In this document: in pieces, positions 1-40,593 of the stretch
How the letters are laid out: each line of letters opens with the position of its first letter
Numbering within the stretch: the stretch's first letter is position 1
DNA from: Holophagaceae bacterium
GTDB lineage: Bacteria; Acidobacteriota; Holophagae; Holophagales; Holophagaceae
Direction: 5' to 3'
DNA: 40,593 nucleotides
Assembly: GCA_025361205.1 (NCBI GenBank)
Contig: JANYAS010000070.1
Span: forward strand, 1 to 40,593
Translations under genes and position numbers: made by a program
Notes under the pieces: model-generated
Told to the model about the DNA's origin: nothing
What the model saw: only the letters and a program-made list of their open reading frames with translations
The model's database searches: none

Positions 1-98
1 GTGGTGAGCGCCGTGATCCCCTGAGCGCCGATGACCCGAAGGGCCGCGTCGGCAATTTCGGTCTGCTTGGACGTGAGGGCCAGGGTGGGTTCGCTCAT
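1..98 (-). CDS. TetR/AcrR-family transcriptional regulator, N-terminal part
   Basis: Only the first 32 codons lie in the window; the gene continues off the left edge. It starts at ATG 98-96. The visible protein (MSEPTLALTSKQTEIADAAL, then RVIGAQGITALTT) has the look of the first helix and turn of a TetR DNA-binding domain, where a regulator begins with an 'I..AAL.vi...G...lTt' pattern. It is divergent from the NO reductase gene, and a 16-bp palindrome lies 12 bp upstream of its start. A role in controlling itself and the neighbouring NO reductase is inferred from position only. The family call rests on a short fragment. Confidence 0.6.
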   Translation of the reverse strand, partial: MSEPTLALTSKQTEIADAALRVIGAQGITALT

Positions 99-109
99 GT
101 CATAATCAT

Positions 110-125
110 GAGTAAGTATTTACTC
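110..125. promoter_or_regulatory. Palindromic operator candidate (TetR-type)
   Basis: GAGTAA-GTAT-TTACTC is a perfect inverted repeat with 6-bp arms and a 4-bp centre. It lies between the divergent regulator gene and the NO reductase gene. Size and placement fit a TetR-family operator for autoregulation; binding is inferred. Confidence 0.5.
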
Positions 126-175
126 CTGTCAATGCCACTGCAAACTACTCCAAACCCTTCGAGGCCGTGGTTGAA

Positions 176-242
176 GGTTCGAATATTTAAGGTTATCGCT
201 CTGACCATCAGGGCCAGGTTCAAATATTTCATTTTTGGAACC
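176..242. promoter_or_regulatory. Duplicated AT-rich motif upstream of NO reductase
   Basis: GGTTCGAATATTT (from 176) and GGTTCAAATATTT (from 217) are near-identical direct repeats offset by 41 bp, about four helical turns. The second also forms an inverted pair GGTTC...GAACC (217-221 and 238-242). They are AT-rich in a GC-rich region and lie just upstream of the NO reductase start, so they could be paired activator or repressor sites or include the promoter. I do not see a convincing NsrR, NorR or FNR/DNR consensus. Confidence 0.4.
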
Positions 243-304
243 AATGAGTTCAAGCTATGACTGGACAAACGACGACTTGGTTCCGTCCACCCGAAGGAGC
301 TTCC

Positions 305-2593
305 ATGAGCCCGGACATGCACGACAGCTCCCCCCTCTCTCCCTGGTGGAAGCAGGCCGTCATCCTCGTGATGATCTTTGGCTTCTCCCTGCTCGGTCTC
401 ATCACGGTGAAGACCTACCAGGGCGCCCCCCCCATCCCCGCCCGAGTCGTCGATGCCACCGGGCAGGTGGTCTTCACTGGCGAGGACGTCCTGGGAGGTC
501 AGGAAGTCTTCCTCAAATACGGCCTCATGGAGCACGGCACCCTGTGGGGCCATGGCGCCTACCTGGGGCCCGACTACACGGCGGAATACCTCCACCGCCT
601 CGCGGAGATCGGGCGCGATACCCTGGCCCGATCCCGGTTCGGCAGGGCCTACAAGGAGCTGGCGGATGGTCAGACGCTGGAGGTGGATGGGGCCTTGAAG
701 GCCACCCTCAAGCAGAACCGTTACGACAAGGCGTCAGACACCCTCACCTTCACGGAGTCAGAAAGCGCCGCCTACCGCACCCAAGTGGGGGAATGGACTA
801 CCTACTTCGCGGGGGCCAAGGCTGCACCCGGTTTGCCCTCCAAGTTCATTCGGGATGAAGGTGAGTTGCAGCGGCTCACGGCCTACTTCGCCTGGGCCAC
901 CTGGGCCACCGTGGCGCTGCGCCCCGGGACCGACTATTCCTACACCAACAACTGGCCCTACGAGCCCCTCGTGGGCAACACGCCCACGGCTTCAGCCTAC
1001 CTTTGGAGCGCCCTGAGCCTAGTAACCCTGCTGGGTGGCCTCGGTGTGATCCTCTTCGTCTTCGGCAAGTTCAACTACCTCGGCTGGGGGGGCACCACCG
1101 GCTGGAAGCAGGCCCCTGCCGGCACGCTGCACCACTGGACGCTGACCCCCAGCCAGAAGGCCCTGGGCCTCTACTTCGCCGTGGTGGCCCTGCTCTTCCT
1201 GGCGCAGACCGCTCTCGGCGGCGTCCTGGCCCACTACCGGGTCGAGCCCGGCGCCTTCTATGGCTTTGATCTGGCCAGCATCCTCCCGTTCAACCTAGCC
1301 CGCACCTGGCACCTCCAGCTCGCCATCTTCTGGATCGCCACGGCCTGGGTGGCCGGGGGGCTCTTCCTTGCTCCTCTGGTGGGCGGCGCGGAGCCCAAGG
1401 GCCAGAAGACCGGCGTCCTGATCCTGCTGGGGGCCCTGACCATCGTCGTCTTCGGCAGCCTCTTCGGGGAGATGGCTGGCATCAACGGCAAACTGGGCCA
1501 GTTCTGGTTCTGGTTCGGCCACCAAGGCAGCGAGTACTTGGACCTGGGACGGTTCTGGCAGGTCCTCCTCGCCGTGGGGCTGATTTTCTGGCTCTTCCTC
1601 ATGTTCCGGGCCCTCCGCCCGGCCATGAGGGGGACCGAACAGGGCGAGCTCCCTTCCCTCTTTCTCTACGCGGCGGTGGCCATCCCGCTCTTCTACGTGC
1701 CCGCCATGTTCTACGGGCCCCACACCAACTTCGCCGTCATCGACAACTGGCGCTTCTGGATCATTCACCTCTGGGTGGAGGGCTTCTTTGAGCTGTTTGC
1801 GACCGTGCTGGTGGCGGTGATGTTCTACCAGCTGGGACTCGTCACGGCGAAGTCTGCTACGCGGCTTGTCTACTTGGACGCCATCCTGTACCTCACCGGC
1901 GGCATCCTCGGCACGGGCCACCACTGGTACTTCACGGGGCAGAGCACCCTCAACATGGGCCTCGCCGCCTGCTTCAGTTCTTTGGAAGTCGTCCCACTCA
2001 CGCTGCTGACCCTGGATGCCTGGGACTTTATCCGCCTCCAGGATCAGGCCTGTGAGGACTGCGACAAGCCCCTGGCCGCCAAACAGCGTTGGGCCATCAA
2101 GTTCTTCATCGCCGTGGGCGTCTGGAACTTCGTGGGGGCCGGTGTCTTCGGCTTCCTGATCAACCTGCCCATCGTGTCCTACTTCGAGATGGGCACCACC
2201 CTCACTCCCAACCACGGTCACGCGGCCATGTTCGGCGTGTTCGGCATGCTGGCCCTGGCCGTTTTGATCTTCTGTCTACGCGCCCTCAAGAGCGATGCGG
2301 TCTGGAACCGTTCCGAGAAATTCATCAAGGTCGGTTTCTGGGGCCTCAACATCGGCCTCGGTCTCATGATCCTGCTGGATCTCTTCCCCGGTGGCGTACT
2401 CCAACTCTGGGACGTGATGACCCACGGCTACTGGCATGCCCGGCGCCTGTCCTACCTCATGGGCGGCACCTACCACACGCTCGAATGGGTGCGTATTTCG
2501 GCAGATCTCATTTTCCTTTTCTCGGGTGCCGTGCCCATTGCCCTGGCTGTCTTCAGGCTGGTGTTCACCAGGGACCCCACTGAAGCGGGCTGA
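305..2593 (+). CDS. norZ: Quinol-dependent nitric oxide reductase (qNOR)
   Basis: Single-chain membrane enzyme that reduces 2 NO to N2O with electrons from quinol, for denitrification or NO detoxification. The 762-aa length is that of NorZ/qNOR, where the NorC-like part is fused in front of the NorB-like core. After one N-terminal membrane segment there is a roughly 200-residue periplasmic domain (ending near YSYTNNWPYEP), then about a dozen hydrophobic helices. Core motifs are present: HLWVEGFFELFATV and GTGHHWYFTG, which supply haem-copper-oxidase-type His and Glu ligands, and NHGHAAMFG. ATG 305 is chosen because AAGGAG lies 5 bp upstream; a start at 257 in the same frame would add 16 polar residues with no clear ribosome site. 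A hemerythrin gene follows after 26 bp. Confidence 0.93.
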   Translation: MSPDMHDSSPLSPWWKQAVILVMIFGFSLLGLITVKTYQGAPPIPARVVDATGQVVFTGEDVLGGQEVFLKYGLMEHGTLWGHGAYLGPDYTAEYLHRLAEIGRDTLARSRFGRAYKELADGQTLEVDGALKATLKQNRYDKASDTLTFTESESAAYRTQVGEWTTYFAGAKAAPGLPSKFIRDEGELQRLTAYFAWATWATVALRPGTDYSYTNNWPYEPLVGNTPTASAYLWSALSLVTLLGGLGVILFVFGKFNYLGWGGTTGWKQAPAGTLHHWTLTPSQKALGLYFAVVALLFLAQTALGGVLAHYRVEPGAFYGFDLASILPFNLARTWHLQLAIFWIATAWVAGGLFLAPLVGGAEPKGQKTGVLILLGALTIVVFGSLFGEMAGINGKLGQFWFWFGHQGSEYLDLGRFWQVLLAVGLIFWLFLMFRALRPAMRGTEQGELPSLFLYAAVAIPLFYVPAMFYGPHTNFAVIDNWRFWIIHLWVEGFFELFATVLVAVMFYQLGLVTAKSATRLVYLDAILYLTGGILGTGHHWYFTGQSTLNMGLAACFSSLEVVPLTLLTLDAWDFIRLQDQACEDCDKPLAAKQRWAIKFFIAVGVWNFVGAGVFGFLINLPIVSYFEMGTTLTPNHGHAAMFGVFGMLALAVLIFCLRALKSDAVWNRSEKFIKVGFWGLNIGLGLMILLDLFPGGVLQLWDVMTHGYWHARRLSYLMGGTYHTLEWVRISADLIFLFSGAVPIALAVFRLVFTRDPTEAG

Positions 2594-2619
2594 TCCTCGC
2601 GCTACCCCGGAGGCATGCC

Positions 2620-3108
2620 TTGGACGAATCTGATTCGATGTTCCCTGCTGCCTTACTTGCAACTGATCACCAGGAGCTGGATGGCCTCTTCCTGGAAGGA
2701 GAGGACGCCCTGCACCGTGGCGACGTGGATGGCGCCCATTCGGCGCTGGATCGAATCTGGATGCGCCTCGCCGTCCATATCCGGGCCGAGCATAAGGTTC
2801 TTTTTCCCGCTCTGGCGGGATCAGGGGCGGAGTGGGAAGGGCATCTCCAAACCTTGCGGGTCGACCATGATTTCTTCATGGCTGCGCTCGCCGCGTCCTT
2901 GCAGGCCCTTCGCGGCCCGGTCGCTGACCTCCCTTTGATCGAAGTATCCATACAATCCATTCGCGATCGATTGACCGCGCACAACGCCCTTGAAGAATCC
3001 CGGGTCTATCCCCTCGCTGATTCGCTGCCATCGAAGCAACGGCAGCAGATGGTGGGGGAACTGGCCTGGGAGTTGGCTTTTCTGCCCGACCGCTACCGCC
3101 GGGATTGA
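2620..3108 (+). CDS. Hemerythrin HHE-domain protein
   Basis: A 162-aa soluble helical protein with the spaced metal ligands of a di-iron hemerythrin-like domain: DHQELD near the N-terminus, HIRAEHKVLFPAL around residue 55, DHDFF around residue 86 and HNALEESRVYPLAD around residue 125. Such proteins bind O2 or NO or repair iron centres damaged by NO. The start is TTG 2620 with GGAGG at 2609-2613, 6 bp away; ATG 2638 is the alternative. It lies 26 bp after the NO reductase on the same strand, so the two probably form an NO-response operon. The exact role (sensor, buffer or repair) cannot be told from sequence. Confidence 0.85.
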   Translation: MDESDSMFPAALLATDHQELDGLFLEGEDALHRGDVDGAHSALDRIWMRLAVHIRAEHKVLFPALAGSGAEWEGHLQTLRVDHDFFMAALAASLQALRGPVADLPLIEVSIQSIRDRLTAHNALEESRVYPLADSLPSKQRQQMVGELAWELAFLPDRYRRD

Positions 3109-3121
3109 AGCGCCAGGAGAA

Positions 3122-3549
3122 ATGCAGGAGGAGGCCAGATTTGCGAACCCAACAACGGTGGGTTTGGGACGTATGGGGATGAACACAGCCAGGCGCCTGC
3201 TGGGCGGCGGGCATCAAGTAGTCGCCTATGACCAGTCGCCCAGCAAGCTCCAGGAAATGGCCAGCGAAGGGGCGCAGGGGGCCTTTTCCCTTGAAGAACG
3301 GGTCGAGACCCTGGGCCCCTACCACGGCAGGTCTGGCTGATGTTTCCTGCTGGGAGCCCCGTGGACGCTACCGTGGCAAACCTGGCACCTCTGCTTGGCA
3401 AAGGAGATATCGTCATCGACGGCGGCAACAGCTTCTACAAGGATGGCCTCAGGCATAAGGAATTGTTGCAGAAGCCCGGTGTCCACTTTCTCGACGTGGG
3501 TGTTAGCGGCCATTCAGTGGCACCAGCCTGTGAGAGTAAAGACGGCTGA
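3122..3549 (+). pseudogene. gnd: Broken 6-phosphogluconate dehydrogenase (NAD-binding part only)
   Basis: Two consecutive reading frames together match the N-terminal Rossmann domain of short-type (GndA/YqeC-like) 6-phosphogluconate dehydrogenase. In the first (3122-3339), VGLGRMGMNTARRLLGGGHQ is the dinucleotide-binding fold. At about 3310-3330 the frame shifts by one base; the second frame resumes with VWLMFPAGSPVDATVANLAP, GDIVIDGGNSFYKDG and HFLDVGVSG. A stop follows at 3549 where the family would continue with its GGVWG and catalytic helical domain. About 140 of the usual roughly 300 residues remain. It begins just after the hemerythrin gene. A remnant of a decayed gene is the simplest reading; a sequencing error could explain the frameshift but not the missing C-terminal half. 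Confidence 0.75.
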
Positions 3550-3750
3550 TCCTGTCAGTACGCCCCGGGATGCAGGCGCTTTCTTGAAGTTGGTGAACAC
3601 CAGGATTGCGACCCCCAGGCAACAGCCCACTAGTCATCCTCGGCGGTCACCCCCCTACCCTCCGGTGCTAACCAAGGAATAACACCCAATCGCAACCCCG
3701 CTGAGATATGCGCCAATGCTGCGTTCCGACTTGACGCACGATTGCACTCA
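3550..3750. other. Non-coding scar region
   Basis: About 200 bases between the gnd remnant and the tRNA-like segment. Short open frames exist on both strands but show no recognisable family, no ribosome sites and no consistent codon pattern. I see no gene here. Confidence 0.4.
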
Positions 3751-3788
3751 GAATCCCTAGGTCGGCAGTTCGAGTCTGCCTCCATCGG
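3751..3788 (+). other. tRNA 3'-end-like sequence (possible attachment-site scar)
   Basis: GGCAG-TTCGAGT-CTGCC (3764-3780) is a perfect T-arm: a 5-bp stem and a 7-base loop starting TTCGA. It is preceded by AGGTC, a typical 5-base variable loop, and by CTCAGAATCCCT, which resembles the 3' half of an anticodon arm. The following seven bases, TCCATCG, would be the 3' acceptor strand, but no matching CGATGGA 5' strand or D-arm exists upstream. This is therefore a 3' fragment, not a working tRNA. Such fragments are often left by elements that integrate at tRNA 3' ends. Confidence 0.45.
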
Positions 3789-3806
3789 GTCACGCAGGCG
3801 TGACCC
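3787..3806. repeat. Perfect hairpin after the tRNA-like end
   Basis: GGGTCACGC-AG-GCGTGACCC has perfect 9-bp arms, directly adjoining the tRNA-like segment and followed by AAAA. It could be the relic of a terminator of the lost tRNA gene or a recombination site. Confidence 0.5.
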
Positions 3807-3827
3807 AAAAGCATACGTGAGCCACCG

Positions 3828-3865
3828 CATAAGAAGATCGGAGCCCAGGCTCCGACCTTCTTATG
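3828..3865 (-). terminator. Long hairpin, likely terminator of the cytochrome gene
   Basis: Two 18-nt arms (3828-3845 and 3848-3865) around a 2-nt CA centre, with one mismatch. Read as minus-strand RNA that mismatch becomes a G-U pair, so all 18 positions pair. It lies 18 bp past the stop of the minus-strand cytochrome gene. There is no U-tract, so it may act with Rho, as an mRNA-stabilising end, or for the tRNA-like locus on the other strand. Confidence 0.5.
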
Positions 3866-3883
3866 TTGCCTGGACAAGTGTGG

Positions 3884-4453
3884 TCATGGGCCGACTGGTC
3901 CTGGCTCAGCATGTGGAATCGAACTGAGGTATTCGTAAATCGCGCGCATATCGTGATCTGTCATGCTCTGGTAGACCGACCACGGCATCACCTGGAGCAG
4001 GGGCCCAAACTGCGGGTGGGCATGATCGAAATCGGTACCGTGGTGCAGTACTTCCTTGAACTGCTCGAAGGTTAAGCCTGCCGGGCGACCGGAGGGAGCC
4101 TCGGGCGTGATGTTGCGTGACACGAAGGGACCGAAGGCACGGCCTCCGGCGAGGTACTGGGCCGCGTTGATCATCTTGGGCTGGCCCTTGTAGGGGTCGC
4201 CACCGGGGGCGAAGTTCGGGTGCGTGTGGCAGTCGTTGCAGCCAGCGACTGCGTTGACGAGGTAACTCCCGAGGCCGACGAGGCTCGGGTTGCGACCCTC
4301 GAGGTTGAGTTTCACGGGTGCGATGGCAAGCCCTATGTGCGAGCGACTTTCGCCATCGTCGTCCGAGTGTGATGAACCGGCCGGCATGAGGGCGACGCTG
4401 AGCGACGCTGTCAAAACGAGTCCGGATACAACGAGAATGGGTCGGAGCTGCAT
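3884..4453 (-). CDS. Exported monohaem cytochrome c
   Basis: A 189-aa protein with an N-terminal signal or anchor (hydrophobic run at about residues 5-22) and a single haem-binding CNDCH at about residue 93, preceded by LGSYLVNAVAGC as in class I cytochromes c of alcohol or sugar dehydrogenase type. A distal Met is plausible in the LLQVMPWSVYQSMTDHDMR region, followed by the closing helix MRAIYEYLSSIP typical of the family. It would carry electrons in the periplasm. The start ATG 4453 has AGGAGG about 7 bp upstream. No dehydrogenase gene is adjacent, so its partner is unknown. It ends 18 bp before a strong hairpin. Confidence 0.85.
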   Translation of the reverse strand: MQLRPILVVSGLVLTASLSVALMPAGSSHSDDDGESRSHIGLAIAPVKLNLEGRNPSLVGLGSYLVNAVAGCNDCHTHPNFAPGGDPYKGQPKMINAAQYLAGGRAFGPFVSRNITPEAPSGRPAGLTFEQFKEVLHHGTDFDHAHPQFGPLLQVMPWSVYQSMTDHDMRAIYEYLSSIPHAEPGPVGP

Positions 4454-4636
4454 TTGATTTCCTCCTGTGGTTCGCCAACGAGTTGGCTTTGATTGAATGG
4501 ATAGCCCCCGCTATCCAGGATCACCAGCAGGGCGATCTGGACTCTGCGGCAAGCAAGGATCTGCCGATTGTTCATAAAACACAAATTATATTTTTTTGCC
4601 TATTTTTTCTTATATCAAAGTAATTCCTTCAGTCTA

Positions 4637-4918
4637 ATGTGGCCCAAGGCCTCTTTTGAAAGTGGCTCAGTTGTAGCCGCTGACGCCGTCCAGCGGGGGG
4701 TCGCCGAGGTCAATACGGCCCGATCCGACGTCGGCCTTCCGATCCTGATTCCGAACCGGGCCAATGAGATCGTGGTATCCGTCTTTGACGAACGTCATGC
4801 TCGGGGACCGGGGGGAAGAAGCATCTACCCCGCGACCTCGAACCAGGAAGCCTTCCTCGCGACCTTTGCCAGCGATTCGGCTGGCGGCTTTGAAGTCCTA
4901 TTCCTCATTAGGCGCTAA
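4637..4918 (+). CDS. Hypothetical short ORF
   Basis: An open frame of 93 codons from ATG 4637; the frame is open from TTG 4568, but that part is AT-rich (4571-4640) and looks like a promoter or junk. The protein (…LPILIPNRANEIVVSVFDER…) matches no family I recognise and no good ribosome site is visible. It could be a degraded remnant in this scar-like zone or a real orphan gene. Confidence 0.25.
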   Translation: MWPKASFESGSVVAADAVQRGVAEVNTARSDVGLPILIPNRANEIVVSVFDERHARGPGGRSIYPATSNQEAFLATFASDSAGGFEVLFLIRR

Positions 4919-5092
4919 CGGCATTGCTGAAACGCTTCTGTCGGGGAAGCCCGTCTCTCAGCGATTCGGCAAATGGACACCATTGGGCCGAAGATTTCTC
5001 TCAGGGGCCTGGGATCTTCATCGCCGAGCCATCAAAAAGTTCGCAATAAAGCGCAAACAGCTCGTCGAGTATCCTGGGAGCATGGGGGCGAT

Positions 5093-5281
5093 GTGAACAA
5101 CCGAAACAGTGGTGCAGCCTTTGGGTTTGGGTCGGTCATTGCCTTGATTATCAGCGTGGCCCTCAACCACTCATTCTGGTGGGCCGTTTTACATTTATTC
5201 CTTGGCTGGCTCTACATCATTTATGCGCTCATCGCCAGGGGATCCGAAATCATCCCGGCAGTGAGGCACCTGCTTCATTGA
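5093..5281 (+). CDS. Small two-helix membrane protein
   Basis: A 62-aa frame from GTG 5093, after a purine-rich GGGGG stretch. After a short polar start (MNNRNSGAAFGFG) it has two hydrophobic stretches (VIALIISVALN, then WWAVLHLFLGWLYIIYALI) with a turn containing HSFWW, and a charged tail. This is the plan of small inner-membrane proteins found in many bacteria. No function can be assigned. The lipoprotein gene follows 44 bp later on the same strand. The start codon is uncertain. Confidence 0.5.
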   Translation: MNNRNSGAAFGFGSVIALIISVALNHSFWWAVLHLFLGWLYIIYALIARGSEIIPAVRHLLH

Positions 5282-5325
5282 CCGGGCATGCTCCCCTCCG
5301 TTCAACTTCTTTCGTGAGGATGCCA

Positions 5326-5739
5326 ATGATTGTCGCGCCGCGCCTTGTTGCCCTTTCGGTATTAGTGCTCATGGCAGGTTGTCATACTGCTCCTGCAACC
5401 AATCCAGCCCAAAGCGATCCAGACTTCAAAGCCGTACTCGGTTTCTTCAACGCCTACAGCAACCGGGATCTGGATGGAATGATGAAATACCTGGATGAGG
5501 GTGCCCTTTTCCATGGCCCCGGAACAACTCTGACCCGACAACAGATCAAAGACTTTTTTCAAAAGACACTCCAGAAGTATCCGAATCTCCAGATCGAAAC
5601 GGGCTCCCCAAAACGTGTTCAGGACACCATCCAGGTCAGGGTCAAAGTCGAGACCAATTCCATTTCAGTCAATACATGGATTTTTGAGATGAATAGCCAC
5701 AAAATCCACTCGTATTCGGTTGCGTCGGGTACCCCCTGA
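5326..5739 (+). CDS. Lipoprotein with SnoaL/NTF2-like domain
   Basis: A 137-aa protein. The N-terminus MIVAPRLVALSVLVLMAGC is a lipoprotein signal with an LMAGC lipobox, so the mature protein should begin at the Cys. The rest (DFKAVLGFFNAYSNRDLDGM, then YLDEGALFHGPGTTLTRQQI) has the start of an NTF2/SnoaL-like fold, a cone-shaped domain found in polyketide cyclases, isomerases and many binding proteins. ATG 5326 is preferred, with GTGAGG 6 bp upstream; ATG 5320 would place that motif too close. No catalytic function can be inferred. Confidence 0.72.
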   Translation: MIVAPRLVALSVLVLMAGCHTAPATNPAQSDPDFKAVLGFFNAYSNRDLDGMMKYLDEGALFHGPGTTLTRQQIKDFFQKTLQKYPNLQIETGSPKRVQDTIQVRVKVETNSISVNTWIFEMNSHKIHSYSVASGTP

Positions 5740-5791
5740 CATTGCGCTCCATCCGGGCTGAATCTCGGGAACCCAGCCTTGCCCCAACGAA

Positions 5792-6820
5792 TTAAGGGTG
5801 CTTCAGCGCCCAGCGGTAGCCGAGTCCCAGGAGGATGATATCTGAATCGCGGTTGTAGCTGCTCGCAACGCGGTGCCACGTGAGACGAGTGACCCAGCTT
5901 TCCGTGATTCGCCCGGAAAAGGTGAGCGATATCAGCGGAGCAATCGCGCTGGGGTTCTGCGAATTGCCCGAGTTGGGATGCTTGCGGTCGATGTAGATAT
6001 AGGGGCCGATACCCACCCCGAGGCTGAGGCGTTCGGCAAAGAAGGTGTTGGTACCCCAGGCTTGCAGCGCGACGCCGCTGCGGCGCACGATTTCGGGATC
6101 ACCCTCGTAAATCAGCGACAGGGTGCCATCGATGTGACTGGCAAAGCCGCGGCGGTACTCCACCGCATAGGCGCGTGCCTGTTGGCTGAAGAGGGTGTTC
6201 ACGATGCTCTGACCGGCGAATAGTGTGAACTCGTTTTCCGTGATGTAGCCATGCTCTTCCGGGGAGTGACCAAGTTCCCCTGGCGTCGGCTTTCGGTCTT
6301 GACCAAACCAGAACCCCAAACCCATGGTCGCGGTGTTTCCCGCAATGTCATGGGTGGGTTTCATGTGATTGAGCGTGACCTTATAGAACAGGCGATTGGC
6401 AAAATAACCCGTGGCGGAAACATTGTAGATTGCAGCATTGCCATGTACGTCGGCCGAATCGCCACTCGAAAGGGCTTGGGTGTCGTAGTAGTTATAGAGG
6501 CCAAGACCGATGGAGAGGATGAACTTGTCCTCAGCCATGGGCAGGCGGCCCCAGACCATCCAGGCATTGCCATCGCGGTGATGACCGGGCACGTGGCCTT
6601 CATTGATGCGGGCAAACGAGGCTGCGAAATTCCGGGTGATTTCCTGCTGGTAGTCGATCTGCCAGGCGTAGCTCAAGTTCTCGAGTTTCCTATTCGTCGT
6701 CACTCCAGCTTCCAGGCTCAGTTCCTGCGCCTGGAGGGCGGGGCAAAGGCCTAGCAAGAAGAGCGCAGGCCATTTCCACTGAGAAGGGGTGGTTCGATGT
6801 TGCTCACAAGGAAGTGCCAC
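5792..6820 (-). CDS. Putative outer-membrane beta-barrel protein
   Basis: A 342-residue protein with a signal peptide (hydrophobic WPALFLLGLCPALQAQ, cleavage near AQA-QE at about residue 31) followed by alternating polar/apolar strands such as FILSIGLGLYNYYD and MGLGFWFGQ. It ends with a strand rich in aromatic and Gly residues (SDIILLGLGYRWALKHP). This is typical of a roughly 12-16-stranded outer-membrane barrel; no specific family is recognised. The start is GTG 6820 with GGGAG about 8 bp upstream. The gene stands alone, convergent with the lipoprotein gene. Confidence 0.65.
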   Translation of the reverse strand: MALPCEQHRTTPSQWKWPALFLLGLCPALQAQELSLEAGVTTNRKLENLSYAWQIDYQQEITRNFAASFARINEGHVPGHHRDGNAWMVWGRLPMAEDKFILSIGLGLYNYYDTQALSSGDSADVHGNAAIYNVSATGYFANRLFYKVTLNHMKPTHDIAGNTATMGLGFWFGQDRKPTPGELGHSPEEHGYITENEFTLFAGQSIVNTLFSQQARAYAVEYRRGFASHIDGTLSLIYEGDPEIVRRSGVALQAWGTNTFFAERLSLGVGIGPYIYIDRKHPNSGNSQNPSAIAPLISLTFSGRITESWVTRLTWHRVASSYNRDSDIILLGLGYRWALKHP

Positions 6821-7251
6821 GGTCGATCTCCCTACCTGAATGGATGACTGGGGCGGTTGCGAACAAAGCCCTCAACCACGCGATCTTGTCAGCCTGTTGA
6901 TGGGACGGTTTACTGGCTCTATACCTATAGGAGTTCTCTCGGCGCCATTCAGCACTATCCGTTTCTACGTGCAGGTTTTAAGCCACAAGTTAACAATTTT
7001 AAATACTGATATTTACAATCAAATCATCCCTCGACGGGGTGAATGCTCAGTCAGAACGAAGCGCCCGGTCCTTCAATGTGATGCTCGCCGGGTCCCCCTA
7101 TGGAGGGTTTGGATGGCGCAAACCACGTTCACTATGCCTTCCCGCCGACCCACATGAAGCGAAGGATCCAGACAGTCCAGACCCTGGTCGGTGGTGGCCG
7201 AGGTCCGACCTTCTTTATCTACCTCCACGGCATAGACGAGGTGCGAACTGG
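6821..7251. other. Intergenic region, AT-rich core, no supported gene
   Basis: About 430 bases between the barrel gene and bshA. The segment 6969-7030 is clearly AT-rich and probably holds the promoter of the barrel gene. From 7100 to about 7250 a plus-strand frame (MEGLDGANHVHYAFPPTHMK…, then TLVGGGRGPTFFIYLHGID) has coding-like third-position bias but runs into the end of bshA on the opposite strand and matches nothing I know. It may be the tail of a lost gene. Confidence 0.4.
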
Positions 7252-8361
7252 TCAGCCCCGCCCTAACACCCGCTCGTATAGAGCTTCGTACTGGTCCACG
7301 ACGGGGCCTTCAGCGAAGGTGCCCAGGGCCCGCTCCCGGGCCGCGTCGCCCATGGTGAGCCGCAGGTCCTCATCGCGGAGGAGCTTCACGGCATCAGCGG
7401 CCATGGCAGCCACATCTCCCACGGGTTCAAGGTAACCGTCCACGCCGTGGCGGACGACTTCGGGTAGGCCGCCCACGCGGCTCGCGATCACTGGCACCCG
7501 GTGCCCCATGGCCTCCAACGCGGCCAGACCGAAGCTTTCCGTGGCGCTGGGCAGCAGAAAGACGTCGGAACAGGCCAGCACAATGCCAATGTCCAGCTGC
7601 TTGCCAGTGAAGCGCACCTCGGCGGCGAAGCCCCGGTCCCGGCAGAAAGCTTCGGCCTCCAGCCGATCGGGGCCGTCCCCCACCATCACGAGACGCACCG
7701 GAACCTCCTTGCGAACCAGTTCGAACACCTTCAGCACGTCCATCACCCGCTTCACGGGGCGGAAATTCGAGATGTGGGTCAGGACGAAGGCGGCCTTGGG
7801 CGCCAGCCAGGCCCGACAATCGGGGCGCTCAAGGCCCGGCGGCTCCACGAAGTTGCCAATAACATCGATGGGACGGTCCACTCCGAAGGTGCGGATGGTC
7901 TCCTGCCGCAGGTACTCAGATACGGCGGTGACGCCGTCACTTTCCCGGATGGCCATCTTAACCATGGGCAGGTAGCTGGGGTCGCTGCCCACCACCGTGA
8001 TGTCCGTGCCGTGGAGGGTGGTGATCACCTTCAGGCGCGGAATGGCCATGCGGGCCAGCAGGGCCGCCATGGCGTGGGGAATGGCGTAGTGGGCATGGAG
8101 GATTTCCAGTCCGTAATTTTCCGCCACATCCGCCATTTTTGAACCGAGGGCGATGGAATAGGGCGCGTCCTCGAACAGCGGGTAAGGCGAGGCCCGGACC
8201 TCATGAAAGGTGATGCGATCCTCAAAGCCCACCAGCCGCGGCGGCAGGCTGGGGCTGAGAATGTGGATCTCGTGGCCCCGGGCGGCCAGGGCCTTGCCCA
8301 CTTCGGTGGCCACGACGCCCGACCCGCCAAAGGTGCTGTAGCAAGAAATACCGATGCGCAT
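7252..8361 (-). CDS. bshA: N-acetyl-alpha-D-glucosaminyl L-malate synthase (bacillithiol step 1)
   Basis: GT-B glycosyltransferase (GT4) that joins N-acetylglucosamine from UDP-GlcNAc to L-malate, the first step of bacillithiol synthesis. The 369-aa protein opens with MRIGISCYSTFGGSGVVATE, a BshA signature, then has HAHYAIPHAMAALLAR, TTLHGTDITVVGSDPSY and the C-terminal donor site ATESFGLAALEAMGHRVPVI, with the E-x7-E motif of GT4 enzymes. ATG 8361 is chosen: GAGG lies 7 bp upstream, whereas the upstream TTG would almost touch it. No bshB or bshC is in this window. It is divergent from yggT. Confidence 0.9.
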   Translation of the reverse strand: MRIGISCYSTFGGSGVVATEVGKALAARGHEIHILSPSLPPRLVGFEDRITFHEVRASPYPLFEDAPYSIALGSKMADVAENYGLEILHAHYAIPHAMAALLARMAIPRLKVITTLHGTDITVVGSDPSYLPMVKMAIRESDGVTAVSEYLRQETIRTFGVDRPIDVIGNFVEPPGLERPDCRAWLAPKAAFVLTHISNFRPVKRVMDVLKVFELVRKEVPVRLVMVGDGPDRLEAEAFCRDRGFAAEVRFTGKQLDIGIVLACSDVFLLPSATESFGLAALEAMGHRVPVIASRVGGLPEVVRHGVDGYLEPVGDVAAMAADAVKLLRDEDLRLTMGDAARERALGTFAEGPVVDQYEALYERVLGRG

Positions 8362-8411
8362 GGACAAACCTCACTCCCCGTTATGATGATCGGGTTCCCA
8401 GGATCCTGACC

Positions 8412-8669
8412 ATGCCCCTTCTCTTCACCCTCGCCTACCACGCCCTGACCCTGCTGAGTTGGCTGCTCATCGCCTCCGCCCTGATCTCCTGGTTCCCGGT
8501 GGACCCAACGAATCGGTGGGTCAGGTATCTGCACGCCATCACGGATCCGGTCTTGCATCCCATCCGGGCGCTGATTCCCCCGATCGGTGGCATCAGCCTG
8601 GATATTTTCATCGCCCTGCTGCTGCTTTGGGGCGTCCAGAAGGTTCTTGCCCAGGCCGTAGGCTCCTGA
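8412..8669 (+). CDS. YggT-family small membrane protein
   Basis: An 85-aa protein with two hydrophobic segments (residues 5-25 and 62-80) and the YggT/YlmG signature between them: ALISWFPVDPTNRWVRYL, then ITDPVLHPIRALIPPIGGI. In many bacteria this gene sits beside divIVA and takes part in cell division, envelope or Fe-S-related functions that are not well defined. Here divIVA follows after 11 bp, conserving that pairing. Confidence 0.87.
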   Translation: MPLLFTLAYHALTLLSWLLIASALISWFPVDPTNRWVRYLHAITDPVLHPIRALIPPIGGISLDIFIALLLLWGVQKVLAQAVGS

Positions 8670-8680
8670 CTGGAGGTGGT

Positions 8681-9229
8681 ATGAAATACACCCCCCTCGA
8701 CATCCAGCGCCGAGAATTCGAGAAGGTCTTTCGGGGCCTCGAAGAATCCGAGGTTCGCACCTTCCTCCATGAAATTGCCGGGGAGTGGGAGGAACTCCTG
8801 GCCGAGAACCAGAAGGCGAGGGAGGAAATCCTCGACAACCGCGAGCGCCTGCGCCAGTACCAGGATCAGGACCGCATCTTCCGGGAGACCCTGCTCCAGG
8901 CCCAGCGCACCCGAGAGGATGTGCTGGATGGCGCCAGCCGCGAGAAGGAGCTCATCGTCCGGGAGGCCCAGTTCAAGGCTGACGAGATCATCCGCGAGGC
9001 CCAGCAGCATGTGGTGGAACTGGAAGTGCAGCTTCGGAACCTGAAGATGGAACGCCTCAAGTTCCTCCGGGAGGTGGAATCCCTCATGGACCGCACCCGC
9101 CGCCACCTCCAGGAAGATGCGCCCGACATCTACCTGGCCGCACCACCCACGCTGAACCTGGAAGGCCTCGACCTCAGCACGCTTGACGACCAAACCTTCC
9201 CCAACTTCCGGCCCAAGCTGGGGGAATGA
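8681..9229 (+). CDS. divIVA: DivIVA-domain coiled-coil protein
   Basis: A 182-aa cytoplasmic protein. The N-terminus YTPLDIQRREFEKVFRGLEE is the DivIVA membrane-curvature-sensing head, with the 'F....RG....EV..FL' pattern. It is followed by a long charged coiled coil (residues about 35-145) rich in E/R heptads, and a short low-complexity tail. DivIVA proteins mark poles or septa and recruit division or growth factors. The start ATG 8681 has GGAGG 5 bp upstream. The yggT neighbour supports the call. Confidence 0.85.
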   Translation: MKYTPLDIQRREFEKVFRGLEESEVRTFLHEIAGEWEELLAENQKAREEILDNRERLRQYQDQDRIFRETLLQAQRTREDVLDGASREKELIVREAQFKADEIIREAQQHVVELEVQLRNLKMERLKFLREVESLMDRTRRHLQEDAPDIYLAAPPTLNLEGLDLSTLDDQTFPNFRPKLGE

Positions 9230-9307
9230 CGCAGGTCATCCGATGCAAGCCAATGGATGACCCGACCATCCGATTCCGGAGTTCCCATGTCCCACGCCGT
9301 CATCCCA

Positions 9308-9335
9308 CTCAGTATCGCCTGCGGCGATACACGAG
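9308..9335. repeat. REP-like palindromic hairpin, copy 1
   Basis: GTATCGCC-TGC-GGCGATAC (9312-9330) has perfect 8-bp arms. With its flanks (CTCA before, ACGAG after) the 28-bp unit recurs inverted at 29542-29569 with 27 of 28 identical bases. It lies 43 bp ahead of the thiolase start, in the gap after divIVA. Confidence 0.75.
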
Positions 9336-9377
9336 ACTGCTGAGACCATCATCCGCCCGCTCGACTAAGGAAGCACC

Positions 9378-10565
9378 ATGTCCGACACCCGTTCCTTCCA
9401 TGCCGTCATTCTCAAATCCCTGCGTAGCCCCATCGGCAAGTTCCAGGGGTCGCTGGCACCTCTGGCTGCGCCCGACCTGGCGGCCCAGGTGGTGAAGGCC
9501 CTGCTGGCGGCCGTGCCCGGCGCGGCCCCCACGGAGGCGATCTTCGGCAATGTGGTAAGCGCGGGCGTGGGCCAGGCCCCGGCCAGGCAGGCCGCCTTGC
9601 GGGGAGGCCTACCCTCCAGCATCTCTGCCCTCACCATCAACAAGGTTTGCGGCAGCGGCCTCAAGGCCATCCAGCTGGCGGCCAACGCCGTGCGACTGGG
9701 CGACCACGAGATGGTGCTGGCCGGCGGCATGGAATCCATGTCCAACGTGCCCTACCTCCTCCCCAAACTGCGAACAGGCGCCCGCATGGGCCACACCGAA
9801 GCCAAGGATGCCCTGATCCTCGACGGCCTCTGGTGCGCCATGACGGATCAGCACATGGGCCTCACCGGCGAGCTGGTGGCCACCAAGTACGGCGTGGGGC
9901 GGGAGGCCCAGGATGCCTGGGCCGTGGAAAGCCACCGCAAGGCCGTGGCCGCGATGAAATCTGGCGCCTTCCAGGCCGAGATCGTGCCCATCGCCGTGCC
10001 CGGCAGGAAGGGTGACGTGATGATCACGGAAGACGAAGGCCCCCGCACCGACACCACGTTGGAATCACTTTCGAAGCTGCGCCCGGCCTTCAAGAAGGAT
10101 GGCTCCGTGACCGCCGGGAATGCCCCCAGCGTGAACGATGGGGCCGCGGCAGCCCTGGTGACCACCGAAGATTACGCCAAGGCCCACGGCCTACCCATCC
10201 AGGCGCGGATCCTGGGCACCGCCACGGCGGGGCTGGATCCCGAGTGGGTCCTCATGGCGCCGGTGGAGGCCATCCGGAAGCTCCTGGCACAGGTGGGCTG
10301 GTCCTCCCAAGACGTGGACCTCTGGGAGATCAACGAAGCCTTCGCCGTGCAGCTGGTAGCCATCCTGAACGAACTGAAGCTTCCGGCGGATCGTATCAAC
10401 GTCCACGGCGGCGCCGTGGCCCTGGGCCACCCTATCGGCGCCAGCGGCGCTCGCATCATGGCCACCCTCCTCCATGCCCTCGAACGCCACGGCAAGCAGC
10501 GCGGCGTGGCCGCCCTGTGCCTCGGGGGCGGCAACGCCATCGCCATGGCGGTGGAACGCGTGTAG
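9378..10565 (+). CDS. Acetyl-CoA C-acetyltransferase (thiolase)
   Basis: A 395-aa biosynthetic/degradative thiolase that condenses two acetyl-CoA to acetoacetyl-CoA or cleaves the reverse. All catalytic elements are visible: nucleophilic Cys in [12 protein letters not shown] (about residue 91), the [12 protein letters not shown] loop, [10 protein letters not shown], His in [18 protein letters not shown] (about 350) and the second Cys in [10 protein letters not shown]. The start ATG 9378 follows AAGGAAGC. It stands apart from other fatty-acid or PHB genes, so its pathway (PHB, ketogenic or beta-oxidation) is undecided. Confidence 0.92.
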
Positions 10566-10600
10566 ACCCACCGCCCCGCTCGCCGCAGGGTTGGAGCCCC

Positions 10601-11935
10601 ATGCCTCTGATGCCGTCCCCACCCTCCCTGACTGAGCGCCGCGCAGCAGGTAAGGCTCTGCGGAAGCGGCTACAGCGCACGGACCAGGGCTATTGGACCC
10701 CAGCGGGGGATCGGCCGGACCTGGTGGAGCGGCTTGAGGCCTTCAATGCCCGGCGGCTGCCGGACATCCTGCCCCTGAAGTGGGGCCGGATGTCGGCATC
10801 GCCCTTCACCTTCTTCCGGGGCGCCACAGCCCTGATGGCCGCCGACATCGGACCTGGACCCGTCACGGGGATGACCGTGCAGATGTGCGGGGATGCGCAT
10901 CTCTTGAACCTCGGGGCCTACGCGGCGCCGGATGGCCATCTGGTCTTCGACTTCAACGACTTCGACGAGTCCATCCCAGGTCCCTGGGAATGGGATCTGA
11001 AGCGCCTTTGCACCAGTGTGAGGCTCGGCGGCCGGGAGGTAGGCTGTGCCGAAAGCGGGTGCCAGGACGCGGTGAAGGCGCTGGTGCGGACCTACCGGGA
11101 AGACATGGCTCGATTCGCTGAGATGAGAGGGCTTGACCTGATCCACTTCGAGGTCACGCCCCAAGCTGGCAGATCCGTGCTGACCGAAGTGCTCGCCAAG
11201 GCCAAGCGGGATACCCCTGACAAGCTGATGGCGAAGGCGACCGAGGTGGACGGGAGGGGCGGACGTCGCTTCCAGCTTCGCCCACCCCTGGTGCGTCCGC
11301 TCCAACCCGCCGAACAGGCCGGGCTCCTGGCTGGTCTTCCCGGCTACCGGGCCACCGTGCTGCCGGGGCGACGGCAGGTCCTGGAGGATTACACCCTCGA
11401 AGATGCTGTCTTCAAGGTGGTCGGCACCGGAAGCGTCGGAACGACCTGCCTCCTGGCCCTGTTCCTCGGGCGCGGACTGGAAGATCCACTCTTCCTCCAA
11501 CTGAAGTCCGAAGAGCCCTCCGTCTGGGCTCCCTATCTGCCACAAGCCGAAAGCCTTCCCAATGAAGGTCAACGGGCAGCCCTGGGGCAGCAGCGCATGC
11601 AGACCTGGGTGGACCCTTTCCTCGGATGGACCCGGTTCGACGGCAAGGACTTCCTGGTGCGGCAGTGGTCGGATCATAAGGCGGCCATCGAGGTCGAGCT
11701 GCTCCAGGGCCCTGCCCTGGCGGAGTACGCGGGCCTCTGCGGCGGCATTCTCGCCAAGGCGCATGCCCGGACGGGCGATCCCGTGATGCTGGCCGGGTAC
11801 CTGGGCGATGCCGAGAAACTGGACGATGCGCTCGCCGCGTTCGCCACCACCTATGCGGACCAGACCACCCGGGACCACGCCCGGCTCCAGGCTGCCATTC
11901 GGGACGGCAGGCTGAAGGCGATCACTGGGCTCTGA
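10601..11935 (+). CDS. DUF2252 family protein
   Basis: A 444-aa soluble protein of the DUF2252 family, distantly related to protein-kinase-like and aminoglycoside-phosphotransferase folds. Typical landmarks are RMSASPFTFFRGAT near residue 65, MCGDAHLLNLGAYAAPDG with a brace-like GDxHxxN, FDFNDFDES with the DxD-like metal site, EWDLKRLCTS, and in the C-terminal half KVVGTGSVGTTC and WSDHKAAIE. The biochemical role is unknown. GGAG lies 4 bp before ATG 10601; ATG 10610 is an alternative. It follows the thiolase by 35 bp, possibly co-transcribed, and ends at a strong hairpin. Confidence 0.85.
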   Translation: MPLMPSPPSLTERRAAGKALRKRLQRTDQGYWTPAGDRPDLVERLEAFNARRLPDILPLKWGRMSASPFTFFRGATALMAADIGPGPVTGMTVQMCGDAHLLNLGAYAAPDGHLVFDFNDFDESIPGPWEWDLKRLCTSVRLGGREVGCAESGCQDAVKALVRTYREDMARFAEMRGLDLIHFEVTPQAGRSVLTEVLAKAKRDTPDKLMAKATEVDGRGGRRFQLRPPLVRPLQPAEQAGLLAGLPGYRATVLPGRRQVLEDYTLEDAVFKVVGTGSVGTTCLLALFLGRGLEDPLFLQLKSEEPSVWAPYLPQAESLPNEGQRAALGQQRMQTWVDPFLGWTRFDGKDFLVRQWSDHKAAIEVELLQGPALAEYAGLCGGILAKAHARTGDPVMLAGYLGDAEKLDDALAAFATTYADQTTRDHARLQAAIRDGRLKAITGL

Positions 11936-11940
11936 AGATA

Positions 11941-11972
11941 GAAGAGGAGCCCGGCGGACCGGGCTCCTCTTC
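11941..11972. terminator. Bidirectional hairpin between convergent genes
   Basis: Perfect 14-bp GC-rich arms (11941-11954 and 11959-11972) with a CGGA loop, placed 5 bp after the DUF2252 stop and 20 bp before the stop of the convergent FadL gene. The arm ends give a TCTTC run but no long U-tract. Confidence 0.8.
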
Positions 11973-11992
11973 GTCGTGAGCGTGGCTGGCAG

Positions 11993-13504
11993 CTAGAAGC
12001 TGTAGCGCATCGAGGCACCGAGGATGTTGATCGAGGACTTGATCGTTCCGCTGAGGTTGCCCCGGGTGATGTTGTCACCAGCAGCGGTGAGATTGACCTT
12101 CCCGTCGGCGATGAAGAGACGCGAATAGCCAACGTCGAAGCTGGTCTTCTTGGAGAGGGCATAGCTCAGGCCGAGGGAAACCCACTTGCGGTCGTTGTCA
12201 GGAATGCGGGGCGTGCGGTGGGTATCGTCCACGGCGCTTTTATCGAAGGCCAGGCCGCCGCGGAAGGTCCAGGTTTCACTGAGCTTCCAGGTGCCACCCA
12301 GGGCAATGAAGGTGGTGTCGTTCCAGTTCTCAGCTGTAATGGAGTCCGGCGCACTGGGTGTTCCGGTGTCGAACTTCACCCGCAATTCCTTGAAGCGCGA
12401 CCAGGTGGTGCGGGCGACTTCGCCTTGCAGGGAGAAGGTGGGATTGACCTTCCAGTCGAAGCCCAGGGAGGTCGTGGCCGGCAGCGGGAGGTCGGCCTGG
12501 CCCTTACCGGTGCGGAGTCCGGCGGCATTGAGGGCGCCCAGGTCGGTGGCAGGCATGTTGGCGGGAAACTGGAAGGTGGCGTCGCCCTTGAGGGTGATGG
12601 TCATGGCGGCAGCGTAGGCCAGCCCCAACCGGAAGGTTTCGGAGGGCTGGTAGGTCATGCCCACCTTGTAGCCGTAGCCCCAGCCATTACCCTTTAGGCC
12701 TGCCTTGCCGTCAAACGCTCCAGGGATGGCGAAACCAGGCGTTCCAAGGGAAGCGTTGGGCGCACCCATGGCGATCTGGGCAGCCAGGCTGTTCCCGTTG
12801 TAGGCAGGGTTGGGTGCAGTGGATACCCCGGCGGCTGCAAGCCCTCCACCCACCTTGAGGGCCAAGGCGGTGCCGTAGTCCACGGCATTCGTGAGTTCGG
12901 CATCGGCCTTGCGGGCCACGAAGGCCACGCCGAAGGTGAACGTATCGGTCACCCGATAGGCCACGCTCGGGGCAATGTCGATGGTCTTCAGATCGGACTT
13001 GAGGGCGTGGTACCGGCCGATCCAGTTGGAATCGTAATCCGTGGTGAGCCCGAAGGGCACGTTCAGGGAGAGACCAAGCTTCAGGTCCTTGTTGACGCTG
13101 TACATGATGTTGAATTCAGGCAGGGCCGCGGAGACCGCAGCGTTGCCGTGGTTGGTGGGACCGGAAATCTGATTCAGGTTGGCGAGGGTGACCGGGGCGA
13201 AGTTGAACCCCAACCCCGTCAGGGCATTCGTGCGCGTCGCAGTCGCATCCTGGAATTTCGCGCTCAGCCCGACGTAGGTTGCGCCGAAGGAAAACTGGCT
13301 GCCGTCAAATTGGGTCATCACTGCGGGATTGAAGAAAAGGGCGCTGATGTCGCCGGTTCCCGCGCTGACGCCCGCGAAAGCGTTGCCCTGCGAAAGGGGG
13401 CTTTGCTCACGCAGTTGGAAGCCGCTGGCCTGGGCCTGCGGTGCGAAGGCGCCCGCAGCCACCAGGGTCAGGGCGGTGAGGGTGAAGCGTGCACGATGGC
13501 TCAT
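11993..13504 (-). CDS. OmpP1/FadL-type outer-membrane transporter
   Basis: A 503-aa outer-membrane barrel that would carry long-chain fatty acids or other hydrophobic molecules. The signal peptide ends near APQAQAS. The mature N-terminus GFQLREQSPLSQGNAFAGVS is the FadL hatch signature, followed by the SALFFNPAVMTQF element. Further hallmarks are FGLTTDYDSNWIGRYHALKS and a C-terminus ending in an aromatic residue (SINILGASMRYSF), as recognised by the BAM machinery. ATG 13504 is chosen over the longer frame because the signal peptide begins there and AGGAG lies 10 bp upstream. It shares a convergent terminator with the DUF2252 gene. Confidence 0.92.
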   Translation of the reverse strand: MSHRARFTLTALTLVAAGAFAPQAQASGFQLREQSPLSQGNAFAGVSAGTGDISALFFNPAVMTQFDGSQFSFGATYVGLSAKFQDATATRTNALTGLGFNFAPVTLANLNQISGPTNHGNAAVSAALPEFNIMYSVNKDLKLGLSLNVPFGLTTDYDSNWIGRYHALKSDLKTIDIAPSVAYRVTDTFTFGVAFVARKADAELTNAVDYGTALALKVGGGLAAAGVSTAPNPAYNGNSLAAQIAMGAPNASLGTPGFAIPGAFDGKAGLKGNGWGYGYKVGMTYQPSETFRLGLAYAAAMTITLKGDATFQFPANMPATDLGALNAAGLRTGKGQADLPLPATTSLGFDWKVNPTFSLQGEVARTTWSRFKELRVKFDTGTPSAPDSITAENWNDTTFIALGGTWKLSETWTFRGGLAFDKSAVDDTHRTPRIPDNDRKWVSLGLSYALSKKTSFDVGYSRLFIADGKVNLTAAGDNITRGNLSGTIKSSINILGASMRYSF

Positions 13505-13650
13505 AGGGGCATAGCTCCTGTCCCGGTTTCCCGGGGTGAGTGGCTGTCTCCAGCCGATTTCATAGGGATGATGATGGATCACGATACCAAATCGCTACGG
13601 TCCTGCAACCACTCCCGAAATACCTACCGTGGGGAAGCATTATTCACGAT

Positions 13651-14406
13651 CTATGCATCAGCAACAAATCGCCCCGAGAGGGCTTGGTGAAGGCTTCGAC
13701 CTTCGACCAATTCCTGGACCAGCGCCGAGCCGATGACAGGCGTGGCACCCATGGCCCGGATCGCCTCAAGGCTCTGGAAATCCGAGAGCCCGAACCCCAC
13801 AGCAAAGGGGCGTCCTGACAGGCCCTGCAGATCCCGCAACCGCTGGGCAACGGGCTCCAGATCCGTGCCCTGCCCGGCACCGGTAACGCCGAGCCTTGCG
13901 ACCACATAGGCGAACCGCTGGGCGAAGGGCGCCTCCGTACCGGGCTCCGGCCGGTCGGCAAGGATCCTCCGGGCGCGAGCGAGGGTGGTGGTGGGTGCCA
14001 GCAGGGGCACCATGGGATAGCCTGCGCTGCGCAGGTCCGCTTCAAAGGCCGCCTCCTCCCCGAAGGGCAGATCCACCACCAGGAGTGCCTTGACCGGCGT
14101 GGGCGCGAGCAAACGCTTCAAACGGGCTGCCCCGATCTGGAGCAGCGGATTCAGGTACGTGAAGAGAACGATGTCGGGGCTGTCGGTGAGCCCGGCCAGG
14201 GCTTCGAGCACGCGCAGCGGCGTGGCGCCCTTCTGGATGGCCCGGTGGGCTGCGGCCTGCAGCACCGGACCATCGGCGATGGGATCCGAGTGGGGCAGAC
14301 CGAGTTCAATGGCCTCGAGGCCAAGAGCCTTTGTCTCGGCAAGCAGGCCCGGCAGCGCCTCCAGCGAGGGATCGCCGGACATGAGGAAGGGAAGGAGAGG
14401 ATTCAT
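13651..14406 (-). CDS. trpA: Tryptophan synthase alpha subunit
   Basis: Cleaves indole-3-glycerol phosphate to indole, which passes to TrpB. The 251-aa TIM barrel keeps the catalytic acids: Glu34 (IELGLPHSD) and Asp45 (DPIADGP) match Glu49 and Asp60 of the enteric enzyme. It also has YLNPLLQIG, ARLGVTGAG and FGLSDF. The numbering shows about 15 residues missing at the N-terminus (helix 0) compared with usual TrpA. It is the last gene of the trp operon and the only one separated from its neighbour: 211 bp containing a palindromic element lie between it and trpB. AAGGA lies 5 bp upstream of ATG 14406. Confidence 0.93.
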   Translation of the reverse strand: MNPLLPFLMSGDPSLEALPGLLAETKALGLEAIELGLPHSDPIADGPVLQAAAHRAIQKGATPLRVLEALAGLTDSPDIVLFTYLNPLLQIGAARLKRLLAPTPVKALLVVDLPFGEEAAFEADLRSAGYPMVPLLAPTTTLARARRILADRPEPGTEAPFAQRFAYVVARLGVTGAGQGTDLEPVAQRLRDLQGLSGRPFAVGFGLSDFQSLEAIRAMGATPVIGSALVQELVEGRSLHQALSGRFVADA

Positions 14407-14422
14407 TGAATTCCTTTCTTTT

Positions 14423-14613
14423 TTAACCGCAGATGGCGCAGAAAAGGCCGCCTTTCTTTCATCCCTTCCATCCCCTTCATCCCGGCTAATCTTCTTTCTT
14501 TTTGAAGCCAGGATGCAGGGGATGACTGCCGGGTGAATAGGGCACTACGAGTCACGTTGAACATCTGGAAACCTGGTTTCTCATCTGCGTGAATCTGCGG
14601 CATCTGCGGTTAA
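14423..14613. repeat. Nested palindromic intergenic element inside the trp operon
   Basis: Outer terminal inverted repeats 14423-14442 and 14594-14613 match at 19 of 20 bases; the left reads TTAACCGCAGATGGCGCAGA. A second, inner inverted pair lies at 14469-14487 (CATCCCCTTCATCCCGGCT) and 14506-14524, about 16 of 19 matching, around a T-rich centre. No transposase or coding frame is inside. Further degenerate copies of the CGCAGAT unit sit near the right end. It splits trpB from trpA. Confidence 0.8.
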
Positions 14614-14617
14614 CAAC

Positions 14618-15798
<1,181 letters not shown>

Positions 15799-15802
<4 letters not shown>

Positions 15803-16419
15803 GCGGACTCCAGATCATGGACACAGAGGATGAAGGCGGAGACCTTCCCGGGATCCTTGCGGCCCGGCGCGGACTCCAGGCGGCTGGCGGCATCTGCGCC
15901 GCGCAGGCGCGAGCGTAGGGCGCCCGGCAGGGCCGAGACGCGGTCCCGGAGGTTCAGGGCGTCAAGTCCTCCCGCCAGCAGGAAATCACCCGGCGGGGGG
16001 AAGGCCATGGCGTGTCGCTGCCCCGATCCGCCCACCACCCCGGTGGCTGAGGCACTGGGCTCCCAGAGGTAGAGGTCCGCAGCCAGGGGGTTCTGGTCGG
16101 GCTCGTCCGCCCAGGGCAGCAGGACGAACAGGCCGGCTTCGCGCAGCCTGCGCACGCCTGCTTTCCGCACCTCGCGCGGCAGGTACGGCTGCACGCGGCG
16201 GAAGCCATGGCGGCGCGCCAGCAGGAGGATTTCCTCGGCGTGACTCGCCACCTGCACCAGCACGGCCCGGTCCAGGTAGGGCTGCGCCACCAAAAGATCG
16301 GTGCAATGCCGCGGGCTCGGTGGATGAGATACAAAACCCAACAGGTCCGCGCCCTGTGCCGCGGCGAAGGCCGCATCCTCGGCCCGAACCAGGCCGCAAA
16401 CCTTGGCCAGGAGGCTCAC
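15799..16419 (-). CDS. trpF: Phosphoribosylanthranilate isomerase, divergent
   Basis: Isomerises phosphoribosylanthranilate to CdRP. The 206-aa barrel keeps the N-terminal KVCGL with catalytic Cys8, the GFVSHPPSPR segment, the GGSGQ phosphate loop and PGRKDPGKVSAFI at the end. Several signatures are altered: the usual QLHG reads QPYL (residues 77-80); the position of the general-acid Asp (LLD in most enzymes) reads LWE with Glu120; and DVSSGVE reads DAASRLE (176-182). The operon position between trpC and trpB with 4-bp overlaps on both sides makes the identity secure, although the motif changes are unusual. Confidence 0.9.
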
Positions 16420-17252
16420 GCGTCCTCCTTCCGGAGGTCTGTGATGATGCGGATGAGGAATCCCCGCGGGTCAGGGCTGCGCATGAGGGCTTCGCCGATG
16501 AGCACGGCGTCGAAGCCGGTTCGCAGGGCCGTTCGCGCATCCTCGGGCGTGGCCAGACCGGACTCGCGGATGAGCACGGCTTCCGGGAAGGCTTCGCGCA
16601 GTCGATCCGCGGTGGGCGCGCCCAACGTGAAGGTGGAGAGGTCGCGGGCATTGATGCCCAGCAGGCGAACGTTTGCCGCCTGGGCGAAGTCCACTTCCGT
16701 CATGTTGTGCAATTCGATCAGGGGTTCGAGACCCCGGGCCCGGGCCGCCTCGGCGAAGGCGGCCGTGTGCTCCTGGAGCACCCGGGCGATGAGTAGCACG
16801 GCCTCGGCCCCGCTCGCCTCGGCCTCGGCAAGCTGGACCTCCGAGATCACGAAGCCCTTGTAGAGCCGCGGCAGGCCGAGTTCCGCCGCCGCCCTGAGAT
16901 GGTCCGCAGAGCCCCGGAAATAAGTAGGTTCAGCGAGAATGGAGAAGGCCGAGGCCCCTCCTTCCAGATAGGCCCGCAGTTGGGGCAGGAGCGGCGTGCC
17001 CTTGGCGAAGGGCCCCAGGGAAGGTGAGGCCTGCTTGTATTCGGCGATCACCGCCCCACCCCGCGCGGCTGCGTCGCGCCGCAGGGCCGCCTCGAAGGGA
17101 CCGGAAGCGAGAAGCCGGGGACGCACCGGCGCAGGCGCGACGGGAAGACCCGCCACGCGAGCCAGCTCGGCGACCAGCACGCGCTGGAGGTGGGAGCTGG
17201 CAGCCAAGCCTGTTCCGCGAACCAGGGCAGCCGGATCCGGCAGCGGGATCAT
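16416..17252 (-). CDS. trpC: Indole-3-glycerol-phosphate synthase
   Basis: Closes the indole ring from CdRP. The 278-aa TIM barrel has VIAEYKQASPSLG with the Glu and Lys of the active site, FSILAEPTYFRGS, LYKGFVIS with the catalytic Lys (normally RKDF, so the Asp is Gly here), LIELHN, INARDLSTF and IRESGL. All catalytic charged residues appear present. The start overlaps the trpD stop by 4 bp and the stop overlaps trpF by 4 bp. It is a single-domain protein, not fused to TrpF as in enterics. Confidence 0.94.
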   Translation of the reverse strand: MIPLPDPAALVRGTGLAASSHLQRVLVAELARVAGLPVAPAPVRPRLLASGPFEAALRRDAAARGGAVIAEYKQASPSLGPFAKGTPLLPQLRAYLEGGASAFSILAEPTYFRGSADHLRAAAELGLPRLYKGFVISEVQLAEAEASGAEAVLLIARVLQEHTAAFAEAARARGLEPLIELHNMTEVDFAQAANVRLLGINARDLSTFTLGAPTADRLREAFPEAVLIRESGLATPEDARTALRTGFDAVLIGEALMRSPDPRGFLIRIITDLRKEDA

Positions 17253-18286
17253 GGGCGCACCTCGGTGGGCAGCGCGAAGGGCAACGGGAATCCGCGATCC
17301 AGGTGAGCTCTGGCTTCCCGCAGTGAAGCGCCCAACCCTTCCAGCCCGGTATTCCGATGCAGGTGGAGCCCCAGGGCCGCCTGAAACGCCACCGCGTCGG
17401 CCACGGCCGGACGGAAATCCGCATGGGAGGCCCCGCCAAATAATCCCCGGGCCACGGCCAGGGCCTCGGCCCGGTCGGCGACCTTGAGGGCGTGACGCGG
17501 CGGCGGGGTGAGTCCCAGGTCGCGGGGCACCAGCACCTGAGGGGCCGCCACCCGCCCCGCCACGACCGCGAGGACGGTGGTGGGGCCCTCGATGGAGGCC
17601 TCGTCAAGGCCCTTTCCTTCCGCATCCTTGCCATGGATCACGAAGGCTCGCCGCAGCGTCGGGCGGCGGGCCAGGGCCCCGGCCATGGGCGCAAGCAGAT
17701 CCTCCCGGGCCACCCCCAACAGTTGCAGCGGGGGCAGGCCGGGGTTTAGCAGAGGACCCAGCAGGTTGAAGATGGTGGGGATACCCAGGCGTCGGCGGAT
17801 CTCCCGCAGGCGGCCCAGCAGCGGGTGGTAGGCCGGGGCGTAGAGGAAAGCGAAGCCCGTTGTCCTCAGGTCCTCCGACAGGTCGGAGCTGGCCCGGGCC
17901 AGGTTGTAGCCCAGGGCCTCCAGCAGGTCCGCGCTGCCGCAGACGCTGGTGGCGGCGCGGTTGCCGTGCTTGACGATGGGCACGCCCAGGTGGGCCAACA
18001 GCAGGGCGGCCAGGGTGCTGAGGTTGGCCGTGGAGGAGCCATCGCCGCCGGTGCCGCAGGTGTCGAGGGCGGAAGCGGGCACCGCCGGAAACGGCACGGC
18101 TACCTCGGACAGTGCTTCGGCGAAGGCCGCCAGTTCATGGGCCTCCGGCACGCGCTGGGCCAGCAGGGCCAAACAGGCGCCCACCAGGAGGGCGTCCGTG
18201 TCCTGGTCGATGAAGATGTGCATCAGTTCCAGAGCGGTGGCCTCGGGCAAGGGTCGGATGGGGTTGTGCGTGGTGAGCAGCGTCAT
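17249..18286 (-). CDS. trpD: Anthranilate phosphoribosyltransferase
   Basis: Transfers phosphoribose from PRPP to anthranilate. The 345-aa protein has the glycine-rich PRPP loop DTCGTGGDGSSTANLST (about residue 79), KHGNRAATSVCGSADLLEAL, and the FLYAPAYHPLL and IFNLLGPLLNPG segments of the family. The frame is open farther upstream, but ATG 18286 overlaps the trpG stop as ATGA and has AAGGGA 8 bp upstream, so it is the start. Confidence 0.95.
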   Translation of the reverse strand: MTLLTTHNPIRPLPEATALELMHIFIDQDTDALLVGACLALLAQRVPEAHELAAFAEALSEVAVPFPAVPASALDTCGTGGDGSSTANLSTLAALLLAHLGVPIVKHGNRAATSVCGSADLLEALGYNLARASSDLSEDLRTTGFAFLYAPAYHPLLGRLREIRRRLGIPTIFNLLGPLLNPGLPPLQLLGVAREDLLAPMAGALARRPTLRRAFVIHGKDAEGKGLDEASIEGPTTVLAVVAGRVAAPQVLVPRDLGLTPPPRHALKVADRAEALAVARGLFGGASHADFRPAVADAVAFQAALGLHLHRNTGLEGLGASLREARAHLDRGFPLPFALPTEVRP

Positions 18287-18861
18287 GGTCGGGATCCCTT
18301 GGCCAGGCGGAGGAAGTTGGCGAGCATGGCCGGACCGTCCGGCGTGAGGATGCTTTCGGGGTGGAACTGCACCCCCCAGCGGGGCAGCTGGCGGTGTTCC
18401 ATGGCCATGATCTCGCCCCCGGGACTGCGGCCCGTGACCCGCCAGCAGGCGGGCAGCGAGGCCGGTTCGGCGATGAGGCTGTGGTAGCGGCCCACGGGCA
18501 GGCCCGCAGGCAGTCCCTCGAAAAGACCGGTGCCATCGTGTTCCAGAGGCGTGGCTTCGCCGTGCAGGGGTTCGAGGGCCCGCGTCACCCTGCCGCCCGT
18601 GGCGGCGGCGAGGGCTTGGTGGCCGAGACAGACGCCCAGCAGGGGTACCCCCCACTCCGATCCAGCCAAGGCCATGTGGGCTGGGCTTTCCGTGGGATGG
18701 CCGGGGCCCGGCGAGAGCACCACGGCCTCGGGCCGGAGGGCCTGCGCCCCTTCGAGCGTGATCGCGTCATGGCGCATGACGCGGACCTCCGCGCCCAGCG
18801 TCTCCAAGGCCTGCACCAGATTGTAGGTGAAGGAATCCAGGGCATCGATGAGGAGGATCAT
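18283..18861 (-). CDS. trpG: Anthranilate synthase, glutamine amidotransferase subunit
   Basis: Class I glutamine amidotransferase that feeds ammonia to TrpE. The 192-aa protein shows the nucleophile Cys in GVCLGHQAL, the oxyanion region LSPGPGHP, VGRYHSL, and the His-Glu pair in WGVQFHPESI. It is separate from trpD, unlike the enteric fusion. It could also serve PabB-type synthesis, but the overlap with trpE (ATGA) and trpD puts it in the trp operon. Confidence 0.95.
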   Translation of the reverse strand: MILLIDALDSFTYNLVQALETLGAEVRVMRHDAITLEGAQALRPEAVVLSPGPGHPTESPAHMALAGSEWGVPLLGVCLGHQALAAATGGRVTRALEPLHGEATPLEHDGTGLFEGLPAGLPVGRYHSLIAEPASLPACWRVTGRSPGGEIMAMEHRQLPRWGVQFHPESILTPDGPAMLANFLRLAKGSRP

Positions 18862-20243
18862 CGGGCCGCTCCGGGCAGCTGCACCCCGAGGGCCTGGGCG
18901 ATGGCGCCCAGCTTGTGCAGGGTTTCGAAGTACTCGGAGGCGGGGTTCGAAGCCCGCACCACGCCTGCGCCGGCCTGGATGTAAGCCACCCCGCCAGTGT
19001 AGACCGCCGTGCGGAGGATGAGGGCCGTATCGAGGATGCCATCGGCCCCCAGCCGCAACAGCACGCCACCGTAGGGCCCCCGGACTTCCTCTTCCAATTC
19101 GGCGATCCGCTGACAGGCACGGAGCTTGGGCGCACCGCTCACGGTGCCAGCGGGGAAGGCCGCCTCCAGGACGTCCAGGGCGTCCACGCCGGGTTTCAGC
19201 TTCGCCTTCACGGTGGTGGTGAGGTGCAGCACATGGCTGGTGCGCTGAAGGGCCAGGGGTCGCTCCACCCGCACGCCACCGGGCAGAGCCACCCGGCCCA
19301 GGTCGTTGCGGGCCAGGTCCACCAGCATCTGGTGCTCGGCCCGTTCCTTGGGATCAAGCTTCAGGGCCTCGAACCGGGCGGTGTCTTCCTCGGCGCTGAG
19401 GCCCCGGGGCACCGTGCCGGCGATGGGCAGGGTTTCGGCCTCGCCGTCTTGCACCCGCACCAACATTTCGGGGGAGGCGCCCACCAGGGCGAAGTCGTCC
19501 CATTCAAGGAGGAATCCGTAGGGACTGGGATTTAGGCGGCGCAGGTGGCGATAGGCCTCCAGGGGCGGGGGCGGATCCTCGACACGGAAGCGCTGGCTGG
19601 GCACTAGTTGGTAAATGTCGCCATCGAGGATCAGTTCCTGGGCCTTCCGCACGCTGCTTTCGTAGGCCTCGCGGGTCATCAGCGCGGTGGCCACGGGCAT
19701 CGACAAGGATGGACCCGGGTCGCGCACCCCCGCCAGCAGCAGGGCCCGGAGGCCGCGCAGGCGCGCAAAACCCGTCTCGGGATCGGGGTCGAGGGTCTGC
19801 AGTTCGGCCACCTGATGCAGGTGGTCGAACACCAGGGCCGTATCGAACCGGCGCACCCAGAAGCCCGGCAGGCCGAGGCTGTTCCGGACGGGGAGCGGCA
19901 GGGTGGGTTCCAGGGCACCTATGGCCTCGAAGCCGAGGTAACCGGCGCAGCCGACGCCCACGGGCAGGCCTTCGCGCAGGGGCGGCAGGGCGGACCCCGG
20001 ATCATCAAGGAAGGATTCCGGCACCCTGCCCGCGAGCCCCCTGAGCGCTGCCACCCAGCCGGTGGCAGGGGCCTCCATCCGGGACTCGGTGGCTCCTTCG
20101 AGCAGCACGAAACTGTGGCGCCCCACCCGCTCTCCCTGGTCGCAGGACTCCAGCAACAGACTCGCGCCCCCGGGCCGAAGGGCGAGGTAGGCCGCGAGGG
20201 GGGTCATCAGATCGGCGGGCAGTGGGTGGCGGATCAAATGCAT
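18858..20243 (-). CDS. trpE: Anthranilate synthase component I
   Basis: Makes anthranilate from chorismate. The protein is 461 aa from ATG 20243; TTG codons at 20261 and 20258 are possible but lie in the terminator tail. The N-terminal SLLLESCDQGERVGRHSFVL carries the LLES motif that binds tryptophan for feedback inhibition. The catalytic domain has DIYQLVPSQRF, PSPYGFLLEWDDFALVGASPE cut across two helices, IAGTVPRG, HQMLVDLARNDLG, GTVSGAPK and YGGVLL. It is the first structural gene, 17 bp after an intrinsic terminator that follows a Trp-rich leader peptide, so it should be controlled by attenuation. Confidence 0.95.
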   Translation of the reverse strand: MHLIRHPLPADLMTPLAAYLALRPGGASLLLESCDQGERVGRHSFVLLEGATESRMEAPATGWVAALRGLAGRVPESFLDDPGSALPPLREGLPVGVGCAGYLGFEAIGALEPTLPLPVRNSLGLPGFWVRRFDTALVFDHLHQVAELQTLDPDPETGFARLRGLRALLLAGVRDPGPSLSMPVATALMTREAYESSVRKAQELILDGDIYQLVPSQRFRVEDPPPPLEAYRHLRRLNPSPYGFLLEWDDFALVGASPEMLVRVQDGEAETLPIAGTVPRGLSAEEDTARFEALKLDPKERAEHQMLVDLARNDLGRVALPGGVRVERPLALQRTSHVLHLTTTVKAKLKPGVDALDVLEAAFPAGTVSGAPKLRACQRIAELEEEVRGPYGGVLLRLGADGILDTALILRTAVYTGGVAYIQAGAGVVRASNPASEYFETLHKLGAIAQALGVQLPGAAR

Positions 20244-20259
20244 GGTTTCATCCAACAAC

Positions 20260-20287
20260 AAAAAAGCCCGACCAGAAGGTCGGGCTT
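20260..20287 (-). terminator. trp attenuator terminator (3:4 hairpin)
   Basis: On the minus strand AAGCCCGACC-TTCT-GGTCGGGCTT followed by a run of six T: a textbook intrinsic terminator with 10-bp arms. It lies between the leader peptide stop and trpE, so it must be read through for the operon to be expressed. Confidence 0.9.
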
Positions 20288-20353
20288 GGAAGGTCCGGGG
20301 TGGCGTGGGCCGCTAGGCCTCGCACATGGAGCCATCCAAGCCCACACGCCACC
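20282..20353 (-). promoter_or_regulatory. trp attenuator: competing leader RNA stems
   Basis: Segment 1 (20340-20353, which includes the tandem Trp codons at 20349-20354 apart from one base) pairs with segment 2 (20299-20310) over 12 bp with a 2-nt bulge. This is the classic 1:2 stem that lets the terminator form. Two candidate antiterminators are visible: 20336-20343 with 20282-20289 (8 bp perfect, blocking the 5' terminator arm), and 20292-20299 with 20267-20273 (7 bp with a bulge, blocking the 3' arm). Which one operates is inference. Confidence 0.75.
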
Positions 20354-20405
20354 AATAGCCCCCGTGAAGGCGGCCCTGGAGGAGGGACGAAAAGGAAAGC
20401 TGCAT
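20313..20405 (-). CDS. trpL: trp operon leader peptide
   Basis: A 30-codon frame from ATG 20405 to TAG 20313-20315 encodes a peptide beginning MQLSFSSLLQGRLHGGYWWR, with tandem Trp at codons 18 and 19. An in-frame stop lies shortly upstream, fixing the start. No Shine-Dalgarno sequence is seen, and the predicted -10 box lies only 7 bp before the ATG, so the leader may be translated from a leaderless transcript. Ribosome stalling at the Trp codons when charged tRNA-Trp is scarce would disrupt the 1:2 stem and prevent termination before trpE. Confidence 0.85.
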   Translation of the reverse strand: MQLSFSSLLQGRLHGGYWWRVGLDGSMCEA

Positions 20406-20412
20406 GGAAGCG

Positions 20413-20442
20413 ATGAAACCCGGTTAGGGCAGGTCCTGTCAA
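20413..20442 (-). promoter_or_regulatory. Putative trp promoter
   Basis: On the minus strand TTGACA (20442-20437) is a perfect -35 box, with TTTCAT (20418-20413) as a weak -10 at 18-bp spacing. Transcription would begin at or next to the ATG of the leader peptide. The promoter sits in the gap shared with the divergent membrane-protein gene. Confidence 0.6.
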
Positions 20443-20476
20443 GTGTGGTTTGATGAGAGATTGCTTGCGGATAGCC

Positions 20477-21406
20477 ATGGAACTCGAAGAACGCCCCACG
20501 ACCATTCTTACCGAAGAGGCACTGACCCCCCGAGGGCCCTGGGGTTTCATGTCCTATGCTCTGGCCGGCGGATTCACGCGCTGGGGGTGGGGATTGATTC
20601 TCGGCTGGATGCTGGTCCTGCTGGGCCCCGCCCTGGGCTGGGCGGGCCACCTTCGTCGGGCGGCGGCCTGGAGCGCCCTGCCCGCGCATTGGGGCGAGCA
20701 GATCACCACCCGCGACCTCTGGGAAATCTGGGAGAACGGCGGCATCAAGGACCGGTTGCTGAATTCCCCCACGGTGCATCTCTTCGGCCTGGGTCTCGTC
20801 ATCGTGCTTTGGTGCGGGTGGCGCATGCAGGCGGAGGCCGCTGGCCAGAAGGCTCGATTGGGCGCTTGGCTATTGGGCGCGCTGGACACGGTAATCATCG
20901 GCTTTCTCCCCCTGGGAATCACCGCGTGGCTGGTGGACACCAGCCTGGCGTGGGCCGGCGGACTGGGGCTCGACGGCCTTGGCTGGCTGGCGTTTGTCGG
21001 ACGTCCCCTGCTGTGGATGGCCCTGGTCGCCACTCTGAATCTCCAGTGGTGGTTCTGCCGCCTGGGGCGCGCCGCGGGACTATCCCGGGGCTACGGTGCC
21101 CACCTGGGGGACAGCTTCCTTCGCCTCTGGTCGCATCCCGTCCAATGGGGCCTGATCGCGCTGGGCGGGGCTGCGCTCCGATCCCTACTGCCCTTCCTGG
21201 TGCTGCTGCTGGCCTGGCGCATGGGGGGAGGCACCACCTTCCGCGTGTGGCTGTTCCTGCTGCTTCAGCTGGTCGTCACCGCCCTCAACGGTTGGCTCAT
21301 GGGCTGGCTACTCCGCACGACGGCCCTCTACTGGATCCACGACGCCACAATCAGGGACGTCCGCGCGGCCCTCAAGGATGTTCACCTTGCAACTCAAGCC
21401 ATCTAG
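20477..21406 (+). CDS. Multi-pass membrane protein of unknown function
   Basis: A 309-aa protein with a short cytoplasmic start and about six hydrophobic segments (for example WGLILGWMLVLLGPALGWAG, LFGLGLVIVLWCGW, GLIALGGAALRSLLPFLVLL and WLFLLLQLVVTALNGWLMGW) and polar linkers containing WEIWENGG. No family recognised. ATG 20477 is taken as start; ATG 20453 and TTG 20450 are in frame, and none has a strong ribosome site. It is divergent from the trp leader, and its 3' end overlaps the next gene by 29 bp, suggesting co-expression with the nucleotidase genes. Confidence 0.6.
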   Translation: MELEERPTTILTEEALTPRGPWGFMSYALAGGFTRWGWGLILGWMLVLLGPALGWAGHLRRAAAWSALPAHWGEQITTRDLWEIWENGGIKDRLLNSPTVHLFGLGLVIVLWCGWRMQAEAAGQKARLGAWLLGALDTVIIGFLPLGITAWLVDTSLAWAGGLGLDGLGWLAFVGRPLLWMALVATLNLQWWFCRLGRAAGLSRGYGAHLGDSFLRLWSHPVQWGLIALGGAALRSLLPFLVLLLAWRMGGGTTFRVWLFLLLQLVVTALNGWLMGWLLRTTALYWIHDATIRDVRAALKDVHLATQAI

Positions 21407-22187
21407 CTCCCTCCTACTCTTTTCGTTGCTCTCCTTCAACTTGGTGGCGCAGCCGCCAAGTTCGCGAGCCGAAGTCATCCCCATCAGCGGCGCCATCCCC
21501 GACGACGCCGAGATCCAAAAGGTCATCGCACCCCTGGCCGCCGAGATCAAAGCCACCTTCGGTCTGCCATTGGTTGGGGCGCCGCAGGGCCTCTTCCGGG
21601 GGCGGCGTGGTGAGGAGAACCTGCTGGGCTACTGGGTGGCAGACGTGATGCGGAAGGCGGCCCAGGGGGTCATCGGAGCACCGGTGCGCTTCGCCATCAC
21701 CAATGCCGGCGGCCTGCGTGCCAACCTGCGTCCAGGCCAGTTGAAAGTGGCCGATATCTTCGAGCTCATGCCCTTCGAAAACGAGATGGTGGTGATCGAA
21801 CTCACTGGCGCCGAGATCATCCAGGTGGTGAAAGAAGGACTCGTTCGTCGCGGTGGGGAACCCTGCTCCGGTGTGCTCGCAAAAATCGAAGGCACCCCTG
21901 AGCTGGCCACGCTCACCGTGACATGGGAGGACGGCAGCCCCATCGATCCGACCGCCACGGTGAAGGTGGCCACCTCCGACTACCTCTTCGGCGGCGGGGA
22001 CTCCATCCCCACCCTGAAGCAGGGCCGGAAGCCCTTCACCACGGGCATCACACTCCGTCAGATGCTGCTGGATGAGTGCGCCGTCATGGCGAAGGCCAAG
22101 CGGGATCTGCTCCCCCCGGCGCCGGGCCGCTACACCGTCCCGGTCCCGATCCAGGAAGCCATCCGCGACAAGAAATTCAAGCTGTAG
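21378..22187 (+). CDS. 5'-nucleotidase C-terminal-domain protein (UshA C-half)
   Basis: A 269-aa protein with an N-terminal signal (SSLLLFSLLSFNLVAQPPSS) followed by the C-terminal substrate-binding domain of UshA-type nucleotidases. Evidence is NLLGYWVADVMRKAA, AITNAGGLRANLRPGQL, VADIFELMPFENEMVVIELT and SDYLFGGGD. In UshA and CD73 this domain follows the metallophosphatase domain in one chain and binds the nucleotide base. Here it stands alone and upstream of the catalytic half. The next gene begins at or within 10 bases of its stop. It would act in the periplasm. Confidence 0.87.
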   Translation: MFTLQLKPSSSLLLFSLLSFNLVAQPPSSRAEVIPISGAIPDDAEIQKVIAPLAAEIKATFGLPLVGAPQGLFRGRRGEENLLGYWVADVMRKAAQGVIGAPVRFAITNAGGLRANLRPGQLKVADIFELMPFENEMVVIELTGAEIIQVVKEGLVRRGGEPCSGVLAKIEGTPELATLTVTWEDGSPIDPTATVKVATSDYLFGGGDSIPTLKQGRKPFTTGITLRQMLLDECAVMAKAKRDLLPPAPGRYTVPVPIQEAIRDKKFKL

Positions 22188-22196
22188 GTGATGATC

Positions 22197-23132
22197 ATGG
22201 ACCGTCGCGCTTTCCTCGCTTCCCTTGGCACCGCTGCCGTCGCCACCCAGGTGCCACTGCGGGCCGCCGAGGGTCCCGCAGCGGCTTCCGGCCGCATCAC
22301 CCTGCTGCACACCAATGACACCCACTCCCACATCGAGCCCTTCGGCCCTGGCAACGGGGCCATCAGCGGCCTGGGGGGCATGGCCCGCCGCGCCACCCTG
22401 GTCCGGCAGCTGCGCCAACAGCTCGGTCCCGTCCTGCTGTTGGATGCCGGCGACACGTTCCAGGGCACGCCCTACTTCAACCGCTACAAGGGCCGCCTCG
22501 ACTACCAGCTCATGCGCATGGTGGGCTACGACGCGGGCACACTCGGCAACCATGACTTCGACAACGGCGTGGGGATGCTGGTGGAGGCCATGGAAGCCAT
22601 GGAAGGACTCAAGCACCCGAATCCGCCCTTCCCCTTCGTTAATTGCAACTTCGACTGCAAGGGTGCCCCGGCGCTGGGGAAGCGGATCCGTCCTTACCTC
22701 ATCCGGGAGTTCCCCGGTATCCGGGTTGGCCTCACGGGCGTCGGCGTGGCCTTCGCCGGGCTGGTGGCCCCGAAGAACCACGAGGGCGTCACCTGGCGGG
22801 ATCCCTACGAAAGCCTTAATCCCATCGTGAAGCGCCTCCGGGAAGTCGAAAAGGTGGATCTGGTGGTGGTGCTCTCCCACCTGGGCTACAACACGAACGG
22901 CAGTGCACCCGATGATCTGCACCTGCCGGGTCAGGTCCCGGGGATCGACGCCATCATCGGTGGCCACAGCCACACCTTCCTCGAAACTCCCACCAAGGTG
23001 GCCCAAGCCCAGGGGGAAACGCTGGTGTTCCAGGTGGGATTCGGGGGCGTGAACCTGGGCCGCATGGATTTCGCTGTAGCCCGGGGCGCCGTCCGGGCCG
23101 CCTCCGGAGCTGCCATGCCCGTGCTGGGATAA
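22197..23132 (+). CDS. 5'-nucleotidase metallophosphatase-domain protein (UshA N-half)
   Basis: A 311-aa protein holding the di-metal phosphatase domain: LLHTNDTHSHIEPF (first D-x-H), LLDAGDTFQGTPYF, GTLGNHDFDNG (GNH[D/E]), VVVLSHLGYNT and IIGGHSHTFLE. The N-terminus MDRRAFLASLGTAAVATQVP is a twin-arginine-like export signal (RRAFLA). GTG 22188 and ATG 22191 are possible starts; ATG 22197 has TAGGTG 6 bp upstream. It lacks the UshA C-terminal domain, which is supplied by the preceding gene, so the pair probably assembles into a two-subunit nucleotidase. Confidence 0.9.
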   Translation: MDRRAFLASLGTAAVATQVPLRAAEGPAAASGRITLLHTNDTHSHIEPFGPGNGAISGLGGMARRATLVRQLRQQLGPVLLLDAGDTFQGTPYFNRYKGRLDYQLMRMVGYDAGTLGNHDFDNGVGMLVEAMEAMEGLKHPNPPFPFVNCNFDCKGAPALGKRIRPYLIREFPGIRVGLTGVGVAFAGLVAPKNHEGVTWRDPYESLNPIVKRLREVEKVDLVVVLSHLGYNTNGSAPDDLHLPGQVPGIDAIIGGHSHTFLETPTKVAQAQGETLVFQVGFGGVNLGRMDFAVARGAVRAASGAAMPVLG

Positions 23133-23173
23133 TCACCAGGGCGTGACCGAAGTCCCAAATCCCCGTCTCTACA

Positions 23174-23202
23174 GGGAAAGCCGCTTGATACAAGGCTTTC
23201 CC
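23174..23202 (+). terminator. Hairpin after the nucleotidase pair
   Basis: GGGAAAGC pairs with GCTTTCCC (23174-23181 and 23195-23202), enclosing CTTG-ATA-CAAG, giving 12 bp with a 2-nt bulge. It lies 41 bp after the nucleotidase stop and 96 bp before icd. No U-tract, so it may be a Rho-type end or a leader structure. Confidence 0.4.
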
Positions 23203-23268
23203 CATGGGAGCCTGCCTAGATTCCATGTCGCCGGACCCGAGCGATCCAGCCCGTCGTCGAAGTCCTGA

Positions 23269-25521
<2,253 letters not shown>

Positions 25522-25548
25522 CAGTTGCTCCTGGGCTACGCCCCGGAG

Positions 25549-25582
25549 ATTGAAACGGCCCGCATATGCGGGCCGTTTCAAT
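25549..25582. terminator. 34-bp perfect palindrome after icd
   Basis: Left arm 25549-25565 (ATTGAAACGGCCCGCAT) is the exact reverse complement of 25566-25582. As RNA it folds to a GC-rich stem flanked by A/U pairs, 27 bp past the icd stop; the 3' side ends in TTTCAATTAG. It likely terminates icd transcription. Confidence 0.7.
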
Positions 25583-25651
25583 TAGAACCGTCCTACAACC
25601 CTGCCTGTTTCCGGGTCCACGTCCACGTCGCCGAAACCGGGCCTTGTGGCT

Positions 25652-25691
25652 GAGCCTATCGCGCAATCTGCGGGGGTTGCGCGACAGGCTC
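25652..25691 (+). repeat. Hairpin upstream of the IMPACT gene
   Basis: 15-nt arms with one mismatch: GAGCCTATCGCGCAA (25652-25666) and TTGCGCGACAGGCTC (25677-25691) around a 10-nt loop. It lies 21 bp before the IMPACT-family start and may be a second terminator or a leader structure. Confidence 0.45.
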
Positions 25692-25712
25692 GACCACTTG
25701 CATGCTGGATGC

Positions 25713-26321
25713 ATGCGTCGATTGAAAGAGGTCGTGATCCACCGCTTTCGGGAGAAGGCCTCGATCTTCCTTACGGAGCTGCATCCCGCGCGGGATGCCG
25801 GAGAACGCGCCGCAGTGCTGGCCGTGCTGCGCAAACGCGATTTCGACGCCACTCATCACTGCAGCGCCTGGCGCGAAGGCGTCCCGGTCGCGGCCTTCGG
25901 CGCGGACGATGACGGGGAGCCCTCAGGCACTGCGGGACGGCCCATGCTGGCGGTGTTGGAGGGTGCCGAGGTCACGGATCTCCTAGCCGTTTGCATCCGG
26001 TGGTACGGTGGCACGAAACTGGGCACCGGCGGCTTGGTGCGCGCCTACACCGAGGGCATTCAGGGTGCCCTGGCTGCAGCCGACACGGCAGGCGCCTGGG
26101 AGGAGGTCCGCATCCTGCGCTCGGGGGAGATCCGGGTGCCTGCGGCCCAGGCCCACCTGCCCTTCGCGCTGCTGGGAGCCTTCCCGGCTGCCGCCGCCCT
26201 GGACCAGACCTTCGACGGAGACGACGCTGTGCTGCGTTTCCAATGCCCCCCGGACTTCGTCCCCGCTCTGGAGCAGGCCTGGCAGGAGCGCAGTCGGGGC
26301 GGCCTGATTCGATGGGAATGA
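25713..26321 (+). CDS. YigZ/IMPACT family protein
   Basis: A 202-aa protein with the IMPACT N-domain hallmark VCIRWYGGTKLGTGGLVRAY at about residues 92-111, and GADDDGEPSGTAGRPML before it. The C-terminal half resembles the small EF-G-like domain of YigZ. Family members are linked to translation control and proline-peptidase-like activity, but the bacterial function is unsettled. ATG 25713 is preferred because the family's Ser/Phe-rich start (HRFREKASIFL) lies just after it; TTG 25722 is possible. Confidence 0.83.
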   Translation: MRRLKEVVIHRFREKASIFLTELHPARDAGERAAVLAVLRKRDFDATHHCSAWREGVPVAAFGADDDGEPSGTAGRPMLAVLEGAEVTDLLAVCIRWYGGTKLGTGGLVRAYTEGIQGALAAADTAGAWEEVRILRSGEIRVPAAQAHLPFALLGAFPAAAALDQTFDGDDAVLRFQCPPDFVPALEQAWQERSRGGLIRWE

Positions 26322-26411
26322 CCGCTCGCCGGTCCCGGGCCTCCGTTCGCCGATCCTTGGCCGATTCCCTGTTGAGACGCCCGTAGCTTGGTGACAAGGG
26401 AGGAACCACCA

Positions 26412-26525
26412 ATGGTCGAAATGGGATGGTTCATCGACTGCCCCTGGTGGTGGCTGGCGCTGTGGCTACCCAGTCTGGCCTTCCTGGTCCCCTGCAGTTC
26501 TGGACGAAAGGAACACCGCTCATGA
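26412..26525 (+). CDS. 37-aa Trp-rich single-pass membrane peptide
   Basis: A small frame from ATG 26412 with an excellent ribosome site: GGAGG 8 bp upstream. The peptide has a hydrophobic segment with five Trp among 18 residues (CPWWWLALWLPSLAFLVPC) and a basic end. Its TGA overlaps the ATG of the next gene as ATGA, the same coupling used at most junctions of this operon. This supports a translated gene, either a small envelope protein or a translational leader for the LiaI-like gene. No family recognised. Confidence 0.6.
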   Translation: MVEMGWFIDCPWWWLALWLPSLAFLVPCSSGRKEHRS

Positions 26526-26947
26526 ACCCCCAGGAACGCCCCCCCCTCTTTTCCACGAAGCTGGTCTTCGGCCTGACGATCATCGCCATCGGCTTGATCC
26601 TCATGGCCGACACCCTTCGCTGGTACGACGCCTGGCACCTGCTGACCTGGTGGCCCCTGGCACTGGCCGCCTTCGGCATCGCCCATCTGATCCGGGATGG
26701 CATCCTCGGTCTGGGAGGACACATCTGGCTGGGGCTTGCCGTGGCCGGGTTCATCTCCCAGTTCGGCCCCTGGGGCCTGCTGGAGCGCTGGTGGCCGGTC
26801 TTCCTGGTCTGGGGTGGTGTGATCCTTACCCTGCGGGCCATCTTCCCCCAGCCCAAGCGGGTAAAGCGGTCCAAGTCCACGCCGCCTGCCCCAACAGCAG
26901 CCGTTTCCTGTGATCCTGAAACCGATTCCAAGCAGGTGAATTCATGA
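26522..26947 (+). CDS. LiaI/DUF5668-like membrane protein
   Basis: A 141-aa protein with four short hydrophobic segments in two hairpins (KLVFGLTIIAIGLILMADTL, WPLALAAFGIAHLI, GHIWLGLAVAGFISQF and WWPVFLVWGGVILTL), the DUF5668 pattern also seen at the N-terminus of LiaF. It has a basic, Pro-rich cytoplasmic tail. It probably sits in the inner membrane as partner of the LiaF-like protein encoded next, which overlaps by 4 bp. Function in envelope-stress sensing is inferred from this neighbourhood. Confidence 0.75.
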   Translation: MNPQERPPLFSTKLVFGLTIIAIGLILMADTLRWYDAWHLLTWWPLALAAFGIAHLIRDGILGLGGHIWLGLAVAGFISQFGPWGLLERWWPVFLVWGGVILTLRAIFPQPKRVKRSKSTPPAPTAAVSCDPETDSKQVNS

Positions 26948-27654
26948 ACGCCCCCGACGACGCTAAGGCCCCAAGCCCCTTCAGCCCCAAGTTGGTGCTG
27001 GGCGTGGCCATCATCGTGGCGGGTCTCGTGCTCACCCTGGATAACCTCGGCCTCATCCAGGCCCACACGATCCTCAAACTCTGGCCGCTGGTGCTGGTGG
27101 TCATGGGCATCGCCAAGATCCGCCAAGACCGCCACAGCAGCAGCCTGGGTGGCTGGTTCCTGGTACTGGGCGGCGCCTTCCTCCTGCTCTTCACCTTCGG
27201 TGGAGGGCACTTGACGGAGGCCATGGCCCCCATGCTGGTAGTGGCCGTGGGCATCCTCATCGTGATCAAGGCCCTGAAGCAGAACCGCGGCGTACCGCCA
27301 GAACTGGCCCGGTCCGAGGACTTCCTCCAGGGCACGGCCATCTTCGGCGGATTCAAGCGCCATGTGCTGACCCAGGTTTTCAAAGGGGGTGAGCTGACGG
27401 CCATCTTCGGCGGCTACGAGGTGGACCTTCGCCAGGCGGCCCTCGAATCCGGCCAGGCCCGCATCGATGTCTTTGTGCTCTTTGGCGGTGGCGAGATCCG
27501 CGTGCCCGAGGGGTGGGAGATCGCCAACCGCGCCACCGCCATCGCCGGGGCCCTGAACGACAGCACCCACCATGGGCCCAACCCTCCTGAAGGCCGCCCC
27601 CGCCTCATCATCACCGGCCTGATTCTCTTTGGTGGGACCGAGGTCAAATCTTAA
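26944..27654 (+). CDS. LiaF-like membrane protein
   Basis: A 236-aa protein with four N-terminal membrane segments (residues about 15-115), then a soluble C-terminal domain of right-handed beta-repeat type: TAIFGGFKRHV, LTAIFGGYEVDLRQA, IDVFVLFGGGEIRVPEGWE and IITGLILFGGTEVK. These GG-containing rungs are the signature of the LiaF C-terminal (DUF2154/toastrack) domain. In Firmicutes LiaF keeps the LiaS kinase off until the envelope is damaged. Here it sits directly before a LytS-type kinase with 1-bp overlap (TAATG). Confidence 0.83.
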   Translation: MNAPDDAKAPSPFSPKLVLGVAIIVAGLVLTLDNLGLIQAHTILKLWPLVLVVMGIAKIRQDRHSSSLGGWFLVLGGAFLLLFTFGGGHLTEAMAPMLVVAVGILIVIKALKQNRGVPPELARSEDFLQGTAIFGGFKRHVLTQVFKGGELTAIFGGYEVDLRQAALESGQARIDVFVLFGGGEIRVPEGWEIANRATAIAGALNDSTHHGPNPPEGRPRLIITGLILFGGTEVKS

Positions 27655-28718
27655 TGCATCCCCTCCTGGCCAGCCGCGCGCGACTGGGGGCCTACCTCCT
27701 GGGGTGGGTTCCCATCGCTCTGCTGCTCACAGGCATTGCGCTCAGCCAGGGCTGGTCTTGGGCCGAGGCTGTGGCTCTGGCCCTGCCCCTTTGCCTCCTG
27801 GCCGCCTTGCTCTTCCTGTCCGCCTGGTTTCTCTGCCGGGCCCTGCCCCTCGGTCGCACCACGGAGGGGCTCGGCACCCATGGTGCGGCCTGGGGCATGG
27901 CCGCCGTGCTCATGGGCGGGTTGTGGTCGGGCCTCGCCTGGGTCCTGGCGCGGATGCTGGCCTGGATCCCGGGCCTCGGCGCCCTGCCCCAGCGGGTGGG
28001 CATCGCGTTGCCCGTACTCACGGGCCTTGGCGTCCTCCTCTACCTGGCTTCCGTGGCCCTGAGCTACCTCATGCTGGCTCAGGATCGTGCCATCGAGGCC
28101 GAGCGGAAAGGAGTGGAACTGCAGCTACTGGCCCAGGAATCCGAGCTGAAGGCCCTCCGCGCCCAACTGAATCCCCATTTCCTGTTCAACAGCCTCAACT
28201 CCCTGTCGGCGCTCACCGCCGTGGACCCTGCCCGGGCCCGGGAGATGTGTGTGCTGCTGTCCGACTTCCTCCGCCGCAGCCTGGGGTTGGGCGAGCGCCA
28301 GCTGGTGGCCCTGCGGGAGGAGCTGGACCTGGCTCGGACCTACCTGGCCATCGAGCAGATTCGCTTTGGGGCTCGCCTGAAACTGGACTGGCACCTCGAC
28401 CCCGCCGCTGAACCTGCCCTCCTGCCCACTCTGCTACTCCAGCCGCTGGTGGAGAACGCCATCAAGCACGGCATTGCCGCGCTGCCCGAGGGCGGAATCC
28501 TGTCTCTGTCCACGGAGGCCGTGGAAGGGTATGTGCTCCTGCATGTGAACAATCCCGTAGATCTGGACGCTCCAGCGCCGGAAGGCCTGGGCCTCGGCCT
28601 GCGGCAGGTCCGGCAGCGCCTGCTTGGCCGCTTCGGCAGCCGGGCCCGCTTCGAAACGGGATTGCAGGACGGAATCCACCGCGTGACCCTCGTGTTCCCC
28701 CTGGAGACTGAACCATGA
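27654..28718 (+). CDS. LytS/AlgZ-type sensor histidine kinase
   Basis: A 354-aa membrane kinase. Four hydrophobic segments fill residues 1-145, with a long linker helix (AIEAERKGVELQLLAQESEL). The His_kinase (PF06580-type) domain has the phospho-acceptor His in LRAQLNPHFLFNSLNSLS at about residue 180, the N-box LLQPLVENAIKHGIA and the G-box EGLGLGLRQVRQRL. No extracellular sensor domain is present, so it likely senses through its membrane part or the LiaF-like partner. The stop overlaps the regulator start by 4 bp. Confidence 0.92.
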   Translation: MHPLLASRARLGAYLLGWVPIALLLTGIALSQGWSWAEAVALALPLCLLAALLFLSAWFLCRALPLGRTTEGLGTHGAAWGMAAVLMGGLWSGLAWVLARMLAWIPGLGALPQRVGIALPVLTGLGVLLYLASVALSYLMLAQDRAIEAERKGVELQLLAQESELKALRAQLNPHFLFNSLNSLSALTAVDPARAREMCVLLSDFLRRSLGLGERQLVALREELDLARTYLAIEQIRFGARLKLDWHLDPAAEPALLPTLLLQPLVENAIKHGIAALPEGGILSLSTEAVEGYVLLHVNNPVDLDAPAPEGLGLGLRQVRQRLLGRFGSRARFETGLQDGIHRVTLVFPLETEP

Positions 28719-29470
28719 AGGCCCTGATCATCGACGATGAGGAACTGGCCCGCGCCGTGGTGCGAGAACACCTGGCCGCCCACCCGGATGTGGAGGTGGC
28801 GGCGGAATGTGCCAATGGCCTCGAAGCCTTGAAGGCGGCGGCTCTGCACCAGCCGGACCTGATCTTTCTCGACATCCAGATGCCCAAGCTGGATGGCTTC
28901 GAAGTGTTGGAACTGCTTGAAGCCGAAGGCAAACGCCCCGCCGTGGTATTCGTCACGGCCCACGATCAGCACGCCCTTCAGGCCTTCGAGGCCCATGCCG
29001 TGGACTACCTGCTCAAGCCCTTTTCGAAGGAGCGCTTTGATGCGGCCCTCGCCAAGGCCCGCGCCCTGAACGCCGCCCAGCCTGTTGCGGCGCCCCCCCC
29101 TGCCCACGAACTCGCCGCCTCCGCCCGCCAGGGAAAGCCACTCGAACGCATCGTAGTGAAGGACGGCCCCAAGGTCACCGTGGTCCACCTCGATCGGCTT
29201 GACTGGATCCAGGCCCAGGACGACTACGTGCTCCTGCGAACCGAAGGCAAGAACCTGCTCAAACAGCAGACCCTGGCCAACCTGGAAGCACATCTCGACG
29301 GGAGTCGTTTCATCCGCATTCACCGCAGTTACATCCTGAACCTCGACCGCCTTGTTCGGGTCGAACAGGACAGCAAGGAACATCGGGACGCCATCCTACG
29401 CGACGGCACTCGCCTGCCCGTGAGCCGGGCCGGCTACCAGCGGCTTCGGGAGTTGTGGGAAGGGGCCTGA
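28715..29470 (+). CDS. LytTR-family response regulator
   Basis: A 251-aa regulator. The receiver domain (1-120) has the acidic pair in IIDDEELARA, the phospho-acceptor Asp55 in LIFLDIQMPKLDGFEVL, Thr in FVTAHD and Lys in YLLKPFSKERF. A Pro/Ala linker leads to a LytTR DNA-binding domain (about 148-250): DRLDWIQAQDDYVLLRTEGK and RIHRSYILNLDRL. It is the cognate partner of the kinase before it. Target promoters cannot be named; its own operon and envelope genes are plausible. Confidence 0.93.
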   Translation: MKALIIDDEELARAVVREHLAAHPDVEVAAECANGLEALKAAALHQPDLIFLDIQMPKLDGFEVLELLEAEGKRPAVVFVTAHDQHALQAFEAHAVDYLLKPFSKERFDAALAKARALNAAQPVAAPPPAHELAASARQGKPLERIVVKDGPKVTVVHLDRLDWIQAQDDYVLLRTEGKNLLKQQTLANLEAHLDGSRFIRIHRSYILNLDRLVRVEQDSKEHRDAILRDGTRLPVSRAGYQRLRELWEGA

Positions 29471-29511
29471 GGGGCCTCTCGCTCATACCGATTTGCATTC
29501 AAAGATAAAGA

Positions 29512-29628
29512 TCACCACCAAGACACCAGTAATCATTTCGCCTCGTGTATCGCCGCAGGCGATACCGAGAAGGCACCAAGAAAAGCAAAAGCCAATATCC
29601 AGGCAGTTCTTGGTGCCCTTGGTGGTGA
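29512..29628. repeat. Palindromic intergenic element interrupted by a REP-like hairpin
   Basis: The right arm 29607-29628 is the exact reverse complement of two separated left blocks: TCACCACCAAG (29512-29522) and GGCACCAAGAA (29572-29582). The 49 bp between these blocks (29523-29571) contain the REP-like hairpin, as if it had inserted into an intact 22-bp arm. No coding frame. It lies 41 bp after the response regulator. Confidence 0.8.
29542..29569. repeat. REP-like palindromic hairpin, copy 2
   Basis: GTATCGCC-GCA-GGCGATAC (29547-29565) with flanks CTCGT and CGAG. It is the inverted copy of 9308-9335, 27 of 28 bases identical. Confidence 0.75.
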
Positions 29629-29639
29629 AGTTGCCTTTT

Positions 29640-29873
29640 TTTCGTCCTGAACGCTCGTTGGTATCAGACAGAACTGTGCAACTGGCAGGGGTGGACGTCG
29701 CAGTGGCCGCAGCGGCCAACACACACCATGGTTATTGGGGCTGATGTTACTTCCTGGACGACCGTTGGGCGGTCCATGGTCGGAATGGCCTTCGCCATTC
29801 GAACCACGCCCGTGCCTCGATCGGATTCCGAGGAAGATTGCACCTTGTGAACGTCGGTTCTGGGCATCAAAGA
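29640..29873. other. Intergenic region, no gene seen
   Basis: About 230 bases between the palindromic element and the SCP2 gene stop. Short frames exist on both strands but lack ribosome sites and family matches. No clear terminator. Confidence 0.4.
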
Positions 29874-31088
29874 CTACGCGTCAGGTCGTTTGAAGCTCTT
29901 CGCCACCTTCTGCATCAGCAGCGGGTCGCCCTCGATCTGGATCTTGCCAGTCATGAAGGCCTCCTGGGCGTTCAGCACTCCGGTACTCATGGCGATGAAA
30001 TCGTCGGCCTTGGCTTTGAGGAGCGTATCACAGGGTTTCATTAGGCGCGGGAAGACCATGCAGGCCCCGTTTCGAATTAACAATGTGTAACCCATGTCAT
30101 CGATTTGATAGCCCACAACAGCTTCAAGGTCCCCTGCCTTCTCGGCATTGAACCGCTCGGGCATGGACTCCAGCAGGCCCTGGGCGGGGTTCACGTCCAC
30201 GTCGAAGTGGGCCGTGTAGGCGGCCACCTGGCTCATGTCGCCCTTCACGGTGATGGCTCCGCCCAGCAGGGCCGCCACCAGGTTCAGCTTGCCGGCGTTA
30301 AGGGCCGCAAAATCCGCGTCGGTGATGCCCAGGGCCGCGCCGCCTTCAACTTCACCAGGCCGCACAGACAAGGCTTCGGGACTGAAGTCCAGGCGGTAGG
30401 GCACGCCATCTACCTTCACTTCCAGGATGCCGCTGGCGCCACCCTTGTACCGCTTGCGCAGGGTGGCCAGGGCCTTGCCCCCGGGCGTGTCCGGGAAACG
30501 GATCTCAGGTTCTGCGGACCAGCCCTTCCAGGCCTTCCGCAGCAGGGCCATGTCGCCGGAATAACGGAGCTGACCGCCCAGCAGGGCCGGGCCCGGATCG
30601 GAAATCCCACAGACCAGTCCGCGCACGGCGGCCTCGTCGCCTGCCAATTCGGCGCCTGCGCCCCAGCTGTCGCCGCCGACGCTCACCTTGATCCCGGCCC
30701 CGGCCAGCGCCAGCCGCGCGGGCACCAACTCATTCAGGGGCTTCACGGGGCCACCTTGCTTCTGGGGCTTTTTGAAGAACTTGGGGAATTTCTGGAGCAG
30801 GCCCAGGTCGCCGGTACCCTTGAGCTTGCCCGTCATGAAGGCCTGCATAGGGTCGAGCTTGCCTTCGTTCAGCGCGATCCAGTCCTCGGCGCCTATCACC
30901 ACCACGGAGGTGGCGTCAGGCTTGGCTTCGCGCTTCATGGAGAACACCCCGTTCTCGATGAGGCAGGTGTAGTCGCCGCCGCCTTCCCCGGTCACCTGGT
31001 AGTAGACCGAGACGGTCAGGCCCTGAGCCTTCTCGGGCAGGAAGAGTTCAGGCATGAGCAAAAAAATGCCATCCACCGTCAAAGCCAT
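29874..31088 (-). CDS. Protein of four SCP2-like sterol-carrier repeats
   Basis: A 404-aa soluble protein made of repeated SCP2-like lipid-binding units. Four times a similar closing motif appears, 'A(F/L)..GK(L/I)…GD…L': QAFMTGKLKGTGDLGLLQKF at about 83, LLGGQLRYSGDMALLRKAW at about 185, AALLGGAITVKGDMSQVAAY at about 285 and EAFMTGKIQIEGDPLLMQKV at about 380. Units 1 and 4 are the best conserved (DWIALNEGKLDPM, DDFIAMSTGVLNAQ). Single-domain SCP2 proteins of about 100 aa bind sterols, acyl chains or act as folding add-ons. ATG 31088 has a strong GAGGTG upstream. A role in lipid binding is inferred. Confidence 0.78.
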   Translation of the reverse strand: MALTVDGIFLLMPELFLPEKAQGLTVSVYYQVTGEGGGDYTCLIENGVFSMKREAKPDATSVVVIGAEDWIALNEGKLDPMQAFMTGKLKGTGDLGLLQKFPKFFKKPQKQGGPVKPLNELVPARLALAGAGIKVSVGGDSWGAGAELAGDEAAVRGLVCGISDPGPALLGGQLRYSGDMALLRKAWKGWSAEPEIRFPDTPGGKALATLRKRYKGGASGILEVKVDGVPYRLDFSPEALSVRPGEVEGGAALGITDADFAALNAGKLNLVAALLGGAITVKGDMSQVAAYTAHFDVDVNPAQGLLESMPERFNAEKAGDLEAVVGYQIDDMGYTLLIRNGACMVFPRLMKPCDTLLKAKADDFIAMSTGVLNAQEAFMTGKIQIEGDPLLMQKVAKSFKRPDA

Positions 31089-31163
31089 GGGATCACCTCA
31101 GAATGTGGAATCGAGCATGGCCGGGCGTCTGGGCTTCGTGCAACGGTTACCAGAGGTCAGGGC

Positions 31164-32303
31164 TCAGCGACCCTCTACCGCCGGGTGAAGGTCGCTTCCG
31201 AATAGCATCTCCAGGACTGATGGGGCTTGAGGGTGACCGGCCCGGACGGCCGCCTCGAGCCAGCGCCTTGCGGCCGGTTTGTCAGCCGGTGTGGAATCCC
31301 CATGGAACAGCCGAACCCCGACCTTGAGCATGGCCTCCGGGTGGCCCTTCTCCGCGGCTTTCAGGTACCAACCATATGCCTCACGATCCGCCTGCTCCCC
31401 CATACCGTGGAGGTGTTCAGTCAAGGGCATACATTCTGTGATTCCCCCAAATTCCGCGGCTTGCCGAAGACGCCTCAAGGTTTCTTGATAGGCCGGGGAA
31501 TCGAACTCGTTGCGGATGGATTCCTCGCACGCAGCCAGATCCGGTTGGTTCGGTGGTTCATGGGTTGAAGCGGGTCTTACGTATAGGATTCCCCCCGATT
31601 CGATGTCCAAGGCGATCGCCTGACCGCTGCGGGTTTCAATCCACAGTGCCTTGCCCATGAAACCAACCCATCCCGGGGCCGCCTGATCCGTCCAAGGGCG
31701 CCAGTACCGTCGGCTTGGGAACCCGCGTTCTGTCCAGGACCACATCAAGGATCCGGGAGCCCACCCCATCCGCGCAGTCTGGGCGCCGGATTGCAGGGCA
31801 CGGCTTTTCTGATGGTCCTGCCATCGGATCCATTCCCCCGGAAGGACCCGTTCCGGAACCGGTACCACCAGCCGCTGACCGATGGCGGCGAGGGCCCAAC
31901 TGAACCCTTCCGTCTGCCCTCGGGCAAAGGCGCCGCCCTTGGCCCCGGCCGCGGCATGCTGGAGGAGCCCCGTTTCAAGATCTACTTCGGGGGCTAATTG
32001 AGGACCTTGGATGACCACACCTTCCGGCACAGCGCCCCGCCATTGGGGAGCCGCAGGAGTGGCTTCTTGCATATCGAGGACCGGTCGGTAGGGCCTGATC
32101 CCCGCCTTCAGTGCTTCATGCACCATGGCAGCCCCATTGGCGAAGCCCGCTTCATAGGCTTCACGTTCGGCCTCGGAAACGGCCGAGAGGTGCTGGCCAG
32201 TAGCAGCGCGAAGCAGCCTCGGCCATGGGTCTGTGTCAGGCCTGCCACAGGCGCTGAGTGCCAGGAGGAGCACCGTCGCGGCAAGAGACTTCCCGAAGGG
32301 CAT
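31164..32303 (-). CDS. Lipoprotein with C-terminal Sel1-like repeats
   Basis: A 379-aa protein starting MPFGKSLAATVLLLALSACG, a lipoprotein signal with an LSAC lipobox. The middle (about 30-270) is an unrecognised domain rich in Trp. The last 90 residues hold Sel1-like helical repeats (AYGWYLKAAEKGHPEAMLKV, then AARRWLEAAVRAGHPQAP), which usually mediate protein contacts. AAGGA lies 7 bp before ATG 32303; the longer frame upstream overlaps a hairpin and is not used. It may form a transcription unit with the M56 gene upstream, though a palindrome sits between them. Confidence 0.72.
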   Translation of the reverse strand: MPFGKSLAATVLLLALSACGRPDTDPWPRLLRAATGQHLSAVSEAEREAYEAGFANGAAMVHEALKAGIRPYRPVLDMQEATPAAPQWRGAVPEGVVIQGPQLAPEVDLETGLLQHAAAGAKGGAFARGQTEGFSWALAAIGQRLVVPVPERVLPGEWIRWQDHQKSRALQSGAQTARMGWAPGSLMWSWTERGFPSRRYWRPWTDQAAPGWVGFMGKALWIETRSGQAIALDIESGGILYVRPASTHEPPNQPDLAACEESIRNEFDSPAYQETLRRLRQAAEFGGITECMPLTEHLHGMGEQADREAYGWYLKAAEKGHPEAMLKVGVRLFHGDSTPADKPAARRWLEAAVRAGHPQAPSVLEMLFGSDLHPAVEGR

Positions 32304-32337
32304 GGCAATCCTTCTGTTTCCAAACAAAGGGAAAATA

Positions 32338-32413
32338 GCCGGTGATGAACAGCGATGGACGGTGATGAAAAGGCCATCGTCTTGATCACCGTTCATCGCT
32401 GTTCATCTCCGGC
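32338..32413. repeat. Long-armed palindromic element
   Basis: Two 32-nt arms (32338-32369 and 32382-32413) match as reverse complements at 29 of 32 positions around a 12-nt centre. The arms are built from degenerate units such as GGTGATGAACAGCGATG. It lies between the M56 gene stop and the lipoprotein start, both on the minus strand. Confidence 0.8.
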
Positions 32414-32454
32414 TTGAAGGTCTTTTCTAGGGTTCTCAAGCGGCAAACAAATGG

Positions 32455-33789
32455 CTATCTCAAACGGAACCGCATAGTGAGCTTAAACCGGGCGGATACG
32501 GGTTTGCCCTTCACCTTGGCGGGTTCGAATTCCCAGCCCTTGGCATAGTCCACGGCGCAGGCGCGCAGTTCCTCGGGGCCAGAGAGGGCCTTGGCATCGG
32601 TGACCTTGCCATCCGGGTCGATGGTGAGGACCATCTCCACTGTGCCCTGGATGCGCTGCGCCTTAGCCTCGGGAGGATAGGCCGGGGCATCGGGCTGGTG
32701 CTTGACGCGGATCTGTTTGAAGTCTACGTCCACCGGCTCCGAAGCGGCGGTCTCAGCCTTGGGTGCGGACTTGGGCGCGTCAGAGGCCGTGGCGGAAAAG
32801 GTCCCCGCCCCGAGGGTGGCCGCGAGCAGGAGGGTCGGAATGAGCGCCGCCAAAAGCAGGGCCGTGTCCTGGGTGATGCGGGGGCGAAGCAGGCGTTGAA
32901 TGCGGGACATGAGTTTGCCTCCACTGGCCGCGAGGGCCAGATCGGGAATCAGCTTGGGCTGGGTGCGGAGTTCCTCCAGCCCAACGAGGGCGGAGGCGTA
33001 GAGGATCGGATCACCGCAGGCCTGCACGGCCGCATCATCGCAGCAGTGCTCGCGCTCCTGGCGAATGCGCCCGGAGAGCCACCAGACGGCGGGGTGGTAG
33101 AACAGGATCGATTCGGCGAGGATCTGGAGCAGGTTCGCCAGGAAGTCCCCGCGGCGGATGTGGGCGAGTTCGTGGATCAAAAGAGCCTCGAGGGCCTCGG
33201 GCGGAAGGGCTAGAAGCGCACCCGCCGGCACCAGGATGACCGGCTTGAGCCAGCCCAGGACCAGGAGCGAATCCACGTCCCAGGAAAGGCCTAGCCGCAC
33301 GGAGGTCCGGATCCCCACCCTGCGGTGGAGACGTTCGAAGCGCCCCTGCCACTCGGCGGGGGCCGGTTGAGCGGCACCCAGGCAGGGCCCGTATAGCCAG
33401 ACCAGGCCGCCCCCGACCTTCAGGAGGCGCAGGCATAGCCACACTCCCCAGGCCAGCATCAACCAGGGCATCCAGGGTGTGGCCAGCGCTCGGAATTGAA
33501 CCCACTTTCCCGCCACCGTACCCCTTTCGAAGATGGGTGCGAGCAGACCGCCCTCTGTGGAAATTTCCGTTGCCCCAAGAGGAAGTAGCCAGATCACCGT
33601 GCCCGCGAAGGCAAGGACGATGAGGGCAAGGGCAAGCGAGGCCAGCCGGTAGCGGAATGCCGGAGATCTGTTTCGGGCGGCGAGGAGAAGCCCCGCTGCC
33701 AGGAAACCGATCGCCGCGCCCTGCCAAAGGCTGTGGCAGAGGGCCCAGCCTATGGCGCGAACCAGGGGGAGGCTGGCGAACTCGTTCAT
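32455..33789 (-). CDS. M56-family membrane metallopeptidase (BlaR1/MecR1-like) with TonB C-terminal domain
   Basis: A 444-aa membrane protein. About four hydrophobic segments surround the zinc-protease motif HELAHIRRGDF (about residue 210) and the downstream ERE-HCCDDAAV site that supplies the third ligand. The last 80 residues are a TonB-C-type domain (AYPPEAKAQRIQGTVEMVLT, then DAKALSGPEELRACAVDYAK). BlaR1-like proteins cleave or inactivate the BlaI repressor when triggered. Here the beta-lactam-binding sensor of BlaR1 is absent and a TonB-C domain takes its place. Its start overlaps the blaI stop by 4 bp. Confidence 0.9.
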   Translation of the reverse strand: MNEFASLPLVRAIGWALCHSLWQGAAIGFLAAGLLLAARNRSPAFRYRLASLALALIVLAFAGTVIWLLPLGATEISTEGGLLAPIFERGTVAGKWVQFRALATPWMPWLMLAWGVWLCLRLLKVGGGLVWLYGPCLGAAQPAPAEWQGRFERLHRRVGIRTSVRLGLSWDVDSLLVLGWLKPVILVPAGALLALPPEALEALLIHELAHIRRGDFLANLLQILAESILFYHPAVWWLSGRIRQEREHCCDDAAVQACGDPILYASALVGLEELRTQPKLIPDLALAASGGKLMSRIQRLLRPRITQDTALLLAALIPTLLLAATLGAGTFSATASDAPKSAPKAETAASEPVDVDFKQIRVKHQPDAPAYPPEAKAQRIQGTVEMVLTIDPDGKVTDAKALSGPEELRACAVDYAKGWEFEPAKVKGKPVSARFKLTMRFRLR

Positions 33790-34172
33790 GACATCCTCTT
33801 CTTGGCTTCGTTGAGCATCTTGCGGATGTTGTTTAGTTCCTCGGCCGAAGCAGGTTCGGCTTCGAGGGCCTGGAGCACGAGCTCCCGGCGGCTGCCCGCG
33901 AAGGCCTTCTGCAGAAGTTCCTTCAACAGGCAGCGCTGGGTTACCGATTCACCCTGCAGGGGGCTGTAGGTGTGGGAACGCGCGCGCTCGTCCCGCTCCA
34001 CCAGTCCCTTCTCCACCATGATTTGCATGAGCTTCAGCACGGTGGTGTAGCCCATGTCACGGTCCTTCGACAGTTCGGTATGCACGTCCCGAACCGTCGC
34101 GGGGCCTCGCGACCAAAGCACCCGCAGGATGGCGAGCTCGCCATCGGACGGGCGAATGGTCGGGGTGGACAT
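33786..34172 (-). CDS. BlaI/MecI-family repressor
   Basis: A 128-aa winged-helix repressor: DGELAILRVLWSRGPATVRD opens the domain, GYTTVLKLMQIMVEKGLVER forms the recognition helix and wing, and the C-terminal half is a helical dimer region (LLKELLQKAFAGSRRELVLQ). It pairs with the M56 protease gene that follows with 4-bp overlap, so it should repress this operon until the protease is triggered. ATG 34172 is chosen; the longer frame runs back through the operators. Paired palindromes lie 65-99 bp upstream. Confidence 0.9.
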   Translation of the reverse strand: MSTPTIRPSDGELAILRVLWSRGPATVRDVHTELSKDRDMGYTTVLKLMQIMVEKGLVERDERARSHTYSPLQGESVTQRCLLKELLQKAFAGSRRELVLQALEAEPASAEELNNIRKMLNEAKKRMS

Positions 34173-34186
34173 AACGTTGGTTCCCT

Positions 34187-34204
34187 GCCAACGCATGCGT
34201 TGGC
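34187..34204. promoter_or_regulatory. 18-bp perfect palindrome in the blaI leader
   Basis: GCCAACGCATGCGTTGGC is perfectly symmetric. It lies 15 bp before the blaI start codon, in the probable 5' untranslated region, and could bind a regulator or fold over the ribosome site. Confidence 0.5.
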
Positions 34205-34236
34205 GGGGGGGGTCTCCAGAGGGTCTGAAGACAACA

Positions 34237-34271
34237 TACGAACCGATTCGTAATACAACGAATCGATTCGT
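34237..34271. promoter_or_regulatory. Tandem palindromic operators of the BlaI/M56 operon
   Basis: ACGAACCGATTCGT (34238-34251) and ACGAATCGATTCGT (34258-34271) are two 14-bp palindromes, the second perfect and the first with one mismatch. Their centres are 20 bp apart, about two helical turns, and both are followed by A. They differ from the TACA-TGTA operators of staphylococcal BlaI. Placement suggests autorepression by the BlaI homologue. Confidence 0.7.
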
Positions 34272-34288
34272 ACTTATTTTTACCCGCC

Positions 34289-35452
34289 TTACCTCGTGGA
34301 CTGGACGAGCAGTTTCACGCCCTTCCGGGTTGTGCTGACATCCAAGGAGGCAGTCTTGCTCAGGATGCCATCCTCGGCCCACTGAACCAGGTACCTGGAT
34401 CCGAAAACCTGGATGCTTTGGCCGAAGGTGGTCTCAACCCCATCGGCCAGGGGAAAGGCGAAGCCGCCGGTGGCAGAGGCAATGGTTCCGATATGACCCA
34501 CGATATTCTGGCCAGGACCCGCCACGGAGAAGAGGGTGACACCGGCCGCCACGGCTTTGGCCTTCAGGTCGGCCTGGAGGAGGGTCATGTCCCCGGTGGC
34601 GCGGGTGGCGGTTTCTGCTGGACCACCCGCATCGTCCTTCTCCCGCTTGAATTGCTGGCTCATGGCCCGCTTCACACTGGGATGGGACATGTCGTCGGCT
34701 TCGCAGCGCGAGAAGACCACCACGTGTTTCTGGCCCTGCACAAGCGCCATGGCATCAAAAAGGGATCCCAGAGCATGGGACTCCTTGGTTATGGTGGCTA
34801 ACATGCCGAAAATGAGGCCCGGGCTGTTGAAATTAAGCCGTTCGAGGACGTTGATGCCCCTCTGATCAATGGTGCCCTTGGCCCAGCCGGGGGCACCACT
34901 CCTGAAGCGGACGAGCAGGGCAGTCAGGGCCTCCTGGCCCCTTGGGCCATCTGTGGCGTCCGTGAAGGAGGCTTGAAATCCCTCCCCCTGGAGCGTCTCC
35001 TTTGGAGAACCGACAAGGCTCTCCGGCAGCATGTCCGGAACCTTTGCGAGAGCCTGCGCCCACAGTCCACGCCGGGCGGAGAACCCCGGCATGAGCGTCT
35101 CCAGGGAATCCTGGCCCCGGGCGACGATGAGCACGCGGTCTCCTTCCGGCACCTTCGTCAAAAAATCCGCCGCTGCCAGGAACGCCCTGGCCCGGGTGTT
35201 CGTGTCGCGGATGGGCTCGAAGACCAACACCCAGGACTGGAACGCCTCTGCGGTCTGGGCCGGGGTCTTCACCTGGACCGTGGGACGGGCTTTTCCGTCC
35301 ACCCTCACCTGCAGCTCCTCGGGATTCAGATCCCCCACCATCCCGCCGCGACTGTCGAGCGCCAACACCCAGGCCTGGGTTCGAACCGGCGCTGGCTGCC
35401 CGGCCACCAGGGCCGCTCCGAAGGTCAAGCCAAGACACCAGCGGTGGAACAT
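34289..35452 (-). CDS. Secreted VWFA-related domain protein
   Basis: A 387-aa exported protein of the VWFA-related type frequent in Acidobacteriota. After a signal peptide (MFHRWCLGLTFGAALVAGQP) come WVLALDSRGGMVGDLNPEEL with a short N-terminal beta domain (about 30-75), then a von Willebrand A-like fold: SWVLVFEPIRDTNTRARAFL, RVLIVARGQ, a middle KHVVVFSRCEADDMS strand and a C-terminal TIASATGGFAFPLADG segment with the family's GG. The MIDAS motif is degenerate (no DxSxS), so metal binding is doubtful. ATG 35452 has GGAG 8 bp upstream. Role unknown. Confidence 0.75.
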   Translation of the reverse strand: MFHRWCLGLTFGAALVAGQPAPVRTQAWVLALDSRGGMVGDLNPEELQVRVDGKARPTVQVKTPAQTAEAFQSWVLVFEPIRDTNTRARAFLAAADFLTKVPEGDRVLIVARGQDSLETLMPGFSARRGLWAQALAKVPDMLPESLVGSPKETLQGEGFQASFTDATDGPRGQEALTALLVRFRSGAPGWAKGTIDQRGINVLERLNFNSPGLIFGMLATITKESHALGSLFDAMALVQGQKHVVVFSRCEADDMSHPSVKRAMSQQFKREKDDAGGPAETATRATGDMTLLQADLKAKAVAAGVTLFSVAGPGQNIVGHIGTIASATGGFAFPLADGVETTFGQSIQVFGSRYLVQWAEDGILSKTASLDVSTTRKGVKLLVQSTR

Positions 35453-35624
35453 GCGCGACTCCGTGTTAGAGGATGGGTGGATCCCCATTCCAGCACATGT
35501 GGCACCGGGTTTACAGCCCCCAGTTGTGCCATCCGCTCCGCCAGTCTGCGTTCGGTGAACCACAGGCCTGCTGGGCTCAGACAATCCTTAGGGCTCAGAG
35601 CCGACTTCTGCCCACAATCATCGA

Positions 35625-37121
35625 ATGCGAATTGCCGCCGTCGATGTCGGATCCAACTCCATCCACATGGTGGTAGTGGAAGCGGATCCCATGGGCGGCC
35701 AGCATGTGCTGGCCCGGGAAAAGGTCATGGTGCGCCTGGCCCGCGGCGAGGCAAGGTCTGGCGAGATCGGGCCCGAGGCCTTCCGGGCCGGGATCGAAGC
35801 CCTGACCCAGATGGCGAAAATCATCCAGGGCTTCGCGTGCGAAACGATTATGGCCTGTGGCACGGCGGCCTTGCGCAACGCGAAGAATGCCCAGGCCTTC
35901 GTGATGGAGGCTGAGGAACTTGGAATCCCCATCCAGGTGATCTCCGGTGAAGAAGAGGCCCGGCTCATTCATCAGGCCGTGTCCCACGCCATCCCGTTCC
36001 CCTTGGACCCCGTGACCCTCGTGGATATCGGCGGCGGCAGCACCGAAATGACCTGGGTACAGGGTGGACGCGTAGCCGCGAGCACCTCCCTCCCCTGGGG
36101 CCTGCAGCGCCTGGCAGACGCGGCCCAGACTTCGAATCCCCCCACGGCCTTTGACCTCAAGCGGCTCCGCAAGATGATCCGCCGGATCCTCAGGAAGGCC
36201 CGCCGGGATCTCCCAACCATCCTTCCCTTGCCTTCGCTGATTCTGGGCACCTCGGGCACCTTGGAGGATCTGGCCCGGGGCGCCGCGGCCGGTCAGGCCT
36301 TCACGGCCGATCAGCTGCGGGCCTTTACGCTGAAGCTCTGGCGCGCGGATACCCAGGAGCGCGTGGACCGCCTGGGCGTGGACCCCAAACGGGCCGAGGT
36401 GCTACATGTGGGGGCCATCTGGGCCCTGTCCCTCATGGAGTGGCTGGGGGCGCCACCCCTGCGCCACCTGCCCGTGGGCCTGCGGGAAGGCATGATCTGG
36501 GAGGCGCTCAAACACGGTGGCGCGGCCATTCCGCCCCTCGCGGACCGTCGGCGCGCCTCCATCGAGCAGCTGGCCACACGGTTGGATCCTGACCCGGGCC
36601 ACAGCCGCCAGGTGGTCCGTCTGGCCGACGAACTGTTCCTCGCCCTCCAACCCTACTTCGAACTGGGTGATCCCGAGCGGCAATGGCTGGCCTGCGCCGC
36701 TCGGCTCCATGACATCGGCTTCTCCGTCTCGGAGAAGAGCCACCACAAGCACGGCGAATACCTGATCCGCAACGCGACCCTGCCTGGATTCTGGCCCGAG
36801 GAAGTGGATCTGCTGGCCCAGGTGGTGCGCTTTCATCGCGGTAAGCCGCCCCATCACGCGAAACATGAGGCCTTCCGGGCCCTGGCGCCCTGGCACCGGC
36901 AGGTGGTCCGGAAGCTGGCCGCCATCCTCCGCGGCGCCGATGCCCTGGACCGGCGGCGCCGCCAGTCCGTGCGAGGGCTGAGAGTGGAGGTGGACGAGGA
37001 GGGGCTCCGCGTAGTCCTGGACGCCGTCGGGGATGTGGAACCTGAGATGGAGGCCTTCCTCGACAAGGGAGCCCTTCTGGGCACCCTGCTGGACCGCCGG
37101 GTGGAAGTCACCGTAGGCTAA
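35625..37121 (+). CDS. ppx: Exopolyphosphatase/guanosine-pentaphosphate phosphatase family
   Basis: A 498-aa Ppx/GppA enzyme that hydrolyses polyphosphate or pppGpp. The ASKHA domain shows the phosphate-1 loop AAVDVGSNSIHMVVVE, the catalytic region VISGEEEARLIHQAVS, the phosphate-2 loop VTLVDIGGGSTEMTWV and LILGTSGTLEDLARG. The C-terminal half (about 310-498) is an HD-like helical domain with AARLHDIGFSVSEKSHHKHG. Polyphosphate and pppGpp specificity cannot be told apart here. The next gene begins 7 bp after its stop. Confidence 0.92.
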   Translation: MRIAAVDVGSNSIHMVVVEADPMGGQHVLAREKVMVRLARGEARSGEIGPEAFRAGIEALTQMAKIIQGFACETIMACGTAALRNAKNAQAFVMEAEELGIPIQVISGEEEARLIHQAVSHAIPFPLDPVTLVDIGGGSTEMTWVQGGRVAASTSLPWGLQRLADAAQTSNPPTAFDLKRLRKMIRRILRKARRDLPTILPLPSLILGTSGTLEDLARGAAAGQAFTADQLRAFTLKLWRADTQERVDRLGVDPKRAEVLHVGAIWALSLMEWLGAPPLRHLPVGLREGMIWEALKHGGAAIPPLADRRRASIEQLATRLDPDPGHSRQVVRLADELFLALQPYFELGDPERQWLACAARLHDIGFSVSEKSHHKHGEYLIRNATLPGFWPEEVDLLAQVVRFHRGKPPHHAKHEAFRALAPWHRQVVRKLAAILRGADALDRRRRQSVRGLRVEVDEEGLRVVLDAVGDVEPEMEAFLDKGALLGTLLDRRVEVTVG

Positions 37122-37128
37122 AGGTTCA

Positions 37129-38331
37129 ATGACGCTCGAGGAACTCATCAACGACTGGAATGGCCTTCCGCCGAAGGACGCCCGGATTCCGCTCCTGAAC
37201 GACGAAACGCTGAGGGACGGCCTCCAGAGCCCCTCCGTGCGAGATCCCGACATTGCCGCCAAACGCGACCTTATCCACCGACTGGCCCGCCTGGGCGTGG
37301 ATGCCGTCAATCTGGGTATGCCCGGGGCGGGTCCCAAGGCCCTGGTGGCCGTGCGAGCCCTGATGGTGGAGATCCGAGACCACCGCCTGCCCATCAGCCC
37401 CAATGTGGCCGTGCGCACCTTGGAGGCGGACCTCGTCCAGGTGGCCGAGATCCAGCAGCGGGCCGGCATCCCTCTCGAGGCGGGCGCCTTCCTGGGCTCC
37501 AGCCCAATTCGCATGGATGTGGAAGGCTGGGATCTGGCTTTCCTGGTAAAGACGGCCCGGCAGGCCATCGCCTTCTGCCACCGCCACGAGGTGCCGGTGA
37601 TGATGGTGACCGAGGACAGCACCCGGGCCCGGCCGGACGTGCTCAATGCCATCTACAGCGCCGCCATGGACGAAGGCGCCCAGTCCATCTGCCTCTCAGA
37701 CACCTGCGGCCATGCCACGCCCGACGGCGTGCGCCGGCTGGTGCGCTTCATCAAGGCCGAGGTGGTGAAGGACCGCTCCGTTCGCATCGACTGGCATGGC
37801 CACAATGATCGGGGCTTGGGCGTAGCCAACGCCATCGCGGCCTTCGAGGCGGGCGCCGATCGCCTCCACGGCAGCATCCTGGGCATCGGCGAGCGCTGCG
37901 GCAACGTGGCCCTCGATCAACTCATGATCAACCTGCACCTCATGGGCTTCCCCAAGGGCGATCTCTCGGACCTGCCCGCCCTGGCCGAACGCGTGGCCGA
38001 ACTGTGCGATGTGGAGATCCCCGCCAACTACCCCGTGCTGGGTCGCGACGCCTTCCGCACGGGCACCGGTGTCCACGCCGCCGCCATCGTGAAGGCCTTG
38101 CACCGCGGCGACGTGGAACTGGCCGACGCCGTCTACTCCGGGGTCCCCGCCGCCTTGGTGGGCCGCCGCCAGGAAATCGAGATTGGTCCCCTGGCCGGCC
38201 ACAGCAATGTCATCTACTGGCTCGAAATGAATGGCTACGACCCCAGCCCCGAGCGCGTGGATCGCATCCTCCAGGTCGCCAAGAACAGCCCCAGGATCCT
38301 CAGCGAAATGGAGATCCGGGCGGTGGTCTGA
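37129..38331 (+). CDS. LeuA/homocitrate-synthase-like acyltransferase (DRE-TIM family)
   Basis: A 400-aa enzyme of the group that adds acetyl-CoA to a 2-oxo acid. PLLNDETLRDGLQSP carries the metal and catalytic Arg-Asp of the DRE-TIM barrel, WHGHNDRGLGVANAIAAFEA the two metal His, and GIGERCGNVALDQLMIN the synthase signature (GxGERxGN). TGTGVHAAAIVKAL matches the post-barrel subdomain. It lacks the leucine-regulatory C-terminal domain of full LeuA. The RDGLQ form differs from the RDGEQ usual in isopropylmalate and homocitrate synthases and recalls HMG-CoA lyase. Candidates are 2-isopropylmalate, citramalate, homocitrate or Re-citrate synthase. It follows ppx closely. Confidence 0.83.
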   Translation: MTLEELINDWNGLPPKDARIPLLNDETLRDGLQSPSVRDPDIAAKRDLIHRLARLGVDAVNLGMPGAGPKALVAVRALMVEIRDHRLPISPNVAVRTLEADLVQVAEIQQRAGIPLEAGAFLGSSPIRMDVEGWDLAFLVKTARQAIAFCHRHEVPVMMVTEDSTRARPDVLNAIYSAAMDEGAQSICLSDTCGHATPDGVRRLVRFIKAEVVKDRSVRIDWHGHNDRGLGVANAIAAFEAGADRLHGSILGIGERCGNVALDQLMINLHLMGFPKGDLSDLPALAERVAELCDVEIPANYPVLGRDAFRTGTGVHAAAIVKALHRGDVELADAVYSGVPAALVGRRQEIEIGPLAGHSNVIYWLEMNGYDPSPERVDRILQVAKNSPRILSEMEIRAVV

Positions 38332-38339
38332 GCAACGGA

Positions 38340-39011
38340 TCAGGAGAGACCAGTGATGTCTCCCACGCTCAACCGGTGGACCCCTGTAGCCGAGGCCACC
38401 TTCAGCCGCCCGTCCGGCTCCCAGCCCAGGCAGGTGCCTTGCGCGTCTTCCCAGCGGAGGGGAGAGCCGGCTTCAGGCCATCGGAAAAGGGGTTGAATGT
38501 TTTGCTCCAAATTCTTCCATGATTTGGAGATAAGAAGTGCCAGTTCGAATAGTGGTGCAACTTCCAGGCCCAGATCCTTCAGGCAGGCGGGAGGAATGGC
38601 CCGATCGGGGATTTCTGGCGCCGAGGTCAGATTCACGCCCAGCCCGATGATGAGTCGGCCACCGATCTGCTCGCCGATGATGCCTCCCAGCTTGACCAAG
38701 CGGCCAGCCTTCCAGGCCACCAGATCATTGGGCCACTTGAGCCCCAGGGCGCGGCCTCCGGGATCCAGCACCTGCGCCGCGGCGATCATGGCCCGCTGGA
38801 GGACCAGCCCAGGGCCCCCGCCCGAGGGTGCGGACAGCGCCACGGACATCCACAACCCGGTCCCGGCGGCACTCTCCCAGCGGTTGCCAAGGCGGCCCCG
38901 GCCCTCGGTCTGGCAGTCCGCCAGCACGGCGCAGAAACCCAGGTGGGGGTTCCGCCGCAGAAAGGCCTGGGTGGAATCCACCGTGGCTAAACGGATCAAC
39001 GGCAGATCCAT
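38340..39011 (-). CDS. birA: Biotin-[acetyl-CoA-carboxylase] ligase
   Basis: Attaches biotin to carboxylase carriers through biotinyl-AMP. The 223-aa protein has DSTQAFLRR, ADCQTEGRGRLGNRWESAAG (ATP/biotin loop, normally GRGRxGR), ALGLKWPNDLVAW with the catalytic Lys, and KLGGIIGEQIGGRLIIGLGV. It has no N-terminal helix-turn-helix, so it is a group I enzyme that is not a repressor. ATG 39011 is taken because the family starts at this point; the frame is open upstream only as a shadow of coaX, whose stop lies 4 bp away. Confidence 0.92.
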   Translation of the reverse strand: MDLPLIRLATVDSTQAFLRRNPHLGFCAVLADCQTEGRGRLGNRWESAAGTGLWMSVALSAPSGGGPGLVLQRAMIAAAQVLDPGGRALGLKWPNDLVAWKAGRLVKLGGIIGEQIGGRLIIGLGVNLTSAPEIPDRAIPPACLKDLGLEVAPLFELALLISKSWKNLEQNIQPLFRWPEAGSPLRWEDAQGTCLGWEPDGRLKVASATGVHRLSVGDITGLS

Positions 39012-39015
39012 TCGG

Positions 39016-39810
39016 TTATTTCCGCCCGCCCTGGTTGCGGAACCAGAGGATGCGCAGGCCATCCAGCGTGAGGTCCTGCGCAATGTGCTTGATGAATTTG
39101 GTGTGGGGCGCGATGATGCGCGCCAGCCCGCCGGTGGCGGCGACCTCGGTCTCGGGGCTCCCATCCAGTAGGCGCTCCAGGATGCCGTCCACCAGGCCCA
39201 CGTAGCCGTAGAAGATGCCGGACTGCATGGCCTGCACGGTATTGCGCCCAACTAGGCGCTCGGGCTCGGCGATCTCCACCCGCGGCAGGCGGCTGGCCCG
39301 CTGGAACAAGGCGTCGGCGCTGATCTTCAGGCCTGGGCAGATAAGGCCGCCCAGGTATTCCTTCTTCGCGTTGATGACATCAAAGGTCGTGGCGGTGCCG
39401 AAATCCACCACGATGAGGGGCGCCCCGAACTTTTCGATGCCGGCCACGGCATTCACGAGACGATCGGCGCCCAGTTCCGAGGGATTGTCGATGAGCACCT
39501 TCACGCCGGTCTTCACGCCTGGTTCGACATAGAAGGCGTCCACCCCAAAGAAGGTCTTGGCCAAGGCCATGAGCACGGGATGCAGGGGTGGCACCACGCA
39601 GGAAATGGCCACGTGCTTGATCTGGCTGGCTTCGATGCCCTGATGCCGCATCAGGGCCAGGGCTGAAAGGCCATATTCGTCCACGGTTCGTTCCCGACTG
39701 GTGGCCAGGCGCCAGGAGCAGACCAGGGGCGCTTCCGGCCCTTGGGAGAGGTCGTAGATCCCCAGCACCACGTTGGTGTTGCCTACGTCCACGGCCAGTA
39801 GAAGACTCAT
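39016..39810 (-). CDS. coaX: Type III pantothenate kinase
   Basis: Phosphorylates pantothenate in the first step of CoA synthesis. The 264-aa ASKHA protein has the P-loop-like LLLAVDVGNTNVVLGIYD, the substrate site NPSELGADRLVNAVA with catalytic Asp, IVVDFGTATTFDVI, YLGGLICPGLKISADAL and AATGGLARII. ATG 39810 has GGAG 5 bp upstream. It is followed by birA 4 bp later, a common pairing, and is divergent from the tryptophanase-family gene. Confidence 0.95.
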   Translation of the reverse strand: MSLLLAVDVGNTNVVLGIYDLSQGPEAPLVCSWRLATSRERTVDEYGLSALALMRHQGIEASQIKHVAISCVVPPLHPVLMALAKTFFGVDAFYVEPGVKTGVKVLIDNPSELGADRLVNAVAGIEKFGAPLIVVDFGTATTFDVINAKKEYLGGLICPGLKISADALFQRASRLPRVEIAEPERLVGRNTVQAMQSGIFYGYVGLVDGILERLLDGSPETEVAATGGLARIIAPHTKFIKHIAQDLTLDGLRILWFRNQGGRK

Positions 39811-39918
39811 GTTCACTCCAAGCCCTTCAGGATCGCCTGAGGCGGTCTGCGCCGCCACCCCCTTGTGATGCCCATCCCAAAGGCCTCCAGTAACCTGGGA
39901 GTTCCACCTGGAGTCGCC

Positions 39919-40593
39919 ATGCCCCGCACCATGATTGAGCCCTTCCGCATCAAGTCCGTCGAGCCCATCCGCATGACCAACGCCCAGGAGCGCCTGGAGA
40001 TGCTGGAGGCCGCCAAGCTGAACGTGTTCAAGCTGAGGGCCGAGGACGTGCTGCTGGACTGGCTCACGGATTCCGGTACCGGGGCCATGAGCTCGGCCCA
40101 GTGGGGCGCCATCATGGTGGGTGACGAGAGCTATGCCGGTTCCCGGAGCTTCTTCCGCCTGGAGGCCGTCCTGAAGGACATCACCGGGATGGAGCACTTC
40201 ATCCCCACCCACCAGGGCCGTGCCTCCGAGAAGGTGCTGTTCAGCGCCGTCTGCAAGCAGGGTGACCTGGTGCCCAACAACTGCCACTTCGACACCACCC
40301 GGGCCAACCTGGAATTCAACGGTGTGGAAGCGGTCGATCTGGTGATCCCCGAGGGGCTCCAGCCAAGCCTCATCCACCCCTTCAAGGGCAACATCGACCT
40401 GGCCCGAGTGGAAGAGGTGCTGAAGCAGGACGGGCACCGCATCCCCTTCGGCATGATCACCGTGACCAACAACACGGGCGGCGGCCAGCCCGTGTCCATG
40501 GCGAACATCCGCGCCTACTCCGCGCTTCTGAAGCAGTACGGCAAGCCCCTCATCATGGATGTCTGCCGCTTCGCGGAAAACGCCATGTTCATC
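39919..40593 (+). CDS. tnaA: Tryptophanase / beta-eliminating lyase, N-terminal part
   Basis: PLP enzyme of the tryptophanase/tyrosine phenol-lyase group; 225 codons are present and the gene runs off the right edge. Motifs are EPFRIKSVEPIRM at the start, LTDSGTGAMSSAQW, DESYAGSRSFF, IPTHQGRASE, CHFDTTRANLEFNG, NTGGGQPVSMANIRAY and DVCRFAENAMFI. The FDTT segment and RFAENA favour tryptophanase, as tyrosine phenol-lyase usually has FTTT and RCVENA. The N-terminal EPFRIKSVE is lyase-like, so the substrate remains open. ATG 39919 has TGGAG 6 bp upstream. The PLP Lys lies beyond the window. Confidence 0.85.
   Translation, partial: MPRTMIEPFRIKSVEPIRMTNAQERLEMLEAAKLNVFKLRAEDVLLDWLTDSGTGAMSSAQWGAIMVGDESYAGSRSFFRLEAVLKDITGMEHFIPTHQGRASEKVLFSAVCKQGDLVPNNCHFDTTRANLEFNGVEAVDLVIPEGLQPSLIHPFKGNIDLARVEEVLKQDGHRIPFGMITVTNNTGGGQPVSMANIRAYSALLKQYGKPLIMDVCRFAENAMFI

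Follow-up and report, generated by a model that had tools for sequence, protein, structure and literature searches.

A predicted leaderless, ribosome-mediated transcription attenuator preceding the trp operon in Geothrix and its relatives

The region preceding the trp operon in a 40,593-nucleotide stretch of Holophagaceae DNA, referred to over its full length as the window, can be interpreted with considerable confidence as a ribosome-mediated transcription attenuator of that operon, predicted to be leaderless, with an RNA whose first nucleotide would be the A of the leader's start codon ATG. On the basis of sequence comparison and folding, the ribosome-mediated nature of the element is very likely, while its leaderless nature is probable. 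The -35 element, the leader open reading frame (ORF) with its tandem tryptophan codons (WW), the terminator and the trp operon all lie on the minus strand (Table 1), with the short ORF located upstream of trpE and the intrinsic terminator situated between the two. A consensus -35 element, a 30-codon peptide with tryptophan at codons 18 and 19 and a 10-bp intrinsic terminator had been named in an initial annotation of this DNA, and each of these parts was found. The window is assigned here to the genus Geothrix of the Holophagaceae (Acidobacteriota). Some genomes of the same genus as the window share identical leader regions with named Geothrix genomes, for example L028 (G008) with L065 (Geothrix fermentans).

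Table 1. Features of the trp leader region and operon in the window
Feature	Positions	Strand	Basis and remarks
-35 element TTGACA (consensus)	20437..20442	-	Read in sequence; 29-32 nt from ATG in 55/55 distinct loci
Predicted -10 element TTTCAT	20413..20418	-	18-nt spacer after -35; 7 nt before ATG
Leader start ATG, also predicted transcript 5' end	20403..20405	-	ATG in 55/55 loci; 5' end predicted
Leader ORF, 30 codons + TAG	20313..20405	-	Frame 20405-20316, TAG 20315-20313; peptide MQLSFSSLLQGRLHGGYWWRVGLDGSMCEA
Tandem Trp codons 18-19	20349..20354	-	Read in sequence; recur in relatives
12-bp WW stem, 5' strand of outer 8 pairs	20346..20353	-	Predicted fold; no covariation
12-bp WW stem, inner 4 pairs, 5' strand GGGC	20340..20343	-	Overlaps antiterminator arm
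12-bp WW stem, 3' strand	20299..20310	-	Predicted fold; no covariation
Antiterminator 5' arm GGGCUUGGAuGG	20332..20343	-	Within ORF, from third base of codon 21 through codon 25
Antiterminator 3' arm	20282..20292	-	Overlaps terminator 5' arm
Intrinsic terminator, 10 pairs, loop 4, then T	20264..20287	-	Terminator scan; conserved
trpE, first gene behind attenuator	18858..20243	-	PF00425, PF04715; ATG 20243
Rest of operon: trpG, trpD, trpC, trpF, trpB	14618..18861	-	PF00117, PF00591, PF00218, PF00697, PF00291; names read from Pfam matches

On its other side the attenuator is adjoined by a divergently encoded membrane-type protein without a Pfam match (20450-21406, plus strand), and a similar protein encoded divergently from trpE was seen by eye in L068 (756-1757). 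Inspection of L014, L020 and L021 by eye also revealed a GC-rich insert, approximately 120 bp in length, past the 3' end of trpE, beside an apparent repeated trpG start.

Conservation was assessed among the upstream regions of seventy-nine Holophagaceae and Lysobacteraceae trpE loci (L001-L079), thirty of which derived from one search and forty-nine of seventy from a second, with distant TrpE or fragments (L080-L085 and L087-L100) left out. A pattern comprising TTGACA, a start codon 20 to 33 nt further on and an ORF of 20 to 45 codons incorporating W.?W matched 78/79 loci, representing fifty-five distinct regions and twenty-three duplicates. As TTGACA served as the search anchor its presence is partly by construction, while finding it in 78/79 loci is not, and where several in-frame starts were present the ATG at 28 to 33 nt from the -35 element was chosen. 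The layout recurs in all seventy-nine regions when L079, in which the Trp codons are separated and which was recognised by eye, is included. The ATG, the Trp codons, the frame and the terminator are kept in all fifty-five distinct loci, with leader ORFs of 28 to 31 codons.

The promoter geometry argues for a transcript that would start at the ATG. The distance between the -35 element and the ATG is 31 nt in forty-two and 30 nt in eleven of the fifty-five loci, while the spacer between the -35 and -10 elements has diverged (mean pairwise identity 0.45) and the 7 nt preceding the ATG take twenty-nine different forms. Spacing is conserved without conservation of sequence, as expected if the promoter is positioned for transcription from the ATG. 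At positions -13 to -8, TTTCAT occurs in thirty-two loci, with GTTTCA (a one-base shift; 7 loci), TTTGAT (4 loci), TGAGAT (4 loci) and others (8 loci) accounting for the rest. TTTCAT is a weak match to TATAAT, and because it carries T rather than A at position 2, where the promoter scan requires A, no promoter was called in the leader region; the -10 element is thus weak, as the initial annotation had stated. An in-frame TAA lies upstream of the leader ATG and no further in-frame ATG, GTG or TTG precedes the WW codons in the window (both by eye), and the ATG at 20405 is therefore the sole usual start from which these codons would be read. No Shine-Dalgarno (SD) sequence is visible by eye before this ATG, and 53/55 loci contain none of the words GGAG, GAGG, AGGA or AAGG between positions -18 and -4, in agreement with the earlier reading. 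A -10-like element, albeit weak, about 10 nt before a start codon without an SD sequence, together with the fixed gap behind a diverged spacer, supports the leaderless reading. In the genome of the window (G000), TTGACA-N29-32-ATG occurs twenty-five times versus seven in a reversed control, and there may perhaps be more leaderless genes in this genome.

The same attenuator could instead carry a short 5' untranslated stretch, with transcription starting elsewhere than at the ATG and the leader being translated from a non-SD start. The weakness of the -10 element and the silence of the promoter scan are consistent with this, as is a purine run, such as AGGGG, which directly precedes the ATG in a few rows and falls outside the four SD-like words. 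However, the invariably 29 to 32 nt gap across a spacer that is only 45 % alike on average, and the occurrence of SD-like words in 2/55 loci, render this arrangement unlikely, and a leaderless transcript is preferred.

The codon composition of the leader was counted in favour of a translated ORF. Across the fifty-five loci, G+C at codon positions 1/2/3 is 0.68/0.55/0.845 in leader codons 2-16, which resembles that in trpE (0.77/0.49/0.84). The pattern is less trpE-like when codons 2-30 are considered (0.62/0.64/0.86), where G+C at position 2 is not below that at position 1, which counts against a translation pattern. Among the forty-three rows with a leader of 30 codons, the second codon position is the most variable and the third the least in codons 2-16, and the peptide itself is therefore not visibly selected; conservation in these codons extends to frame and codon style but not to the peptide.

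Folding was compared in an alignment of fifty-six regions (the fifty-five distinct regions and L079), extending from the Trp codons through the terminator. The terminator is conserved and covarying, with 99.6 % of its cells paired and twenty cells with a double change in the alignment of relatives, in accordance with its initial annotation. Two terminator-like sites occur in 901 bases over both strands, where shuffles led to an expectation of 0.7. The covarying switch, which the initial annotation had missed, is an antiterminator within the ORF, where codons 21-25 (GGGCUUGGAuGG) pair with the 5' terminator arm. Its eleven pairs are formed in 96.4 % of cells and both sides have changed in fourteen cells, with each of these two values matched by 0/500 shuffles, while 41/500 had at least as many doubly changed pairs (three); the shuffles ignore kinship, and the counts are to be read as support, not as probabilities. 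Two of the three doubly changed pairs vary in Lysobacteraceae rows only, and the events are therefore fewer than the cells. Pairing falls to 64.9 % or less when the partner is slid along the sequence. The window has CUUGG/CCAAG in this helix, with CUCGG/CCGAG in most rows. As long as the 3' arm has yet to be transcribed, the 5' arm is predicted to pair with other parts of the RNA (mean >0.5) in 53/56 rows, the exceptions being L067, L069 and L077. The conserved Trp codons, frame and terminator and this covarying antiterminator together support the attenuator reading.

It is quite unlikely that the terminated leader, beside cis attenuation, also yields a trans-acting small RNA or peptide similar to rnTrpL/peTrpL of Sinorhizobium meliloti. 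Trans roles are reported for the latter in passages of PMC7298713, and the conservation of leader length (28-31 codons) and of a large part of the C-terminal half would be in keeping with such a product; nevertheless, the antiterminator pairing accounts for codons 21-25, and codons 2-16 vary freely. Control of the terminator by a factor other than the ribosome (T-box, riboswitch or RNA-binding protein), with an incidental ORF, is highly improbable given that no Rfam family reaches its gathering score in the window, that the Trp codons directly precede the antiterminator arm in fifty-five loci and that codons 2-16 show the codon-position G+C pattern described above.

In the favoured attenuator model, a ribosome would load at the 5'-terminal AUG and trail the RNA polymerase. 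On shortage of charged tRNA-Trp, the ribosome would stall once the first Trp codon occupies its A site, and its leading edge would end exactly where the antiterminator arm starts, so that GGGCUUGGAuGG would be left free to pair with the terminator 5' arm and transcription would read through into trpEGDCFB. When tryptophan is plentiful, the ribosome would reach the stop codon and be released, the terminator hairpin would form and transcription would end before trpE. This was modelled by masking an assumed ribosome footprint that reaches 14 nt upstream and 13 nt downstream of the first nucleotide in the P-site codon. For the window RNA, the predicted terminator probability is 0.95 without a ribosome and 0.99 with the ribosome at the stop codon, whereas a masked ribosome whose A site holds the first Trp codon gives 0.98 for the antiterminator and 0.04 for the terminator. 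With the second Trp codon in the A site, the terminator (0.98) again exceeds the antiterminator (0.43); a ribosome stalled here would mask some of the antiterminator arm, and only the first Trp codon therefore works in this model. Across the fifty-five loci, a first-Trp stall would leave 0 nt (15/55) or 3 nt (40/55) between the assumed leading edge of the stalled ribosome and the antiterminator arm. At equilibrium with this stall, the terminator is still above 0.5 in thirty-three loci and the antiterminator exceeds 0.5 in only twenty-two. Before the 3' arm of the terminator is made, the antiterminator is predicted to form in 54/55 loci without a ribosome and in 49/55 with the ribosome at the stop codon. 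As it would form early with or without a ribosome, timing must decide the outcome, and since equilibrium folding ignores timing, the masked-ribosome folding constitutes a plausibility test. Pairing, covariation and this model point to an antiterminator that excludes the terminator and would be exposed by a Trp stall, clearly so for the window.

A 12-bp stem including the WW codons had also been proposed as part of the switch. It may form in the window, as eight and four pairs separated by a 2-nt bulge, with nearly all of its pairs present in most Geothrix rows, but it is not visibly held by evolution. Over fifty distinct rows, 82.3 % of its cells are paired, which equals the shuffled mean, and four cells show a double change, which is fewer than the 7.2 in shuffles. 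Although its pairing beats that of slid versions (at most 59.3 %), it lacks covariation and is not supported as a conserved switch. Of the features proposed earlier for a test of covariation among relatives, WW is kept and the terminator covaries, while the WW stem does not.

The trp leader of Escherichia coli comprises an SD sequence and a 14-aa leader with tandem Trp codons, with the antiterminator arm located after the stop codon and mutually exclusive antiterminator and terminator structures preceding trpE. The window has tandem Trp codons and mutually exclusive structures as well, but its antiterminator arm lies within the ORF, at a distance of 5 nt from the last Trp codon. The Rfam Trp_leader family (RF00513) scores 20.6 bits in the window, below its gathering score of 41, and as several unrelated families outscore it among the low-scoring Rfam matches, these provide no evidence. 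In S. meliloti, a leader ORF with Trp codons likewise precedes trpE (trpL/rnTrpL) and functions in attenuation, and passages of PMC7298713 describe the trpL RNA as starting at its ATG; a leaderless trp attenuator therefore has precedent and is not new. This comparison is by description only, with a leader of 14 aa in S. meliloti versus 28-31 codons here, in a different phylum. The leaderless part of the initial annotation is supported, while its view that such an attenuator would be unusual is tempered by this precedent. According to parts of PMC4633059, mycobacteria, in which leaderless mRNAs are common, carry candidate attenuating upstream ORFs, with a cis role that is still speculative; these differ from the window leader in their cysteine codons and in belonging to the Actinobacteria. 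Leaderless genes make up 9.7-19.4 % of the genes of three Acidobacteria in a genome survey (PMC3160421, in its Table 2). Sections of two further reports indicate that predicted attenuators of Acidobacteria were almost all left without an assigned function (PMC2965389) and that leader ORFs were counted in this phylum, with trp leaders apparently not among them (PMC4833913). No description of trp leader-peptide attenuation in Acidobacteriota was found in the literature searched, where comparative studies (Lopatovskaya 2010; Vitreschak 2004) might hold an earlier prediction. The mechanism is thus of a known kind and the Acidobacteriota a new place for it, for which the present set provides a concrete, testable case.

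A covariance model was built from the alignment, the rows of which match by construction; G482, G463 and G206 are not among these rows. As the searches used stricter filters and scored 10 to 20 candidates per genome, misses are possible in the following counts, from which weak matches (below 35 bits in the phylum search) are left out. The own genome and twenty-one same-genus genomes score at least 94 bits, with no genus member among the misses listed, and two of five other same-family genomes match (G167, 64 bits; G206, 56 bits). In the phylum search, where 58/297 genomes were matched at E up to 0.1, no other genome exceeds 35 bits. Within the Lysobacteraceae, 5/198 genomes, the centre genome included, score at least 66 bits, the next scoring 37, and the centre genome alone reaches at least 66 bits in a class sample of 369.

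The Holophagaceae-type trpE with a leaderless-type attenuator occurs in a few Lysobacteraceae (L071-L076, L086, L203, L206 and L207), and the upstream regions of the Lysobacteraceae copies keep TTGACA, a gap of 29-31 nt, the ATG, WW and the terminator. In L076, the one locus read, trpG and trpD come next after this trpE. In a TrpE tree of forty-three rows, rooted at the midpoint with long outgroup branches, nine Lysobacteraceae copies are nested within the Holophagaceae, with supports of 97/91 for the grouping with L070 and then 99/96 with L079, although the nine copies join only at 89/58. Seven Lysobacteraceae-type genomes that carry the leader were searched, and in these the second TrpE-like match reaches no more than 34-39 % identity; no native-type TrpE was seen. 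Most of fifty-eight other Lysobacteraceae sampled have a TrpE approximately 40 % identical to the Holophagaceae type, which suggests that the native trpE was replaced in the former. Vertical inheritance of the Lysobacteraceae copies is not supported by the tree nesting and the identities of the second TrpE. Given the nesting and the kept upstream layout, the operon start likely moved together with the attenuator, from a Holophagaceae-like donor to a few Lysobacteraceae, which is probably a case of an attenuator passing from one phylum to another.

Other trpE leaders were observed elsewhere in the Acidobacteriota. Seventy of the seventy-seven Holophagaceae genomes sampled have a TrpE-like match, and eight encode a second TrpE type that is 40-44 % identical (L221-L228). 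Each of these eight loci contains a short, Trp-rich ORF together with a terminator (the latter found by script in six and by eye in two), and an in-frame start is preceded at 5-10 nt by GGAG or AGGA as an SD-like word (8/8 by eye, versus 2/55 with SD-like words in the set above). Their leaders start with GTG (5), TTG (2) or ATG (1) and their sequences are unlike that of the window leader, with which they have in common the Trp-rich short ORF and a terminator before trpE. Leaderless and SD-led attenuators of the same gene within one family thus offer a natural comparison. A Trp leader is also present in two members of other families (G058 and G055), while none was found by the script in G046. 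A phylum sample included 124 genomes with a strong TrpE match, 110 of which are outside the Holophagaceae, and from these sixty were hand-chosen to represent thirty-nine families. Trp codons and a terminator precede trpE in 18/60, distributed over twelve families (script; loci within L237-L296), compared to 0/60 antisense strands and 2/300 mononucleotide shuffles, with some of the eighteen calls being weak (e.g. L256). On balance, we lean towards the view that trpE leader-peptide attenuation is widespread in the Acidobacteriota, with leaderless and SD-led modes in one family, and that the leaderless one crossed phyla with its operon into the Lysobacteraceae as a self-contained regulatory unit, which would work there since a 5'-terminal AUG needs no host-specific SD sequence. 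L230 and L231, from other Acidobacteriota families, likewise show a short, Trp-rich ORF plus a terminator upstream of trpE. In several of the other-family leaders (e.g. L230, by eye), a possible antiterminator arm also follows immediately behind the Trp codons, within the ORF or at its end.
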